Origin: Pseudomonadota bacterium
GTDB taxonomy: Bacteria; Pseudomonadota; Gammaproteobacteria; Burkholderiales; Burkholderiaceae_F
Reading direction: 5' to 3'
NCBI GenBank assembly: GCA_029778535.1
Contig: JAKOQB010000002.1
Location: forward strand, 124,001 to 188,000
DNA: 64,000 nucleotides
Shown here: one piece after another, positions 1-64,000 of the stretch
Position numbering within the stretch: the first letter of the stretch is position 1
Layout: every line of letters starts with the position of its first letter
Notes under the pieces: generated by a model
Told to the model about the DNA's origin: nothing
Databases searched by the model: none
The model's input: only the letters and a program-made list of their open reading frames with translations
Translations under genes and position numbers: made by a program

Positions 1-1056
1 GCGACCATCGAGGGGCTGATCACCGAGCAGTACCTGGTGCGCGACGGGCGCGAGCTGCATCCGACCGCCAAGGCGTTTCAGCTGATGCGCGCGCTGCGCG
101 GCTTCGGCGTCGACGATCTCGACGCGCCCGAGCTGACCGGCGAGTGGGAGTTCAAGCTGGCGCAGATGGAGCGCGGGAAACTGAAGCGCGATGCGTTCAT
201 GAAGGAGATCGCGGCGATGACGAAGGACATCGTCGCGCGCATCAAGAAGGGCGCCGAGAAGGGCGATGTCCCGGGCGACTACGTGACGCTGAAGGCCAAG
301 TGCCCGAAGTGCGGCGGCACGGTCAAGGAGAACTACCGCCGCTACGCCTGCACCAGGTGCGAGTTCTCGATCAGCAAGCATCCGGGCAGCCGCTTCTTCG
401 AGCCGGCCGAGGTCGAGCAGCTGCTGCGCGACAAGCAGATCGGTCCGCTCTCGGGATTCCGCAGCAAGATGGGACGGCCGTTTTCCGCGGTGCTGAAGCT
501 CGCGCCGCCGCAGTTCAAGCTCGAGTTCGATTTCGGCAACGCGCCGGCCGGCGATGAAGGCGAGCCGGTCAGCTTTGACGGCCTGACGCCGTTGGGCGCG
601 TGTCCCAAGTGCCGCGCGCGCGTGTTCGAGCAGCCGATGGCGTACGTGTGCGAGAACTCGGTCGGCCCCGCGAAGAGCTGCGACTTTCGCTCCGGCAAGG
701 TGATCCTGCAGCAACCGATCGAGCCCGAGCAGATGCGCAAGTTGCTGGCCGAAGGCAAGACCGATCCGCTGCGCGGCTTCGTGTCCAACCGCACGCGGCG
801 CAAGTTCTCCGCGCAACTGGTGAAGAAGCCCGACGGCACGATCGGCTTCGAGTTCGCGCCGCGCGGCCCGGCCAAGGAAACCAAGGCGGCCGAGCCCGCG
901 GCGACCTACGGAGCGCGGCCGAAAGCGGGCGCGCGCGCTGCGGCGGTCGAACCGGCCGCCAAGACCGCGCGCCAGCGCACAACCAAGAAGGTCGCGAAGC
1001 GGGCGGTCAAGGCGACCAAGGAACCGGCGCGCGGCGCCAAGCGCGCGGCGCGCTGA
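1..1056 (+). CDS. topB: DNA topoisomerase III, C-terminal part (5' end outside window)
   Basis: The reading frame is open from base 1, so only the last 351 residues are present. It shows the end of the type IA catalytic region followed by two Topo C-terminal zinc-ribbon repeats: a CPKCGG...CTRC module near base 300-360, and a degenerate CPKCRA...CEN...CDF module near 600-690. Each is followed by the GPLxGFRSK-type sequence typical of topoisomerase III C-terminal repeats. The last 60 residues are a Lys/Ala/Arg-rich tail, probably a nonspecific DNA-binding extension. The enzyme relaxes and decatenates single-stranded or negatively supercoiled DNA in the cytoplasm. The active-site tyrosine lies upstream of the window. 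The gene converges on the minus-strand HDOD gene with 3 bases between the stops. Confidence 0.9.
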   Translation, partial: ATIEGLITEQYLVRDGRELHPTAKAFQLMRALRGFGVDDLDAPELTGEWEFKLAQMERGKLKRDAFMKEIAAMTKDIVARIKKGAEKGDVPGDYVTLKAKCPKCGGTVKENYRRYACTRCEFSISKHPGSRFFEPAEVEQLLRDKQIGPLSGFRSKMGRPFSAVLKLAPPQFKLEFDFGNAPAGDEGEPVSFDGLTPLGACPKCRARVFEQPMAYVCENSVGPAKSCDFRSGKVILQQPIEPEQMRKLLAEGKTDPLRGFVSNRTRRKFSAQLVKKPDGTIGFEFAPRGPAKETKAAEPAATYGARPKAGARAAAVEPAAKTARQRTTKKVAKRAVKATKEPARGAKRAAR

Positions 1057-1059
1057 GCC

Positions 1060-2283
1060 CTACACCAGGCTTTGCAGCGCGTCGCTGGCGGCGAGCGCCT
1101 GCAGCAGCGCCGCATTGACCGCCGCCGCGGGCGCGACCGGCAGATCGGCGCCGGACGATGCGCCATTGATTCCCTCGAGCGCGCGCGCCTGCCGCAGATA
1201 TGGCGCGGCCGGGCCGGCGCCGTCGAGCACCGCGTCGATGATCGGGCGCGGCAGATCGATGGAGCCGAGCAGCTCGCGCGCCGGCACGCCGGTGATGCGG
1301 TCGAGCAGCGAGAACGCGCCGACCGCGAAGCCGTCGTCGGCGACGCCGTGCGCGTCGAGCGCGAGCGCGAGGTTCTCGATGAAGAAGCCGCGCGCCACGC
1401 AGGCGTGGATCTGCGGCAGCGCGCGGCTGCCCTTCGAGGCGATCACCAGCAGCAGGATCAGCCACTTCAGCAGGCGCTTGTAGCCGAGCAGCGTGATCGC
1501 CTGCGCCAGCGAGCCGATCGGCGCGCCGCGCCGGAACGCCGTGCTGTTGGCGAGCGTCAGCAGCAGATACGCGAGCACCGGTTCGCCCTTGAATGCGCGC
1601 TCGAGGTCGGCGGCATCCGCTTCCGACTGCAGCAGGCGAACCAGCTCGAGCACGGTCTTCTGCGACGGCCGCAGCGCTCCGGGTGCGTCCGGCACCGGCT
1701 CGTCGAGCGGCCAGCCGACGACCGCGTGCGCGCCGCTGCCGAATGCCAGTTCGGCTTCGGCGCGCGTCAGGCGACCGCGCGCCAGCCAGCCCATGCCGCT
1801 GAGCACGCTGACCCTCAGCGCCGCGTCGGCCAGCGCGTACTGGAACAGGCCCGCGACCCGCGCGTCGAGCGCCGCGCTGCCATCGGCGCGCAGCACGAGC
1901 CGCGTGCCGTTGTGCTGCACATGCCGCAGCCGCTCGATCGCTCCGTCACGCTCCAGTGCCTCGATGCCGACCTCGAGCAGCACGTTGCGCGGCGCCGACC
2001 ATCCGAGCAGCGCATCGTCGAGCTCGAATCCGTACGGCGCCAGCACCACCAGCCCGCGTGGAAACGGCGCGCCCGCGTCGGCCTCGAAACCCGCGATCAC
2101 CGCAGACAACACCTGCGGCAGCGGGCTCGCCGCGCCAACGGCGTGGTCGCGATGCAGCGCCAGCCGCACGCCGATTGGCCGATGATCGCGCGCGACGATC
2201 GCGCTCCACTGGGTGCGCATCGCGTGCAGCAGGTCGGGTGCAGGCGCTTCGCCACTGCCGCGATGCTCGGGTGCTGCGAACAA
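1060..2283 (-). CDS. HDOD domain protein with degenerate EAL-like N-terminus
   Basis: About 407 residues if started at the TTG at 2283, which has a GGAGG six bases upstream; the first ATG is at 2220. The open frame continues far upstream, but that part is low-complexity shadow of the divergent membrane-protein gene. The N-terminal half resembles the EAL-like part of YuxH-type proteins (a VLLEVGIEALERDGAIERLR segment) without the ExLxR signature, so no phosphodiesterase activity is expected. The C-terminal half has the HDOD pattern (LLTLANSTAFRRG, SLAQAITLLGYKRLLKWLILL). HDOD proteins act in signal transduction, often with two-component or c-di-GMP systems; the target here is unknown. The start choice is inferred. 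Confidence 0.75.
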   Translation of the reverse strand: MFAAPEHRGSGEAPAPDLLHAMRTQWSAIVARDHRPIGVRLALHRDHAVGAASPLPQVLSAVIAGFEADAGAPFPRGLVVLAPYGFELDDALLGWSAPRNVLLEVGIEALERDGAIERLRHVQHNGTRLVLRADGSAALDARVAGLFQYALADAALRVSVLSGMGWLARGRLTRAEAELAFGSGAHAVVGWPLDEPVPDAPGALRPSQKTVLELVRLLQSEADAADLERAFKGEPVLAYLLLTLANSTAFRRGAPIGSLAQAITLLGYKRLLKWLILLLVIASKGSRALPQIHACVARGFFIENLALALDAHGVADDGFAVGAFSLLDRITGVPARELLGSIDLPRPIIDAVLDGAGPAAPYLRQARALEGINGASSGADLPVAPAAAVNAALLQALAASDALQSLV

Positions 2284-2493
2284 GCGATACCTCCGGAGCT
2301 GCTGCCTTCCGTTGCTTAGTCGGCAGCCGCGGCCCTGCGCTTGAGCCCGGCCGCGGCGACCGATCGCGCGAACTGACGGGCCTTTCCGGTTCAGCGCACG
2401 CGATTCGTCCGTCGGCCGGACCCGCGTGAGACAATCGCGCGCCCGCGATCGACCTTCGCCGCGGCCGCGCGCGGCGCCTGTTGTCCACCCCCG

Positions 2494-4572
2494 ATGCCGC
2501 TGTTCGCCTTCACGATCCTGCTGTCCGCCTTCCTGCTGTTCCTGGTGCAGCCGATCGTCGCCAAGCAGATCCTGCCGTGGTTCGGCGGCACGTCGGCCGT
2601 CTGGACCACGTGCCTGGTGTTCTTCCAGGTGCTGCTGCTGGCGGGCTACACCTATTCGCACCTGCTGGCGCGCAGGCTCGCGCCGCGCCGGCAGTCGCAG
2701 GTTCACATCGCGCTGCTCGCCGCGAGCCTGGCCTTCCTGCCGATCATTCCGCGCGATTTCTTCAAGCCCGCGGGCGAAGGCGACGCCGCGCTGCGCATCA
2801 TCGCGCTGCTCGCCGCCACCGTCGGGCTGCCGTACTTCCTGCTGTCGACCACCGGACCGCTGCTGCAGAAGTGGGTCGCGCACCGCTTTCCCGAAAAGAC
2901 CGTCTACCGCCTCTTCGCGCTGTCGAATTTTGGCTCGCTGATCGGCCTGCTCGCGTTCCCGTTCGCGATCGAGCCGTTCGCCTCGTCGGCGGTGCAGTCG
3001 TACGCTTGGAGCGCCGCGTATGCGCTGTTCGTGCTCGCCTGCGCCGCCACCGCATGGCAGGCGCGCACGCGCGGCGGCGAACCGGTCGCGGTCGATGCGC
3101 CGGCGGCCGGCGCCGCGGCCGACCCGCCGCCACGGTTCGCCGATTACGCGCTGTGGGTCGTGCTGGCCGCGCTCGGATCGATCATGTTGCTGGCGGCGAC
3201 CAGCCACATGACGCAGAACATCGCGTCGGTGCCGTTCCTGTGGGTGCTGCCGCTGACGCTGTACCTGGCGAGCTTCGTGGTCGCGTTCGAAGGCCGCGGC
3301 GGGCGCGGCTGGTACGACCGGCGCTGGTGGATGTTCCCCACGCTCGCGGTGCTGGTCGCGATGGCGTGGGGACTGTCGGCCAGTCGCGGCGTGCTCGACA
3401 TCAGCGTGGCGATCCCGCTGTACAGCCTCGGCGTGTTCCTCGCCTGCGTGCTGTGCCACGGCGAACTCGCTTTACGCAAGCCGGCGCCGAAATACCTGAC
3501 GCAGTTCTACCTGACGGTGTCGGCGGGCGGTGCACTCGGCGGCCTGTTCGTCGGCCTCGTCGCGCCGCGCAACTTTCCCGCCTACTTCGAACTGCCGCTG
3601 ACGCTCGCGCTGCTGGCCGCGCTCGCGATCTGGCTCGCGTGGGGCGTGAAGGCGCTGATCGGCCCGGCGCTGATCGCATCGATCGCCACCTCGTACTACG
3701 GCCTTACGTACCGCCAGTTCCTGCAGGACGACGTGCTGCTGATGAAGCGCAACTTCTACGGCATGCTGCGCGTGCGCGCGCAGGGCACGGGCGATCTCGA
3801 GGTGCGGCGCTTGTTGCACGGCGTGATCCTGCACGGCGAGCAGTTCGTGCGCGGCCCGCACCACCTGGAGCCCGGCACCTACTACGCGCGCACTTCCGGC
3901 GTCGGCCTGGCGATCGAGAGCAAGCAGGCGCGCGGTCCGGCCCGGCTCGGCGTGGTCGGGCTCGGCGTCGGCACGCTTTCCGCCTACGGCCGCGCGGGCG
4001 ACCTCGTGCGCTTCTATGAACTGGACCCCGACGTACTGGAACTGGCGCGCACCCGCTTCGACTATCTCTCCGCGTCGAAAGCGAAGCTGGAATTCGCGCT
4101 CGGCGACGCGCGCCTGTCGATGGAGCGCGAGCTGAAGGACAACCGCGCGCAGCGCTACGACGTGCTCGCGATCGACGCGTTCTCCAGCGATTCGATCCCG
4201 GTGCACCTGATCACGAAGGAAGCGATCGAGCTGTACGCGCGCGCGATCGCGCCCGATGGCATCATCGCCGTGCACATCTCCAACCGCTTCCTCGACCTGA
4301 AGCCCGTGCTGGCGAACATAGGCGCCGCGACGGGGCTGGCGGTGCGGCTGGTGTCCGATGCGCCGTCGGAGGAATTCGGTGCCTCGGGCACCGACTGGGT
4401 GCTGATCGCGCGCGACGAACGCGTGTTCGACGCGCCGCCATTGGCCGATCGCGTCGAGGAACTCGACCCGCGCCCGGAGTTCTCGCTGTGGACCGACCAG
4501 TTCAACAACCTGCTCGACGTGCTGAAGAGCAAGCCGCTGGCGGAACTGAAGTCGGTGCTGTTGGCCGACTGA
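2494..4572 (+). CDS. Membrane-fused spermidine synthase-like protein
   Basis: 692 residues. The N-terminal ~400 residues hold roughly ten hydrophobic segments, beginning FTILLSAFLLFLVQPIVAKQ. The C-terminal ~230 residues form a Rossmann methyltransferase/aminopropyltransferase fold: glycine motif VVGLGVGTLSAYG, acidic residue in FYELDPDVLELA, and a LAIDAFSSDSIPVHLIT loop. This architecture is common in Proteobacteria and annotated as a fused MFS/spermidine synthase. The aminopropyl acceptor is not established for the membrane class, so polyamine synthesis is a family-based guess. It is divergent from the HDOD gene across about 210 bases and 4 bases upstream of the fructosamine kinase, so probably co-transcribed with it. 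Confidence 0.85.
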   Translation: MPLFAFTILLSAFLLFLVQPIVAKQILPWFGGTSAVWTTCLVFFQVLLLAGYTYSHLLARRLAPRRQSQVHIALLAASLAFLPIIPRDFFKPAGEGDAALRIIALLAATVGLPYFLLSTTGPLLQKWVAHRFPEKTVYRLFALSNFGSLIGLLAFPFAIEPFASSAVQSYAWSAAYALFVLACAATAWQARTRGGEPVAVDAPAAGAAADPPPRFADYALWVVLAALGSIMLLAATSHMTQNIASVPFLWVLPLTLYLASFVVAFEGRGGRGWYDRRWWMFPTLAVLVAMAWGLSASRGVLDISVAIPLYSLGVFLACVLCHGELALRKPAPKYLTQFYLTVSAGGALGGLFVGLVAPRNFPAYFELPLTLALLAALAIWLAWGVKALIGPALIASIATSYYGLTYRQFLQDDVLLMKRNFYGMLRVRAQGTGDLEVRRLLHGVILHGEQFVRGPHHLEPGTYYARTSGVGLAIESKQARGPARLGVVGLGVGTLSAYGRAGDLVRFYELDPDVLELARTRFDYLSASKAKLEFALGDARLSMERELKDNRAQRYDVLAIDAFSSDSIPVHLITKEAIELYARAIAPDGIIAVHISNRFLDLKPVLANIGAATGLAVRLVSDAPSEEFGASGTDWVLIARDERVFDAPPLADRVEELDPRPEFSLWTDQFNNLLDVLKSKPLAELKSVLLAD

Positions 4573-4576
4573 GGTC

Positions 4577-5440
4577 ATGGGCCCCGCGCTGACCGCGGCG
4601 GTCGACCGGGCGCTGCGCGCCGCCGGCGCGGGCGCGCTGCGCGCCGCGCGGGAACTCGGCGGCGGCTCGTTCGGCGCCACGCTGCGCGTCGATGCCGGCA
4701 GCGAACAGTTCTTCCTGAAGCTCGGCGCGGCGACGCATCCGTTCGATGCCGAGGCGCAGGCACTCGAAGCGATCGCCGCCACGCGCACCTTGCGCGTGCC
4801 GCGCCCGCTCGCGCACGGCGTGGCCGGCGCGCACGGCTTCCTGCTGCTCGAATGGATCGAGCTCGCCGGCCACGGCGACTGGAATGCAGCGGGCGCTCTG
4901 CTGGCCGAACTGCACGCGGTCGAGGCGAATGAATTCGGCTGGCCGCGCGACAACACGATCGGCACCAGCCCGCAGTTCAATGCGCGCTGCACCGACTGGG
5001 CCGAATTCTGGCGCGAGCGCCGGCTGCGGCCGCAGTTCGCGCTGGCTCGCGCGCACGGCTCGAGCGCGCTCGCCGCGCTGGAGGCGCGCGCGTGCGCGGC
5101 CAGCGATCGCCTGCTCGCCGGCCATGCGCCGCGGCCCGCGCTGCTGCACGGCGATCTGTGGCGCGGCAACTTTGCATTCGATTCACGCGGCCAGCCGGTC
5201 GTGTTCGATCCGGCGAGTTACCACGGCGACCCGGAGACGGATCTGGCGATGGCGCAACTGTTCGGCGGCTTTCCGCCGCAGTTCTACGCCGCGTACGACG
5301 CCGCGCAGCCGGCGTGCGCCGGCCGCACGCGGCGGCTGCCGCTGTATCAGCTTTATCACGTGCTGAACCACGCGAACCTATTCGGCGGCGGCTATGTCGC
5401 GCAGGCGCGCGCGCTGATCGACGCGCTGGCCGCGGCGTGA
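4577..5440 (+). CDS. Fructosamine kinase family protein
   Basis: 287 residues, the usual length of the fructosamine/ketosamine-3-kinase family (APH-like fold). The N-lobe has GGGSFGATLRV and FFLKLG; a PRPLAHG strand and LLLEWIEL hinge follow. The catalytic loop is HGDLWRGNFAFD and the metal-binding Asp is in VVFDPASYHGDPETDLAM. The enzyme phosphorylates the 3-OH of Amadori products or ribulosamines on proteins or small molecules so that they decompose, a cytosolic deglycation repair. It starts 4 bases after the previous stop, suggesting translational coupling. Confidence in the family is high; the substrate is inferred. Confidence 0.88.
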   Translation: MGPALTAAVDRALRAAGAGALRAARELGGGSFGATLRVDAGSEQFFLKLGAATHPFDAEAQALEAIAATRTLRVPRPLAHGVAGAHGFLLLEWIELAGHGDWNAAGALLAELHAVEANEFGWPRDNTIGTSPQFNARCTDWAEFWRERRLRPQFALARAHGSSALAALEARACAASDRLLAGHAPRPALLHGDLWRGNFAFDSRGQPVVFDPASYHGDPETDLAMAQLFGGFPPQFYAAYDAAQPACAGRTRRLPLYQLYHVLNHANLFGGGYVAQARALIDALAAA

Positions 5441-5491
5441 CGCGCGCACGATTGCGGCATACTTGCGCGCCTTGCCCACGCACCGATCCGC

Positions 5492-5956
5492 ATGTCCAAC
5501 GCAACGAAGCCGAAGATCATCGTCAGAAACTCGGGCGTGCACGGCCGCGGCGTCTACGCCGGCCGCCGCATCAGGAAGGGCGAACGCGTGATCGAATACA
5601 AGGGCGAGCGCATCACGTGGCGGGAGGCCGACCGGCGGCCGCCGTCGGACCCCGACGATCCGCACCACACGTTCTTCTTCTCGCTCGACGACGGCAAGCA
5701 CGTGATCGATGCCGGGGTCGGCGGCAACGCCGCGCGCTGGATCAACCACTCGTGCGATCCGAACTGCGAGACCACGGAGGAGGATGGCCGCGTCTACATC
5801 GAGGCGCTGCGCGACATCCGCGCCGGCGAGGAGCTGTTCTACGACTATTCGCTAATCATCGACGAGCGCATCACGCCGACGCTGAAGAAGCAGTACCGCT
5901 GCCTGTGCGGCGCGAAGAACTGCCGCGGCACGATGCTGGCGCTGCGCAAACGCTAG
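5492..5956 (+). CDS. SET domain protein-lysine methyltransferase
   Basis: 154 residues, almost only a SET domain. GVHGRGVYAGRRIRKGERVIEY opens the fold, NHSCDPNCE is the cofactor/active-site pseudoknot, and ELFYDYS supplies the catalytic Tyr. A post-SET zinc cluster ends the protein: CLCGAKNCRGTM together with the Cys of NCE. These are the residues needed for S-adenosylmethionine-dependent lysine methylation, so it should be active. Small bacterial SET proteins of this type are widespread in Proteobacteria and their targets are mostly unknown. It lies 51 bases after the kinase and 8 bases before the DUF1993 gene. Confidence 0.9.
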   Translation: MSNATKPKIIVRNSGVHGRGVYAGRRIRKGERVIEYKGERITWREADRRPPSDPDDPHHTFFFSLDDGKHVIDAGVGGNAARWINHSCDPNCETTEEDGRVYIEALRDIRAGEELFYDYSLIIDERITPTLKKQYRCLCGAKNCRGTMLALRKR

Positions 5957-5964
5957 GAGAGCCC

Positions 5965-6474
5965 ATGACGAAAATCACCGCGCATTCGATCACCGTTCCG
6001 GTGTTCGTCCGCATGCTGACCAACCTGTCCGGCATCCTCGACAAGGCCGCCGCGTTCTGCGACCAGCGCAAGGTCAAGGAGGCGGTGCTGATGGAGGCGC
6101 GCCTGTTCCCGGACATGTTCCCGCTGACGATGCAGGTGCGCATCGCGTGCGACTTCGCGCGCGGCGGCGTCTCAAGGCTGGCGGGGCAGGAGCCGCCGAA
6201 GTACGAGGACAGCGAAGCGACCCTGGCGGACCTGAAGGGCCGCATCGCGCGCTCGATCGAATACGTGCAGGGGTTCACCGAGGCGCAGCTCGCCGACTGC
6301 GAGAGCCGCCGCGTCGTGCGCACGATCGGCGGCCGCGAAATCGTGTTCGACGGCTACGGTTACATCGCGCACTTCGCGCTGCCTAATTTCTTCTTTCACG
6401 TCACCACCGCGTACGACATCCTGCGCGCCAACGGCGTCGAGCTGGGCAAGCGCGACTACATCGGCGCACTCTGA
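5965..6474 (+). CDS. DUF1993 family protein
   Basis: 169 residues, started at the ATG at 5965 with GGAGA eight bases before. It matches the DUF1993 family in its opening ([21 protein letters not shown]), in [16 protein letters not shown], and in the C-terminal [20 protein letters not shown]. This family is related to the DinB-like four-helix fold, with a conserved His near the C-terminal helix. Its biochemical function is unknown. It directly follows the SET gene, probably in the same transcript. A perfect 7-bp hairpin (6475-6491) lies just after the stop. Confidence 0.85.
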
Positions 6475-6542
6475 CGCCGGTCAAACCGGCGCACGCCCGG
6501 CGCGAGCCGCTCGCGCTAGTCTTCGGCAGGAAGCAGTCACCG

Positions 6543-9014
<2,472 letters not shown>

Positions 9015-9148
9015 CGGGTCGCCTCCCGCCTGTGCGCGATCGGTGCGCGCGTGCGCGCCTGGACCCGGGCGAGCCGCGTCGCTCGCAAGTAGGATCGCTC
9101 ATACGTATAAATACGCATCGCTCAAGGACAGGGCGCAGAAGCGACGCA

Positions 9149-11400
9149 ATGAAAGCCTACGAAGGCATCTTCGAAGTCATTCCTGACGCGGTCCTCGTCG
9201 TCGACCCCGATGGCACGATCGTGCGCGCCAACGCGCAGAGCGCGCGCCTGTTCGGCTTCGGCGGCGACGAACTCGTCGGCATCCCGGTGGAAAGCCTGAT
9301 TCCGCAGCGGTTCGCCGCGCGCCACGCCGCGCATCGCGCCAGGTACGTCGCCAATCCCCGCGTGCGGCCGATGGCGCGCGACTCGACCTGCTTGCGCGCC
9401 GCAAGGACGGCAGCGAATTCCCGGTCGACATCATGCTCGGCCCGCTCGAAACCTCGAGCGGGACGATGACGCTATGCGTGGTGCGCGACGTTTCCGAGCG
9501 CCGGCGCACGGAAGACGCGCTGCGCGCCAGCGAGGCGCGCTTCCGCACGCTGGTCGAGCAGGCCACCGACGGCATCTTCATCTCGACCGCCGACGGGCAC
9601 TATCTGGACGCGAACACGGCCGGCTGCGAGATGGTCGGGTACTCGCGCGACGAGATCCTGCGCATGACGATCGCGCACCTGATTCCCGCCGACGAGGTGC
9701 CGCGCATCGCGCCCGAGGTCGCGCGCCTGCAGGGCGGACAGCCGGTGAAGAGCGAATGGCAATTCCGGCGCAGGGACGGCTCGATCTTCACCGGCGAGGT
9801 CAACGTCCGGCAGCTGCCGGACGCGCGCCTGCTCGCGATCCTGCGCGACATCAGCGAACGCAAGGCGGCGGAAGACGCGCTGCGCGCCAGCGAGGCGCGG
9901 CTGGCCGAGGCGCAGCAGCTCGCCGGGATCGGCAGCTGGGAACTCGATCTGGCGACCGAGGAACTGATCTGGTCCGCGCAGACGTACCGGATCTTCGAGG
10001 CCGAGCCAGCGGAGTTCGGCGGCGGCTACGACGACTTTCTCGGCCGGGTCCATCCGGACGACCGGGCGCGCGTGAACGACGCGTACACGCGCTCGCTCGT
10101 CAGCCGCATTCCGTACGAGATCGAGCACCGAGTCGTGATGAAGGACGGCCGGATCAAGCACGTGACCGAGCGCTGCATGACGCACTACGACGCCGGCGGC
10201 AGGCCGCTGCGTTCGATCGGCACGGTGCAGGACGTCACCGAGCGGCGGCGCATGGAGCAGGCGTTGCGCGCGGGCGAGGCGCGGCTGTCGGGCATCGTCG
10301 AGTCGGCGTTCGACGCGATCGTCACGATCGACGGGGACCAGCGCGTCGTCGTCTTCAACCGCGCCGCGGAGCGGATGTTCGGCATCGACGCGACCGAGGT
10401 GATCGGCGGCCCGCTGGACCGGCTCGTTCCGCCGCGCGTGCGCCCCCATCACCACGCGCTGGTGCAGCGCTTCGCGACCACCGGCGACGGGCCGCGCCGC
10501 ATGGGCACCGCGCACGAGATCACGGCGGTGCGCGCCGACGGCACCGAGTTTCCGGTCGAGGCGACCATCTCGCACCACGGCGAAGGGGAGCGGCTGCTGA
10601 TGACCGCGATGATCCGCGACGTGACCGAGCAGCGCCGCGCCGAACAGGCCGCGCGCGCGCAGGCGGCGGCGGAGGCGGCGAGCCGTGCGAAGACGGAGTT
10701 TCTGGCGCGGATGAGCCACGAGATGCGCACGCCGCTGAACGCGGTGCTCGGCTTCTCGCAACTGCTGCTGATGCAGGCGAAGGACCGCCTGGGCGAGCAG
10801 CAGACCAAGTGGACGCACAACATCGTCGAGGCCGGCCGCCATCTGACGCGGCTGATCGACGACCTGCTCGACATCTCGCGCATCGAGATGGGCGAGCTGG
10901 CGGTCGAGACCGTCGCGGTGGACCTGCAGCCGTTGCTCGACGAGGCGCTGCTGATGATGAACGGGCAGGCCGAGCGCGCCAAAGTCAGCGTCGGCGCCGA
11001 CTATCGCGGATCGGCGCCGCTGCAGGTCCTGGCCGATCCGACCCGCCTGCGGCAGGTCCTCCTGAACCTGCTGTCGAACGCGATCAAGTACAACCGCGAG
11101 GGCGGATCGGTGCGCGTCAGCGTCGCGCCGACCGACGATTGCGTGCAGATCGAGGTCGCCGACACCGGGCTCGGCATGACGCGCGAGCAGATCGACCGGC
11201 TGTTCGTTCCGTTCGACCGGCTCGGCCGCGAAAGCAGCCGCATCGAGGGCGTCGGCATCGGGCTGGCACTGAGCCGGCAACTCGTGCTGCTGATGCAGGG
11301 CACGATCGAGGTGCAGAGCGAGCCCGGGCGCGGAACCTCGATGCGGATCGGCCTGCCGCGCTGGGTGCCGCAGCCGGATGAAACCGCGGCGTCGGACTGA
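9149..11400 (+). pseudogene. Multi-PAS sensor histidine kinase, interrupted by one frameshift
   Basis: Two frames join into one kinase. From ATG 9149 the first frame gives a PAS domain (IFEVIPDAVLVVDPDGTIVRAN, GIPVESLIPQRFAARH) that breaks after VRPM. The second frame reads on from LARRKDGSEFPVDIM to the stop at 11400. Adding one G in the ATGGCG near 9370-9375 restores RPMGARLDLLARRKDG, the normal PAS linker. The rest has three more PAS domains (about 9535, 9895, 10283), a HisKA domain with SHEMRTPLN (phospho-accepting His near base 10718), and a HATPase with NLLSNAIKYN, DTGLGM and GVGIGLALSR. No transmembrane helix is seen, so it is probably cytoplasmic. If the shift is real, translation could restart at ATG 9433 (655 residues). 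No response regulator is adjacent. Confidence 0.8.
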
Positions 11401-11415
11401 CCGCTGCGGCCGGCC

Positions 11416-12348
11416 TCAGAACGCGACGTTGTTCCTGCCCTTGAGCTGCAGGATCTGGCGCGCGTCATCGGGCGTGGCAACCTCCAGCGACAGTGCCTCG
11501 AGAATCGTGCGGATGCGCCTGACCTGCGCGGCGTTGTTGCGCGCCAGGTGGCCCGGCCCGTCCCACAGCGAATCCTCCAGCCCGACGCGCACGTTGCCGC
11601 CGACCGCGGCCGACAGCGTGGCGACCGTCATCTGGTTGCGGCCCGCGCCGAGCACCGACCACACGTAGTCGTCGCCGAACAGTCGGTCGGCGGTGCGCTT
11701 CATGTGCAGCACGTCCTCGGGGTGCGGGCCGATGCCGCCGCGTAGACCGAACACCGACTGGATGAAGAGCGGCGGCTTCACCAGCCCGCGCTCGAGAAAG
11801 TGCGCAGCCGTGTACAGATGGCTGATGTCGTAGCACTCGATCTCGAAGCGCGTGCCGTTGTTGCTGCACGACTCCAGGATGAACGCGATGTCGGCGAATG
11901 TATTGCGGAAGATCCGGTCCCAGCTGCCCTCGAGATAGGGCCGCTCCCAGTCGAACTTGAATTCCTTCGTTCGCTTGAGCATCTCGTACAGGCCGAAGTT
12001 CATCGTGCCCATGTTCAGCGACGCGACCTCGGGCCTGAACTGCAGCGCCGGCCGCACGCGCTCCTGCACCAGCATCGTCGGCGCGCCGCCGGTGGTCAGG
12101 TTCACCACCACGTCGGACGCGGCCTTGATCTTCTTCAGGAACGGAGCGAAGAGCTCCGGCTCCTGCGAAGGCCGCCCGTCCTTCGGATCGCGCGCGTGCA
12201 GATGGACGATCGCCGCGCCGGCCTCGGCCGCGCCGAGCGCGCCGGCGGCGATTTCGTCGGCCGTGATCGGCAGATACGGCGACATCGACGGCGTGTGGAT
12301 CGCGCCGGTGACGGCACAGGTGATGATGACCTTGCGATTCTTGGCCAT
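11416..12348 (-). CDS. BKACE family beta-keto acid cleavage enzyme (3-keto-5-aminohexanoate cleavage-like)
   Basis: 310 residues, typical for the BKACE (DUF849) family. The zinc ligands are visible: His49 and His51 in VHLHARDP, and Glu258 in VGLEDSLWD. NLTTGG follows the metal site. Family members condense a beta-keto acid with acetyl-CoA, releasing acetoacetate and a new CoA ester; the substrate varies between subfamilies. It is the last gene of the minus-strand catabolic operon, 20 bases after the small AtuA piece, with GGAGG before ATG 12348. It converges on the histidine kinase. In this setting it probably ends a pathway that produces a beta-keto acid; that role is inferred. Confidence 0.9.
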   Translation of the reverse strand: MAKNRKVIITCAVTGAIHTPSMSPYLPITADEIAAGALGAAEAGAAIVHLHARDPKDGRPSQEPELFAPFLKKIKAASDVVVNLTTGGAPTMLVQERVRPALQFRPEVASLNMGTMNFGLYEMLKRTKEFKFDWERPYLEGSWDRIFRNTFADIAFILESCSNNGTRFEIECYDISHLYTAAHFLERGLVKPPLFIQSVFGLRGGIGPHPEDVLHMKRTADRLFGDDYVWSVLGAGRNQMTVATLSAAVGGNVRVGLEDSLWDGPGHLARNNAAQVRRIRTILEALSLEVATPDDARQILQLKGRNNVAF

Positions 12349-12368
12349 GTTGTCCTCCAGGGATGGGT

Positions 12369-12680
12369 TCAGCGTTCGTCGAGTTCCTGATCGAGCAGCA
12401 AAGCGATCGCCGACTTCTGCCAGTGCAGACCGGCGCGCAGCGATGCGTGCACGCCGCCGGGCAGCGCATTCGGCGCGACGAACTTCAGCGCGCGCAGCCG
12501 CGGCAGTTCATAGCGCACGACGGTGCCGGGGACGACGCGGTTCAACGCGCGCGCCGCGAACTCCGCGGTGACGATGCGCTCGACCCGCTCGTAGTCGCGG
12601 TCGTTGTATACAACGAGCGTCAGGTCGAGTACGTCGGCCTTGTCGCCGGCGCGGCCGGTCGCGATGTCGCCGATCTTCAT
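12369..12680 (-). CDS. AtuA-like small (ferredoxin-fold) protein
   Basis: 103 residues from ATG 12680, overlapping the stop of the larger AtuA piece by four bases (ATGA). It starts MKIGDIATGRAGDKADVLDL and contains LVVYNDRDYERVERIVTAEF and LPRLRALKFVAPNALPGG, the pattern of the C-terminal domain found fused in longer AtuA/DUF1446 proteins. Here it is a separate polypeptide. No catalytic residues are known for it; it likely forms a complex with the upstream protein. Frame, overlap and conservation support the call. The biochemical role is unknown. Confidence 0.85.
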   Translation of the reverse strand: MKIGDIATGRAGDKADVLDLTLVVYNDRDYERVERIVTAEFAARALNRVVPGTVVRYELPRLRALKFVAPNALPGGVHASLRAGLHWQKSAIALLLDQELDER

Positions 12681-14005
12681 GCGCTCGCCCATTCGATCCG
12701 CGTCGGAACCGATTCGCGCGGCAGAAAGCCGGTGATCGATTCGACGCGCCCGCGTCGCTCGCTGCGCACGCTGCCGCCGCCGGCGGGGCCGCAGATCGTC
12801 AGCGTGTAGACCTCGTCCTCGACCGCCTGCGCCAGTTCCACGTCCTCGCAGCGCGCCGACACGTGCACGCGCACTTCCGGCGGCTCGCAACGCAAGGGCA
12901 GGGAGCCGGCGCCGAGCACCGAGTCGACGCCCACCAGATCGATCACGAAATCGTGGATGCCGAGTTCGCGCGGCAGCCGCTCGCGCAGCACGCCGGCGGC
13001 CAAACGCGCCCGCGCCAGCGCGCCGCTGCCCGCGTACGCGATCTCGACGTCGGCAATCTGCCCTTTGCGCGCGAGGAAGCCGATCACCTTCAGCGTGTCC
13101 GGCCGCGGCGCGCCGCCCGTGCCGGTCAAGCGCACGCGGTTCGGCCCCGCCTGTTCGAACTGGATCGACGATAAGTCGAGCACCGCGTCGGGCGTGAAGT
13201 ACGCGCGCGGGTCGTGCACTTCGTACAGAAGCTGCAGCGTGCACGACGCGACGTTCAAGCGCCCAAGCTGGCCGTCGAGCAGGCGGATCGTCGCCGAGCC
13301 GTCGCGCGCGATGTCGGCGAGCGGATAGCCCAGCCGCGCCAGCTCATCGACCGAAAGATCCGGCGCGCCGGGCTCGGTCAGATTGCCGCCGGAGATCTGC
13401 CCGCTGCATTCGAGCAAGTGGCCGACGGTCAGCGCCGCCGCGACCGCGTCGCCGGTCAGGCCGAGCGCCTGCACCGGCGCGGCAGCGACCAGCGACGAAT
13501 CGGCGACGCGGCCGGTGATCACGACATCGGCGCCGGCGTCGAGCGCGGCGACCATCGGATCGAGCCCGAGATACACGTGCGCGCCGATCCACTGGCCGTC
13601 CTCGATCGGCTGCGTCCACTGCACTTCGTCGACGCGATCGTGCACGTCATCGCCGATCACCGAAGCGATCCGCAGCCTGACCCCGCGCTCCAGCGCCAGT
13701 CGCGCGGCCGCGCGCCCCGCCGCGGCCGGATTCGCGGCGCCGAGGTTCGAGATCACCTTGCAGCCTTGCGCGGCATAAGGCAGCAGCGGAGCCAGCCGGC
13801 GCTTCAGGCGCGGGTCGTAGCCTGTCTCCGGATTGGCCGCGCGCATCCGCAGCGCATTGACCAGCGTGCGCTCGGCCAGGCATTCAAGCGCAATTGCGTC
13901 GACCTCGCCCGATCGCGCCATCGACACCGCGGGTTCGATCCGGTCGCCCGCGAAGCCGGCGCCGGCGCCGATCGTGAATGTTGCCTTTGAAGACCGCGTT
14001 GCCAT
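12677..14005 (-). CDS. Acyclic terpene utilization AtuA family protein (DUF1446), large part
   Basis: 442 residues from the ATG at 14005; the open frame extends further upstream only as shadow of livF. It shows FTIGAGAGFAGDRIEPAVSMA near the start, IALECLAERTL, VISNLGAANPAAAG, and the central VITGRVADSSL and ECSGQISGGN segments of the AtuA/DUF1446 family. AtuA is required for acyclic terpene degradation in Pseudomonas, but its reaction is not established. The gene starts 4 bases after livF and overlaps the small AtuA piece by 4 bases. No Atu carboxylase genes are nearby, so a terpene substrate should not be assumed. Confidence 0.85.
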   Translation of the reverse strand: MATRSSKATFTIGAGAGFAGDRIEPAVSMARSGEVDAIALECLAERTLVNALRMRAANPETGYDPRLKRRLAPLLPYAAQGCKVISNLGAANPAAAGRAAARLALERGVRLRIASVIGDDVHDRVDEVQWTQPIEDGQWIGAHVYLGLDPMVAALDAGADVVITGRVADSSLVAAAPVQALGLTGDAVAAALTVGHLLECSGQISGGNLTEPGAPDLSVDELARLGYPLADIARDGSATIRLLDGQLGRLNVASCTLQLLYEVHDPRAYFTPDAVLDLSSIQFEQAGPNRVRLTGTGGAPRPDTLKVIGFLARKGQIADVEIAYAGSGALARARLAAGVLRERLPRELGIHDFVIDLVGVDSVLGAGSLPLRCEPPEVRVHVSARCEDVELAQAVEDEVYTLTICGPAGGGSVRSERRGRVESITGFLPRESVPTRIEWASA

Positions 14006-14009
14006 CGCA

Positions 14010-14726
14010 CTACAGCCCAAGGTAGGCGCGTTGAATGTCGGGATCGTGCAGCAGTTCTGCGCCGGGACCGGTCTTGACGATCCGCCCGCCCTCGACCACG
14101 TACGCGCGGCTGGCCATCTCGAGCGCATCCGCGACGTTCTGCTCGATCAGTAGCACCGTGAGGTCGCGCGACGCGACGACAGTTCGCACCAGGTCGAACA
14201 CCTTCTCCAGCATCACCGGCGACAATCCCAGCGACGGCTCGTCGAGCATCAGCATCCGCGGCCGGCTCATCAGCGCGCGCGCGATCGCGCACATCTGCCG
14301 CTCGCCGCCCGACAGCGAACCGGCCAGTTGGTCGCGTCGCTCGCGCAGGATGGGAAACAGGTCCATCACCTCGTCGAGGGTCGGCTTCAGGTCCTGCCGC
14401 GCGGTCGGCCCGAACGCGCCGAGCTCGAGGTTTTCCAGCACCGTCATGAACATGAACAGGCGCCCGCCCTCCGGCACCATCGCCAAACCGTGGCCGACGA
14501 TCGCGTGCGCGGCCATGCCGTTGATGTGCACGCCGTCGAACACGATGTCTCCCTCGCTCGGCTGCACCAGCCCCGAAATCGTCCTCAACAGCGTGCTCTT
14601 GCCCACCCCGTTGGCACCGACCACCGCGACCACCTCGCCGGTATCGACGTGCATCGACACGTTGCGCAGCGCCGGCGTCAACCCGTAGCCGGACGACACA
14701 TTGTCGACGGAAAGCAATCGGCTCAA
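14010..14726 (-). CDS. livF: Branched-chain amino acid-type ABC transporter ATP-binding protein LivF
   Basis: 238 residues from a TTG at 14726 preceded closely by a GGGGG run; an alternative TTG lies three codons later. The open frame before it runs into hairpin-rich intergenic DNA. Walker A is GANGVGKST, the ABC signature is LSGGERQMCAIARAL, and Walker B is MLMLDEPSLGL. VSSGYGLTPALRNVSMHV is the usual LivF opening. It powers uptake with LivG through LivHM. The family takes up branched-chain amino acids but also many amides, ureas and carboxylic acids, so the ligand here is open. It is separated from livG by about 150 bases containing a hairpin cluster. Confidence 0.92.
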   Translation of the reverse strand: MSRLLSVDNVSSGYGLTPALRNVSMHVDTGEVVAVVGANGVGKSTLLRTISGLVQPSEGDIVFDGVHINGMAAHAIVGHGLAMVPEGGRLFMFMTVLENLELGAFGPTARQDLKPTLDEVMDLFPILRERRDQLAGSLSGGERQMCAIARALMSRPRMLMLDEPSLGLSPVMLEKVFDLVRTVVASRDLTVLLIEQNVADALEMASRAYVVEGGRIVKTGPGAELLHDPDIQRAYLGL

Positions 14727-14744
14727 GTTGCCCCCTTTGCGCCT

Positions 14745-14874
14745 GCGGCGCTGTCCCCCCGAGGGGGGTGAGAGCCGCGGCTCCAAGCCCGCCTGCGCGG
14801 GCTTGGACGGCTCGAACGCCCGTCGCGTCCCGCGACGGGCTCTGCGAGCCATCTTGGGGCGGCCCGGCGACGGC
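14745..14874. repeat. Cluster of short perfect hairpins between livG and livF
   Basis: A non-coding interval holds four nested or adjacent palindromes. A C6/G6 pair sits at 14755-14768, and GAGCCGCGGCTC is at 14772-14783. An 11-bp stem with loop CTGC is at 14782-14807 (arms TCCAAGCCCGC/GCGGGCTTGGA), and a 10-bp stem with loop TCC is at 14818-14840 (arms GCCCGTCGCG/CGCGACGGGC). I recall similar GC-rich intergenic elements in Comamonadaceae-like genomes, so this may be a dispersed repeat. Inside the operon it could slow RNA decay or cause partial termination. That function is inferred. Confidence 0.6.
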
Positions 14875-15600
14875 TCATTGCTTCCTCCTGCCCAGATACG
14901 CGGTGACGACCTGCGGCATCGCCAGGATCTTGTCGGCGTTGCCCTCGGCGATCTTGGCGCCGCGGTCGATCACGATCACGCGCTTGGAGAACGCGCGCAC
15001 GACCTTCAGATTGTGCTCGATGATCAGGAACGTCAGCCCGCGCTGGTTCAACCGGCGGAACAGATCGATCGCCTCGGCGACTTCGCTCGCGTTCAATCCC
15101 GCCATCACTTCGTCGAGCAGGATCAGCGCCGGATCGAGCGCGAGGGCACGCGCGACCTCGAGCCGGCGCCGCTCCGACAGCGTCAGTTGCGACGCGCGTA
15201 CGCCGGCGCGTCGCGCCAGCCCCACTTCGCGCAGCACGCCGTGCGCGTGCGCTTCCGCATCGCGCAGCTTCGGATGGCGCAGGAACGCGCCGACCATCGC
15301 GTTCTCCAGCGCGGTCAGCGCCGGCAGCGGCTTGGCGATCTGGAACGTGCGGCCCAGACCCAGCCGCGCGCGCGCGTCGGGGCGCAGGTTGTTGATCGTG
15401 CTGCCATCGAAGCGCACCTCACCGGCGGTGGGTGCGAGTTGACCGGTGACGAGGTTGAACAGCGTCGTCTTCCCGGCGCCGTTCGGTCCGATGATGCTGA
15501 CGATCTCTCCGCGCGCGACATCGAACGACACGTCGTTGACCGCGGTGAGGCCGCCGAAGCGCTTGACCACCCCGCGCACCTGGAAGAAGGGTTCGTTCAC
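14875..15600 (-). CDS. livG: Branched-chain amino acid-type ABC transporter ATP-binding protein LivG
   Basis: 241 residues from the GTG at 15600, which overlaps the livM stop (GTGA). Walker A is GPNGAGKTT. The signature region is unusual: TLSERRRLEVARAL in place of the common LSxGxQ/RR form. Walker B is LILLDEVMAGL and the H-loop is FLIIEHNLK. VVKRFGGLTAVNDVSF is the standard LivG opening. It pairs with LivF as the cytoplasmic ATPase dimer of the transporter. The long open frame continuing upstream is the livM gene in another frame and was not used. Confidence 0.93.
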   Translation of the reverse strand: MNEPFFQVRGVVKRFGGLTAVNDVSFDVARGEIVSIIGPNGAGKTTLFNLVTGQLAPTAGEVRFDGSTINNLRPDARARLGLGRTFQIAKPLPALTALENAMVGAFLRHPKLRDAEAHAHGVLREVGLARRAGVRASQLTLSERRRLEVARALALDPALILLDEVMAGLNASEVAEAIDLFRRLNQRGLTFLIIEHNLKVVRAFSKRVIVIDRGAKIAEGNADKILAMPQVVTAYLGRRKQ

Positions 15601-16649
15601 CGCCGGCTCCGATGCTGCCAGCGCAACCACAAGTGCTCGATCGCGCCGGTCACGCCGCGCCGCATGAACAACGCCGCCAGCAGCATTACCAGCCCGACCA
15701 GGATCAGGTGCACGCCGGGATCGGCGCCCCCGAGCGTGGCGCGCAGATAGCTTTCCAGCGGAATGATCAGGAACGCGCCGAGCACCGGCCCGGTGATGGT
15801 GCCGATGCCGCCGATCAGCGACAGCAGCGCGAACTTCACGCCGACGTCGGGCAGCGAAAACAGCGTCAGTGGATCGATCGTGCGGACGTAGATCGCAAAC
15901 AGCCCGCCGCCCAGCGCGGTCAGCGCGGCCGACAGCGCGGTGGCTCGAATCTTCACCTGCCGCACCGAGATGCCGGCCGCGCGCGCGGCATCCTCGTCCT
16001 CGCGCACCGCGAGCAGGTAGTAGCCGAGGCGGCTCCTCATCAGCGCGATCACGACGACCAGCGCCGTGACGAGGTAAGCGAACATCACAAGCGAATACGC
16101 GCGCGGATCGCTGAAGATCATGTTGAAGAATCCGGCGCGGAACGGCACCTGCAACCCGCGCGGCCCGCCGGTGACCGACTCGAGGTAATTGGCGAACACG
16201 AAGCCAACCTCGTTGAACGCGAGCGTGGCAATCGCGAAGAACGAGCCCTTGAGTCGGAACGTCGGCAGAAACACCAGCGGCCCGATCACCGCGCACGCGA
16301 ACGCGCCCGGCAGCACACCGATCCACGGCGACACCTGCCAGTCGAGAAACAGGCGCGCGGTCGTGTACGCGCCGATCGCGAAGAACACGCCGTGCCCGAG
16401 CGAGAACTGGCCGCCGAAGCCGGCAATGATGTTCCAGGCGACCGCGAGCCCCGCGAACAGGTACGTGTAGGTGAGGATGTTGACCCAGAAGTAGTCCTTG
16501 CCGGCGAGCACGAGCGGCAGCAGCGCGACCGCGAGCCCCGCCGCGAGCAGCAGCAGCACGCGCTGCCACGAAATCAGTCCCAGCGCCGGATCGGGCTTCT
16601 CGTCGACGATCGCGGGCGCCGCGGCCGCGTTGGCATCGATCGCGCTCAT
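15597..16649 (-). CDS. livM: Branched-chain amino acid-type ABC transporter permease LivM
   Basis: 350 residues from ATG 16649, with AGGGG seven bases upstream and four bases after the livH stop. It has about nine hydrophobic segments and the LivM hallmark region WNIIAGFGGQFSLGHGVFFAIGAY. GGIGTITGPVLGAFLI near the C-terminus is also typical. It forms the inner-membrane channel with LivH. The stop overlaps the livG start, which supports stoichiometric translation. An in-frame upstream ATG at 16688 would overlap livH and has no better ribosome site. Confidence 0.92.
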   Translation of the reverse strand: MSAIDANAAAAPAIVDEKPDPALGLISWQRVLLLLAAGLAVALLPLVLAGKDYFWVNILTYTYLFAGLAVAWNIIAGFGGQFSLGHGVFFAIGAYTTARLFLDWQVSPWIGVLPGAFACAVIGPLVFLPTFRLKGSFFAIATLAFNEVGFVFANYLESVTGGPRGLQVPFRAGFFNMIFSDPRAYSLVMFAYLVTALVVVIALMRSRLGYYLLAVREDEDAARAAGISVRQVKIRATALSAALTALGGGLFAIYVRTIDPLTLFSLPDVGVKFALLSLIGGIGTITGPVLGAFLIIPLESYLRATLGGADPGVHLILVGLVMLLAALFMRRGVTGAIEHLWLRWQHRSRR

Positions 16650-16653
16650 GCGG

Positions 16654-17544
16654 TCACCCCTGCTCACGGAAGCCGACCTCCTCGGCACCCACCTGACCGA
16701 ACAGACCCGTCGGCCGAATTACCAGCACCGCGAGGAAGATCAGGAACCAGATTGCCTGCTTCAGTTCCGGATCGATGTAGAAGCCGGCGAACGCCTCGAC
16801 CAGGCCGACGATCATGCCGCCGAAATACGCGCCCGCCACGCTGCCGAGCCCGCCCAGCACGACGACCGCGAACGCGGCCAGCACGAAGTTGCCGCCGATG
16901 CCCGGCGACAACGTGTAGATCGGCGAGAGCAGCACGCCGGCCAGCCCCGCCAGCGCCGAGCCGATGCCGAACGTGATCACGAAGGTGCGCTCGACGTTGA
17001 TTCCCATCAGCCGCGCCGCCTGCCGGTCCTGCGTGACCGCGCGGATCGACTTGCCGATCATCGTCCGCTGCAGGAACAGGTGCAGCGCGATCGCGGCGAG
17101 CGTGACCGCGGCGAAGATCACCAGCCGCGACACCGTGACGCGGATGTCGCCGATGCCGAGGGTGAGGCCCGCGAGCTTCGACGGCACGCTGTAGCCCTCG
17201 CCGCGCGTGACCGCGAGCACGACGTTCTGGAACAGGATCAGCAGCCCGAACGTGGCAAAGATCTGCATCGACGATTCGGCATGCAGCGGTTGCAGGATCA
17301 GCCGGTGCACGATGACGCCGAGCACGAACATCGCCGGCACCACGATGAACACCGACACGTACGGGTCGAGCCCGAGCGTCGCGTGGCACAGGTACGCGCC
17401 GTACATCGCCAGCATCACCAGTTCGCCGTGCGCGAAATTGACGATGCGGATCACGCCGAAGATCAGGTTCAGCCCGATCGCGACCAGGCCGTAGATCCCG
17501 CCGACCAGCAGGCCGACGACGACGATGTGCAGCAATGTGTCCAT
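16654..17544 (-). CDS. livH: Branched-chain amino acid-type ABC transporter permease LivH
   Basis: 296 residues, a standard LivH length. The N-terminus reads LLVGGIYGLVAIGLNLIFGV followed by IVNFAHGELVMLAMY, the family signature. The C-terminal region has GLGSVAGAYFGGMIVGLVEA. About eight transmembrane segments are apparent. It is the first transporter gene after a repeat-bearing gap of 129 bases downstream of livK. Its start ATG at 17544 has no strong ribosome site, so translation may depend on coupling or on the leader. Confidence 0.93.
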   Translation of the reverse strand: MDTLLHIVVVGLLVGGIYGLVAIGLNLIFGVIRIVNFAHGELVMLAMYGAYLCHATLGLDPYVSVFIVVPAMFVLGVIVHRLILQPLHAESSMQIFATFGLLILFQNVVLAVTRGEGYSVPSKLAGLTLGIGDIRVTVSRLVIFAAVTLAAIALHLFLQRTMIGKSIRAVTQDRQAARLMGINVERTFVITFGIGSALAGLAGVLLSPIYTLSPGIGGNFVLAAFAVVVLGGLGSVAGAYFGGMIVGLVEAFAGFYIDPELKQAIWFLIFLAVLVIRPTGLFGQVGAEEVGFREQG

Positions 17545-17559
17545 GCGGTGGCGCGCGGT

Positions 17560-17653
17560 GTCATGCCCGCGGAAGCGGGCATCCAGCGCGGCAGAGCAAA
17601 GCTGGGTTCCCGCTGGAGCCTGCCCTCGACTCCGATCGGGGGCGGGAATGACA
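17560..17653. repeat. REP-like inverted repeat between livK and livH
   Basis: The stretch starts TCATGCCCGCGGAAGCGGGC followed by ATCCAG and ends GGCGGGAATGACA, with a central GGTTCCCGCTGGAGCC. The first 20 bases contain a GCCCGC/GCGGGC hairpin. The ends resemble the two halves of the GTCATTCCCGCG..CGCGGGAATGAC repeats scattered through many Beta- and Gammaproteobacterial genomes. It lies between the binding-protein gene and the permease genes, a common place for REP elements that stabilise the abundant livK message. Copy number in this genome cannot be judged from one window. Confidence 0.6.
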
Positions 17654-17673
17654 GGTCAGCAGCATGGGTCGCG

Positions 17674-18894
17674 CTACTGTTTTCTCGGCGTGTTCTTCAG
17701 CGCCACGCCGGCGGCGCGCGCCTGCTCCGGGAACACGGTGACCTGCTTGCCGCCTTGCCACTGGATCACGGTGACACCCGGCCGCGTGTTCTGGAACTTG
17801 TCGTCGAATTTGACGCCCGCGCCGGACGGATACGAATTGAACGGCTTGTCGAGCTTCGCCGCCGCAGCGCGCACCTTGTCGACCTCGGTCGAGCCGGCCG
17901 CCTCGATCGTCTCCAGCAGGATCTTCATGCCGGTGTAGGCGGTCAGGCTCTGCGGCGCGATCGGATCGCGGTTGTACGTCTTGCGATAGTTCGCCAGGTA
18001 CTCGCTCGCGCCGGGTCCGAACTTCTGGGAAATGTCGGGCCGCGGATACGACACGACCATCACGCCTTCGAGGAATTCGGCGCCGAGCGCGTCGAGCGTC
18101 TCCTGCGTGTCGCCGGTACCGACAATCAGGATCACCGGCGGCTTGAAGCCCTGCTCGCGCGCGGTCTTCAGCAGCAGGTTGATGTCGGGCACGTAGCCTG
18201 TGATCACCCACACGTCGGGATTGGCGCGCTTGGTGCGCAGGATCACGTCGGTCAGGTCGGCGGCGCGGAAGTTGTGCGCACCCTGCGTCAGCGCCTTCAC
18301 GCCTTTCGCCTCGAGCAGCTTCTTTTGCGCGTCGCCAATCGACTTGCCGTAGATCGAATCCTCGTGCTCGACCCACAGCGACAGGTCGCGCAACGGCTTG
18401 CCGAGCGCGGGGGCGATCAGGTCGGTGATCGTGCGCACGCTCATGTCGGCGAAGGTCAGCGCGTTCGGGCCGACACGGATGAAATTGGGCAGCCCGCGCT
18501 CGGTCAGATCGGAGGCCAGCGCGTTGGTGTCCCAGTAGATCTTGCCGTAGCGCTGCGCGGCGTCGCTGGCGGCATTGGCCACCGCCGAGATGTAGGTGCC
18601 GATGAAGAGGTCTACCTTGTCGCGATTGACGAGTTGGTCGACCGCGGCGATCCCCTGCTGCGGATTGCCGGCGTCGCCGCGGATCAGCTCGATCTTGCGA
18701 CCAAGCACGCCGCCCTTCGCATTGCGTTCGTCGACGGCGATCTGGTAGCCGCGCGCAACTTCGTCGCCGTACAGCGCGAGCGGACCGCTATACGGATTGA
18801 TCGCGCCGATCTTCAGCGTCTGCGCATCCGCGACCGCTGCGAGCGCGAGCAGCATCGCAGCGCTGGCGGCCCTGAGAATTCCCGATATCTGCAT
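17674..18894 (-). CDS. livK: ABC transporter substrate-binding protein, LivK type
   Basis: 406 residues from ATG 18894 with GGAGG five bases before. The frame extends upstream without support. A Sec signal peptide covers residues 1-24 (AAMLLALAAVADA then QTLKIG). The mature protein is a Peripla_BP_6 fold: INPYSGPLALYGDEVARGYQIAVDE, KIELIRGDAGNP, and YGKIYWDTNA. This is the periplasmic receptor for the LivHMGF transporter encoded just downstream. The ligand may be a carboxylate or amide rather than an amino acid, given the catabolic genes around it. Confidence 0.92.
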   Translation of the reverse strand: MQISGILRAASAAMLLALAAVADAQTLKIGAINPYSGPLALYGDEVARGYQIAVDERNAKGGVLGRKIELIRGDAGNPQQGIAAVDQLVNRDKVDLFIGTYISAVANAASDAAQRYGKIYWDTNALASDLTERGLPNFIRVGPNALTFADMSVRTITDLIAPALGKPLRDLSLWVEHEDSIYGKSIGDAQKKLLEAKGVKALTQGAHNFRAADLTDVILRTKRANPDVWVITGYVPDINLLLKTAREQGFKPPVILIVGTGDTQETLDALGAEFLEGVMVVSYPRPDISQKFGPGASEYLANYRKTYNRDPIAPQSLTAYTGMKILLETIEAAGSTEVDKVRAAAAKLDKPFNSYPSGAGVKFDDKFQNTRPGVTVIQWQGGKQVTVFPEQARAAGVALKNTPRKQ

Positions 18895-18925
18895 CGTTGC
18901 CTCCTTGGTGGAATGAAAAATCGGC

Positions 18926-19330
18926 TCACGCCGGCGCAAAGCGCGCCAGCGCCACTCCGGCTTCGCGCTCGATCGCAAGCTTCAATTTCATGTCGATGCG
19001 CAACCTGTCCTGCGCGGCCTTGACGTTGCTGATCAGCCGCGGGCCTTCGGCCAGTTCGACCACCGCGACGTTGTATGGCAGACGCTGCGCGAACCAGTCG
19101 TGGTAGCCGTGGTGATAGACGACCCAGCTCACCAGTCGCGCATGACCGGACGCGGTCTCCCAGCGCGGCTGCGCGGCGAGGCAGCGCGGGCACTCGGTGC
19201 GCGGCGGCAGCCACGCGTGGCCGCACGCCGCGCAGCGCTGAAAGGTGAGCCGGCCGTCCTCGAGCGCGCGCCAGAACGGCGCGGTGATCTCGTTGAACTG
19301 CGGCGCGGGAAAGCTCATGTCGCTGGTCAT
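18926..19330 (-). CDS. DUF35/OB-fold zinc-ribbon protein, thiolase partner
   Basis: 134 residues from ATG 19330, whose ATGA overlaps the thiolase stop. An N-terminal rubredoxin-like zinc ribbon has CAACGHAWLPPRTECPRC, followed by an OB-fold with ARLVSWVVYHHGYHDWF and YNVAVVELAEGPRL. DUF35 proteins form complexes with SCP2-type thiolases, for example in sterol side-chain degradation, and seem needed for their activity. The neighbouring thiolase is of that type, so the pair is probably one enzyme. 31 bases separate it from livK. Confidence 0.9.
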   Translation of the reverse strand: MTSDMSFPAPQFNEITAPFWRALEDGRLTFQRCAACGHAWLPPRTECPRCLAAQPRWETASGHARLVSWVVYHHGYHDWFAQRLPYNVAVVELAEGPRLISNVKAAQDRLRIDMKLKLAIEREAGVALARFAPA

Positions 19331-20457
19331 TGGCATTGCCCCAGAATCAGCGTCGAGTGCGTGTGCATGATTCCGCCCTGATTGCTGACGATGCAGGTCT
19401 TCGCATCCCTGACCTGCAGATTCGCTTCGCCGCGCATCTGGCGCACGCCTTCGAGCACCAGTTGCAGCCCCGGCATGCCGGTCTCCGACAGCAGCCCGCC
19501 CGCGGTGTTGACCGGCAGCTCGCCGTCGATCTCCAGCCGGCCGCCGGCGCAGAACGGCCCGCCCTGTCCGTGCGGCGCGAAGCCATACGCCTCGAGCGTC
19601 ATCAACACGGTGATCGTGAAGCAGTCGTAGATCTGCGCCACGTCGATGTCCTGCGCGCGCAGCCCCGCCATCGCGAGCGCGGTCCGTCCCGAGATCTCGG
19701 CGCAAGTGCGCGTGAGATCCGCGCGCTGCGCGACATCCCAGGACGATTGCCCCTGGCCGAAGCCGAGGATCGGCACCGGCTTCTTGACGCCAAGCGACTT
19801 TGCGCGCTGCGTGCTCATCAGTACGACCGCGGCCGCGCCGTCGGACACGAGGCAGCAGTCGTCGCGCCGCAGCGGATCGACGACCCACGGCGATTCGCGG
19901 TATTGCTCGAGCGTGAGCTTCTTGCGCAGCTGCGCGTCCGGATTCGCCGCGCCGTGCCTGCGGATCGCCACCGCGATCGCGCCGAGCTGGTCGCCGGTGG
20001 TGCCGAACTCCTCCATGTGCCGGCGCGCCAGCATCGCGTAGCCGGCAGGGACGCCGAACCAGCCGTACGCCGCGTCGTCGCCCCACGCCCTCTCGTACGC
20101 GTGGCGGCTGCCGGTGCGCGGGTTGTCCGCGTAGCAGACCAGCGCGACTTCGCACTGGCCATGCTCGATTGCCATCGCCGCGAACGTGATCAGCGAGATG
20201 TTGGCGGCACCGCCCTGGTCCCACGCGCCGCCGACGCGCGGCTGAAGCCCCATCGCCTCGGCCAGCGTCTGGCCGTACATGAACTGCGGGTTCGAGGTCG
20301 GCGGCTTGACCAGCAGCGCGTCGACCGCGTCCTTCTCGACGCCGGCATCCGCGAGCGCGTTGCGGCACGCCTCGATGTTCAGCGAAATCGTACCGCGGCC
20401 CGGCAGCTTGCCGAACGCAGTCTGGCCGATGCCCGCGATCACCACGTGGCCGCGCAT
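19327..20457 (-). CDS. Thiolase family protein (SCP2/lipid-transfer type)
   Basis: 376 residues from ATG 20457, sharing one base with the CoA-transferase stop (TGATG). It has GIGQTAFGKLPGRGTISLNIEA at the start, GGAANISLITFAAMAIEHGQ in the region where classical thiolases carry the nucleophilic Cys, and C-terminal NTAGGLLSETGMPG and NQGGIMHTHSTLILG. Ala-Asn replaces the usual Cys-x-Ser context, as in other SCP2-like thiolases of catabolic operons that work with DUF35 partners. It may cleave a beta-ketoacyl-CoA or perform a retro-aldol reaction; which cannot be decided from sequence alone. Confidence 0.87.
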   Translation of the reverse strand: MRGHVVIAGIGQTAFGKLPGRGTISLNIEACRNALADAGVEKDAVDALLVKPPTSNPQFMYGQTLAEAMGLQPRVGGAWDQGGAANISLITFAAMAIEHGQCEVALVCYADNPRTGSRHAYERAWGDDAAYGWFGVPAGYAMLARRHMEEFGTTGDQLGAIAVAIRRHGAANPDAQLRKKLTLEQYRESPWVVDPLRRDDCCLVSDGAAAVVLMSTQRAKSLGVKKPVPILGFGQGQSSWDVAQRADLTRTCAEISGRTALAMAGLRAQDIDVAQIYDCFTITVLMTLEAYGFAPHGQGGPFCAGGRLEIDGELPVNTAGGLLSETGMPGLQLVLEGVRQMRGEANLQVRDAKTCIVSNQGGIMHTHSTLILGQCQ

Positions 20458-21659
20458 CAGATCACTCCCTCGGCCTGCAATGCTGCGATCTCGGACTTCG
20501 AAATGCCGAGCCAGTCGCCGTACACGGCAACGTTGTCCTCGCCGAGCTTTCGACTGGGTCGGATCGGCAGCGGCTCGGCGCCCTCGAAGCGCAGCGGTGA
20601 GTTCGGCACCGGGATGCGGCCGAGCTCCGGGTGATCCAGCCATTGCAGGAAACCGCGCGCGTGCAGGTGCGGATCGTTGACGACCTCGTCGAGATCGCGC
20701 ACCGGCGCGCACGGCACGCGATGCTTCTGCAGCAGCTCGAACAGCTGCTGCTTGGCGAATCGCTGCGTGAAGTCCCCTACGATCGCGTCGACATCGTCCA
20801 TGTGCGCGACGCGCGTCTTCAGGCTCTCGAAGCGCGGGTCGTGAAGCAGCTCGGGTCGCTGCATCGCGCTGACCAGCGACTTCCAGTGCGTCTCGCCGAC
20901 GCAGATGATCGCGATGAAGCCGTCCTTCGTCGGGTACACGTTGTACGGCGACTCGGCGAGCCCGCCGTGGCGGTTGCCGGTGCGCATCGGTTTCTCGCCG
21001 CCGCTGCCGTAGTACAGCCCCAGGTTGGAACTGAGCGACGCGTACACGGCCTCCTGCATCGACACGTCGACCGCGCGCCCCGCACCCGTCTTCTCGCGTT
21101 CGTACAGCGTCGTCATCACCGCGCCGAAAAGATGCACGCCGCCGAAGAAATCACAGATCGCTGGGCCTGCTTTCACCGGCGGCCGATCCGCGTAGCCGGT
21201 CACGCTCATCACGCCGGCCATCGCCTGCACGGTGAGGTCCATCGCCGGATAGTTGCGATACGGGCCACTGAGGCCGTAGCCCGAGCCCTGCGCATAGATC
21301 AGCCGCGGATTGATTTTCTGCAGCGTGCTCCAGCCGCAGCCGAGCCGGTCCATCGCGCCGGGCGCGAAGTTCTCCAGCAGCACGTCGCCGCGCTTGACCA
21401 TCTCGAACAGCAGTTCGCGCCCGCGTGCGTGCTTCAGGTTCAGGGTGACCGAATGCTTGTTTGAATTGAGCATTGCGAACGGCAGCCCCGCGCCGCCGAC
21501 GTTGCCGCGCTTGCGCAAGTGCTCGCCCTCGCGCGGCTCGACCTTGATCACGCGCGCGCCGGCCATCGCCATCAGGAACGTCGCGTACGAGCCGTTGTAG
21601 ATCTGGCCCAGGTCGACGACCGTGATGTCTTCGAGCGGGTGGCGGCGTTGCATGCTCAC
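20457..21659 (-). CDS. CaiB/BaiF family (class III) CoA-transferase
   Basis: 400 residues from GTG 21659, which overlaps the enoyl-CoA hydratase stop (GTGA); the ATG two codons later (21653) is an alternative. Family features are LEDITVVDLGQIYNGSYATF, GARVIKVEP, ENFAPGAMDRLG, YAQGSGYGLSGPY and the catalytic Asp in NYPAMDLTVQAMAG. The enzyme moves CoA between carboxylic acids. In this operon it is the only visible CoA-activation step, as no acyl-CoA ligase is present, so it probably activates the imported or ring-opened acid. Confidence 0.92.
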   Translation of the reverse strand: MSMQRRHPLEDITVVDLGQIYNGSYATFLMAMAGARVIKVEPREGEHLRKRGNVGGAGLPFAMLNSNKHSVTLNLKHARGRELLFEMVKRGDVLLENFAPGAMDRLGCGWSTLQKINPRLIYAQGSGYGLSGPYRNYPAMDLTVQAMAGVMSVTGYADRPPVKAGPAICDFFGGVHLFGAVMTTLYEREKTGAGRAVDVSMQEAVYASLSSNLGLYYGSGGEKPMRTGNRHGGLAESPYNVYPTKDGFIAIICVGETHWKSLVSAMQRPELLHDPRFESLKTRVAHMDDVDAIVGDFTQRFAKQQLFELLQKHRVPCAPVRDLDEVVNDPHLHARGFLQWLDHPELGRIPVPNSPLRFEGAEPLPIRPSRKLGEDNVAVYGDWLGISKSEIAALQAEGVI

Positions 21660-22429
21660 TTGCCCTTGAAGTTGGCGGGCCGCTTCTCGGCGAAGGCGGC
21701 GGGGCCCTCACGCGCATCGTCGGTCGCCATCAGCAGACGGTTCATCACCTGCTCCATCCTCAGCCCGGTCGCGAGATCCATGTCGCGGCCGCGCAGCGCG
21801 AGCTCCTTCGCGGCCTGCAGCGCGAGCGGCGCGTTGGCCGCGATGCGCCGCGCATAGTCGAGCGCGGTCTCCATCAGCTTGTCGGCCGGAACGACCTTGT
21901 TGATCAGTCCCCAGCGCGCCGCAGTGTCGGCGTCGATCGCGTCTCCGGTCAGCAGCATCTCCATCGCGATCGCGTGCGGCAGCTGCCGCAGGATCCGCTG
22001 CGTGCCGCCATTGCCTGGAATCACGCCGCGCTTGACCTCGGCCAGGCCGAAGGTCGCGTGCGTGACTGCGACGCGCAGATCGGTTGCCAGCATCAGCGTC
22101 ATGCCGCCGCCGAGGCAGTAGCCGTTGATCGCCGCGATCACCGGCTTCCACACTTCGAGCCCGCGATTGAGCAGCTGGTCGCGCTGCGTCAGCCACATCT
22201 CGTCATAGCCCGGCGGCCCGGTCAGGAAGCTCTTGATGTCGGCGCCTGTCGTGAACGACTTCGGTCCCGCGCCGGTGACGATCGCCACGCGAATCGCCGC
22301 GTCGTCGCGCACGCGGCACCACGCCTGCGAAAGCGCCGCGTAATGCTCGGCGTCCATCGCGTTCAACCGTTCGGGGCGGTTGATCACGATCGTGCAGATG
22401 CCGTCGGCAACCGAAACGTCGATCGACAT
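21656..22429 (-). CDS. Enoyl-CoA hydratase/isomerase family protein
   Basis: 257 residues, normal crotonase length. It has INRPERLNAMD, an oxyanion-hole segment SFTTGADIKSF, AINGYCLGGGMTLMLATDLR, and the helix with the catalytic Glu, FGLAEVKRGVIPGNGGTQRI. Both acidic positions of classical hydratases (ALAEVxxGxxP and the later Gly-Gly region) look conserved, so hydration of a 2-enoyl-CoA is likely. It starts one base after the acyl-CoA dehydrogenase stop, and the two probably act in sequence. Confidence 0.9.
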   Translation of the reverse strand: MSIDVSVADGICTIVINRPERLNAMDAEHYAALSQAWCRVRDDAAIRVAIVTGAGPKSFTTGADIKSFLTGPPGYDEMWLTQRDQLLNRGLEVWKPVIAAINGYCLGGGMTLMLATDLRVAVTHATFGLAEVKRGVIPGNGGTQRILRQLPHAIAMEMLLTGDAIDADTAARWGLINKVVPADKLMETALDYARRIAANAPLALQAAKELALRGRDMDLATGLRMEQVMNRLLMATDDAREGPAAFAEKRPANFKGK

Positions 22430-22430
22430 G

Positions 22431-23606
22431 TCAGGCTCGAACGCTCTTGCCGCCGACCAGATGGCGCGCGATCAGCATGCGCATGATTTCCGACGGCCCT
22501 TCGCCGACGCGCTTGATGCGCAACTCGCGGTACCAGCGCTCCAGCGGCATCTCGCACGACACGCCCATGCCACCCAGCACCTGGATGCAGCGATCGACCA
22601 CGCGGCCGGCGGTCTCCGTGCCGTAGACCTTGGCGATCGCGGCATCCAGCTTGATGTCGTCGCCGCGGTCGGCCTTCCACGCGGCCTCGTAGACGAGCAG
22701 CCGCGCGGCGCGCAGCTCGACTTCCGAATCGACCAGCATCCACTGGATCGCCTGCCGGTCGGCGAGCCGGCCGCCGAAGGTTTCGCGCTGCCTGGCCCAG
22801 TCGATCGCGATCTCGAGCGACGCCTGCCCCAGGCCGATCGTCGCCGCCGCGTATGGCACGCGGCCGTGCACCAGCCACTTTTCCGCCAGCGCGAAACCCT
22901 TGCCTTCCTGGCCGAGCAGGTTCTCCGCCGGCACCTCGTAGTTGTCGAAGTGCATCTCGTACGGGTAGTAGGACCGGATCACCGGGATCGGCGAGATCGT
23001 CAGTCCGGGCTTTCCCGTCTCGACGATGAACGCGCTGATGCCCTCGCGCCCCGGTCCGCTGGTGCGCGCGAACACCACGCCCCAGCTCGACTCGCTGGCG
23101 CCGGAGATGAAGATCTTGGTGCCGTTCAGGATGTAGCGGTCGCCCTTCTTCTCGGCGCGGGTGCGGATCGCGCGGCCGGGATCGGAGCCGCCGCTCGCCT
23201 CGGTGATCGCGACGAAGGTCTTCTCACCCTTCTGGATCGACGGCAGCGCGTACTTCTCGATCTGCGCGCGCGTACCGCTGAAGATGATGTTGGGCGGGTC
23301 GAAGCCGAATGCGCCGCAGGCGGCGATGTACGCGCCCATCTTGCACTTGACCGACTCCTCCGCGACGATGCACTGGCCGAGCAGGTTCAGCCCCGCGCCG
23401 CCGTACTCGGCCGGCGTCTGCACGCACCACAGGCCGAGCTCGCGCGCCTTCTTCTGCAGCGGCGCGAGCTTTTCCTTCGGCAGCTTCCACGAGTCGTGCG
23501 GCTCGGTCGCCTCGGCGGGCCGGACCTCGCGCTCCATGAAGCGGCGCGTGGTCTCCTGCAGCATCCTCAGCTCTTCCGGCAATTGCCAGCTTCCCAGCGT
23601 GTTCAT
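22431..23606 (-). CDS. Acyl-CoA dehydrogenase
   Basis: 391 residues from ATG 23606, overlapping the HyuB stop (ATGA). The frame is open far upstream, but only as HyuB shadow. FAD-binding elements include ITEASGGSDPGRAIRT, ISGASESSWGVVFART and RQRETFGGRLADRQAIQWML. The C-terminal region has QVLGGMGVSCEMPLERWYR, where classical enzymes have QxxGGxG, and the active-site region reads EGPSEIMRMLIAR. It oxidises an acyl-CoA to a 2-enoyl-CoA and passes electrons to ETF. No ETF genes are nearby. Confidence 0.92.
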   Translation of the reverse strand: MNTLGSWQLPEELRMLQETTRRFMEREVRPAEATEPHDSWKLPKEKLAPLQKKARELGLWCVQTPAEYGGAGLNLLGQCIVAEESVKCKMGAYIAACGAFGFDPPNIIFSGTRAQIEKYALPSIQKGEKTFVAITEASGGSDPGRAIRTRAEKKGDRYILNGTKIFISGASESSWGVVFARTSGPGREGISAFIVETGKPGLTISPIPVIRSYYPYEMHFDNYEVPAENLLGQEGKGFALAEKWLVHGRVPYAAATIGLGQASLEIAIDWARQRETFGGRLADRQAIQWMLVDSEVELRAARLLVYEAAWKADRGDDIKLDAAIAKVYGTETAGRVVDRCIQVLGGMGVSCEMPLERWYRELRIKRVGEGPSEIMRMLIARHLVGGKSVRA

Positions 23607-25369
23607 CTGCTGTCCTTCAAAGCGCGACGACTTGCCTGCGTCGCGTTCACGTCGATTCGATACACGGTGCGATCGCCGAGCGGTATCGCCTGCGCGATCA
23701 CCGCGCCGTAGTCGCGCTCCGCAGTCGCGCGGCTGATGTAACCGAGGTTCAGATCCCGTTCGACCTCGGCCGCGTCGCGCTCGATCGGATCGCCGAAGCC
23801 GCCGCCTCCCGGCGTGCAGCAACGCACGCCATCGCCCGCATGCAGCGGCTGGCTCTCGTGCTTGCTGCGCATCGGCGGCCGCCACGTTTTCCCATCGGTG
23901 CGGAACTCGACGACGTTCGGCGCGCCGGGCCTGCCGCCGGCGACGCCGAACGACCGGCTGTCGCACTGGTCGCCGAGCACGCTGGTCGAGAAGTCCGACC
24001 ATGCGGTGAACTGGTATTCGGAGCCGCAGCCGCCGCGATGCCAGCCCGCGCCGCCCGAGTCCTCGCGCAGGCGGAAGAAGTCGAAGCGCAGCGGATAGCG
24101 GTGCTCCGACATCTCGAGCGAAACGAAGTTGGCCATCGACTGCGGCGGTGTGGCGTGCACCAGCCCGTCGGTCGCCTTCGTGGCGCCGTAGCCGCCCGGA
24201 TACGGGAACACGCCGACGAAGAAGTTGCCGGTGTCGGGATGCCGGCCGCCGACCGTGCACACGCCGATCGTGCCGAACGGCGCCGCCGGCGTGCGATCCG
24301 GAATCGCCTGCGCGAGCGCGCCGAACACGACCGCGATCACGCGGCCGAGCACTTCGAGGTAGCCGCCGACCGGCGTCGGATACTCGGCCGAGATGATCGT
24401 GCGGTCGGGAATCGAAAAGCTCGCCGGCCGGAACGCGCCACCATTGACGGGCACCTCCGGGAAGATGTGCTTCATCGCGACGTAGCAGCCCGACAGCGTC
24501 GTGTTGCGCGACAGATTCACCGGCCCGCGCGCCGTATCCGAGGTTCCGGAAAAATCGAAGTGCAGCTCGGAGCCCTTCACCGTCAGCGCGAGCGCAATCT
24601 TCAGCGGCGCATCGACAATGCCGTCGTTGTCGATCACCTCCTCGAAGCAGTAGGTGCCGTCGGGAATCTCGGCGATGTACGACCGCATCTGCCTTTCCGA
24701 GCGCGCGATCATCTCGGCGATGCACTCGTTGAGCCGCTCGACGCCGTAGCGCGCGACCAGCTGGTCGAGCCCGCGCTGTCCGACCGCGAATACGTTGACC
24801 ATCGCCGACAGGTCGCCCGCGATGTCGTTCGGCAGCCGCGTGTTGGCGCGGAACATCGCGACCAGCGCTTCGTTGAGTTGCCCCTGGTCGTACAGCTTGA
24901 CCGCGGGAATGACGGTGCCTTCCTGGTGGATCGACTGCGCCTTCGGCACCCAGCCGCCCGGCACGGATCCGCCGACATCCATCCAGTGGCCGGTGCTGGC
25001 AAGCAGCGCGAACAGCTTGTCGCCGACGAAGTACGGCGCGACCAGTTGCACGTCCTGCAGGTGCGTGCCGCCGACATAGGGGTCGTTCAGGATCCAGATG
25101 TCGCCGCGCTTGAAGCCGCCCTGCTGCCGCGCGAGCTGCACCACGTTCTGCGTGGTGAACTGCATGTTGGCGAGGAACACCGGCAGCCCGTAGCGGCCCT
25201 GCGCGATCGTCTCCCCCGTCTCCGGATGGAAGATGCCGTGCGCGCAGTCGTTGGTCTCCGAGATGATCGGCGAAATCGCCGCGTGGATCAGGTGCAGATC
25301 CATCTCGTCGGCGATCTGCTCGAGCGAGCCGCGCACCACCGCGAGTGTGACGGGATCGATCCTGTTCAT
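23603..25369 (-). CDS. hyuB: Hydantoinase B/oxoprolinase family protein
   Basis: 588 residues from ATG 25369, whose ATGA overlaps the HyuA stop. It has VRGSLEQIADEMDLHLIHAA, SPIISETNDCAHGIF, GDIWILNDPYVGGTHLQDV, and Gly-rich C-terminal GGGGFGDPIERD, all typical of HyuB. HyuA/HyuB-type pairs perform ATP-dependent amide or lactam hydrolysis (5-oxoproline, N-methylhydantoin) or ATP-dependent carboxylation (acetone and acetophenone carboxylase relatives). The extra subunits of known carboxylases are absent here. Operon position just before the acyl-CoA dehydrogenase suggests an early step on the substrate. Confidence 0.9.
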   Translation of the reverse strand: MNRIDPVTLAVVRGSLEQIADEMDLHLIHAAISPIISETNDCAHGIFHPETGETIAQGRYGLPVFLANMQFTTQNVVQLARQQGGFKRGDIWILNDPYVGGTHLQDVQLVAPYFVGDKLFALLASTGHWMDVGGSVPGGWVPKAQSIHQEGTVIPAVKLYDQGQLNEALVAMFRANTRLPNDIAGDLSAMVNVFAVGQRGLDQLVARYGVERLNECIAEMIARSERQMRSYIAEIPDGTYCFEEVIDNDGIVDAPLKIALALTVKGSELHFDFSGTSDTARGPVNLSRNTTLSGCYVAMKHIFPEVPVNGGAFRPASFSIPDRTIISAEYPTPVGGYLEVLGRVIAVVFGALAQAIPDRTPAAPFGTIGVCTVGGRHPDTGNFFVGVFPYPGGYGATKATDGLVHATPPQSMANFVSLEMSEHRYPLRFDFFRLREDSGGAGWHRGGCGSEYQFTAWSDFSTSVLGDQCDSRSFGVAGGRPGAPNVVEFRTDGKTWRPPMRSKHESQPLHAGDGVRCCTPGGGGFGDPIERDAAEVERDLNLGYISRATAERDYGAVIAQAIPLGDRTVYRIDVNATQASRRALKDSR

Positions 25370-27387
25370 GCCAGCTCCACCAGCAGGTTGCCGAACGCAT
25401 CGACGCGCACGCACATCGCCGGCTCGATCACGGTCGTCGTGTCGTCCTGCTCGACGATCGCCGGGCCGTCGAATTTCATTCCGGGCGAGAGATCGGCGCG
25501 CGCGTAGATCGCGGTGTCATGCCAGCCGCCGAAGTAGACCGGCCGGCGCTTGATCGGCTTGGGCAGTGCGCCGCGCGCTTCGATACGCGGCCGGCGCGCG
25601 AGGCCGCCGCGCTTGCCGATCACGCGCGTGCGCAGGTTGACGACGACCGCGGGAATGTTCGCGAGTACGTTGCCGAACTCGGCGCGGTAGGTGTCGACGA
25701 ACGCCTGCGTCAGCTGCTGCGCGTTCCAGTCCGCGCCGATCCGCACGCGCAGCGAGTGGATCTGGCCCGCGTACGCCATGTCGGCGAAATGCACCACTTC
25801 GACCGCCGAATGCGGCGCGTCGCCGCGCGCGAGCTGCGCTTCGCCTTCCGCGCGCTGGCGTTGCAGGATCGCGTGGATCTGCGCGACGTCCGCGCGGTCC
25901 AAGCGCTGCTCGTACGTCTGCGAATAGTCGTAACGGATGTCGGCGATCGCGCAGCCCATCGCGCACAGCACGCCGGGATACGGCGGAACGAGCTCGGTGC
26001 GGATGCCGACCTCGCGGATCAGCGCGGCACCGTGCATCGGACCCGCGCCTCCGAAGGCGACCATCGCGAAGTCGCGCGGGTCGAGCCCCTGCTCGATCGA
26101 GATCAGCCGGATGCGGCCCGCCATCCGCTGGTTGACGACCGCGAGCACCGCTTCGGCGGCTTCCTCGACGCCGAGACCGAGCTGAGCGCCGAGCTTCGCG
26201 AACGCGGCGCGCGCGCCGTCGAGATCGAGCGCGATCGCGCCCTTGCCGCCGATCGGGCTGTCGACGGCGATGCGGCCGAGAACCAGATTCGCATCCGTGA
26301 CCGTCGGCTCGCAGCCGCCGCGCCGGTAGCAGATCGGCCCCGGCACCGAGCCCGCGCTGCGCGGCCCCACTTCGAGGATGCCGCCGCGGTCGACCGACGC
26401 GATCGAGCCGCCGCCGGCGCCGATCGTGTGCACGTCGATCATCGGCAGCTTCAGCGGCACGCGGAAGTCGAGGTCGGTCTTCTCCGCTACGCGCGGCTCG
26501 GCGCCGATCACGACGGCGACATCGAAGCTGGTACCTCCCATGTCGGCGGTGATGATCTTGTCGAACCCCGCTTCGAGCGCGAGCCCCGCCGCCGCGGTCA
26601 CGCCAGCGGCGGGACCCGAGCGGACGATGTGGGCGGAGCGGCGGCCGAGCTGCGACAGCGGCGACAGTCCGCCGTTGGACTGCATGATCAGCACGTCGCG
26701 ATCGAAGCCCCAGTCGGCGAGCTTGCGCTGCAGCCCTTTCGCGTAGCGCGACACCAGCGGCTGCAGATAGCCCTGCACCGCGGCGGTGCTGGTGCGTTCG
26801 AACTCGTAGTACTCGCGGATCACTCCGGTCGAAGTGACGATCTCCCACGCCGGATTCACCGCGGCGAGCAGCGCGGCGATCCGCTCTTCGTGCGCGGGAT
26901 TCGCGTACGCATGCATCAGAGACACGACGACCGCCTCGACATCCTGCTGCCGGATGACTTCACCCAGCGCACGCACCTCGGCTTCGTCGAGCGGCACCAG
27001 CACGCGTCCCCGATGATCGATGCGCTCGGCGACCTCCCAGCGACGGTCGCGCGGGATCAGCGGCTGCTGCACGCCGGTCAGGCCGTACATGTGCGGGCGA
27101 TCGCGCCGGCCGAGCTCGAGCACGTCGCGGAATCCGCGCGTGGTCACCAGCGCGCAGCGCGCGCCCTTGCGCTCGATCACCGCGTTGGTCGCGATCGTCG
27201 TTCCGTGCAGCAGCGCTTCGAGATTCTGCGGGTCGATCTCGGCCGCGCGCAGCGAATCGAGCAGCGCGCGCGACGGATCGTCCGGCGTCGACGGGACCTT
27301 CAGGATCTTCTCCGCGCCGGTCGCGGAGTCGACGCAGTACAGGTCGGTGAACGTGCCACCGACATCGATGCCGACGACTGTACTCAC
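25366..27387 (-). CDS. hyuA: Hydantoinase A/oxoprolinase family protein
   Basis: 673 residues from ATG 27387, overlapping the GntR stop (ATGA). The N-terminal ATPase fold opens GIDVGGTFTDLYCVDSATG; LLHGTTIATNAVIERKGA follows. The central part has ITADMGGTSFDVAVVIG, IGAGGGSIASVD and PGPICYRRGG, and the C-terminal part has FGGAGPMHGAALIREVGI. These are standard for the HyuA superfamily that phosphorylates an amide or enolate oxygen with ATP. With HyuB it should form a heteromeric enzyme. The substrate class is not decidable from sequence. Confidence 0.92.
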   Translation of the reverse strand: MSTVVGIDVGGTFTDLYCVDSATGAEKILKVPSTPDDPSRALLDSLRAAEIDPQNLEALLHGTTIATNAVIERKGARCALVTTRGFRDVLELGRRDRPHMYGLTGVQQPLIPRDRRWEVAERIDHRGRVLVPLDEAEVRALGEVIRQQDVEAVVVSLMHAYANPAHEERIAALLAAVNPAWEIVTSTGVIREYYEFERTSTAAVQGYLQPLVSRYAKGLQRKLADWGFDRDVLIMQSNGGLSPLSQLGRRSAHIVRSGPAAGVTAAAGLALEAGFDKIITADMGGTSFDVAVVIGAEPRVAEKTDLDFRVPLKLPMIDVHTIGAGGGSIASVDRGGILEVGPRSAGSVPGPICYRRGGCEPTVTDANLVLGRIAVDSPIGGKGAIALDLDGARAAFAKLGAQLGLGVEEAAEAVLAVVNQRMAGRIRLISIEQGLDPRDFAMVAFGGAGPMHGAALIREVGIRTELVPPYPGVLCAMGCAIADIRYDYSQTYEQRLDRADVAQIHAILQRQRAEGEAQLARGDAPHSAVEVVHFADMAYAGQIHSLRVRIGADWNAQQLTQAFVDTYRAEFGNVLANIPAVVVNLRTRVIGKRGGLARRPRIEARGALPKPIKRRPVYFGGWHDTAIYARADLSPGMKFDGPAIVEQDDTTTVIEPAMCVRVDAFGNLLVELA

Positions 27388-28199
27388 TTGCGCTTTCCTT
27401 TCCTTCTCGCGGCGGGCTTCGCGGCGCGTGCGACCGTCTCCGCGGCCGCGGGGGGCAGTGCGAGGTCACGCGCGGCGGACACGTGCCGCGTCATCCGCCG
27501 CCGCGCGGCCTCCGCGTCCTGCGCGACGATCGCGTCGAGGATCGCCCGATGAATCTTCAGCGTGGCGGCGCGCACCTCGTCGGAATCGAACGCCTCCAGC
27601 TCGGTCGCCTGGTGAATCGCGTTCGACAGCACTTCCATCACCGCGATCAGCAGCTCGTTGTGGCTGGCGCGAACGACCGCCATGTGCCAGTCGACGTTCG
27701 CGTCCAGATATCGACGCAGGTTGCCCACGTTGGCCTCGACCGCCTCGGTCTTCGCGATCAGGTCCGCGATGTCGGCGTCGGTCCGGTGGCGCGCCGCGCC
27801 TTCGGCGCCGAGCGCTTCGAGCGCGGTGCGAACGTCGTGCAGGTGTTCGGCCGTGATGTTGCGGCCCCAGATGAACAGCTCCAGCTGCCGCGTCATCTCG
27901 TCGCCGCGCGGGCGCCGCACGCGCGCGCCGCCGCCGCGCCCGGGACGGATCTGGATCAGGCCGTCGATCTCCAGGATGCGCAGCGCCTCGCGCACCGTCG
28001 TACGCGACAAACCCGTCTGCGCGGCCAGATCGCGCTCGGCCGGCAGCGCCATGCCTTCGGGCCATTCGCCGGAACGAATGCGCGCGCGCAGATCCTCCGC
28101 CAGAACGTCGGACGATTTCGGCGCGTTGATCCGGCTGACCGCTGCGACCGGCGCCCGGGTGCGTTCGTCGAACATGGACGTGCGGGGCGAGTCGTTCAT
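27384..28199 (-). CDS. GntR/FadR-family transcriptional regulator with FCD domain
   Basis: 271 residues. An N-terminal GntR winged helix (LRARIRSGEWPEGMALPAERDLAAQ, LSRTTVREALRILEIDGLI) is followed by an all-helical FCD ligand domain. The FCD metal/ligand positions are suggested by NVDWHMAVVRASHN and IHRAILDAIVAQD. The Lys/Arg-rich tail is unusual but short. It is the first intact gene of the catabolic operon; its ATG overlaps the stop of the decayed receptor remnant. The inverted repeat at the operon promoter (28564-28603) is the obvious candidate site, so autoregulation plus control of the whole operon is likely. Confidence 0.92.
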   Translation of the reverse strand: MNDSPRTSMFDERTRAPVAAVSRINAPKSSDVLAEDLRARIRSGEWPEGMALPAERDLAAQTGLSRTTVREALRILEIDGLIQIRPGRGGGARVRRPRGDEMTRQLELFIWGRNITAEHLHDVRTALEALGAEGAARHRTDADIADLIAKTEAVEANVGNLRRYLDANVDWHMAVVRASHNELLIAVMEVLSNAIHQATELEAFDSDEVRAATLKIHRAILDAIVAQDAEAARRRMTRHVSAARDLALPPAAAETVARAAKPAARRKGKRK

Positions 28200-28530
28200 G
28201 CGGGCAGGATGCGAGCCGCGGTGACCTTCACCCCCGACCTATCGAGGTGCTGGCGTATGAACGCGGCGAACTCGTCCACGGTGCGGGGTGCAAGGTCCGA
28301 GCCCAGATCGGCGAGCCGCTCGCGGACTTCGCGCCGGGCCGGGATCCGGCTGATCCGGGCGCTGAGCAAATCGACCACGCCGCTCGGCATCCTCGCAGGC
28401 CCCACCAGTCCGATCCAGGAGATCACTTCGAAGCAACGAAGCCCGGCGATTCGGCCACCGTCGGCATGTCGGGCAGCAAGCACGCCGCCAGCAGTACACA
28501 GATCGACGCAATGCGTTGGACCGAATTCAC
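28196..28530 (-). pseudogene. Remnant of a Bug/TctC-type tricarboxylate transporter receptor gene
   Basis: From GTG 28530 (GGAG seven bases before) comes a signal-peptide-like stretch, NSVQRIASICVLLAACLL. It runs directly into PDMPTVAES, a motif normally found near residue 230 of these receptors, so some 200 residues are missing. Eight bases repeated near 28429-28437 (CGAAGCAA/CGAAGCCC) then shift the frame. Removing them restores PGFEVISWIGLVGPA. The second frame ends with VREVRERLADLGSD-like sequence (REVRERLADLGSDLAP), DEFAAFIRQHLDR and KVTAARILPA, the normal receptor C-terminus. The stop overlaps the regulator start. The gene was once the first of the operon. Confidence 0.8.
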
Positions 28531-28556
28531 CGCTTGGCTCCGCTAAAAACGCCGCC

Positions 28557-28603
28557 AAGATAATTTGGTCCAATATTTGAGTCAATAGAAATATTAGACC
28601 AAA
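28557..28603 (-). promoter_or_regulatory. Operon promoter with overlapping inverted-repeat operator
   Basis: On the minus strand a -35 TTGACT (28580-28585) is followed by a 17-base spacer and a -10 TATCTT (28557-28562). An inverted repeat overlaps it: arms TTTGGTCCAATATTT (28564-28578) and AAATATTAGACCAAA (28589-28603), 14 of 15 positions matching, spacer 10 bases. Each arm contains a TTGGTC(C/T)AA core like sites of FCD-type GntR regulators. The operator's first arm sits inside the promoter spacer and the second arm just upstream of -35, so a bound dimer pair would block RNA polymerase. The stretch is also strikingly AT-rich for this genome. Confidence 0.75.
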
Positions 28604-28638
28604 ACGCGGTATTTCCCCGCGATTCAGTCGGCAATGGC

Positions 28639-28989
28639 TCAGCGCGGCGCGTCCTCGTCGACGAAGCGCTCCAGCCGCCAGCGCAGCGCCCGCACCGCGA
28701 GCGCGCGCGCAAGCAGCGCAAAGCCGATCAGCGCCGCCACGAAACCCGCCCAGCCCGGCGCGCCGAGCGCGTCCGCCAGCGCCGCGCAGCCCAACGTGCC
28801 GGTCCAGAAGATCGCGTTGTCGCGCACCGGATGGCGCCGCGGCGGTTCGTACGCAACCAGTGCGTCGATCGCGCGGGCCCTTGCCTCTGCGTCGAGGTCC
28901 GGCCAGCGCTCCACTTCGCCGATCACCCACGCACGCGACACGAGGCCGACGGCGGTCGGCGTGACGCGGTCGCGCAGCGTGGCGGGCAT
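28639..28989 (-). CDS. Small hypothetical membrane protein
   Basis: 116 residues. The N-terminal half is soluble (VIGEVERWPDLDAEARARAI). The C-terminal half has two hydrophobic segments, FWTGTLGCAALADALGA and WAGFVAALIGFALLARALAV, followed by a basic and acidic tail. I do not recognise the family. The start at 28989 leaves only 26 bases to the divergent exonuclease gene, so the two promoters must overlap. Codon use matches the neighbours. A role cannot be proposed. Confidence 0.65.
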   Translation of the reverse strand: MPATLRDRVTPTAVGLVSRAWVIGEVERWPDLDAEARARAIDALVAYEPPRRHPVRDNAIFWTGTLGCAALADALGAPGWAGFVAALIGFALLARALAVRALRWRLERFVDEDAPR

Positions 28990-29015
28990 GGCGTGAACGT
29001 TAAACTTGGGAACCT

Positions 29016-30431
29016 ATGTTCGCGCCGCGCGTGTGCTTCGTCGATGTCGAGACCACCGGGTCGAGCCCCGCGCGCGAGCGGGTGACGGAGATCGGCGTGG
29101 TCACCGTCGACATCGACGGCGACCAGTTTCGCGTCTCCGAGTGGTCGTCGCTGGTCAATCCCGGCGTGCCGATCCCGTCCGAGATCCAGTGGCTGACCGG
29201 GATCACCAATGAGATGGTGCGCGACGCGCCCCGCTTCCCGGACCTCGCCGAACCGCTGTTCGATCGCCTGCACGATGCGGTGTTCGTTGCGCACAGCGCG
29301 CGCTTCGACTACGGCTTCCTGAAGGCCGAGTTCGAGCGCGTCGGCCTGCCGTGGAAGGCGGCGACGCTGTGCACGGTGCGACTGTCGCGGCTGCTCTATC
29401 CGGACCGCGGACCGCACACGCTCGATGCGATCGTCGCGCGCTTCGGGCTTGAGGGCGAGCAGCGCCATCGCGCGCTCGGCGACGCGCGCGTGCTGTGGCG
29501 CTGGCTGCAGGTGCTGTACGAGCGCCATCCGCGGCGCGAGATCGACGCCGCGATCGAGCGCGTGCTGGCGCGTCCGAGCACGCCGCCCGCGCTGCCGCCG
29601 CACGCGCTCGATGAGATCCCGAACGCGCCGGGTGTGTACCTGTTCTTCGGCGCCAACGCGCATCCGATCTATATCGGCAAGAGCGTCGACCTGCGCACGC
29701 GCGTGGCGAACCATTTCGCCAACGATCACGCCAGCGGCGCCGACCTGCGACTGTCGCAGGAGGTGCAGCGGGTCGAGTGGGAGGAGACCGCGGGCGAGAT
29801 CGGCGCGCTGCTGCGCGAGGCGGAACTGGTGAAGACGCGGCTGCCCGCGCACAACATCGCGCTGCGCCGACGGATGAATCAGGTGTTCTTCACGCTCGAC
29901 GACGCCGGGCGGCCGCGCTTCATCAGGGCAGCCGACGCGATGCTCGACAATCTGCACGACTACCACGGCCCGTTCGGCTCGCGCGCGGGCGCGCGGCGCT
30001 TCCTGGTCGAATTGGCGCGCGAGAACGGGCTGTGCCTGAAAACGATGAAGCTCGAAGGCCGCGCGCGCGGCAAGGCGGCGCAAGCCCCCTGCTTCAACTA
30101 TCAACTGAAGCGCTGCCTCGGCGCCTGCGTCGGCGTGGAGAGCGTGCCGTCGCACCGCGCACGGGCGGCGGATCTGCTGGCGGCGCGGCGCATCGCGCCA
30201 TGGCCGCACGCGGGCGCAATCGCGATCGTCGAGGCGAACGCGGAGCGCTTCCGCGAGGACCTGCACGTCTTCGACCGCTGGTGCTGGCTCGGCACGGTGA
30301 AGTCGCTCGACGCCGCGCACGACCTCGCGCGCGGTGCGCCGCGCGAATTCGAGGCCGACGCCTACCGGATCGCGCGCGACGCGCTCGCCCGCGCCGCCGC
30401 TGGCCGGCTTCAGCTCGTGCCGCTCGGCTGA
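29016..30431 (+). CDS. DnaQ-type exonuclease fused to GIY-YIG endonuclease (Cho/UvrC-like)
   Basis: 471 residues in two enzyme domains. Residues ~5-170 are a DEDDh 3'-5' exonuclease like the polymerase III epsilon chain: FVDVETTGSSP, AHSARFDYGFLKAEF, HRALGDARV. Residues ~200-285 are a GIY-YIG nuclease (PGVYLFFGANAHPIYIGKS, then the catalytic Arg in VDLRTRVANHF and Glu in REAELVKTRLP). This is the arrangement of UvrC's N-terminal half and of Cho. The rest includes CFNYQLKRCLGACVG, the UvrC cysteine cluster. It probably incises damaged DNA and trims ends in repair. The last 22 bases overlap the convergent hydrolase gene. Confidence 0.9.
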   Translation: MFAPRVCFVDVETTGSSPARERVTEIGVVTVDIDGDQFRVSEWSSLVNPGVPIPSEIQWLTGITNEMVRDAPRFPDLAEPLFDRLHDAVFVAHSARFDYGFLKAEFERVGLPWKAATLCTVRLSRLLYPDRGPHTLDAIVARFGLEGEQRHRALGDARVLWRWLQVLYERHPRREIDAAIERVLARPSTPPALPPHALDEIPNAPGVYLFFGANAHPIYIGKSVDLRTRVANHFANDHASGADLRLSQEVQRVEWEETAGEIGALLREAELVKTRLPAHNIALRRRMNQVFFTLDDAGRPRFIRAADAMLDNLHDYHGPFGSRAGARRFLVELARENGLCLKTMKLEGRARGKAAQAPCFNYQLKRCLGACVGVESVPSHRARAADLLAARRIAPWPHAGAIAIVEANAERFREDLHVFDRWCWLGTVKSLDAAHDLARGAPREFEADAYRIARDALARAAAGRLQLVPLG

Positions 30432-31633
30432 ACGAGTTCCGTCACGACCTTGACCTCGCCGTGCAGCGTCCGGTGCACCGGGCACTTGTCGGCGATCTCG
30501 GCGAGCTTCGCGCGCGCAGCAAAGGTCAGCTCGCCTTCGAGCGTCAGGCGTCGGCGGATTAAGTCGACCCTGCCTTCGCGCGTGTCGCAGTCGGCGCAGT
30601 CGGCGGCGTGGATCTTGTCGTGCTCGATGTCGACGCTTGCGCGCACCAACGGCAACTGCTTGTGCTCGGCGTACAGCCGCAGCGTCATCACGGTGCAGGC
30701 GCCAAGCGCGGCCTGCAGCAGCTCGTACGGCGTGAGCCCGGTGGCGTTGCCGCCGGCGCTGACCGGCTCGTCGGCGTAGATCGTGTGCTCGGCGGTCTGG
30801 ATCAGCGTGCTGAACTTGCCGAGCCGGCGCTCGGACACGCGCACCACGCCCGGCCGCACCGTCGACGCCGGCTGCGCAGGCAGGTAGCGACCGACCCACG
30901 CCGCGAGCACCTGCGCCGCATAGCGCGCATCGGGCTCGCGCGTCAGCAGGTGATCGGCGCTATCGAGCGATACGAAGCTCTTCGGATGCTTCGCGGCGGT
31001 GAAGATCGCGGAGGCGTTGTCGATGGCGACGATCGCATCGCCCGGCGCGTGCATCACCAGCAGCGCGCGCTTGAGCTGCGCGATCCGCTCCGCCTGCTTC
31101 TGCCCGGCGAGATCGGCGAGGAATTCGCGCCGCAGCCGGAAGCGCCGGCCGGCGAGCGTGACCTCGGCCGCGCCTTCGCGCTCGATCAGTCCGATGCGGT
31201 CGGCGAACTGGCGCGTCACGTGATCGGGAGAAAACGGCGCGTTCAGCGTCGCCACCGCGCACACCTCGGCGATCGCGCCCGCGGCGGCGAGCGCCGCGGC
31301 GCCACCGAGCGAGTGGCCGATCAGGATCGCCGGCGCGCGATGGTGCGCGCGCAACCAGTCGGCCGCCTTGACGAGGTCGGCGACGTTGGACGAGAAGTCG
31401 GTGTTCTCGAATTCGCCCTCGCTGCCGCCGAGTCCCGTGAAGTCGAAGCGCAGCACCGCGATGTCCTGCTCGGCGAGCGCGCGCGCGATCCGGGTCGCCG
31501 CGAGGCTCTCCTTCGAGCAGGTGAAGCAGTGCGCGAACAGCGCATAGGCGCGCGGCGCGGTGTCGGGCAGGTCGAGCCGGGCGGCGAGCGCTGTGCCGGC
31601 GCTGCCGGGAAACGCGACTTTCAGCGACGGCAT
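30410..31633 (-). CDS. Bifunctional alpha/beta hydrolase-OsmC family protein
   Basis: 407 residues from ATG 31633 with GGAGG four bases upstream. Residues 1-260 are an alpha/beta hydrolase: HCFTCSKESLAATRIARALA oxyanion region, nucleophile elbow GHSLGG, Asp in HAPGDAIVAIDN and His in SADHLLT. Residues ~275-407 are an OsmC/Ohr domain with the peroxidatic Cys in ALGACTVMTLRLYA and the second Cys in IADKCPVHRTL. Such fusions are widespread in Proteobacteria. The OsmC part reduces organic hydroperoxides; the hydrolase substrate is unknown. It converges with the exonuclease gene, 22 bases overlapping. Confidence 0.9.
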   Translation of the reverse strand: MPSLKVAFPGSAGTALAARLDLPDTAPRAYALFAHCFTCSKESLAATRIARALAEQDIAVLRFDFTGLGGSEGEFENTDFSSNVADLVKAADWLRAHHRAPAILIGHSLGGAAALAAAGAIAEVCAVATLNAPFSPDHVTRQFADRIGLIEREGAAEVTLAGRRFRLRREFLADLAGQKQAERIAQLKRALLVMHAPGDAIVAIDNASAIFTAAKHPKSFVSLDSADHLLTREPDARYAAQVLAAWVGRYLPAQPASTVRPGVVRVSERRLGKFSTLIQTAEHTIYADEPVSAGGNATGLTPYELLQAALGACTVMTLRLYAEHKQLPLVRASVDIEHDKIHAADCADCDTREGRVDLIRRRLTLEGELTFAARAKLAEIADKCPVHRTLHGEVKVVTELVQPSGTS

Positions 31634-31684
31634 GTTCCCTCCGATGACGGATGCTGCGCCGTAGTCGGCGCGCGCCGAGGCGCC

Positions 31685-32053
31685 TTACGCGATGTGCAGC
31701 GAATCGCGCAGCGGCCGCCCGACCTGCACGCCGAGCGCGAGCGCCTGCGAATTGGCGCGCGACACCACGCCGTGCTCCCACGCATCGCTCGCCTCGCCGA
31801 TGCGCGCGGTCAGATGCGACACCGCCGCGGCGGCCACGCCGGCGCGCTCCAGTTCGGCGAGCGCGCCGATGCCGGCCTCGTCCTTGCCGATGCCGGCGTC
31901 GTTGAACACGTAGATCAGCGCGGCGACCGCGCGCGCGTAGCGCACCACGCTCGCGCCGCCATGCGATCCGGTGACGACCACGCAGCCGGCGTGCTCCTGC
32001 TGCACGGTCGTGACGGAAACGAGCAGCACCAGTCGCGGCGCGGCCGCGCGCAT
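31685..32053 (-). CDS. Conserved hypothetical protein
   Basis: 122 residues from ATG 32053, five bases after the GST stop, so probably co-transcribed. It contains SVTTVQQEHAGCVVVTGSHGG, VFNDAGIGKDEAG and HLTARIGEASDAWEHGVVSRAN. I recall similar short proteins in Burkholderiales, with a SHGG motif and an NDAGxGKD motif, but no assigned function. The longer open frame upstream lies inside the GST gene and was not used. The conserved His, Gly and Asp suggest a ligand-binding or catalytic pocket; this is only an impression. Confidence 0.65.
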   Translation of the reverse strand: MRAAAPRLVLLVSVTTVQQEHAGCVVVTGSHGGASVVRYARAVAALIYVFNDAGIGKDEAGIGALAELERAGVAAAAVSHLTARIGEASDAWEHGVVSRANSQALALGVQVGRPLRDSLHIA

Positions 32054-32057
32054 CGGG

Positions 32058-32669
32058 CTACTTCTTGGGCGGCTTCTCGGCCGCGATCGCGGCCTGCACC
32101 CTCGGCCGCGCACCCACGCGCGCGACGTAGTCGGCGAGCTTGGGCCACTTGGTTAGATCGAGCTCGACCCACTTGCTCCAGCCGAGCACGGTGAACAGAT
32201 ACGCGTCGGCGACGGTGAACGTCTCGCCCATCACGTAGGGCTGGTTGCCGAGCGCGCTGTGCAGGTAGTCGAAGCGGCGCGCGAGCAGCTCGCGCTGGCG
32301 CTGCTTCAGATCGTCGCCGCTGGCCGGGTTGAAGAGCGGCGAGAACTGCTTGTGCAACTCGGTCGAAATGAAGTTCAGCCACTCGACCAGGTGATAGCGC
32401 TCCATCGTGCCCGGCGCCGGCGCCAGATGCTTCTCCGGCACCTGATCGGCGATCCACTGTACGATCGCCGGGCCCTCGGTCAGCACGCTGCCGTCCTCGA
32501 ACTGCAGCGTCGGCACGTAGCCCTTCGGATTGATCTTCAGGTAGTCCTTGTCCTTGCCGTATTTCTTCGCCTTCAGGTCGACCCGCTCCAGTTCGAAGGA
32601 CAGGCCGGCCTCGGCGAGCGCGATGTGCGGCGACAGCGAGCAGGCGCCGGGCGAGAAATAGAGCTTCAT
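32058..32669 (-). CDS. Glutathione S-transferase
   Basis: 203 residues, the usual length of beta-class bacterial GST. It begins MKLYFSPGACSLSPHIALAE, where Cys10 is the beta-class catalytic cysteine. NPKGYVPTLQFEDGSVLTEG is the glutathione-binding cis-Pro region. The all-helical C-terminal domain has VEWLNFISTELHKQFSPLF and FTVADAYLFTVLGWSKW. It conjugates or reduces electrophiles with glutathione in the cytoplasm. GGAG lies upstream of the ATG at 32669. Confidence 0.92.
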   Translation of the reverse strand: MKLYFSPGACSLSPHIALAEAGLSFELERVDLKAKKYGKDKDYLKINPKGYVPTLQFEDGSVLTEGPAIVQWIADQVPEKHLAPAPGTMERYHLVEWLNFISTELHKQFSPLFNPASGDDLKQRQRELLARRFDYLHSALGNQPYVMGETFTVADAYLFTVLGWSKWVELDLTKWPKLADYVARVGARPRVQAAIAAEKPPKK

Positions 32670-32715
32670 GGGAATCTCCTCGGTCGGTGGACCGAAGGAG
32701 GATAGCAGCGGCGAC

Positions 32716-32895
32716 CTATCCGTCCAGCGATTCGACCGCCTTGTACGCAGCGGCGATCGCCTCCAGCGCGAGCCACGCCAGCGCGGCGAACATCAGCGCG
32801 CGTGTGCCGGCGATCGCCAGCGACAGGAACGAATCCGCGGCGGGGCCGAACAGCCATTCGGCGCCGATTCCGGCAGGCAGGGCGAGCTTGAGCAT
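32716..32895 (-). CDS. Small single-pass membrane protein (59 residues)
   Basis: A short frame from ATG 32895, with GAGG seven bases before it, to TAG 32716. The N-terminus is LKLALPAGIGAEWLFGPAAD, then one hydrophobic helix of about 25 residues (ALMFAALAWLALEAIAA), then AYKAVESLDG. Codon use and third-position GC match the neighbours. It lies between the GST gene and the anti-sigma-like gene on the same strand. I do not recognise a family. It might be a membrane microprotein. Confidence 0.5.
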   Translation of the reverse strand: MLKLALPAGIGAEWLFGPAADSFLSLAIAGTRALMFAALAWLALEAIAAAYKAVESLDG

Positions 32896-32937
32896 TGGAC
32901 GACCTCGCCTTTCGTATCGGCGCGCGGGCGGAGACCT

Positions 32938-33714
32938 TTAGCGCGTGCCGGTGCGGCGCAGCGCCGCTTCCGGGATCACGAGCTGCGGATAGCGCTCGCG
33001 CAACTTCTTCAGCTCCGCGTCCGCGTCGTCATCGCGCCCCGCGCGCCGCAGCTCGATGATGCGCGCCAGCCATTGCTCGGGCGACTCGGCCTTTGCGGCC
33101 GCCGGCGCCGATTCGGCCGCATCGCCGGCCGCCGCGGCCCGCCGCTCGAACGCGGCGGGCGGGGCCGCAGGCGCCGCAGGCGCCAACTGCGGCGCTGCGC
33201 TTTGTGCCGCGCCCACACCTGCGGCGCTCGGAGCGGTCGCGGTGTCGGCCACGGCGCCCGCGGCCTGCTCGCTGCGCGCGCGCGCCGGCTCGGGCGGCGG
33301 CGCCGCGCGGCCAATCGTCGCCGTGCTGTCGCGCCGCGCCGGCGCCTTGGCGATCGCCGGGGCGGCCGGCTTTTCCGGCGGCCGCGCCGCCTCGGCCGGC
33401 TCGGCCGCGGCAGGGGCTGCGGTGCCCTGCTTCTCGGCCGGCGCGGGCGCGGGCTCGGCGGTCACCGTCGCCGGCAATTCGCGATCGGCCCGTTGCGCGA
33501 CAATCACCGCGACGGTGCTGATCAGCACCGTCGCCGCGGCGGCAAGCGGGATGCGCCAGCGCCGCGACGGCGGCTTGCCGGCGGCGCGCGGCTGCGCGTC
33601 GACCGCGCGCGCGGCCGCGGCGAGGATCGCGGCGCGAGTCGCGTCCGACGGCCGCTCGTCGAGCGCCGCATTCGCCGCGCGGTATGCGTCGGCGGGATCG
33701 GGCCGGGTTGTCAT
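32938..33714 (-). CDS. Putative anti-sigma factor-like membrane protein
   Basis: 258 residues from ATG 33714, overlapping the sigma factor stop (ATGA), with GAGGG six bases before; another ATG lies two codons earlier. The N-terminal ~50 residues are soluble (RPDPADAYRAANAALDERPS), followed by one transmembrane helix (IPLAAAATVLISTVAVIVA). A long Ala/Pro-rich linker follows, and the C-terminus reads WLARIIELRRAGRDDDADAE then ELKKLRERYPQL. This layout matches membrane proteins encoded after ECF sigma factors in Burkholderiales. No zinc-binding HxxxCxxC motif is present, so the mechanism is unknown. Confidence 0.7.
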   Translation of the reverse strand: MTTRPDPADAYRAANAALDERPSDATRAAILAAAARAVDAQPRAAGKPPSRRWRIPLAAAATVLISTVAVIVAQRADRELPATVTAEPAPAPAEKQGTAAPAAAEPAEAARPPEKPAAPAIAKAPARRDSTATIGRAAPPPEPARARSEQAAGAVADTATAPSAAGVGAAQSAAPQLAPAAPAAPPAAFERRAAAAGDAAESAPAAAKAESPEQWLARIIELRRAGRDDDADAELKKLRERYPQLVIPEAALRRTGTR

Positions 33715-34316
33715 CGCCATCCCTCGAGCGACTCGCGCAGCTTGACGAGCGCGTAGCGCAGCCGGCTCTTGGCCGTTTCCATGCCGACGCCCGTCAGTTG
33801 CGCGATCTCGTCCAGCGTCAGTTCTCCTTCCAGATGCAGCAGCAGCGCCTCGCGCTGCGCCGCCGGCAGGCGTTCGACCGCCGCCACGAACGCCCGTGCC
33901 TGCGCGCGTGACATCGCCTGCACCTCCGGCTCGTCGTTGCGCGCGCCGGCGATGCGGTCGACCAGCGCCTCGCCCGGATCGTCGGCGTGCGGATCGTTGG
34001 CGGCGTCGAGGCTGACATCGTTCCTCTGCGCGCGCCAATGATCGATCAGCCGCGTGCGCGCGATGCCGTACAGCCAGGTCGTGAAGCGGGCGCGCGGCGC
34101 GTAGTTCGCGGCATTGCGGATCAGCGCCAGCCATACCTCCTGCAGCAGATCGTCGGCGCGCGCCGCGTCGCCGCCGAGCGAGCGCAGGAGGAAGCGATAC
34201 ACCGGGCGCCCGTGCCGCTCGAACAACCGGGAGAACGCGGCCGCGTCGCCGGCGCCGTAGTCGAGCATCAACTGCTCGTCGCTGCGAACGTCGGCGGTCG
34301 GCGGGGCGTCGCGCAT
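33711..34316 (-). CDS. ECF-type RNA polymerase sigma factor
   Basis: 201 residues from ATG 34316; a GTG at 34361 overlapping the upstream stop is an alternative. Region 2 shows FSRLFERHGRPVYRFLLRSL, ADDLLQEVWLALIRNA and RARFTTWLYGIARTRLID. Region 4 shows LPAAQREALLLHLEGELTL and GVGMETAKSRLRYALVKLRE. It directs polymerase to a small regulon. It is flanked by an exported protein gene upstream and the anti-sigma-like gene downstream, all overlapping, so the three probably form one signalling unit. Confidence 0.9.
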   Translation of the reverse strand: MRDAPPTADVRSDEQLMLDYGAGDAAAFSRLFERHGRPVYRFLLRSLGGDAARADDLLQEVWLALIRNAANYAPRARFTTWLYGIARTRLIDHWRAQRNDVSLDAANDPHADDPGEALVDRIAGARNDEPEVQAMSRAQARAFVAAVERLPAAQREALLLHLEGELTLDEIAQLTGVGMETAKSRLRYALVKLRESLEGWR

Positions 34317-34357
34317 GCGCCCGATTATCGGCGCTGCGGCGAGCTGGCCGGCGGCAG

Positions 34358-35143
34358 TCACCGCGGCGGATCGGGAACGAAACCGACGCCGGGAAACGGA
34401 TTCGGCGCCGGAGCCCGCGGCGGCGGGATCACGCCGAGCGCGATCAGGTTGTCGCGGCTGTCGTAGTGAATCGTGATCACCTCGTCGGGCGTCGGCCGCG
34501 CGCGCTCGAAGTCGGTGAACGAAACACGCGAGTCCTCACTGCGGCCGTGACCCGTTCCGAGCTTGCTCTGGTCGCCGCGGCGCTCGGCGCTGTCGGCGGT
34601 CGCCGGCGCCGCGGCAACGCCGTTCTCTGCCGCGCCGGGCGCGCCGGATTCGCGCCGCTGCAGTTCGACCGGCGGCGCCGGGCGGGCCTCGCGAAACAGC
34701 GCCACGCCGATCACTCCCACGTTCTGCGGCCGGCCGGTGCGCGCGGCGTATGAACCGGGCAACGCGGTGAATTCGAAGGCTGCGACCCGCTCCTGGCTCT
34801 TGCGCCAGCCGCGGATCTCCCAGCGCTGCCACGAATCGAAGACGTAGCCGCTCTGGTTCCAGGCCGCCGTTTCGCCGGTCACGGCGTTGACGCCGTCGAC
34901 GGACATCACGGCCAGCACCCGGCCGCCGGTGCGATTGCGGATCGATATCGCATAGCGATTGCCGGGCGTGCCGGCCACGTAGCGGCGGCCGTCATGCAAG
35001 TGGATCGGAAGCGTTGCGCCGCTCGTTCGGTCGATCACCTGGACATCAGCCAGACTGCCGACCGCGTTCGCGTCTGTCGCGGACGTGGCACACGCGGCCA
35101 GCGCCGCGACAATCGCAGTCGCCGTGAAGCTTCGGCGCAGCAT
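34358..35143 (-). CDS. Hypothetical lipoprotein-like exported protein
   Basis: 261 residues from ATG 35143 with GGAGG six bases before. The start [20 protein letters not shown] is a signal peptide with a lipobox-like LAAC. The mature part has [20 protein letters not shown], a beta-rich region ([20 protein letters not shown]) and [20 protein letters not shown], then a Pro/Ala/Arg-rich tail ending [17 protein letters not shown]. The family is not recognised by name. Its stop overlaps the region before the sigma gene, so it may sense or report envelope conditions for that sigma factor. That link is inferred from gene order. Confidence 0.65.
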
Positions 35144-35214
35144 CTTCGACCTCCTGCCGCAGACATGACGTCGCATTCAACGAGTGGACTTCAGAAACCG
35201 GGTTAACCGGTTCG

Positions 35215-35949
35215 ATGCCGATGGCTCCTGATCAGCGTGCGCTCGTGCTGTTCTCCGGCGGACTCGACTCGACGGTCTGCCTGGCGTGGGCGCTTACCCG
35301 CTACGCGCACGTCGAGACAGTCGGCTTCGACTACGGCCAGCGCCATCCGGTCGAACTTGAGGTCAGGCCGCAGGTGCTGAAGGCATTGCGCGAGGCGTTT
35401 CCCGACTGGCGCGCGCGGCTCGGCCCCGATCACGTGATCAAGATGGCGGCGCTCGGCCAGATCGCGACCACCGCGCTGACGAGCGATGCGCGCAGCCGCC
35501 TCGCGGAGAAGAGCCTGCCGACGACGTTCGTGCCCGGCCGCAACCTGATGTTCTTCACCTATGCGGCGGCGATCGGCTACCGGCGCGACCTGCATGTGCT
35601 GGTCGGCGGCATGAGCGAAACCGACTATTCCAATTACGCCGACAGCCGCGACGAGGTGATGAAATGCCTGCAGCGCACGCTGTCGCTCGGCATGGACGAG
35701 CACTTCGCGATCGAGACGCCGCTGATGTGGCTCGACAAGGGGCAGGCGCTGCAACTGGCCGACGAACTGGGCGGCGCCAAGCTGCTCGAACTGATCCGCA
35801 CCGAGACGCACAGCTGCTTCATGGGCGTGCGCGACAAGCTGCACGCCTGGGGCCGCGGCTGCGGCATCTGCCCGGCGTGCGCGCTGCGCGCGGCCGGGTG
35901 GGACCACTGGCAGGCGACGCGCGGCGCGGCGTTGCGCTCCACCTCCTGA
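35215..35949 (+). CDS. queC: 7-cyano-7-deazaguanine synthase
   Basis: 244 residues, full length. The PP-loop ATP motif is [28 protein letters not shown] and [17 protein letters not shown] are family segments. Four zinc cysteines close the protein: SCFMG and [13 protein letters not shown]. It converts 7-carboxy-7-deazaguanine to preQ0 with ATP and ammonia, in the cytoplasm, for queuosine tRNA modification. No queD or queE gene is adjacent. A 13-bp hairpin lies 16 bases after the stop. Confidence 0.95.
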
Positions 35950-35964
35950 ACATCGAGGCGCAGA

Positions 35965-35995
35965 ATGCGGCCGTTCCGGTTTGGAACGGCCGCAT
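35965..35995 (+). terminator. 13-bp hairpin between queC and the AtaL-like gene
   Basis: Arms ATGCGGCCGTTCC (35965-35977) and GGAACGGCCGCAT (35983-35995) pair perfectly around the loop GGTTT. There is no T-run after it, so it is not a classical intrinsic terminator. It ends 7 bases before the next ATG and could cover the ribosome-binding region of that gene. It may act as a partial terminator, a 3'-end stabiliser for queC, or a translation brake. Confidence 0.45.
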
Positions 35996-36002
35996 CGACC
36001 GC

Positions 36003-36485
36003 ATGCGTTTCGAGCACCTGGTCCAGATCAACGATCCGCTCATGCCGCTCCTGGAGCCGCTGTCGCGCGCGCAGTTGTGGCGCGGGCTGGTGCTGCGCGC
36101 GGAGCAGCCGATGCAGTTCGTGCTCGGACTGACGGGGTGCGCGATCCACGCGCGCGCCGAAGATGCCGGCCAGACCATGCTGACGCGCACGCTCGACTTC
36201 GGCAGCTTCAGCGTGCACGACCGCGTGCTGCTGACGCCGCAGCAGGGTTCGCTGACGCGCACCGATGCCGGCCCGACGTGGCCCGCGAGCCGGCTGGCGA
36301 TCACAATCGAGGAGCCGCAGCCCGAGCTGCTGTTCCTGCGCTTCGTCTACGAATTCGAAGGCGCGGACGAGACCGGCGCGCTGGCCGCCGCCACCGACGA
36401 GCTGCGGCGGCAGGCGTACAAGAGCGCCGACCTCGACACCGTGCAGCGGATCCGCGTGCTTGCGCAACGAGGCGAGCTCGGCTGA
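36003..36485 (+). CDS. SRPBCC/AtaL-like (DUF1857) protein
   Basis: 160 residues from ATG 36003; the frame is open before it, but the hairpin and lack of conservation argue against an earlier start. RFEHLVQINDPLMPLLEPLS and LWRGLVLRAEQPMQFVLGL match the AtaL-like group of the START/SRPBCC fold. LAITIEEPQPELLFLRFVYE lies in the C-terminal sheet. The fold binds hydrophobic ligands; a function is not known for this group. No ribosome site is visible in front of the ATG. Confidence 0.75.
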   Translation: MRFEHLVQINDPLMPLLEPLSRAQLWRGLVLRAEQPMQFVLGLTGCAIHARAEDAGQTMLTRTLDFGSFSVHDRVLLTPQQGSLTRTDAGPTWPASRLAITIEEPQPELLFLRFVYEFEGADETGALAAATDELRRQAYKSADLDTVQRIRVLAQRGELG

Positions 36486-36495
36486 GAAGTCGTTC

Positions 36496-37479
36496 TCAGC
36501 GCTTCTGCAGTGCCGCCTCGATTGCGTTCAGCCGGCTTTCGAGCGCGCGGATCTGGTTGTTCAGCGCGCCGACGTTGACGAACACCTCGTTTTCCGCCGG
36601 CGCCGACAGCGCCGCCGCGTAGCCGAGCCACGACGAGTCGTACAGCTTGACCTTGCTGAATCCCAGATCCGCGAGCACAGCGGCGGTCTCCGCCGCGCGC
36701 ACGCCGCTCTGGCAGTAGACGATCGTCTCCTTGTTCGGATCGAGCGCCGCATACAGCTTGCGCAGTTCGTCGCGCGGCTTCAGCTGCATGCCCGACGAAT
36801 CCTTCAGCTGGCCGCGCCGCATCTTGCCGATCGCATCCGGATCGAGCCAGTTCTGCTCGTACGGAATGTTGATCGCGCCGGGGATGTGGCCGCCGCGGAT
36901 CGCGCGGATGTCCTCGCCCTTGAATTCCTTCGGCGTGCGCGCATCGACGATCTGCACGTTCGGGTTGCGCACCGAGGCGATCACCGCCTTCGTGTCGACC
37001 GTCAGCCCAGGCACCGGCACGAGCTTCAGCGCCACCGGTTTCGGCGCCGTCGGCTCGGTCGCCACCTTTTCGCCCGCGGCGCGCCAGCCGTCGATGCCGT
37101 CGTGAAACACGTACGCCTTCTGCGCGCCGAAGTAGCGCAGCGTGAACTGCGCGAAGTACGCGCTCGACGCGCCGCGCTGCGCATAGACGACCACCTCGCG
37201 CTGCGGATCGAGCCCGGCGCTGCCCAGGATCTTCTCCAGTTGCGGCAGCGGCAGGTAGTCCTCGGTGTTGGGGTCGCGCAGCTCGTCGGTCGGCGCGCCG
37301 ATGTTCACCGCACCGGGGATGTGCCCCTTGGCGAACGAGCCCTCGTCGCGCGCGTCCCACAGCACGGCTCCGCGCGCCAACGCCGCCTTCACGTATGCCG
37401 CGTCGACGATCTGCTGCGCCCAGGCGGGCGACGCGAACACGATCACGGCCGCGATCGCGGCCAGCCAGGTTCTCTTCAT
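36496..37479 (-). CDS. Exported two-domain rhodanese (sulfurtransferase)
   Basis: 327 residues from ATG 37479 with GGAG upstream. A signal peptide (WLAAIAAVIVFASPAWAQ) sends it to the periplasm. Two rhodanese domains follow. The first has VVYAQRGASS where the active Cys should be, so it is inactive. The second has IVYCQSGVRAAET with the catalytic Cys. LWDARDEGSFAKGHIPGAVN and IVDARTPKEFKGEDIRAIRG are the domain entry motifs. A short coiled-coil-like C-terminus ends the protein (LNNQIRALESRLNAIEA). It probably moves sulfane sulfur from thiosulfate to an acceptor, near the other periplasmic sulfur genes of this region. Confidence 0.88.
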   Translation of the reverse strand: MKRTWLAAIAAVIVFASPAWAQQIVDAAYVKAALARGAVLWDARDEGSFAKGHIPGAVNIGAPTDELRDPNTEDYLPLPQLEKILGSAGLDPQREVVVYAQRGASSAYFAQFTLRYFGAQKAYVFHDGIDGWRAAGEKVATEPTAPKPVALKLVPVPGLTVDTKAVIASVRNPNVQIVDARTPKEFKGEDIRAIRGGHIPGAINIPYEQNWLDPDAIGKMRRGQLKDSSGMQLKPRDELRKLYAALDPNKETIVYCQSGVRAAETAAVLADLGFSKVKLYDSSWLGYAAALSAPAENEVFVNVGALNNQIRALESRLNAIEAALQKR

Positions 37480-37707
37480 TGCGGGTCTCCTGCAGACGGT
37501 TGTTGTCAGGATGCCAGCCGGCGGGCCGGCGACCGTGAAGTGCGTTACACGACACGGTCGCGCGATTATCGGCCGAGTCACAGGGCGTCGGCCAGCGATG
37601 TGCCGATGCCGACCGAGTTGCGCGGCGCGTCGTCGTCGATCGGTCGCGTGCCGCCGCCGGAAAGCGCTGCAAGCAATCGCCGCAACGGGCGGTTGCGCCA
37701 GCGCGCA

Positions 37708-38394
37708 TCAGACCTTGATCGCGCCGACCAGGATCACCGGCCCGGTCGGCGCGCCGGTGGGCGATCCGCCGGCAGGCTCGACCGACACCGCGAGCTTCGC
37801 TCCCGCCTTCAGCCGCCCGACCTGCGCCGGCGGCAATTCGAAGCGCGCGTCGAGCTGGCCCAGCACCGCGAGCGAAATCGGCGCCGCGCCCTCTGCCGGC
37901 AGCAGCCACAACTCGTAGCTTTGCTGCGGACCCGCCACGATCGCGCGCGTCGACTTCAGTTCGAGCGTGCGTCCGTCCTTCGACAGCAGCGCGGTGACGG
38001 TCGCCGCCTCGCCCTTGGACGCGAGTTGCGCGATGCGCGCCAGCTCGATCGTCGGCGCGGGACGCAGCACCTGCACCGCGACCGCGAGCACCAGCGCGGC
38101 GGTCGCGGCCGCGGCCCAGCCCTGCCAGAGCGCCAGGCGGCGATACCACGGCCGCCGGTAGCGCGCGAGACCCAACGTGCGTTCGAGCCGCTGCCACGTG
38201 CGCGCAGCGGGCGTCACCGCGACGCGGTCGCTGTAGCGCACGGCGAACACCTGCTGCCAGTGGGCGTGCCGCTGCGCGACCAGCGGCTCGTCGCGCAGCG
38301 CGCGCTCGAAGCGGCGGCGCGCGCGTCCGCGCAGCGTGCCGAGCAGATACTCGCCGCACAGCGCGTCGAGTTCACGACGACGGGCGAGCCTCAT
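37708..38394 (-). CDS. Anti-sigma factor, RskA-like
   Basis: 228 residues from ATG 38394, overlapping the sigma stop (ATGA). The N-terminal cytosolic part has LCGEYLLGTLRGRARRRFER, as in RskA-type anti-sigma domains. One transmembrane helix (GWAAAATAALVLAVAVQVL) is near residue 95. The periplasmic part has TRAIVAGPQQSYELWLLPAE and LGQLDARFELPPAQVGRL, the RskA C-terminal fold. It should hold the adjacent sigma factor inactive until a signal leads to its degradation. Confidence 0.9.
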   Translation of the reverse strand: MRLARRRELDALCGEYLLGTLRGRARRRFERALRDEPLVAQRHAHWQQVFAVRYSDRVAVTPAARTWQRLERTLGLARYRRPWYRRLALWQGWAAAATAALVLAVAVQVLRPAPTIELARIAQLASKGEAATVTALLSKDGRTLELKSTRAIVAGPQQSYELWLLPAEGAAPISLAVLGQLDARFELPPAQVGRLKAGAKLAVSVEPAGGSPTGAPTGPVILVGAIKV

Positions 38395-38996
38395 CGCGCC
38401 CCCTGCATGCACTGCTCGACGCATTCGCGCAGCGCTTCCATGCCGCGCCGCGCCCAGGTCTTGATGGTGCCGAGCGGGCGCGACAGATGCGCGGCCAGTT
38501 CGCTGTGGCTCATGCCGTGGCTGTACGCAAGCACCAGGGTTTGCCGTTCGGCGGCTGCCAGTTCGTTCAGGCACTCGCGCAAGAAGTTGCGCGCGCGGCG
38601 CGCATCCTCGGCCTCGTCGGCGCCGGGCTCGGACCAGTCGAACAGGCGGTCGAGCGCGCCGTCGGGGTCGTCGTCATCGTCGCTTCCGTGCAACGACTGC
38701 GTGCGGGTGGCCTCCGCGCTGGACACGACATCGAGCGCGCGGTTGCGCGCGATCGCCGCCATCCACGCGACCGGCTGGCTGGCGAGCGGATCGAAGCTGC
38801 CGGCGCCGTTCCAGATGCGGACGAATGCGTCGTGCAGCACGTCCTCGGCGACCTCGCGCCGACCGACAATGCGCAGCGCGATCCCGAGCAGCAGCGGCGC
38901 GCAGGCGCGGTACAGCGCCTCAAACGCGGCCGCGGAGCCCTCGTCTCGCGCCGCCGCGCGCAGTAGCAGGCGCTTGATCATCGCCTCATCGAGCAT
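38391..38996 (-). CDS. ECF RNA polymerase sigma factor, SigK-like
   Basis: 201 residues. Region 2 is FEALYRACAPLLLGIALRIV then EDVLHDAFVRIW and PVAWMAAIARNRALDVV. Region 4 is LAAAERQTLVLAYSHGMSHS then RPLGTIKTWARRGMEAL. With the RskA-like gene right behind it, this is the SigK/RskA type. Between the regions is an acidic loop (DDDDDPDGALDRLFDW). A CRP-type palindrome at 39088-39101 lies 92 bases upstream, shared with the divergent porin gene. Confidence 0.92.
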   Translation of the reverse strand: MLDEAMIKRLLLRAAARDEGSAAAFEALYRACAPLLLGIALRIVGRREVAEDVLHDAFVRIWNGAGSFDPLASQPVAWMAAIARNRALDVVSSAEATRTQSLHGSDDDDDPDGALDRLFDWSEPGADEAEDARRARNFLRECLNELAAAERQTLVLAYSHGMSHSELAAHLSRPLGTIKTWARRGMEALRECVEQCMQGAR

Positions 38997-39086
38997 GTCC
39001 GAATAATCCCGAAGGGGTGTTCCAGTGGGTACGACCCGTCACCGAAAATGGATTTGCGCCGAATCGTTGGGCCGAAGCGACGCTAC

Positions 39087-39102
39087 TGTGATGGAAATCA
39101 CG
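39087..39102. promoter_or_regulatory. CRP/FNR-type palindrome
   Basis: The sequence TGTGATGGAAATCACG has perfect GTGAT/ATCAC arms around GGAA, and fits the CRP pattern TGTGA-N6-TCAC(A) except at the last base. It stands between the divergent sigma factor (start 38996) and the FadL-type porin (start 39220). A near-identical palindrome precedes the YeeE pair at 42135-42150. The binding protein is not encoded in the window. A CRP or FNR-family regulator is the likely partner. Confidence 0.5.
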
Positions 39103-39219
39103 GAGTAAGTCGCGGGGGTGTTGATCCCGTTGATCCCCGGCAACCGTGCCAGCCGCCCGGCGCCTAAGTTCACAGGCGTACGGTTCTCAGAGACAACTCA
39201 ACCTGAAAAGAGACCACTG

Positions 39220-40506
39220 ATGACAACGAGAAAGCTCAAGATCGCGGCCGCGGTTGCGGCATTGCTCGTGCCGGCGCTGGCCGGCGCCACCAACGGCTAC
39301 CTGCCGCACGGTTATGGCATGAAGGCGCTGGGCATGGCCGGCGCCGGCATCGCGTATCCGCAGGATGCGATTGCCGGGGCGATCAATCCGGCCGGGATGG
39401 CGATGATCGGCAACCGCATCGACTTCGGCCTGAACTGGTTCCGGCCGACGCGCGAATCCGAAATCGCCGGCAATTGCTTCAACCCGCCGAGCTGCACCGC
39501 GAACGCCAACGGCACGTACAACGGCAACAAGGAAAGCGATTTCTTCATCCCTGAGTTCGGCTACAACATGATGCTGAATCCGAACGTCTCCCTCGGCGTC
39601 TCGGTGTTCGGCAACGGCGGCATGAACACGTCGTACAAGACGCCGGTGCCGCTGTTCGGCACCAGCAATCCCGGCGTGGATCTGATGCAGCTCTTCATCA
39701 CGCCCACCGTCGGCTACAAGATCAATCCGCAGCACGCGATCGGGCTCGGCGTGAACCTTGCATATCAACGCTTCAAGGCGCACGGGCTGGAGAACTTCAC
39801 AGCGCCCAGCGGCCCGCAGCAATTCTCCGCATTCCCCGGCAACGTGACCAACCAGGGCTATGACAATTCATACGGCGCCGGCGTGCGCGTCGGCTATCTG
39901 GGCCAGCTCACGCCGCAGTTCTCGCTCGGTCTGACCTACCAGACCAAGACGAGCATGAGCAAGTTCGACAAGTACAAGGGACTGTTCGCCGAGGAAGGCG
40001 GCTTCGACATCCCGGCCAATTACGGCATCGGCGTCGCGTTCAAGCCCACGCCCGCGTTCAACGTCGCGCTCGACGTGGTGAAGATCGAATACTCCGGCAT
40101 CAGGTCGATCAACAATCCGCTGCTGCCGAACCTGTTCCAGGCGCAGCTTGGAACACCCGGCGGCGCAGGGTTCGCGTGGAAGGACATCACCGTGGTCAAG
40201 CTCGGCGCCGACTGGGCGATGCGGCCCGACCTGACGCTGCGTGCCGGCTATAACCGCGGTGACCAGCCGATCCCGAAGAGCGACACGCTGTTCAACATCC
40301 TCGCGCCCGGCGTGATGGAGGACCACTACACGCTCGGCGCGACCTGGACCATGCCGAGCAAGTCGGAGCTGACGTTCGCGTTCATGTACGCGCCGACGGT
40401 GAAGGTCAACGGATCGGGCTCGATCCCGGCGCCGTTCGGCGGCGGCGAAGTGAATGTGAGGATGCGGCAGATCGAGTTCGGCGTCGGCTACGGCTGGAAG
40501 TTCTGA
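39220..40506 (+). CDS. FadL/OmpP1/TodX family outer-membrane channel
   Basis: 428 residues from ATG 39220. The frame is open 34 codons further upstream, but the signal peptide begins at this ATG (KLKIAAAVAALLVPALAGAT). The mature protein begins NGYLPHGYGMKALGMAGAGI; the NGY/GxxxxxMGGA-type opening and N-terminal plug are typical of FadL. It ends with an outer-membrane signature, VGYGWKF, the C-terminal Phe being needed for barrel assembly. These channels import hydrophobic compounds such as fatty acids and aromatics. A strong terminator follows 18 bases after the stop. Confidence 0.92.
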   Translation: MTTRKLKIAAAVAALLVPALAGATNGYLPHGYGMKALGMAGAGIAYPQDAIAGAINPAGMAMIGNRIDFGLNWFRPTRESEIAGNCFNPPSCTANANGTYNGNKESDFFIPEFGYNMMLNPNVSLGVSVFGNGGMNTSYKTPVPLFGTSNPGVDLMQLFITPTVGYKINPQHAIGLGVNLAYQRFKAHGLENFTAPSGPQQFSAFPGNVTNQGYDNSYGAGVRVGYLGQLTPQFSLGLTYQTKTSMSKFDKYKGLFAEEGGFDIPANYGIGVAFKPTPAFNVALDVVKIEYSGIRSINNPLLPNLFQAQLGTPGGAGFAWKDITVVKLGADWAMRPDLTLRAGYNRGDQPIPKSDTLFNILAPGVMEDHYTLGATWTMPSKSELTFAFMYAPTVKVNGSGSIPAPFGGGEVNVRMRQIEFGVGYGWKF

Positions 40507-40523
40507 GCCTCGAAACCGCAAAC

Positions 40524-40551
40524 AAAACGGGCCGCAGATGCGGCCCGTTTT
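40524..40551. terminator. Bidirectional intrinsic terminator
   Basis: The arms AAAACGGGCCGC and GCGGCCCGTTTT pair over 12 bases around the loop AGAT. The A-run on one side and T-run on the other allow termination in both directions. It sits between the porin gene and the convergent small exported protein (stop at 40573). Confidence 0.85.
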
Positions 40552-40572
40552 CGTTGCAGACTTCGGTGAGAA

Positions 40573-40746
40573 TCAGCAGCCGCCCTTGGCCTTCTTCTCT
40601 TTCTTCAGCACCTCGTCACAGCCTTTCATCTTCGGGTCCTTCTTGCACTGTTCCAGTGTCGGCTTGGCGTCGGCCTTCTTCTCCTGCGCGAAGGCAGGCG
40701 CGGCGACGAATGCGGCGGCGATCAGGGCAGCCAGAAGTTTGTTCAT
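40573..40746 (-). CDS. Small exported Lys- and Cys-containing protein (57 residues)
   Basis: From ATG 40746 with GGAG seven bases before. A clear signal peptide (NKLLAALIAAAFVAAPAFAQ) is followed by a ~37-residue mature part with TLEQCKKDPKMKGCDEVLKK and a final GGC. Three cysteines in a strongly basic, Lys-rich chain suggest either disulfides or metal binding. I recall similar small periplasmic proteins in Betaproteobacteria without a known role. It is monocistronic and ends at the shared terminator. Confidence 0.7.
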   Translation of the reverse strand: MNKLLAALIAAAFVAAPAFAQEKKADAKPTLEQCKKDPKMKGCDEVLKKEKKAKGGC

Positions 40747-40922
40747 GGGATCACTCCTCAGGTTGGTGCTTGCGAGCAAGCGAGTTGTGGCGGCCGCGAG
40801 CTCGAACCCGCTGCCGGAGTACTCACCGCGCCGAACAGCGCGAGCGGCGTACTTTGCGTAAGCGCGCGAGCCCGGTCAAGGGTTGACCGGGCCCGCTTAG
40901 ACCTGGATCAAGTGCGGTAACG

Positions 40923-41519
40923 CTATTGCGGGCGCAAATGGCTGAACTTGCGCTCGGTCCACTCGGCCCCGGCAAAGGCGGCGAGCGCCAGCACGACCAC
41001 GCCGAGCACGACCGCGCCGTACGGGATGCCGAACAGTTGCGGCAGCGTCAGTTCGCCGACGCTATGGGCGTTGGCCCACAGTTCCCACGACGGCAGCGCG
41101 ATCGCGTAGACCGCCAGCCCGGCGACGAACCCGGCCATGTAGGTCAGGCCGTCGCCGCTGCCGGTCGCGGTCGCGGTGACCGACGTGCCGGGGCAGAAGC
41201 CGCCAAGGATGAAGCCCGCGCCCAGCAGCAGCCCGCCGAACAATTGCGCGCCGAAGCTGGTCGGCGTCACGTACACGTAGGACAGGTCGAGCCAGCCGAT
41301 CGCGGAGAACAGCCACAGCCCGACGGCGGTCGTGACGATCGCGGTGAACATCACCTTCAGCACCGTCATGTCGTACAGGTAGAACTGTGCGGCGAGCTTG
41401 CGCGCGCTGGAAAAGCCGGCGCGCTCGAGAATCCAGCCGAAGCCGAAGCCGAGCACGAGCGCGGTGACAAGGCCCTGCGAATCGGTGATCAGGTCGAAGC
41501 CATACAGTGGCAGGTTCAT
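40923..41519 (-). CDS. YeeE/YedE family membrane protein (second of pair)
   Basis: 198 residues from ATG 41519, whose ATGA overlaps the preceding gene. It has about five hydrophobic segments. The family motif is GGFCPGTSVTATATG, in which the Cys is thought to pass thiosulfate-derived sulfur through the membrane. VLGFGFGWILERAGFSSARK is also typical. YeeE/TsuA proteins import thiosulfate; the two half-size proteins here together match one full YeeE. The operon neighbours rhodanese and molybdoenzyme genes, supporting a sulfur role. Confidence 0.88.
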   Translation of the reverse strand: MNLPLYGFDLITDSQGLVTALVLGFGFGWILERAGFSSARKLAAQFYLYDMTVLKVMFTAIVTTAVGLWLFSAIGWLDLSYVYVTPTSFGAQLFGGLLLGAGFILGGFCPGTSVTATATGSGDGLTYMAGFVAGLAVYAIALPSWELWANAHSVGELTLPQLFGIPYGAVVLGVVVLALAAFAGAEWTERKFSHLRPQ

Positions 41520-42076
41520 CGCCATAGCCTCCGCACGAAGTACGCCAGCAGGTAGCCGCCGGCAAAGACCGACAGCATGAACACCCAGCTGCCGGCATTC
41601 AGTTGCGATCCGCCCGTCAGCGCCTGCCCGCTGGTGCAGCCCTTGGCAAGCTTGGCGCCGATCGCCGCCAGCAGCCCGCCGCTGAATGCGAACAGCAGCC
41701 GCAGGCGGATCGACACGTTCGGCCCGCGCTCGATGCGCCACTGCGCGCGCTTCGCGAGCAGCGACGAGGCGAGCGCGCCGACGAACGCGCCGATCAGAAG
41801 GTACAGTGTCCAGTTGGTCGCCGGCGGATCGGCGAAGTAGCCCCTCAGCGCGGGGTTGGCCGCGGTCCAGTCGGGCGCGATCGCGCCGAACGCCGCGGCC
41901 AGCAGCGAGCCGTAGCCGGCAGTGGCGCCGAGGCCGCGGCCCATGATCAGGAACGTCGCCAGCAGCACGAGGCCGAGCGCGAAGCCGGCCAGATACGGAT
42001 TCATCAGTGCGCGCCGGCCCGCGACAGGCGCGTGCTCGACGCGTTTGTCGGGCGATGCGATGGAAGCGGCGCTCAT
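41516..42076 (-). CDS. YeeE/YedE family membrane protein (first of pair)
   Basis: 186 residues from ATG 42076, with GAGGAG five bases before. It has four or five transmembrane segments and the motif AKGCTSGQALTGGSQL, the Cys-containing sulfur-transfer loop of YeeE proteins. FAGGYLLAYFVRRLWR ends the chain. The pair of half-size proteins probably assembles into a thiosulfate or sulfur-compound transporter. A CRP-type palindrome lies 59 bases upstream of the start. Confidence 0.88.
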   Translation of the reverse strand: MSAASIASPDKRVEHAPVAGRRALMNPYLAGFALGLVLLATFLIMGRGLGATAGYGSLLAAAFGAIAPDWTAANPALRGYFADPPATNWTLYLLIGAFVGALASSLLAKRAQWRIERGPNVSIRLRLLFAFSGGLLAAIGAKLAKGCTSGQALTGGSQLNAGSWVFMLSVFAGGYLLAYFVRRLWR

Positions 42077-42134
42077 CTTTGCTCCTCGAGCGATCTTGAC
42101 GGGGCGATCATGCGCCCGTCCATGGAAAGGGCGG

Positions 42135-42150
42135 TGTGATCGGCATCACG
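42135..42150. promoter_or_regulatory. CRP/FNR-type palindrome before the YeeE pair
   Basis: TGTGATCGGCATCACG has perfect GTGAT/ATCAC arms around CGGC. It is the same site type as at 39087-39102. The centre is about 66 bases upstream of the ATG at 42076, a common distance for an activator site near -41.5 to -61.5. The regulator itself is not in the window. Confidence 0.5.
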
Positions 42151-42209
42151 CGGGCCACACGTGGGGAGGGAACCTGCAGATGCCGCATCACACCGGGGGG
42201 TCGACATGA

Positions 42210-43580
42210 CTACTGTTTCGCCGCCGTCACCTTGAACGAGCCGTCCTTGGCGATCTCGATCTCGGCGTTCAGGAAACCGGCCTTGTAACCGGCGTCCTTC
42301 AGCTTGTGATACGCCATCTCGGCGCGGATGCCGGTCGAGCAGTGCGCGATGACGCGCTTGTCCTTCGGCACTTCCTTGATACGGGCCAGCAGGTCCTCGT
42401 CCGGGATCAGCAGCGCGCCCTTGATCATGCCGGCGTTGGCCTCGTCCTGATTGCGCACGTCGAGGATCAGCACGTCGGCCGGCGTAGCGCGCGCGAGCTT
42501 GCTGAACTCGTCGACGGAGATCGACCCGGGCCGCGGCTTCGGCGCATACGCGACCTTGGCCAGTGCGGGCACGCCGGATTCGATCGCGTACCCCGCCGCC
42601 TGCCAGCCGAGCAGACCCTTCTCCATCACCTGCACGTTCTTCTGGCCCGCCTTGATCAACTGGCGCGCGACCGCGACCGAATCGGCTCCGCCGCGGCCGT
42701 CATAGACGATGATCGGCGCATTCAGCGCGGGATCCGGGAAGGTCTTCAGGTTCTTCTTCACGTCCGCCGGCGGCATGCCGACCGCACCCTTGATGTGCCC
42801 GCTCGCGCTTTCGTCCCTGGAGCGCACGTCGAGAATGACGGCCGGGATGTCCTTGTCGAGATACGCTTCCTTGACGAACTCGGGCCGCGTGGCGAGATAG
42901 TCCTTCGTCTGCCATTCGGGCACGCCCTCGTGATAGACCTTGGTGTTCTTGTATCCGAGCGCGATCGCCTTGCGCTGTGACAGCGGGCTCATCTGGCAGG
43001 TCACCCCCTGGCAGAAGAACACCAGCAGCGTGTTCTTGTCGGCCGGCAGCCGGTTGAACACCTTGTCCCACGCCGGGTACGGCACGTTGATCGCGCCCGG
43101 GATCGTGCCCTGCTGAAAGCGCGGCAGCGGGCGCGAATCGATCAGCACCGCGTTGCCGGTCCCCTGATCGACGAGCTTCTTCACGAACGCGTAATCGACC
43201 AGATCCTCCTTCGCGACCTTGACCGGGCCCTTGAAGCGGATCTCGGATGCCCACTTCTGGCCGTCCTTCTCGACATAGGCGATCCGGACTTCGTGGCCCT
43301 TGCGGGCGTCGCGCATGAACTCCGGCTGCTTCGCCGCGCCGGCGTCGAGCACCTTCAGCGTCTTCTCGTCGAAGCGGACGATCTCCTTGTTCGCGTCGAT
43401 GCCGAGCTGGATCGACTGCGATTTGAAGGCGACGTTCTCGAAGTAGCCGGCGACGACACCCGCCTCCGGCTTGTGGCAGTTGTTGCAGACCGCCGGCTGG
43501 CTCGGCTTGGCGGCCGGCGCCTGCGCGGCCGCGCCGAACGCGGCAACGATCAGCGCCGTGGCGATGAATGCGGTTTTCAT
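42210..43580 (-). CDS. Exported protein with CxxCH haem motif and three rhodanese domains
   Basis: 456 residues from ATG 43580. A signal peptide (FIATALIVAAFGAAAQ) precedes a haem-attachment motif CNNCH (Cys32, Cys35, His36). Three rhodanese-like domains follow. The first has FFCQGVTCQMS with an active Cys near residue 190, the second has IIVYDGRGGADS with Asp in place of Cys and is inactive, and the third has IAHCSTGIRAEMA with an active Cys. It is the last gene of the PsrABC-like operon, 23 bases after psrC. It may carry sulfane sulfur to or from the periplasmic molybdoenzyme and hold one c-type haem. Haem binding is inferred from the motif alone. Confidence 0.88.
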   Translation of the reverse strand: MKTAFIATALIVAAFGAAAQAPAAKPSQPAVCNNCHKPEAGVVAGYFENVAFKSQSIQLGIDANKEIVRFDEKTLKVLDAGAAKQPEFMRDARKGHEVRIAYVEKDGQKWASEIRFKGPVKVAKEDLVDYAFVKKLVDQGTGNAVLIDSRPLPRFQQGTIPGAINVPYPAWDKVFNRLPADKNTLLVFFCQGVTCQMSPLSQRKAIALGYKNTKVYHEGVPEWQTKDYLATRPEFVKEAYLDKDIPAVILDVRSRDESASGHIKGAVGMPPADVKKNLKTFPDPALNAPIIVYDGRGGADSVAVARQLIKAGQKNVQVMEKGLLGWQAAGYAIESGVPALAKVAYAPKPRPGSISVDEFSKLARATPADVLILDVRNQDEANAGMIKGALLIPDEDLLARIKEVPKDKRVIAHCSTGIRAEMAYHKLKDAGYKAGFLNAEIEIAKDGSFKVTAAKQ

Positions 43581-43603
43581 CGATACCCCCTGGTGAAGCA
43601 ATT

Positions 43604-44656
43604 TCACTGACCCATTCCGATCAGCGGAAGAAACGAACTGGCCTGTCCCGCGTCGACCAGGATCCAGCGCAACGCGAAGCCGCCGACGAGCACCAGCAGC
43701 GCCGGCGCGACGGTGTGCGCAATGCGATGCCTCAATTCGAGCGCCTGCAGTGCGAACGGCACCACGATGCCAAGCCCGACGACCAGACCCCAGAACGGCC
43801 ACGCGTACGGCCCGCTCAGCAGCAGCGCGGCGGCGTTCTGATGAGCCGCGGTGGTCGACACGAGGCCGATCAGCAGCAGCGCGATCAGCGCGAATTCCGT
43901 GGCGAGGAAGATCTGGTCGAAGCGCACCAGCGACACCGCGCTTGCCTTCGGCGGCGGCTCGGGCGTCAGCGGCTGCAGCAGCGCGGAGAACGCGCCGGCG
44001 ATCATGCCTGCCGGGGCGGGCCGCTTGACCGGCACCACGACGGTCAGCAGGTGCATCAGCGCGCACGCGGCCGACAGTCCCGACACGAGGAACAGCGGGC
44101 CCAGCAGCGCGGAGTTCCACAGCGGCCGCGCGACCATCGTGCTCAACAGGATGCCGGTGTAGATGCCGAGCGCCACGCCGAAGCCGATGTTCAGCGCCGC
44201 GATCAGCCGCAGCCAACCCGGCCGCGCGAGCAGCCAGCGCGAGGCGGCGCCGACCCGCGGCACCTTGCGGCCGAGCCAGGGCCACGCCTCGTCGAGCCGG
44301 ATCAGCGCGGACGCCGCGACCACGCCATAGACGAGGATCAGCACCCAAGAGCCCCACGACATCGGAGAGGTAGGCTCGAAGGTCAGGTACACGCGCCACA
44401 CGTAAAGCTTGTGCGCGAGGTCGAGGAACAGCGCGCCCATGCCGAGGTTGATCAGCACGAACGCGAGGATCGGCGCCTGCACCGCGTAGGTGTCGCGCGT
44501 GTCGCCGCGCGCTACCTTCAGCATCTGGTAGCCGGCCAGCACCATCATGCCGGCGACCAGGCCGCCGAGAAACAGATAAACGGGGATCTCCCAGCTCCAG
44601 ACGTGCAGGCGCGGGTCGATCAGCGGGTTGTGGCGGGTGGTGGTGATCTCGAGCAT
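43604..44656 (-). CDS. psrC: NrfD/PsrC-type membrane quinone-reactive subunit
   Basis: 350 residues with nine or so transmembrane segments. WSWEIPVYLFLGGLVAGMMV at the N-terminus is the NrfD signature. It anchors the molybdoenzyme and iron-sulfur subunits at the outer face of the inner membrane and exchanges electrons with quinone. It starts 19 bases after the psrB stop. The name psrC is used for family resemblance; whether the complex works as reductase or oxidase is not decided. Confidence 0.88.
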   Translation of the reverse strand: MLEITTTRHNPLIDPRLHVWSWEIPVYLFLGGLVAGMMVLAGYQMLKVARGDTRDTYAVQAPILAFVLINLGMGALFLDLAHKLYVWRVYLTFEPTSPMSWGSWVLILVYGVVAASALIRLDEAWPWLGRKVPRVGAASRWLLARPGWLRLIAALNIGFGVALGIYTGILLSTMVARPLWNSALLGPLFLVSGLSAACALMHLLTVVVPVKRPAPAGMIAGAFSALLQPLTPEPPPKASAVSLVRFDQIFLATEFALIALLLIGLVSTTAAHQNAAALLLSGPYAWPFWGLVVGLGIVVPFALQALELRHRIAHTVAPALLVLVGGFALRWILVDAGQASSFLPLIGMGQ

Positions 44657-44675
44657 CGCAGCCTCGTCGATCGAA

Positions 44676-45215
44676 CTACGTCAGGTAGAAGACGCGCGGC
44701 TTCGTGCCGGCTTCGGGTGCGAGCGTGTGCCAGCGGCGCGTGCGCAGCAGCGTGGCCACGGTGCTCTTCGGGTCGTCGAGGTCGCCGAAGTGCATGCAGC
44801 GCGTCGGGCACACCGACACGCACGCCGGGTCCTTGCCCTCCTTCACCCGGTGCAGGCAGAACGAGCACTTGTCGACATAGCCGTCGGGGTGCACGTAGCG
44901 CGCGCCGTACGGGCACGCGGCGATGCACGCCTTGCAGCCGATGCAGCGGTTTGCGGTGACCTGCACCGTCCGGCCGAGCGGCTCGACGTGGCTGGCGCCG
45001 GTCGGGCAGCACGCCACGCACGGCGGGTTGTCGCAGTGGTTGCAGCGCTCGCTGCGGATCTCGAGCGCGAGCTTCGGAAACTCGCCGCGCACTTCGGTCG
45101 TGATCCAGTCGCGGCAGTAGCCGATGGGGACGTCGTTCTCCGCCTGGCAGGCGACCACGCAGTCGGCGCAGCCGACGCACAGGCGGGTGTCGATGACCAT
45201 TCCGTAGCGCGCCAT
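44676..45215 (-). CDS. psrB: 4Fe-4S ferredoxin-type electron-transfer subunit (PsrB-like)
   Basis: 179 residues. Four cysteine clusters are visible: CVGCADCVVAC, CNHCDNPPCVACC, CIGCKACIAACPYGAR, and CSFC with CVSVCPT. These match the four [4Fe-4S] sites of PsrB/DmsB/NrfC subunits. It carries electrons between the molybdoenzyme and the membrane subunit. There is no signal peptide, so it should be co-exported with the Tat-dependent catalytic subunit. Two bases separate it from psrA. Confidence 0.92.
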   Translation of the reverse strand: MARYGMVIDTRLCVGCADCVVACQAENDVPIGYCRDWITTEVRGEFPKLALEIRSERCNHCDNPPCVACCPTGASHVEPLGRTVQVTANRCIGCKACIAACPYGARYVHPDGYVDKCSFCLHRVKEGKDPACVSVCPTRCMHFGDLDDPKSTVATLLRTRRWHTLAPEAGTKPRVFYLT

Positions 45216-45217
45216 GG

Positions 45218-47476
45218 TCAGCTCCCCACTCGCTTGTCAGCCGCCGCGACTTGCGGAATCGTTCCACTTGGGCCGACCAGCGTGACGAAGTTGGTGTGGA
45301 TGCTGGTGCCGCCCATCAGCGGATCGATCTTCACGCGCGTGGAAAGCTGCGCCGTGCTCGCGCCCTTGTGATAGGCGGCCTTCCACGCCTTCGATTCGCT
45401 GCCGAAGCCGTGCACCATGTACACGCACTCGGGGCGGATGCGTTCGGTCACCAGCACCGCGACCGGACCGCTCTCGACGCCGTCCTGGTTGCGCAGCTTC
45501 ACGCGCGCGCCGTTGGCGATGCCAAGCTTGCGAGCCTCGGCGGGGTGCAGCCAGACCTTGTTCTCCGGCATCAGCTGCGCGACGCGTTGATTGCCGATCG
45601 TGCGGCTGAACGTGTGCATCGGCGCGCGCCCGCTGAGCAGCCGATACGTGCCCGGCGGCCCCGCCTCGGGCCGCGTGTATTTCGGCACCGGATCGAACCC
45701 CTTGTCCGCGAGCTGCTGTGACCAGAACTCGACCTTGCCCGACGGCGTGTCGTAACTGACCTCGGCGCCGTCGTCGACGTAGATCGGCGGCTGCTTGCCG
45801 GTCAGAATGCCTTTCGCCTTCAGCTCGGCCCAGTCGAATCCGCCGGCGGTGACGCGCGTGCGCAGGTACTCTTCGATGTCCGTCCACGGGAAGTACGCTT
45901 CCACGCCGAGCCGCTTGCCCAACTCGCGCCCGATCCACCAGCCCGGCTTCTGCTGGTGCGGCGGCTCCACGACCGGCTGGCGCAGCGCGATGAAGGGCGT
46001 GCGCAACGCATCGTCGTTCAGCGTGTCATAGCGTTCAAGATACACCGCCTCCGGCAGAACGACGTCGGCATAGCCGGCGATCTCGCTCGGCACCGTGTCG
46101 ATCACCAGCAGGAAGTCGAGCGCATCGATCGCCGCGAGCGTGCGCTTGCGATCGGGCATCGACTGCAGCAGGTTGGTCGCGTCGACCACCCACGCCTTCA
46201 GCGGATACGGTTTTCCGGTGATCGTCGCTTCGCGCAGCCCGGTCGTGACCGTCTGGTCGGCGAACGGCCAGCGCTTGGCAGCCGGGTCGCCGTTATCGGC
46301 CTTGCCCTTGGGCGACTTCGGATACTTCGGCACGCCCGGATACTCTGCGAGCCCGATATAGCCCGGCAGGTAGAAGCCGCCCTTGCGGCCCCAGTTGCCC
46401 ATCAGCGCATTGAGCAGCGCGACCGCGCGGGCGCGCTGCGCGTCGTCGCCGTGCCACGTGGTGCGGCGGCCGGGATGAATCAGCGTGGCCGGCCGCGTGC
46501 GCGCCATTTCGCGCGCGCTGGCCCGGATCAGTTCCGCGTCGACGCCGACCTCGGCCGCGGCCCATTCGGGCGTCTTGTCGGCGATTTCGGCGCTGAACTT
46601 GTCGAAGCCGGTGCCGTACTTGCCGACGTATTCGCGGTCATACAGCCCCTCGCGCACGATCACGTTCATCCATGCCAAGAGCAGCGCGATGTCGGTGCCG
46701 GGTTTGACCGGCAGCCAGTACCTGGCCTTGCTCGCGGCGGTCGAGTAGCGCGGGTCGACGACGATGATCGTCGCGTCGGCGCGGATCGCGTCGGCGAACT
46801 CCTGCACCTGCGAGTTGTGCATGTTCTCGCCCAGGTGCGTGCCGATCAGCACCAGCGTCTTCGCGTTGGCGATATCCGTGTTCTCCGGCGTGCCGGGGTT
46901 GGTGCCGAACGTCAGGTTGAAGCCCACATCGCGCGGCCCGCGGCACTGCGCGAACGACGGCGCCGCCGCGTTCGGCGTGCCGAATGCCTTCAGCGCATGT
47001 TCGACGAAATAGGCGCCGATGCCGTGCTTGAAGAGCGCGATCGTCTCCGGCCCATGCCGCGCGGCCAGCTTCTTCAGGCGCTCCGCGGTGTAGTCCAGTG
47101 CCTCGTCCCACGTCGCCGTCTTCCACTGCTCGGCGCCGCGATTGCCGGTGCGGATCAGCGGCGTGCGCAGCCGGTATTTGTCCTCGACCATGCCGATGCC
47201 GGCGGTGCCGCGCGTGCACAGCCGCCCGCGCGACAGCGGATCGAGCGGATTGCCTTCGAGCTTCCACAGCTTGCCGTCGCGCACGGTGGCGATCAGGCCG
47301 CACTTCCAGAAGCACACGTCGCAGGTGGTGGCCACCGTGCGGATGCCTTTTTCGCCTGCCGCCTTGTCCGAAGTGCAGCCGAGTTGCGTGCCGGCCGCGG
47401 CGGCGCCGAACGTGGCCGCGGTGATCTTCAGGAAACGGCGGCGGGAAAGCGTGGGAGGGGAAAGGGAAACGACCAT
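45218..47476 (-). CDS. psrA: Periplasmic molybdopterin oxidoreductase, PsrA/PhsA-like
   Basis: 752 residues from ATG 47476; the frame extends upstream without support. A Tat signal is present (SRRRFLKITAATFGAAAAGT). The N-terminal cluster motif is CDVCFWKCGL with a fourth Cys in GRLCTRGT. Molybdopterin-binding segments include FNLTFGTNPGTPENTD, HPGRRTTWHGDD and the C-terminal MPENKVWLHPAEARKLGI. It belongs to the DMSO reductase family, near polysulfide/thiosulfate reductases. The nearby rhodaneses and YeeE genes support a sulfur substrate. Polysulfide, thiosulfate or tetrathionate cannot be told apart from sequence. Confidence 0.9.
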   Translation of the reverse strand: MVVSLSPPTLSRRRFLKITAATFGAAAAGTQLGCTSDKAAGEKGIRTVATTCDVCFWKCGLIATVRDGKLWKLEGNPLDPLSRGRLCTRGTAGIGMVEDKYRLRTPLIRTGNRGAEQWKTATWDEALDYTAERLKKLAARHGPETIALFKHGIGAYFVEHALKAFGTPNAAAPSFAQCRGPRDVGFNLTFGTNPGTPENTDIANAKTLVLIGTHLGENMHNSQVQEFADAIRADATIIVVDPRYSTAASKARYWLPVKPGTDIALLLAWMNVIVREGLYDREYVGKYGTGFDKFSAEIADKTPEWAAAEVGVDAELIRASAREMARTRPATLIHPGRRTTWHGDDAQRARAVALLNALMGNWGRKGGFYLPGYIGLAEYPGVPKYPKSPKGKADNGDPAAKRWPFADQTVTTGLREATITGKPYPLKAWVVDATNLLQSMPDRKRTLAAIDALDFLLVIDTVPSEIAGYADVVLPEAVYLERYDTLNDDALRTPFIALRQPVVEPPHQQKPGWWIGRELGKRLGVEAYFPWTDIEEYLRTRVTAGGFDWAELKAKGILTGKQPPIYVDDGAEVSYDTPSGKVEFWSQQLADKGFDPVPKYTRPEAGPPGTYRLLSGRAPMHTFSRTIGNQRVAQLMPENKVWLHPAEARKLGIANGARVKLRNQDGVESGPVAVLVTERIRPECVYMVHGFGSESKAWKAAYHKGASTAQLSTRVKIDPLMGGTSIHTNFVTLVGPSGTIPQVAAADKRVGS

Positions 47477-47602
47477 GACGGAGAGCCATCTCGTTGCATC
47501 GCCGTCATTGCATACCGGCGCGCGCGCGCCCTCTTGCGGTGCATCAAGCAAGTCTGCGACGCGTGCGCGTTATGCGAACCACGTCACAGAGCGGCCGCGA
47601 TG

Positions 47603-47616
47603 TTGACCTTTGTCAC
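47603..47616. promoter_or_regulatory. Candidate FNR/DNR-type site upstream of psrA
   Basis: TTGACCTTTGTCAC has TTGAC and GTCAC half-sites around CTTT, the 5-4-5 layout of FNR/DNR boxes (TTGAT-N4-ATCAA). Its centre is about 134 bases upstream of the psrA ATG. The match is weaker than the two palindromes at 39087 and 42135. Anaerobic or redox control of a PsrABC-like operon would fit. Confidence 0.35.
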
Positions 47617-47800
47617 GGCGCAGGCGAAGCGTTGTTCTGCAATCGCCGCAGCGTTCTGCATTCTGCCCATACAGGGGAGTTTTTGACCGCGGCCAGCATG
47701 CCGGCGCGCTGCCGTTCGCCGCGTTCGACGCCGCGCAACCGCGGCCCGCGCTGTCGAGCGCCGGCCGCGCGATTCCGTGCCAAGGGTGCCTGCTGGTGCC

Positions 47801-47828
47801 GTACCTGCGGTCGATCGACCGCAGGTAC
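47801..47828. repeat. 28-bp perfect palindrome
   Basis: The left half is GTACCTGCGGTCGA and the right half is its exact reverse complement, with no loop bases. It lies between the CARDB-like gene stop (47872) and the psrA upstream region. No T-run follows on either strand. It could be a protein-binding site, a cruciform, or a rho-independent stop with a weak tail. Confidence 0.6.
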
Positions 47829-47871
47829 GAGTCGCGCGCCGCGCCGCGGGCAAGCGGGTTCCGCGTGCCGG

Positions 47872-48393
47872 TCAGGCGGCGACCACTTCGGCGCTGTAGA
47901 TGCCCTTCACGGTGTCGAGCGGATCGCTGTGGCCGATCAGGATGTGGTCGAGGTTCGCGTCCCAGGCCTCGAGCGTGGCCTTGACGAGGTTCTTCGCGGT
48001 GCCGTTGCTGGCCGATGCCGGCGCCTTCAGCGTGAACGCCGCCGACGTCTGAGAGCCGCCGTGGCCGCTGATCTGCGGCAGCGCAGTCGTGACGAATTCG
48101 CTGACGAACTGCGCCGGTTGCGCATCGATCCGCGCGCTCTTCGACGACGCGGCCGGAATGCCCGGGCTGTCGACGACGAGCGGTTTCTTCAGCGTCGTTC
48201 CGTTCAGTCCCTTGACGCGCAGCGTGACGCCGGTCAGGTTCAGCGGGCCGTTGTTGGTCACCTTGATCTTGAAGCTCGCCTGCTCGTTCACGTTCAGCGC
48301 ATTGCCCTCGGTGACGACGTCGATGATCTCGATCGTCACTTCGGTCTCGGGATAGGTGCTGACGGCGCTGGTCATGTCATCAAAGAAAGCCAT
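47872..48393 (-). CDS. CARDB-like hypothetical protein
   Basis: 173 residues from ATG 48393 with GGAG seven bases before. There is no signal peptide. Residues ~20-110 look like a beta-sandwich (VTIEIIDVVTEGNALNVNEQ, SFKIKVTNNGPLNLTGVTLR) of the CARDB/DUF11 type, where VTNNGP is the usual core. The C-terminal part (KATLEAWDANLDHILIGHSD) is less typical. CARDB domains act in cell adhesion or protein binding. A 58-bp element shared with a nearby gene lies upstream (48729-48786). Confidence 0.7.
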   Translation of the reverse strand: MAFFDDMTSAVSTYPETEVTIEIIDVVTEGNALNVNEQASFKIKVTNNGPLNLTGVTLRVKGLNGTTLKKPLVVDSPGIPAASSKSARIDAQPAQFVSEFVTTALPQISGHGGSQTSAAFTLKAPASASNGTAKNLVKATLEAWDANLDHILIGHSDPLDTVKGIYSAEVVAA

Positions 48394-48664
48394 GCTGAAT
48401 CTCCATCTGGGTTGAGTCGGCCGGAGTGAGTCGGGAACCGCGGTCGATCCCGGCCAGAAACGACTTCGGTAATCGATGGCGGGCGCGCTGCGCACGGACG
48501 GCTCGGCAGCCGTGCGGCCCGGGCACACAGGGCTCTTCGGCGGAGGCGGACTGATCGTGCGCGCCGACGTGCGCGGTGGCCAGTGCCCGCGGCAACGGCA
48601 GCGCCGCGCTGGCGCTGCCGCCCATGGCGGCGCGCGCGCTCGACATCAAGGTCACGTGCGTCAT
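48380..48664 (-). CDS. Doubtful small ORF upstream of the CARDB-like gene
   Basis: 94 residues from ATG 48664 with GGAG seven bases before; its stop overlaps the CARDB gene start by 14 bases. The sequence (THVTLMSSARAAMGGSASAA, Pro/Ala/Arg-rich) has no recognisable domain. The good ribosome site and overlap argue for it; composition and lack of a known relative argue against. The rest of the 48394-48821 interval holds nothing I can call as a gene apart from the upstream element. Confidence 0.25.
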   Translation of the reverse strand: MTHVTLMSSARAAMGGSASAALPLPRALATAHVGAHDQSASAEEPCVPGPHGCRAVRAQRARHRLPKSFLAGIDRGSRLTPADSTQMEIQHGFL

Positions 48665-48728
48665 GCCGGTTCTCCCGTCAATCCCCCGCGCGACATGCGC
48701 GGCCGAAGGATTGCGTCGATGAAGGGTA

Positions 48729-48795
48729 AGAACGCGGCGGACGAAACGAACCGGACTCGAAACGGCGGCGCGGTCGGATATTCGACAAGGACGCG
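48729..48795 (-). promoter_or_regulatory. Shared upstream element, copy A
   Basis: The 58 bases 48729-48786 align without gaps to 49636-49693 (40 of 58 identical by hand count), with both ends conserved (AGAACGCG and GATATTCGAC on the plus strand). ATTCGACAAGGACGCG at 48780-48795 is also identical to 53304-53319 before the ECF sigma gene. It lies about 115 bases upstream of the small ORF at 48664 and ahead of the CARDB-like gene. It may be the promoter recognised by that sigma factor. Confidence 0.45.
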
Positions 48796-48821
48796 CGAGC
48801 TGCGCCGGCGAGTGGGAGGAA

Positions 48822-49589
48822 TCACGCGCCGGCGCGCCACGCCAGCAGGCGCAGCGCGACCAGCGTGGCCGCGCAGCCGGCGAACGTTGCGAGCAGCGCG
48901 GCCGCGGTCACGCCGAGCGGCGCGATCAGCAGCGCGAAGCCGGCACCGAACGCCGCGCGCCCCAGCAACCCCCCGACGTAGCCGCGCAGAAAGCGTCGCA
49001 CCGACGCGTGGTCTTCGCGGGCATGCTGATGCATCGCGACCGCGGCCGCGATCAGCGGCGGCGACGCGAGCACGCCGGACCAGAACGGGCCGACCTGCGG
49101 CGCGGCAAGCGCGACCGCGCCGCTCACCAAGCCCGACACGACGGCCGTCAAGACGACCTCGCCCGGCAGGCGGCGCGCGGGCGCGGCTTCGTCGAGCGTA
49201 TCGGGTATCGCGCCATGGACGACGACCGACGCGATCGCGGCGATCAGCAGCGCGAGCGGCAGGTCGGCGCTCAACCAGCGCAGCGGCGGCGCGGCGAGCA
49301 CGCTCACCGCGAGACTCGACATCAGCGCGACGGCGATTCCGGCGCGCCGGCTCGCGCGCTCATAGACGAGAGCGAACAGCGCACACAGCGCGCACGCGGC
49401 CACGCTGCCGATCGCCGCCTCGACCGCATCGCCCGCGCCGAACTCCAGCGCGAGCCAGATCAGCGCCGGGCCGGTGACGGTCGGCAGTCCCGCCAGGATG
49501 CCGGCGAAGCGGCGGCCGAAGAGCTGCGCCACGGCCAGCAGCAGCGCCACGGTGGCGGCAGTCAGCACCGCCTTGCAGATCCAGTCCAT
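48822..49589 (-). CDS. Hypothetical polytopic membrane protein
   Basis: 255 residues from ATG 49589; an upstream in-frame start has no support. Seven or eight hydrophobic segments span the chain (AVLTAATVALLLAVAQLFG, ALIWLALEFGAGDAVEAAIG, LIAPLGVTAAALLATFAG). A GLPTVTGPALIWLALEFG segment follows the first helix. I do not recognise the family with confidence. Shared element copy B lies about 50-100 bases upstream. A transporter-like role is possible. Confidence 0.7.
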   Translation of the reverse strand: MDWICKAVLTAATVALLLAVAQLFGRRFAGILAGLPTVTGPALIWLALEFGAGDAVEAAIGSVAACALCALFALVYERASRRAGIAVALMSSLAVSVLAAPPLRWLSADLPLALLIAAIASVVVHGAIPDTLDEAAPARRLPGEVVLTAVVSGLVSGAVALAAPQVGPFWSGVLASPPLIAAAVAMHQHAREDHASVRRFLRGYVGGLLGRAAFGAGFALLIAPLGVTAAALLATFAGCAATLVALRLLAWRAGA

Positions 49590-49635
49590 GCGTTGAGGCG
49601 TCCTCGCGCGGCGCAAGAGGCCGCTTGCAGGACGG

Positions 49636-49693
49636 AGAACGCGACGGACCGGATCAACCGGACAACGGTATGGCGCGCTGTCCGATATTCGAC
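49636..49693 (-). promoter_or_regulatory. Shared upstream element, copy B
   Basis: 58 bases matching copy A end to end at the same length, with conserved blocks AGAACGCG, AACCGGAC and GATATTCGAC. It fills the gap between the membrane protein gene (start 49589) and the stop of the kinase (49698). Its distance to the start is comparable to that of the other copies. The role as a sigma-dependent promoter is inferred. Confidence 0.45.
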
Positions 49694-49697
49694 GACC

Positions 49698-52658
49698 TCA
49701 GCGATTCCCTCGTGCGCGTTTCAGCAGTTTCGCGTCGGAAGCGACCTGCGAGCGCGCGAGGATCCTGGCGGCGCGTGTGTAGGCCTGCCTTGCATCCGCG
49801 TCGCGACCGAGCGCCGCATAGCAGCGGCCCACCAGCAACGCGGCTTCGCCTGCGCCGCGGTTGTCCGGGTCGAACTCGCGCCAGAACTGATCCGCGCGTT
49901 CCGCTAGCTTGACAGCTTCCATGAGGGCGGCCTGCGCAAGTCTGGCGCGTCCGAGCAGTGCCCAGCCCGTTGCGTGACTGGGCGTCGGCGTGATCTTCAC
50001 GCGATCGAGTTCCCGCAACGCTTGGTCTGCGAGTGTCACAGCGAGGTCGTTGTTGCCAAGTTCGACATGCGCGCGACCCAGATCGAGGAGTACATCGGCA
50101 TAGAAGAAGCGGCGCGCATCGCGCTTCTCGCGGTCGATCGCGGCCTCGAGCAACGGAACGGCGCGCTCCGCGTCGCCCTGCGCCAGATGCAGCCGCGCCG
50201 CCGCCCGGAGTGGTTGCTCCGGCGGCTGCAGTGCGCGACCCTCGGCTTCGATTCGATCCAGCAACTGCCGAGCCTCGCTGAAACGACCGAGTTCCGTCAG
50301 TGCCACGACAAGATCCGCCTGAATGATCAAAAGGAATCGCCGATCCGAGAGTCCCGCGAGGATTGCCCCTGCGCGCTGCAGCGGTGCGACAGCTTCGCCG
50401 GGCCGATTCGCCCACAGCAGTCCAAGCGCGAGAGCGCGCAGTCTGCCTGCACTTGCCACATTCGGGTTCGGGTCGATGCGGTCGAGCTGCGACGTGGCGT
50501 CCCGCAGGCGTTGAATTCCCGCCTTGAGTGTGCCGCGAAGGACTTCGAGTTGACCCATGCGCGCGTTGAAATGCTGGACCATGATATTTGACGGCCCGTA
50601 GAGCGCCTCTGCATCGGCATACGACTGCTCGATGTGCGGCGCGGCGCTCTGGAAGTCGCCGACGCCGATCAAAGCGACACCATAGGCGTGCTGGGCCTCA
50701 GCCACCGCCGGGTGCGGCTTTCCATGTCCGTGCAACTCGCGCAGGATCGAGAGTGCCCGACCGGCCGCCTCGACCGCCTGCTGTTGATCCGCAGCGGAAG
50801 TCCCGCGCCCCTGCGCGAGCAGAACAAAGCCGGCCGCGGTGCGCGCATTGACCTCGCCATGCAGGTCCGTGCTGATCCGGATTGCGTCGCGCGCCGCCGC
50901 ACTCATCGCCGCAAAATCTCCGCCGTTCAACGCCAAGCCGGCCTCGAGCAGCTTGGCGTCGGCGAACGCATCGCTGCGCTCCCTTCGCTCCCGCGCGAGC
51001 ACCGCGAGCGCTTCGCGCAGCAGCGCGTGCGATTCGTTCCACTTCCCCAGCAACTTCTTGACTTCACCCAGCGCGATCTGAAGCTCGGCAACGGCCAGTT
51101 CGCGTGCGGCTGATCCTTTCAGGCTCCGTGTCGCTTCGATCGCCTGGGCGAGTACCGACTCGGCTTCTTCATTGGCGAACAGGCCGGCGTAGCTTCGACC
51201 CAGAACTCGCAACAGCTCGGCATGGACGGCTGGCAGTCCAGTCAGTTCCCGGTCGAGCCTGGAACGAGCGCGATTGAGCAGCTCGACCGCCGTCACGGCG
51301 CGACCCGCGCTCGTGGAGTTCGGATCCGCCTCGGTGAAGAGCGAGGTGATGAACGATTTGACCTCCTCCGCGCGCCGCTGCTCGGACAGTGCGACGCGCG
51401 CCTGCCACAGCGCAATGCCGGCGCCGGCAAGGACAGCGAGTGCGATCGATGCCGCGGCACCGACCACGAGCCTGTTGCGCGCGACGAATTTGCGCAGCCG
51501 ATAGAGTCGGCTGTCCGGCTGCGCCTGCACCGGTCGGCTCGCCAGGTGCCGCTCGATGTCCTCCACCAGCGCATGCGCGGTCGCGTAGCGCTGCTCGGGC
51601 GATTTCTTCAGCGCCTTCAGAATGATCGTGTCGAGATCGCCACGCAGCGCCTTGCGCGCGGCAGGATCGGTCGCCACCGCGCTCGGCCGCGGCGCATCAG
51701 CGGCGAGGATCGCCTCCTCCAGCGCCGCGCGCGAATCGCGCTTCAGTTGATACGGCCGCTGCCCCGCCAGCAGCTCGAACAGCACCACGCCGAGCGAGTA
51801 GATGTCGGACGCGACGCCGACCGGCTGCCCGGCGATCTGCTCGGGCGATGCGTAATCCGGCGTCAGCGCGCGGCCGGCGAGCTGCGTGAGTTCGGTTTCC
51901 GGCGTGCCGCCTTCTTCCAGCAGCTTGGCGATGCCGAAGTCCAGCAGCCGCACCTCGCCGCCTTCGGTGACCAGGATGTTGGCCGGCTTCAGATCGCGAT
52001 GCACGATCAGCCGCGCATGCGCGTGTGCAACTGCATCGGCCACCTGAACGAACAGCGCCAGCCGGGCGGCCGTGTCGAGCGCGCGCGATGCGCAGTAAGC
52101 GTCGATCCGCTCGCCCTCGACGTATTCGAGCGCGAGGAACGGCCGCCCCTCGGCGGTCACGCCGGCGTCGTACAGGCGCGCGATGTGCGGATGATTCAGC
52201 ACGGCGAGGAAACCGCGCTCGCGCGCCAGCCGCTGCGCGAGTGCCGCGCCGTGATCGAGCAGGCGCGGCAGCTTCAGCGCGACCGGCCGGTCGACCAGCC
52301 CGTCGGCGCGCTCGGCCAGCCACACGCTGCCCATGCCGCCTTCTGCGATTCGTCGCACGAGCCGATAGGGCCCGATCGGATCGCCGGGCGCGTCCGCGCG
52401 GCCGTCCGCGCCCGAGCCGGGCGCGCGCGCCAGGATCTGCGCGGTCTCGAACCTGGGCAGCGTGGCGAACGGCAGCGCGGCAGGACCTCGGGCGGCCTCT
52501 TCGAGCAGCGCGCGCAGCCGCGCCTTCAGCGGCTCGTGCTGCGCTGGCAGGCGAGCGATCCAGTGCGCCCGCTGCGGCGGGGCCAGCGCGAGCGCTTCAT
52601 CGAGCAGTGACCGCAGCGCGGTCCACTGCCCGGGCGCGAGATCGAAGTTGCCGCGCAT
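49698..52658 (-). CDS. Ser/Thr protein kinase with transmembrane helix and TPR-like C-terminus
   Basis: 986 residues. A short N-terminal region (LRSLLDEALALAPPQRAHW) precedes the kinase domain. Its glycine loop is IAEGGMGSVWLAE, the Lys is in PVALKLP, the catalytic loop HRDLKPANILV is near residue 220, and DFGIAK follows, so the kinase is complete. One transmembrane helix lies near residues 396-421. The remaining ~550 residues are helical repeats of TPR type (LAVAELQIALGEVKKLLGKW). It follows the ECF sigma gene by 16 bases. Kinases of this layout (PknB-like plus TPR) are commonly paired with such sigma factors. Substrates are unknown. Confidence 0.92.
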   Translation of the reverse strand: MRGNFDLAPGQWTALRSLLDEALALAPPQRAHWIARLPAQHEPLKARLRALLEEAARGPAALPFATLPRFETAQILARAPGSGADGRADAPGDPIGPYRLVRRIAEGGMGSVWLAERADGLVDRPVALKLPRLLDHGAALAQRLARERGFLAVLNHPHIARLYDAGVTAEGRPFLALEYVEGERIDAYCASRALDTAARLALFVQVADAVAHAHARLIVHRDLKPANILVTEGGEVRLLDFGIAKLLEEGGTPETELTQLAGRALTPDYASPEQIAGQPVGVASDIYSLGVVLFELLAGQRPYQLKRDSRAALEEAILAADAPRPSAVATDPAARKALRGDLDTIILKALKKSPEQRYATAHALVEDIERHLASRPVQAQPDSRLYRLRKFVARNRLVVGAAASIALAVLAGAGIALWQARVALSEQRRAEEVKSFITSLFTEADPNSTSAGRAVTAVELLNRARSRLDRELTGLPAVHAELLRVLGRSYAGLFANEEAESVLAQAIEATRSLKGSAARELAVAELQIALGEVKKLLGKWNESHALLREALAVLARERRERSDAFADAKLLEAGLALNGGDFAAMSAAARDAIRISTDLHGEVNARTAAGFVLLAQGRGTSAADQQQAVEAAGRALSILRELHGHGKPHPAVAEAQHAYGVALIGVGDFQSAAPHIEQSYADAEALYGPSNIMVQHFNARMGQLEVLRGTLKAGIQRLRDATSQLDRIDPNPNVASAGRLRALALGLLWANRPGEAVAPLQRAGAILAGLSDRRFLLIIQADLVVALTELGRFSEARQLLDRIEAEGRALQPPEQPLRAAARLHLAQGDAERAVPLLEAAIDREKRDARRFFYADVLLDLGRAHVELGNNDLAVTLADQALRELDRVKITPTPSHATGWALLGRARLAQAALMEAVKLAERADQFWREFDPDNRGAGEAALLVGRCYAALGRDADARQAYTRAARILARSQVASDAKLLKRARGNR

Positions 52659-52674
52659 GTCTTCCGCGCACGGA

Positions 52675-53214
52675 CTACTTCAGTGCCTCGGCGAGGAACA
52701 ACCGCGCGTGCTCCCAGTCGCGCCGCACGGTGCGGTCGGTCACGCCCAGCGCCTCCGCGATCTCGACCTCGGTCAGTCCGCCAAAGTAGCGCATCTCCAC
52801 CACCTTGGCCATGCGTTCGTCGACCTTGGCCAATTCATCGAGCGCCTCGTGCACGCGCAGGATTTCCGCTTCGCCGGCGGCCCCGCCGTCGGCCAACTGC
52901 ACGGTGAACGTGACGTGCGCGGCCTCGCCGCCGCGCCGCTCGGCCACCCGTTGGCGCGCAAAATCGACGATAACCGACCGCATCACCCGACCTGCATAAA
53001 CGAGAAACCGCGGCCGATCCGGAAACTCGACGTCGCCGGCGCGGCTCAGGCGCAGATACGACTCGTGCACCAACGCGGTGGTGTCGAGCAGCGTGTTGCG
53101 ACCGCCGCTGCGCAGCCGCGCGCGCGCGAGCTGACGCAGTTCGCGATAGGTGGCGCTGAACAGCGCGTCGACGGCGTCGGCTCCCGCGCTTGCGTCATCG
53201 TTGGTTTGCGACAT
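52675..53214 (-). CDS. ECF sigma factor of the kinase-associated TIGR02999 type
   Basis: 179 residues from ATG 53214 with GGGGAG eight bases before. Region 2 shows LFSATYRELRQLARARLRSG, LDTTALVHESYLRLS and RVMRSVIVDFARQR. Region 4 shows KVVEMRYFGGLTEVEIAEAL and GVTDRTVRRDWEHARLFL. The LVHE(S/A)YLRL and DWxxAR(L/A)WL patterns mark the family often encoded next to Ser/Thr kinases. No anti-sigma factor is adjacent, so the kinase may control its activity. The upstream motif copy C may mean autoregulation. Confidence 0.9.
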   Translation of the reverse strand: MSQTNDDASAGADAVDALFSATYRELRQLARARLRSGGRNTLLDTTALVHESYLRLSRAGDVEFPDRPRFLVYAGRVMRSVIVDFARQRVAERRGGEAAHVTFTVQLADGGAAGEAEILRVHEALDELAKVDERMAKVVEMRYFGGLTEVEIAEALGVTDRTVRRDWEHARLFLAEALK

Positions 53215-53285
53215 GCCGCGAACTCCCCGTGCCGGCCGCGCCGACCGCTTGACCGCGCGGCTTGTGCATCGATAGCAGAGCAGCG

Positions 53286-53319
53286 TTCGACAAGCCAGTG
53301 GGAATTCGACAAGGACGCG
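53286..53319 (-). promoter_or_regulatory. Shared upstream element, copy C (core only)
   Basis: TTCGACAAG occurs twice here, at 53286-53294 and 53306-53314, 20 bases apart. The second is inside ATTCGACAAGGACGCG (53304-53319), identical to copy A. The site lies about 90-105 bases upstream of the ECF sigma gene. The other blocks of copies A and B are not present. This could be the sigma factor's own promoter or another regulator's site. Confidence 0.4.
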
Positions 53320-53446
53320 GATGGCTAACCAACTTCGGGGAGCGAATACCGCATTGGCGCGCGGCTCCCGCACGCGGATTCCGGATTAGCCGCCGTTTGA
53401 CCTCTTCACGGAGGGCAGCCCAATCACTTCCGACCGGAGGTTTACC

Positions 53447-54647
53447 ATGCAAGCCCCTTGGCCAAGCGCATTGCCGTCGCGGTCGGACTGCTCGCATTCT
53501 CGTCCGGCGCCGCGTTCGCGTCGCCGGCGTACGAGGTGTGGGCGATCGATCAGTCGAACTCGTCCGGCAAGATTTCGCCCGCACGGGGGTCAACCCGGTT
53601 CGGCCGCACATGATCGCGATGAACGCGAGCCAGACGCGCGCGATCGTCTCGTTCGTTTCAACCGGGCACGTGCTGATCATCGACGCTGCGTCGCGCCAGC
53701 CGATCGAATGCATCGGCACCACCGCCGGCGCCAACGGCGCGCGCCAGGTGCACTTCGCGATTCCGTCGCCGGACGAGACCTTCATCGCGGTGGCGAACCA
53801 GAACGGCAAGCTGTTCGAGCGCATCGACACGAACTACGCGACCAATTCGTTCGTGCTCAACGCGCAGGCGCTGATCAACCTGGCCACCTGCACCACGCCC
53901 AACGGCGCGCCGTGCGAGGCGCCGAACCTGCGCCCCGACAATGCGCCGATCTGCCCGATCATCGACGCCACCAGCCGCTACGTGTTTGTCACGCTGCGCG
54001 GCGGCGGCCTGTTCGTCGTCGACGCCACCCGCACGCCAATGCAGATCGTCGCCGAATACGACATTCAGACCGTGCACCCGAACGGCTGCCTGGGCGCGCA
54101 GGCCGGCGACCAGATGTACGTCGACTCCGGCGGCGGCACGGCGTCGCACCTTTTCGGCGCCGACATCTATGCGTTTCCCGTCACGGGGTTTTCGCCCGCG
54201 AATCCGCCCAACGTGCCGGCGCCGAAGGTCGTGCTGAGCGACCCGACCGCGGAGGCCGATGCCCACGGCGCGACGCTCACCAAGCATCAGCGCTACCTGT
54301 GGGTAGCCGACCGCGGACGCAACTTCATTTGGGTCATCGACACGCAAACGGACCGGCTAGAGAACACGATCGCGCTCTATGGCACGTTGAGTGCGGACCC
54401 GACGCCCGATCTGTTGGCGCTTTCTCCCAATGGCAGCCACGTCTTCATGTCGCTGCGCGGGCCGAATCCGCTGACCGCCGATCCTCACGTTAGCACCGGC
54501 TCGACTCCCGGAGTCGGTGTCATCAAGGTGCACCAAGGCGGCCGCAGCGGAACGTTCGAGGCGCTTGCAACGGTGACCAACATCGACGCGGGCGGAGTCG
54601 AACGAGCCGACGTGCATGCACTGACGATTCGCTACCCGCTGCGCTAG
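53447..54647 (+). pseudogene. Exported beta-propeller (YncE/YVTN-like) protein, disrupted near its N-terminus
   Basis: An ATG at 53447 has GGAGG six bases before, but its frame closes badly. The next frame carries an ideal signal peptide (LAKRIAVAVGLLAFSSGAAF) and PAYEVWAIDQSNSSG, then a stop near 53610. A third frame holds the rest, from TGVNPVRPHMIAMNASQTRA to the stop at 54647. One extra base in the CCCC run at 53454-53457 would join the ATG to the signal peptide. The second break seems to include lost sequence. The remaining ~340 residues have propeller repeats (FIAVANQNGKLFERI, YVFVTLRGGGLFVVD, YLWVADRGRNFIWVID). Confidence 0.75.
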
Positions 54648-54924
54648 CCGTCACCGCGATACTCGCGGACACGCGACGCCCGCGTCCGCGACCGGTTCCC
54701 GGTACGGCGGCCCGCGCGCAGCCGCATGAAGGCCGCAATCGGGACCGATTTCGGATGCGGCCGGACCGTCTTCTCCTCTTTCGCGCCCCCTGAAGTAACT
54801 GCTGACTTTCTGGCCCGCGCGCCGCTGCGTTGAGGCGGGTAACGCTCCCCCGCGCCACGCGTGGCTCTATGATCGCGTCGATCGGGCGCGCGGCCCGAGT
54901 GCCGCCGCGTGGATAATCGGGCGC

Positions 54925-55416
54925 ATGTGCGACCCTCGCCTGCTGCTCGTCGCGCTGCTGGCCGGCGTCAGCGTCGCAGCACCGGCGCAGCAGCGGCGCA
55001 ATTGGTTCAACGACCCTTTCGAACAGGCCACGCGCGGGCTGCCCGGTTGCCCGGTGCCGGAAGGTCCGCTGCTGACCGAGGCGGAGCAGAAGCGCGAGGC
55101 ACACTATCGGATCGAACGCGGCACCACGTGCTGGCTGGAGAAGAAGTGCGACGAGCCCAACGCCTACAAGCGCGACCCGGAGATCAACGCCGCGGCGGTC
55201 GCCGCGATCCGCGCCGACCCCGGCCTGCGCGACACCAGCCTCTGGGTCATCACGCAGCGCAAGTTCGTGTTCGTGCAGGGCTGCGTGCACGACCGCGCGC
55301 AGATCCGGCGGATCGCTGCGGCGGTGAAGGCGGACCCGCGCGTCGAGTACGTGGGCGACGAGGTGCTGATCGGCACGCGCGGCAAACCGCCGTATCGGAT
55401 CGCGGCACCGAAATGA
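54925..55416 (+). CDS. Exported BON-like hypothetical protein
   Basis: 163 residues. The N-terminus (LLLVALLAGVSVAAPAQQ) is a signal peptide. Residues ~85-155 resemble a BON/OsmY-type fold: INAAAVAAIRADPGLRDTSL, WVITQRKFVFVQGCVHD and VEYVGDEVLIG. A Cys pair (CWLEKKC) lies before it. BON domains bind membranes or phospholipids in the periplasm. The stop overlaps the next start (ATGA at 55413), so the two genes are one unit. Confidence 0.7.
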   Translation: MCDPRLLLVALLAGVSVAAPAQQRRNWFNDPFEQATRGLPGCPVPEGPLLTEAEQKREAHYRIERGTTCWLEKKCDEPNAYKRDPEINAAAVAAIRADPGLRDTSLWVITQRKFVFVQGCVHDRAQIRRIAAAVKADPRVEYVGDEVLIGTRGKPPYRIAAPK

Positions 55417-56090
55417 GCGACGTGCGCACCGCGTGGAGATCGCTGCGGCCGACCAGCGTCGGCCTGACCGCGCGCGAGCTGGCCGTGCTGCGGCGGCTCG
55501 ACACGCCGGCGAAGATCCAGGCGTTCCTGAACCGCATCCCGATCAACCACGAGCACGACGGCGAGACCGTGCTGTCGGTGCGCGAGGTGCTGCGGCAGCG
55601 GCGTGCCCATTGCATCGAGGGCGCGTTCGTCGCCGCGTTCGCGCTGTGGCTGCGCGGCGAGCCGCCGCTGGTGATGCACATGGACTGCGACCTGTCGGAC
55701 TATCCGCACGTGATCACCGTCTACCGGCGCGACGGCTGCTGGGGTGCGATCTCGAAGACCAACGGCTCGCGGCTGCGCTTCCGCGATCCGGTGTACCGGT
55801 CACTACGCGAACTCGCGCTGTCGTATTTCCATGAGTACACGAACAAGCGCGGCGAGAAGACCCTGCGCAGCTACACCGCCGCGTTCGACCTGCGCCGGAT
55901 CGATCCGGCGCTGTGGGTCACCAACCCCGAATCGTGCTGGGAAGCGCACGACCGCCTCGAGGCGCTGCGCCACTATCCGCTGCTGGCCGCGCGGCAGATC
56001 CGCGCGCTGGCACGCGCCGATCCGTTCGAGCGCCGCGTTGGCAAGGTCGAGCAGTACCCGGCGCCAAGGAAGCCGGCCCGGCGCCGCTGA
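55413..56090 (+). CDS. Transglutaminase-like hypothetical protein
   Basis: 225 residues from ATG 55413. HCIEGAFVAAFALWLRGEPP and DLSDYPHVITVYRRDGCWGA resemble the Cys and His parts of the transglutaminase-like (papain) fold. AKIQAFLNRIPINHEHDGET near the start is also seen in such proteins. No signal peptide is present, unlike its partner gene. The Cys in RRAHCIEG, the His in YPHV and an Asp further on could form the triad. Function unknown. Confidence 0.65.
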   Translation: MSDVRTAWRSLRPTSVGLTARELAVLRRLDTPAKIQAFLNRIPINHEHDGETVLSVREVLRQRRAHCIEGAFVAAFALWLRGEPPLVMHMDCDLSDYPHVITVYRRDGCWGAISKTNGSRLRFRDPVYRSLRELALSYFHEYTNKRGEKTLRSYTAAFDLRRIDPALWVTNPESCWEAHDRLEALRHYPLLAARQIRALARADPFERRVGKVEQYPAPRKPARRR

Positions 56091-56093
56091 GCG

Positions 56094-56828
56094 TCAGAAC
56101 TCGTATTCGATTTGCGCGCGCAGCGCGCGGTCGGGGCTGCCGTGCGTGGTGCCGAACAGGTAGCCGGCATTCCACAGCAGCGCGTGACCGGGCGCCAGGC
56201 GCGCCTTGCCGAACAGCGCCGGCCCAATCCGGTGCGACTGCTCCGACGACGGGCTCCAGTGCCGCCACGGCCCGAGCTCGCCGAACGCCTGCGCGCCGAA
56301 CTCGAGCGCCTCGCGCCAGCGGTATTTCGCGTGCAGCCGATAGCCGAGCTCGGTGGCCGACGGCGAATCGCCGCGCACCTGCCGCTTCAGGAGCAGATTG
56401 GCGTCGTACTGCATGCGCCCCGCCTCGAACTGCAGTAGCGGGCCCCACGCGAACTCCCAGCCCTCGGCGCGATCGCGCGGCCACTCGATTTCGAGCAGCA
56501 CGCCGAGGTCAAACGGGTACTTGCCGGTTTCGGTGAGCTGAAAGCGGTTTTCCAGCTCGATCGCATCGAAGCGCGTCGCGGCACCTTCGCGCTCGTATTT
56601 CAGCTCCAGTTCGATCGCCCACCACGACCGCGCTCCGTAACCGATGCCGAGCGCGGTCGCACTGAAGCGCGGCTCGCCGTTCTTCGACTGCGTGCCGAGC
56701 TTCAGCTCCAGTTCGCGTTCGCCCTGCACGACGATCGGCGACAGCACCTCGTCGGCCGGATCGGCGCGCGCGGCGGAAACGAGGCACAGCACGGCCCCTG
56801 CCGCGGCGGCGGCATGCAACCGATTCAA
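56094..56828 (-). CDS. Exported outer-membrane-barrel-like hypothetical protein
   Basis: 244 residues. A signal peptide (AAAAGAVLCLVSAARAD) is followed by alternating hydrophobic and polar strands (AIELELKYEREGAATRFDAI, FAWGPLLQFEAGRMQYDANL) and a C-terminal aromatic (IEYEF), which suggests a small outer-membrane beta-barrel. It begins 9 bases after the FTR1 stop and is the third gene of the Fur-boxed set, so it probably helps iron uptake. Confidence 0.7.
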   Translation of the reverse strand: MNRLHAAAAAGAVLCLVSAARADPADEVLSPIVVQGERELELKLGTQSKNGEPRFSATALGIGYGARSWWAIELELKYEREGAATRFDAIELENRFQLTETGKYPFDLGVLLEIEWPRDRAEGWEFAWGPLLQFEAGRMQYDANLLLKRQVRGDSPSATELGYRLHAKYRWREALEFGAQAFGELGPWRHWSPSSEQSHRIGPALFGKARLAPGHALLWNAGYLFGTTHGSPDRALRAQIEYEF

Positions 56829-56837
56829 CCCGTTCTC

Positions 56838-57662
56838 CTAGGAGGTGCTTGGTCGGGGCTCTGGCGGCGCGGTGAGCGCGCGCGCGACCAGCAGCGACAG
56901 CAGCACGGTCGCGTAGAACAGCACCTGCATCGCGCTCGGCCGCGCGTCGTAGCCGACCAGCGCGTGCAGCAGCGTGCCGAACAGCGAATCCATCGGCAGC
57001 CACTTCGACGTATCCCACAGCGTGCCGACCAGGGCCGGCAGCAGGTCGGCCTGGATCAGCTGGCGCGCCAGCTGCGCGGCCATCGACGCGGCGAGGAAGA
57101 CGATCAGCACGCCGGTCACGTTGAATAGCGTGCGCAGCGGCACGCGCCGAAAGCCGGCATAGATCAGCACGCCGAGCGCCGCGCCGCCGAGGGCGCCGAG
57201 CGCGCCGCTGGCCGCCACGCCGGCCGCGCTGGCGTCGCCGCCGGACAGCAGACCGAACATGAACAGAACGGTTTCCGCGCCTTCGCGCAGCACCGCGAGC
57301 GCCACCGCGATGAATGCCGCCGACAGCGCGGCGTTGCCGCGCCGCACGCGGTCGCCCAGCGCGCGCGCGTCGGCCGACAGTTGCGCACCATGGCGTGCCA
57401 TCCACACCGCGTGCCAGCCGAGCATCGCCACCGCCGCCGCGAGGATCGACGCGTTCAGCAATTCCTGTCCCATGCCCTCGAATGCGCCCGCGATACGGCT
57501 CATCGCCAAGGCCAGCAGCACCGCACCGGCGAGCCCGGCCGCGATACCGGCGCCGATCCAGCGGCGCGCGAACGGCAGCGCGGAGGTCGCCGCCGCGATG
57601 ATGCCGACCAGCAGCGCCGCTTCCAGCGATTCGCGAAACACGATCAGCGCCGCACCGAGCAT
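56838..57662 (-). CDS. FTR1 family iron permease
   Basis: 274 residues with about seven transmembrane segments. The two metal-coordinating REXXE motifs are visible: RESLEAA near residue 10 and REGAETV near residue 126. FTR1/EfeU proteins move Fe(III) or Fe(II) across the inner membrane, often with a periplasmic cupredoxin. The cupredoxin gene ends 4 bases before it, and no EfeO M75 domain or EfeB peroxidase is present. Confidence 0.92.
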   Translation of the reverse strand: MLGAALIVFRESLEAALLVGIIAAATSALPFARRWIGAGIAAGLAGAVLLALAMSRIAGAFEGMGQELLNASILAAAVAMLGWHAVWMARHGAQLSADARALGDRVRRGNAALSAAFIAVALAVLREGAETVLFMFGLLSGGDASAAGVAASGALGALGGAALGVLIYAGFRRVPLRTLFNVTGVLIVFLAASMAAQLARQLIQADLLPALVGTLWDTSKWLPMDSLFGTLLHALVGYDARPSAMQVLFYATVLLSLLVARALTAPPEPRPSTS

Positions 57663-57666
57663 GGCC

Positions 57667-58008
57667 TCACTCCGCGATCACCACGCCCTGCGCGGTCTTC
57701 TGGTGGAACTCGCCGAAGAACGGATAACGTCCCGGCGCCAGCGGCCCGATATAGATCGTCACCGATTTGCCCGGCGGCACGACTTTCTCGCGATTCAGCG
57801 CGTGGCTTTCGAACTCCTCCGCGCTCGCGTCGCGATTGGTGATCACCAGCTTGAGCTTGCGATTGGCGGGCACGTGCAACTCAGCCGGCTGGAACTTGTG
57901 GTCCTGGATCGTCAGCGCGAAGTCGTCGTCGGCAAGCACCGCCGATGCGACTACGGCGATGCCGAGCGCCGCCAGCCAGCGCAGGAGTGTGAAGGGTCGG
58001 GACGGCAT
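57667..58008 (-). CDS. Cupredoxin-domain protein
   Basis: 113 residues. The signal peptide includes LLRWLAALGIAVVASAVLAD. The rest is one cupredoxin fold: FALTIQDHKFQPAELHVPAN, KLVITNRDASAEEFESHALN, and GRYPFFGEFHQKTAQGVVIAE. The classical Cys copper ligand is replaced (FGEFHQK). It resembles the N-terminal domain of EfeO and the proteins found with FTR1 permeases. A perfect Fur palindrome lies 21 bases upstream of the start, so the gene set should be iron-repressed. Confidence 0.88.
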   Translation of the reverse strand: MPSRPFTLLRWLAALGIAVVASAVLADDDFALTIQDHKFQPAELHVPANRKLKLVITNRDASAEEFESHALNREKVVPPGKSVTIYIGPLAPGRYPFFGEFHQKTAQGVVIAE

Positions 58009-58028
58009 TGCGATTCTCCAGAAGTCGA

Positions 58029-58047
58029 GCGAATGATAATCATTCGC
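58029..58047 (-). promoter_or_regulatory. Fur box
   Basis: GCGAATGATAATCATTCGC is a perfect 19-bp palindrome with a single central base, and its core AATGATAATCATT matches the Fur consensus. It lies 20 bases upstream of the cupredoxin ATG at 58008, so binding would block the promoter. TATCAT on the minus strand inside the box may serve as -10. Confidence 0.85.
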
Positions 58048-58103
58048 AAATAAGAATGCAAGTCAAGGCGATCGGGCCCATGGATCCGGCTCAAGGGCGG
58101 CTA

Positions 58104-59825
58104 CTACTCGTCGGCGACCCGCGGGTGCGGGTCGAGCTGCAGCGGCCCGGCGTTGATCGATACGAAGTGCCGCGCGCGCGGCGGCCGCTCGCACAGCGCG
58201 CGCACGCGCTCCTGCAGGCGATGGAACTGGGCGCCTTGCCGCTCGTGCTGGCGCAGGTGCTCGAGCCAGCTCTCGACCTGGAACGCCTCGACCGCGAGGC
58301 TGCGGTTGCGGATGTCGAAGCTGCACTCCCACGCGAACGCGCCGTCGCGCCGGCGCAGCCGCCCGAGTTCGCGCATCTCGGCGATGAACTCGTCGCGCGC
58401 GTCGGGGCGCACCTGGTACTCGATCGTCACCATCACCGGCCCGGCATCGTTGGGAACGTCGTCCGCGAAATGCGGTGCCGGCGCCTCGCCGGTCTCGCCG
58501 CTGTCACCCGCTTCCGCCATGCCGATGCGTCCGCGCGCGAACCACGGCGCCGCCGCGATCAACGCCGCGGCGGCGACCGCCAGCGCGGCCGGCACCGATG
58601 CGCTCGACGCGATCGTGCCCCACAGTGCGCCGCCGGCCGCGATCGCGCCGTTCAATGTCATGAAGTAGATCGCCAGCCCGCGCGCCCGCACCCAGGATGG
58701 CGCCACGTGCTGCACGGCGCTTTGCAGGCTCGACAGCGTGGTCAGCCACGCCGCGCCCGCGAGCGGCATCGCGACGAGCATCCAGATGAATTGCCGCGTG
58801 AGCGCCGGCGCCGCGAGCGCGACCGCGAACAGGACGGCCGACACCGCGATCAGCTGGTCGTGCGTGTAGCGGCTGCGCAGCCGCGGCAGCGCGAGCGCGG
58901 TGGCCACCGCGCCGATGCCGATCGACGTGAGCAGGAACGCGTAACCGTTGGCGCTGCTGTAGGTCGAATCCTTGGCCACCACCGGCAGCAGGGAGAACAC
59001 GGCGGCGGCCGGCGCGGAAAACACCGCGCAGCGCGCGAGCAGCGCGCGCAGCGCCGGCTCCTCCAGCGTGTAGCGCAGCCCGGCGCGGATCGCGGCGGCG
59101 AACCCTTCCGGCGGCAGCCGCGGCACGGGCCGTTCGCGCCGCCAGCGCAGCAGCACGACCAGCACGCCGACGAACGACAGCGCGTTCAGCGCGAACGCGA
59201 CCGACGGATGCGAGATCGAAAGGATCAGCCCGCCGAGCGCCGGGCCGATCGAACGCGAGAGGTTGAACGAGATCGAACCCAGCGCAACCGCCGAGGCGAG
59301 CTGAGCGCGCGGCACGATGTCGGCCACCGTCGCGCCCCAGGCGGGAATTGTCAGCGCCCATTGCGCTCCAAGCAGGAACGTCAGCAGCAGCAGACCCGAC
59401 GCGCTCAGCGCGCCGAGCGCGGTCGCCAGCGCGAGCAGACCGGCGATCAGCGCACCCGCGATCTGCGTGCCGATCAGGATCGCACGCCGGTCGGCGATGT
59501 CGGCCAGCGCGCCGGCGGCGATCGCGAGCAGGAACGACGGCGCGGTGATCGCCACCTGCACCAGCGCCACCATCAGCGGCGACGAGGTCAGGTTGGTCAT
59601 CTCCCACCCGGCAGCGACGTTCTGCAGCCAGGTGCCGATGTTGGAGCCGAGGCTGGCGATCCACAGGCCGCGGAACACCGGCGCGGCGAGCGGCGTCCAC
59701 GCGCCGGCGTGCCGGCGCAGCGTGGCGGGCGGAGGGCGAGGCGACACGGAGAGGCGGGAAACCTGAACGCGGGACGGAAGGTACCCGACCCGCGCAGCCG
59801 CGATGGTACCTGCCTTGACAATCAT
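58104..59825 (-). CDS. MFS exporter of the MFS_3/EntS-like type
   Basis: 573 residues from ATG 59825; the start is uncertain because the first ~45 residues look untypical and a GTG at 59747 would fit better. It has twelve or so transmembrane segments (APVFRGLWIASLGSNIGTWL near the first). The C-terminal ~110 residues are soluble (VTIEYQVRPDARDEFIAEMR, FQVESWLEHLRQHERQ) as in PF05977 family members. It exports small molecules of unknown identity. It is divergent from the MarR gene, and the MarR-type palindrome touches its first codons, so MarR may control both. Confidence 0.85.
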   Translation of the reverse strand: MIVKAGTIAAARVGYLPSRVQVSRLSVSPRPPPATLRRHAGAWTPLAAPVFRGLWIASLGSNIGTWLQNVAAGWEMTNLTSSPLMVALVQVAITAPSFLLAIAAGALADIADRRAILIGTQIAGALIAGLLALATALGALSASGLLLLTFLLGAQWALTIPAWGATVADIVPRAQLASAVALGSISFNLSRSIGPALGGLILSISHPSVAFALNALSFVGVLVVLLRWRRERPVPRLPPEGFAAAIRAGLRYTLEEPALRALLARCAVFSAPAAAVFSLLPVVAKDSTYSSANGYAFLLTSIGIGAVATALALPRLRSRYTHDQLIAVSAVLFAVALAAPALTRQFIWMLVAMPLAGAAWLTTLSSLQSAVQHVAPSWVRARGLAIYFMTLNGAIAAGGALWGTIASSASVPAALAVAAAALIAAAPWFARGRIGMAEAGDSGETGEAPAPHFADDVPNDAGPVMVTIEYQVRPDARDEFIAEMRELGRLRRRDGAFAWECSFDIRNRSLAVEAFQVESWLEHLRQHERQGAQFHRLQERVRALCERPPRARHFVSINAGPLQLDPHPRVADE

Positions 59826-59836
59826 TGCCTAGGCAG
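59815..59836. promoter_or_regulatory. MarR operator/promoter region between exporter and marR
   Basis: TTGACA (59815-59820) stands as a plus-strand -35, and the palindrome TGCCTAGGCA (59826-59835) lies in its 17-base spacer. AAAATC follows as a weak -10. TTGCCTAGGCAA-like sites are common for MarR regulators of EmrAB-type efflux operons in Burkholderiales. The exporter's assigned ATG (59823-59825) sits between the two elements. Confidence 0.5.
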
Positions 59837-59842
59837 GAAAAT

Positions 59843-59873
59843 CCGTTGCTCGTTGTCCGTTGCTCGTTGTCCG
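59843..59873. repeat. Tandem 14-bp repeat ahead of marR
   Basis: The unit CCGTTGCTCGTTGT occurs twice in a row (59843-59856 and 59857-59870), with CCG starting a third. It lies between the operator and the marR start. An odd number of bases per unit change could alter leader spacing. It may be a simple slippage product. Confidence 0.6.
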
Positions 59874-59881
59874 AACCCGCC

Positions 59882-60358
59882 GTGCCGATAACCGCCCCCC
59901 GCCGGCCGCGCCACTATCGCGGCGACCGCTACCGGATCGAAGATTCGGTCGGCTACCTGATGAAGCTCGCGCTGTCGGCGCTGCGGCGGCGGCTCGACCG
60001 GCAGATGACCGGGCACGATCTGACCGGCGTGCAGATGCTGCCGCTGTTCATGATCGGCCGCGGCGTATGCGGCACCGCGGCCGAACTGGCTCGGCTGAAC
60101 GACATAGATGCCGGCGCCACCACGCGCATGCTCGACCGCCTGGAAGCCAAGGGATTGCTCAAGCGCGCGCGCAGCGCGCAGGACCGGCGCGTGGTGCAGC
60201 TCGAGCTGACCGCCGCCGGCCGCGCGATCGCCGAGAAGATCCCGTACGCGATCGCCGACACGCTGAACGAGGCGCTGCGCGACTTCAGCGCGGCCGAGGT
60301 CGAGACGCTGCGCGGCATGCTCCGCCGCATCGTCGCCAACACGGAGGGTGCGGCATGA
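59882..60358 (+). CDS. MarR family transcriptional regulator
   Basis: 158 residues from GTG 59882; a TTG at 59825 would add 19 atypical residues. Winged-helix parts are TAAELARLNDIDAGATTRML, DRLEAKGLLKRARSAQDRRV and VVQLELTAAGRAIAEKI. IEDSVGYLMKLALSALRRRL is the dimerisation helix. It most likely represses the NodT-EmrA-EmrB operon that follows and the divergent exporter. The stop overlaps the next start (ATGA at 60355). Confidence 0.9.
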   Translation: MPITAPRRPRHYRGDRYRIEDSVGYLMKLALSALRRRLDRQMTGHDLTGVQMLPLFMIGRGVCGTAAELARLNDIDAGATTRMLDRLEAKGLLKRARSAQDRRVVQLELTAAGRAIAEKIPYAIADTLNEALRDFSAAEVETLRGMLRRIVANTEGAA

Positions 60359-61851
60359 TCGGACGCGCGACGGCGCTCGCGACCGCGCTGCTGCTCGCCG
60401 GCTGCGCCAGCTTCGACGGCATAGCGCCGACGGTCGCGCAGCGCACGCCGGCGCAGCTCGGCGCGACCGGAACGGCCGCGCCATGGCCGCGCGACGACTG
60501 GTGGACGCGGTTCGGCGATCGCGAGCTCGACGCGCTGGTCGCGCGCGCGCTCGCCGGCAATCCGCAACTCGACCTCGCACGCGCCCGGCTGGCGCGCGCG
60601 CAGGCCGCGGTCGCGGCGACCGAGGCGGCGCTGGCGCCGCGCGTCGACGCGCAGGCGCAATCCACATGGCAGCGCTTCAACGAGAACTACCTGTATCCGC
60701 CGCCGTTCGCGGGGCACGTGGAAAGCAGCAATTCGCTGCAGCTCTTCGGCGGCTGGGAGCTGGATTTCTTCGGCCGCCATCGTGCCGCCCTGCGCGCCGC
60801 GCTGTCGCAGGGCCGCGCCGCGGCGGCCGAGTCGCAGGCGGCGCGCGTGCTGATCGCCGCCTCGGTGGCACGCACCTACATGCAGCTCGCGCGCCTGGTC
60901 GAAACGCGCGACGCGCTCGTTTCCACGCTCGCGCAGCGCGAGCAGATCCTGAAACTCGTGCAGGCGCGCGTGAAGAGCGGCCTCGACACGCAGGTCGAGC
61001 TCAAGCAGGCCGAGGGCGCAGTGCCCGAGATCAAGCAGCAGATCGAGGCGGTCGACGAGCAGATGCGGATCGCGCGCCACGCGCTGGCGGCACTGCTCGG
61101 CGCCGGACCCGACGCGACGCGGGATCTCGCGCCGCATCTGGCGCAGACCCAGGCGCCGTCGCTGCCGGCGGCGCTTCCCGCCGAGCTGATCGGCCGCCGC
61201 GCGGACATCAGCGCGGCGCGCTGGCGCGTCGAAGCCGCCGCCGCCGATGTCGACGCGGCGAAGGCGCAGTTCTATCCGAACGTGAACCTGCTCGCGTTCG
61301 CCGGCTTCCAGAGCCTCGGCTTCTCTCACTGGCTCGACGCCGGCAGCCGCACCTTCGGCATCGGCCCGGCCGTGAGCCTGCCGGTGTTCGACGCCGGCCG
61401 CCGGCGCGCGAATCTGCGCGGCAAGGCTGCCGATGTCGACGCGGCGGTGGCCGACTACAACGCGACGCTAATCGACGCGGTGCGCGACGTGGCCGACCAG
61501 ATCGCGGCGCTGCGGTCGCTCGAGCGCCAGGCGACCGAGCAGCGCGCCGCGCAGGCGGCCGCCGAAGGCGCCTATGACCTGGCGGTGCTGCGCTATCGCG
61601 CCGGGCTCGGCTCCTACCTCACGGTGCTCGCCGCCGAAACCAACGTGCTGGCGCAGCGCCGCGCCGGCATTGATCTGAAGGCGCGCCGCGTCGACGCGGC
61701 GATCCAGCTGACGCGGGCCCTCGGCGGCGGCTTTGACGCCGGCGCCGACCCAGCATCCCGCGGCGGCTTTGACGCCGACCAAGCAACCCGCGGAGGCGAC
61801 CGTGCCGACGCCGCGCAGGTCGCGCACACCGACACTTCGAGTCCACGATGA
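60355..61851 (+). CDS. Outer-membrane efflux lipoprotein, NodT/TolC family
   Basis: 498 residues from ATG 60355 with GGAGGG before. A lipoprotein signal (ALATALLLAGCASFDGIAP) has the lipobox Cys at about residue 17. Two outer-membrane efflux repeats follow, with DDWWTRFGDRELDALVARAL, GGWELDFFGRHRAALRAALS and PELIGRRADISAARW-like sequence (ELIGRRADISAARWRVEAAA). The protein forms the outer-membrane channel for the EmrAB pump downstream. The C-terminal 40 residues are a low-complexity Gly/Asp-rich tail with a repeated RGGFDA. Confidence 0.92.
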   Translation: MIGRATALATALLLAGCASFDGIAPTVAQRTPAQLGATGTAAPWPRDDWWTRFGDRELDALVARALAGNPQLDLARARLARAQAAVAATEAALAPRVDAQAQSTWQRFNENYLYPPPFAGHVESSNSLQLFGGWELDFFGRHRAALRAALSQGRAAAAESQAARVLIAASVARTYMQLARLVETRDALVSTLAQREQILKLVQARVKSGLDTQVELKQAEGAVPEIKQQIEAVDEQMRIARHALAALLGAGPDATRDLAPHLAQTQAPSLPAALPAELIGRRADISAARWRVEAAAADVDAAKAQFYPNVNLLAFAGFQSLGFSHWLDAGSRTFGIGPAVSLPVFDAGRRRANLRGKAADVDAAVADYNATLIDAVRDVADQIAALRSLERQATEQRAAQAAAEGAYDLAVLRYRAGLGSYLTVLAAETNVLAQRRAGIDLKARRVDAAIQLTRALGGGFDAGADPASRGGFDADQATRGGDRADAAQVAHTDTSSPR

Positions 61852-63128
61852 GCTCCGCCGTCACAGAGAACCGGAATCCGAATTCCTCCCGCCCGCGCCG
61901 CGTCGCGCTCGCCGCGCTCGCCGGCGTGTTCAGCCTCGCCGCCCTCGGCTACGGCGTGTACTGGTACCTGTTCGACCGCCACTACGAAAGCACCGACAAC
62001 GCCTACGTCGCCGGCAACCTGGTGCAGATCACGCCGCAGGTCGGCGGCACCGTGCTGGCGATCGAGGCCGACGAGACGGACTTCGTGCGCGCCGGCCAGC
62101 CGCTGGTGAAGCTCGACCCCGCCGACGCGAAGGTCGCACTCGAGCAGGCACAGGCGCAGCTGGCGCAAACGGTGCGCGAGGTGCGCACGCTGTACGCGAA
62201 CAACGCGTCGCAGGCGGCCGCGGTGGCGCTGCGCGACGCCGAGGTGGTCAAGGCGAAGAGCGACGTGGCCAAGGCGCAGGACGACCTGGCGCGGCGCCAG
62301 TCGCTGGCATCGACCGGCGCGGTGTCGGACGAGGAAATCCAGCACGCGGCCACCGCCTACGCGAACGCGAAGAGCGCGCTCGCCGCCGCGCAGGCCGCTG
62401 CCAACGCCGCGCGCGAACAACTGGCGGCCAACCAGGCGCTGACCGCGGGCACCACGCCCGAAAACCATCCGAACGTGCTGCGCGCCGCCGCGCGCGTGCG
62501 CGAGGCGTACCTGGCGCTGTCGCGCGTCGAGCTGCCCGCGCCGGTCACCGGCTACGTCGCCAAACGCAGCGTGCAGGTCGGCAGCCGGGTGCAGGTCGGC
62601 GCGCCGCTGATGTCGATCGTGCCGCTGAACCATGTGTGGGTCGAAGCGAACTTCAAGGAAGTGCAGCTGCGCAACATGCGCATCGGCCAGCCGGTCACGC
62701 TGACCGCGGATCTGTACGGCGGCCGTGTCGAGTACCACGGCACGATCGAGGGGCTGGGCATCGGCACCGGAGCCGCGTTCGCGCTGCTGCCGGCGCAGAA
62801 CGCGACCGGCAACTGGATCAAGGTCGTGCAGCGCGTGCCGGTGCGCGTCGCCCTCGATCCGCGCGAACTGGCCGCGCATCCGCTGCGGATCGGCCTGTCG
62901 ATGGAGGCGACGGTCGACGTGGCCGACCGCAGCGGCAAGATGCTCGCCGATGTGCCGCCCACGCAGCCGGCCGCGACCACCGAGGCGTTCGCCACATCAT
63001 CGCGCGCAGCCGATGCGATGATCGACCGCATCATCGCCGCCAACCTCGGCCACGCGATCGGCGCGCACAAGACGGCGCAGGCATCGGGCCGGCTCGCGCG
63101 TCACGCGCAGACGACCGCGCTCGACTGA
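61848..63128 (+). CDS. emrA: Membrane-fusion protein, EmrA/HlyD family
   Basis: 426 residues from ATG 61848, overlapping the NodT stop. One transmembrane helix (VALAALAGVFSLAALGYGVY) is near residue 20-40. Then come ESTDNAYVAGNLVQITPQVG, the lipoyl/barrel-sandwich motif, a coiled-coil hairpin (residues ~90-210), and VELPAPVTGYVAKRSVQVGS-like return strands. It links the inner-membrane EmrB transporter to the outer-membrane channel. The last 60 residues are an unusual tail. Confidence 0.92.
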   Translation: MSSAVTENRNPNSSRPRRVALAALAGVFSLAALGYGVYWYLFDRHYESTDNAYVAGNLVQITPQVGGTVLAIEADETDFVRAGQPLVKLDPADAKVALEQAQAQLAQTVREVRTLYANNASQAAAVALRDAEVVKAKSDVAKAQDDLARRQSLASTGAVSDEEIQHAATAYANAKSALAAAQAAANAAREQLAANQALTAGTTPENHPNVLRAAARVREAYLALSRVELPAPVTGYVAKRSVQVGSRVQVGAPLMSIVPLNHVWVEANFKEVQLRNMRIGQPVTLTADLYGGRVEYHGTIEGLGIGTGAAFALLPAQNATGNWIKVVQRVPVRVALDPRELAAHPLRIGLSMEATVDVADRSGKMLADVPPTQPAATTEAFATSSRAADAMIDRIIAANLGHAIGAHKTAQASGRLARHAQTTALD

Positions 63129-63139
63129 GCCGTCTCCCG

Positions 63140-64000
63140 ATGGCCGCCACCGCAGAAGAAAGGGGCCGACCGGCGCCGTCGCACGCGCATTCGCCGCTGG
63201 GCGGGACCGCGCTTGTGATCGGCACGCTCGCGCTGTCGCTGGCGACGTTCATGAACGTGCTCGACACGTCGATCGCCAACGTGTCGATCCCGGCGATCTC
63301 AGGCGACCTCGGCGTGGCGCCGAACCAGGGCACCTGGGTGATCACGTCGTTCGGCGTCGCCAACGCGATCTCGCTGCCGCTGACCGGCTGGCTGACGCAG
63401 CGCTTCGGGCAGGTGCGGCTGTTCGTCGGCAGCGTGGTGATGTTCGTGCTCGCGTCGTTCCTGTGCGGTCTGGCACCGAACCTCGAAACACTGATCGCGT
63501 TCCGCGTGCTGCAGGGCTTCGTCGCCGGGCCGATGATCCCGCTGTCGCAGACGCTGCTGCTGGCGAGCTATCCGCCGCGGCAATCCGGCACCGCGCTGGC
63601 GTTCTGGGGCATGACCACGCTGATCGCTCCGGTGGTCGGGCCGCTGGCGGGCGGCTGGATCACCGACAACATCGGCTGGCCGTGGATCTTCTTCATCAAC
63701 GTGCCGATCGGACTCGGCGCGGCGTTCGCCGCCTGGACGCTGTATCACCGGCGCGAAACACCGACGCGCAAGGTGCCGATCGACGGCCTCGGGCTCGCCT
63801 TGCTCGTGCTGTGGGTCGGCAGCCTGCAGGTGATGCTCGACAAGGGGCGCGAACTCGACTGGTTCGGATCGAACCAGATCGTGCTGCTCGCGATCGTCGC
63901 GGTGGTCGGGTTCGCGTTCTTCGTCGCGTGGGAGCTGACCGACGCGCATCCGGTGGTCGAGGTGCGCCTGTTCGCGCGCCGCAATTTCCTGTTCGCGACG
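63140..64000 (+). CDS. emrB: DHA2-family drug exporter EmrB, N-terminal part (3' end outside window)
   Basis: 287 residues in the window, frame open to the end. It starts 11 bases after emrA. Motifs of the 14-TM DHA2 family are visible: MNVLDTSIANVSIPAISGDL, SFGVANAISLPLTGWL, RFGQVRLF and VLQGFVAGPMIPLSQTLLL. It drives proton-coupled export of hydrophobic compounds through EmrA and the NodT channel. Only about eight of its membrane helices are included. Confidence 0.92.
   Translation, partial: MAATAEERGRPAPSHAHSPLGGTALVIGTLALSLATFMNVLDTSIANVSIPAISGDLGVAPNQGTWVITSFGVANAISLPLTGWLTQRFGQVRLFVGSVVMFVLASFLCGLAPNLETLIAFRVLQGFVAGPMIPLSQTLLLASYPPRQSGTALAFWGMTTLIAPVVGPLAGGWITDNIGWPWIFFINVPIGLGAAFAAWTLYHRRETPTRKVPIDGLGLALLVLWVGSLQVMLDKGRELDWFGSNQIVLLAIVAVVGFAFFVAWELTDAHPVVEVRLFARRNFLFAT

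Follow-up and report, generated by a model that had tools for sequence, protein, structure and literature searches.

The window analysed here, a 64,000-nucleotide stretch of a Burkholderiales contig, encodes on its minus strand a 456-aa triple-rhodanese protein with a CxxCH motif, here called RHD3 (42210..43580). The reading frame opens at an ATG (43578-43580) closely preceded by a Shine-Dalgarno-like AGGGGG stretch, and runs for 456 codons to a TAG stop. Its product begins with a signal peptide, MKTAFIATALIVAAFGAAAQA (approximately residues 1-20; 43521..43580), for which cleavage near AQA was judged by eye. A CNNCH motif (residues 32-36; 43473..43487) opens the N-terminal domain (residues 32-118; 43227..43487), and three Pfam rhodanese stretches follow (total E 2.8e-44). 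The first, R1 (residues 127-230; 42891..43202), carries the loop CQGVTC with C190 and C195 (42996..43013). The second, R2 (residues 243-336; 42573..42854), has no Cys and bears Asp294 at the catalytic position (VYDGRGG); the third, R3 (residues 352-438; 42267..42527), has the active-type loop CSTGIR with C414. The CNNCH after a signal peptide and the three rhodaneses, the middle one with Asp for Cys, are thus all present as the first-pass annotation had described them.

The gene lies directly after psrC, as also stated there, at a distance of 23 nt. Reading upstream on the same minus strand, psrC encodes an NrfD-family membrane subunit (43604..44656; PF03916, 2.5e-38), psrB a 4Fe-4S electron-transfer subunit (44676..45215), and psrA a molybdopterin catalytic subunit (45218..47551) whose true start is probably an internal Met of the open reading frame. 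The psrA product has a Tat motif (SRRRFLK), scores 678.6 bits against Thermus thermophilus PsrA (PDB 2vpw), and reaches 502.5 bits with the PhsA equivalog model, under its cut-off of 694; it is nearest to PsrA/PhsA, not to YnfE or ArrA. A Tat-motif Mo subunit, an Fe-S subunit and an NrfD subunit together give the operon the composition of PsrABC, as in T. thermophilus. Unlike that system, it is accompanied by a rhodanese-barrel partner and a YeeE pair, and most of the host genomes also carry Sox and Dsr.

Beyond RHD3, two YeeE/YedE-family (Sulf_transp) halves lie on the minus strand, half 1 at 41516..42076 and half 2 at 40923..41516 (start approximate). As genes they resemble YedE1E2/PmpAB, likewise two adjoining half-size Sulf_transp proteins beside sulfur genes, and YedE1E2 has been reported as a zero-valent sulfur importer (PMC10812762). 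A FadL/TodX-type outer-membrane channel on the plus strand (39118..40506), which recurs beside psrABC-yeeE clusters, is a possible route for hydrophobic sulfur. Farther along, on the minus strand, is a second exported tandem rhodanese, SseA-like, with CQSGVR in its domain 2 (36496..37581); it recurs near psrABC/RHD3 in five other loci.

A genome scan recovered RHD3 orthologues at 29 loci: 20 betaproteobacterial, 8 from Nitrospirota and 1 labelled Deltaproteobacteria, with L006 and one 'Pseudomonadota' locus counted as betaproteobacterial by tree position. The alignment comprises 28 full-length sequences whose identity to the window protein is 48-79%; it omits L013 and L030, whose MAG copies contain frameshifts. 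C32, C35, H36, K53, C190, C195 (as Cys or UGA), D294 and C414 are the same in every one of these 28 sequences, whereas the signal peptide and the leader ahead of CxxCH differ freely from one to another. Because the reactive residues are fixed while the leader drifts, the conservation goes beyond chance. The first-pass annotation had made its haem-motif reading depend on conservation of CxxCH, and the motif is retained in 29/29 orthologues, together with the fusion itself; the one variant is CxxxCH. This is a Rubrivivax MAG orthologue (L008:7977-8297) with CTAACH, where an assembly error is possible. A remote member at 39% identity keeps CATCH, the Lys and the R1 Cys pair, and has no D294. In several MAGs (L013, L030, L033, L055, L065) RHD3 or psrA is interrupted by frameshifts or scattered stops, which are read as assembly errors or decay. 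One further locus (L037, G050:C31) encodes an exported protein of 414 aa with three rhodaneses, of which two have CGGxEC and one CGTGAR; it lacks CxxCH and by its sequence is possibly a related CX4C carrier. No description of a CxxCH barrel and three rhodaneses on one chain was found in the open-access papers searched. RHD3 is a real, conserved, rare and apparently undescribed multi-domain rhodanese variant.

In classical tandem rhodaneses, such as bovine TST and SseA, the first domain is inactive and has Asp at the Cys site. The R2-R3 portion matches tandem rhodaneses of known structure in both sequence and fold searches, and combines an invariant D294 in R2 with an invariant C414 in R3. It shares with TST/SseA, YnjE and Pseudomonas aeruginosa 1yt8 the succession of an inactive domain and an active CxTGxR domain. 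The Asp-for-Cys middle domain, presented at first as an oddity, turns out to be the ordinary tandem-rhodanese layout. What sets RHD3 apart from the classical proteins is the added R1, with its CX4C or CX4Sec loop, and the N-terminal CxxCH barrel; its novelty lies in these two modules and not in the Cys-less R2.

The R1 loop differs between lineages. Nine RHD3 orthologues (L017, L021, L023, L024, L026, L027, L028, L029 and L031) carry a single in-frame UGA (for example at L017:8610-8612), which alignment with the Cys homologues places exactly at the C195 position. Their loop reads C-A/G-G-x-T-UGA-A-M/L-S-P, and the remainder of R1, R2 and R3 continue beyond it with normal conservation. The nine forms, eight from Nitrospirota and the one labelled Deltaproteobacteria, make up one clade in the tree (support 100/100). 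Since the RHD3 genes of L026 and L029 themselves terminate in UGA, this codon is not generally reassigned. A SECIS-like hairpin with a stem of 6-7 bp lies 15-33 nt downstream of the UGA, separated from it by 14-15 nt, in 9/9 UGA forms and is missing from the Cys forms. Across the nine sequences 95% of its stem cells are paired; by itself the hairpin counts for a modest amount, with p 0.03-0.21 for the individual genes against synonymous-codon controls and a single compensatory change. SelB exceeds its cut-off in 8/9 UGA-form genomes. It is also found in 8 of the 21 entries for genomes with the Cys form, the window's own genome among them and one genome being entered twice, so SelB alone does not separate the two forms. 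No tRNA-Sec was found within ~5 kb of selB, the sole region searched. Other in-frame stops were considered as selenocysteine sites, in L033 (inside the RHD3 signal peptide) and in L055, L064, L065 (PsrA); none falls at a conserved Cys, which suggests misassembly or upstream sequence.

From the alignment and its genomic setting, it is very probable that UGA at the C195 position encodes selenocysteine in the nine orthologues, and this probable selenocysteine is the strongest redox evidence for RHD3. A prokaryotic selenoprotein list of 2026 contains the rhodanese forms UxxS, UxxG, CxU and TsoB UxxxxU; a CX4U rhodanese form and the RHD3 architecture are absent from it (PMC13188914). Among the close known relations is TsoB, a rhodanese/DsbD-like selenoprotein (NF045694), whose rhodanese part is matched by R1 at 76.3 bits and whose UxxxxU motif has the same spacing as CX4U. 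RHD3 nevertheless differs from TsoB: its score is far under the NF045694 cut-off of 805, it has no DsbD part, and it has one Sec where TsoB has two.

No Pfam family fits the N-terminal CxxCH domain, and no cytochrome family came above threshold in the profile search. Comparison of the whole RHD3 model with the PDB gave only rhodanese-type folds among the matches listed, and the N-terminal domain was therefore folded alone. The AlphaFold2 model, built from 29 sequences, is a confidently predicted OB-type barrel (pLDDT 91.6, pTM 0.83). The solved folds closest to it are OB-type barrels, CusF among them (Foldseek E 7.2e-4), with Z up to 7.7 and rmsd 2.4 over 66 residues against CusF-like folds, where Z <8 can be a mere common arrangement; cytochromes are absent among the matches listed in the fold searches. 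The model thus points to an OB-type barrel rather than a cytochrome c fold. Lys53, Gln58, Phe70 and Glu97 are invariant in the domain. There is no invariant His or Met in residues 37-118 of the 28 aligned orthologues; a ligand from another domain is possible. The domain was not seen outside the RHD3 fusion, as only 2/369 class genomes match it and both matches are RHD3 itself.

Whether this barrel holds a haem bears on the electron-handling role claimed in the first-pass annotation. Measured against c-type cytochromes, RHD3 has export and CxxCH (one CxxxCH) and lacks a conserved distal His or Met in the domain. With a predicted OB-barrel fold and no conserved His/Met ligand, haem binding is only putative, and so is the claim that the protein handles electrons by way of haem. 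As a candidate site, the barrel may possibly carry covalent haem c, at about even odds. One explicit form of this view makes the domain a true mono-haem c, in which Lys53, or else a partner residue, serves as the distal ligand, and RHD3 a cytochrome-rhodanese moving both electrons and sulfur. The CxxCH behind a signal peptide, invariant in full-length orthologues and kept even in the remote member, the invariant Lys53 and the cytochrome c assembly genes in 14/14 genomes tested all speak for it. The predicted OB-barrel fold, the lack of a conserved His or Met and of any cytochrome family above threshold, and the CxxxCH of L008 weigh against it, and it can be held only tentatively, with the odds leaning slightly to the other side. 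That same CxxxCH spacing, and best structural neighbours that are CusF-type periplasmic metal chaperones, suit a different account, in which CxxCH serves as a disulfide or as a metal site, and the barrel works within a thiol relay as an adaptor for redox chemistry or metal binding. Here it is the invariant His36, unneeded by a plain CxxC disulfide, and the lack of conserved Met/His of the kind used by CusF that are hard to accommodate, and the Z score may mean a common fold only; this account is conceivable, though it falls short of being probable.

In Betaproteobacteria RHD3 keeps company with psrABC. The operon adjoins it in 14/20 loci, with differing gene order and orientation, and YeeE-family genes are near RHD3 in 12 of these 14. 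Five of the other six genomes have PsrA elsewhere (62-63% identity), four of these five with the YeeE pair in view. Among 61 relatives, PsrA (E <= 1e-90) is found in 5/5 of those that have RHD3 and in 1/56 of those that lack it, the single exception being a contig-end fragment in a genome that is 77% complete. A Fisher calculation by hand gives ~1e-6, for related genomes whose counts are not independent. The Nitrospirota genes are free-standing in the loci read; no PsrA at E <= 1e-90 was found in Nitrospirota RHD3 genomes, and the L031 genome contains a PsrA of 39% identity. RHD3 is therefore not solely a Psr accessory. The expectation that the fusion would recur beside psrABC elsewhere accordingly holds for Betaproteobacteria and fails for Nitrospirota. 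RHD3 also stands free in one betaproteobacterial clade, and these solitary genes are what would be expected if the protein served sulfide or persulfide detoxification or envelope thiol repair, the psrABC linkage being incidental. Against this, PsrA co-occurs in Betaproteobacteria even when unlinked, which makes such a role unlikely.

The wider sulfur background is less discriminating. SoxB is present in 16/18 betaproteobacterial RHD3 genomes tested and in 0/7 of the Nitrospirota type, and DsrA in 19/25 RHD3 genomes tested (in the genome of the window it is divided between two contigs). Among close relatives, DsrA occurs in 2/5 genomes with RHD3 and 10/56 without; this weak tie marks Psr as the specific partner and Dsr as a background trait. 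Rhodaneses are known to occur beside oxyanion reductases, and the neighbouring second tandem rhodanese shows a weak match to ExtH (28.9 bits, cut-off 200), so RHD3 might serve selenium or other oxyanion chemistry with the Psr-like enzyme as a selenite/selenate-type reductase. The affinity of the catalytic subunit to PsrA/PhsA, the presence of Sox and Dsr in the genomes and the sulfur-transport-family neighbours all point away from this, and Sec within the protein is uninformative on substrate. Such a function appears very unlikely.

A precedent for the association exists in Wolinella succinogenes, where Sud, a periplasmic rhodanese, is thought to bring polysulfide sulfur to the PsrABC enzyme. 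RHD3 is likewise a periplasmic rhodanese linked with PsrABC, in Betaproteobacteria only; Sud is single-domain and without CxxCH, whereas RHD3 has three rhodanese domains and the barrel. As judged from sequence, the favoured reading (probability roughly 0.55) is that RHD3 is a periplasmic sulfane-sulfur (polysulfide/persulfide) carrier and exchange protein with a redox R1, serving PsrABC in Sox/Dsr-bearing Betaproteobacteria. Where RHD3 travels with psrABC, the best reading is thus still the one first put forward, that it works with the molybdoenzyme as a sulfur carrier in the periplasm.

In the proposed mechanism, R3 would carry a persulfide on C414, as in ordinary tandem rhodaneses, and R2 would be an inactive scaffold. 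R1 would be a redox-active CX4C/CX4Sec site where polysulfide is opened or persulfide exchanged by way of a disulfide or a selenenylsulfide, and the CxxCH barrel would act as a third redox or docking module. In Betaproteobacteria, RHD3 would exchange sulfur with PsrABC, in one direction or the other, on the outward-facing side of the membrane, and the neighbouring YeeE pair may be a further recipient; import of sulfur carried in this way would be reasonable, since the pair resembles YedE1E2.

PsrABC is classically a quinol-dependent reductase, and Betaproteobacteria usually use ubiquinone, which would make the oxidative direction energetically easier in those that bear Sox and Dsr. In such hosts, sulfane-sulfur oxidation that delivers electrons to the quinone pool is no less plausible than polysulfide respiration. 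A bolder scheme unites three elements in a single polypeptide: a rhodanese of the CX4C/CX4Sec type, a tandem rhodanese that carries persulfide, and an OB-type barrel with covalently bound haem. Sulfur transfer would then be coupled to electron transfer to or from a PsrABC-type molybdoenzyme, and the Nitrospirota selenoprotein version would work with another partner. Such a protein would represent a new class of redox sulfurtransferases in the periplasm, and the scheme is doubtful.

Periplasmic sulfane-sulfur handling is poorly defined in bacteria with Sox, Dsr and Psr-type enzymes, and RHD3, as a conserved and tightly co-occurring carrier, offers a concrete test case. Its CxxCH barrel is a test of haem c attachment outside known cytochrome folds. 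Selenocysteine at one R1 loop position in one lineage marks a probable redox site, and single Cys variants could test whether CX4C rhodanese loops perform redox chemistry or plain sulfur transfer. In one lineage RHD3 is probably the functional partner of a Psr-type enzyme, in another it is probably a selenoprotein, and its Nitrospirota selenocysteine form suggests an unusual redox-active sulfur carrier.
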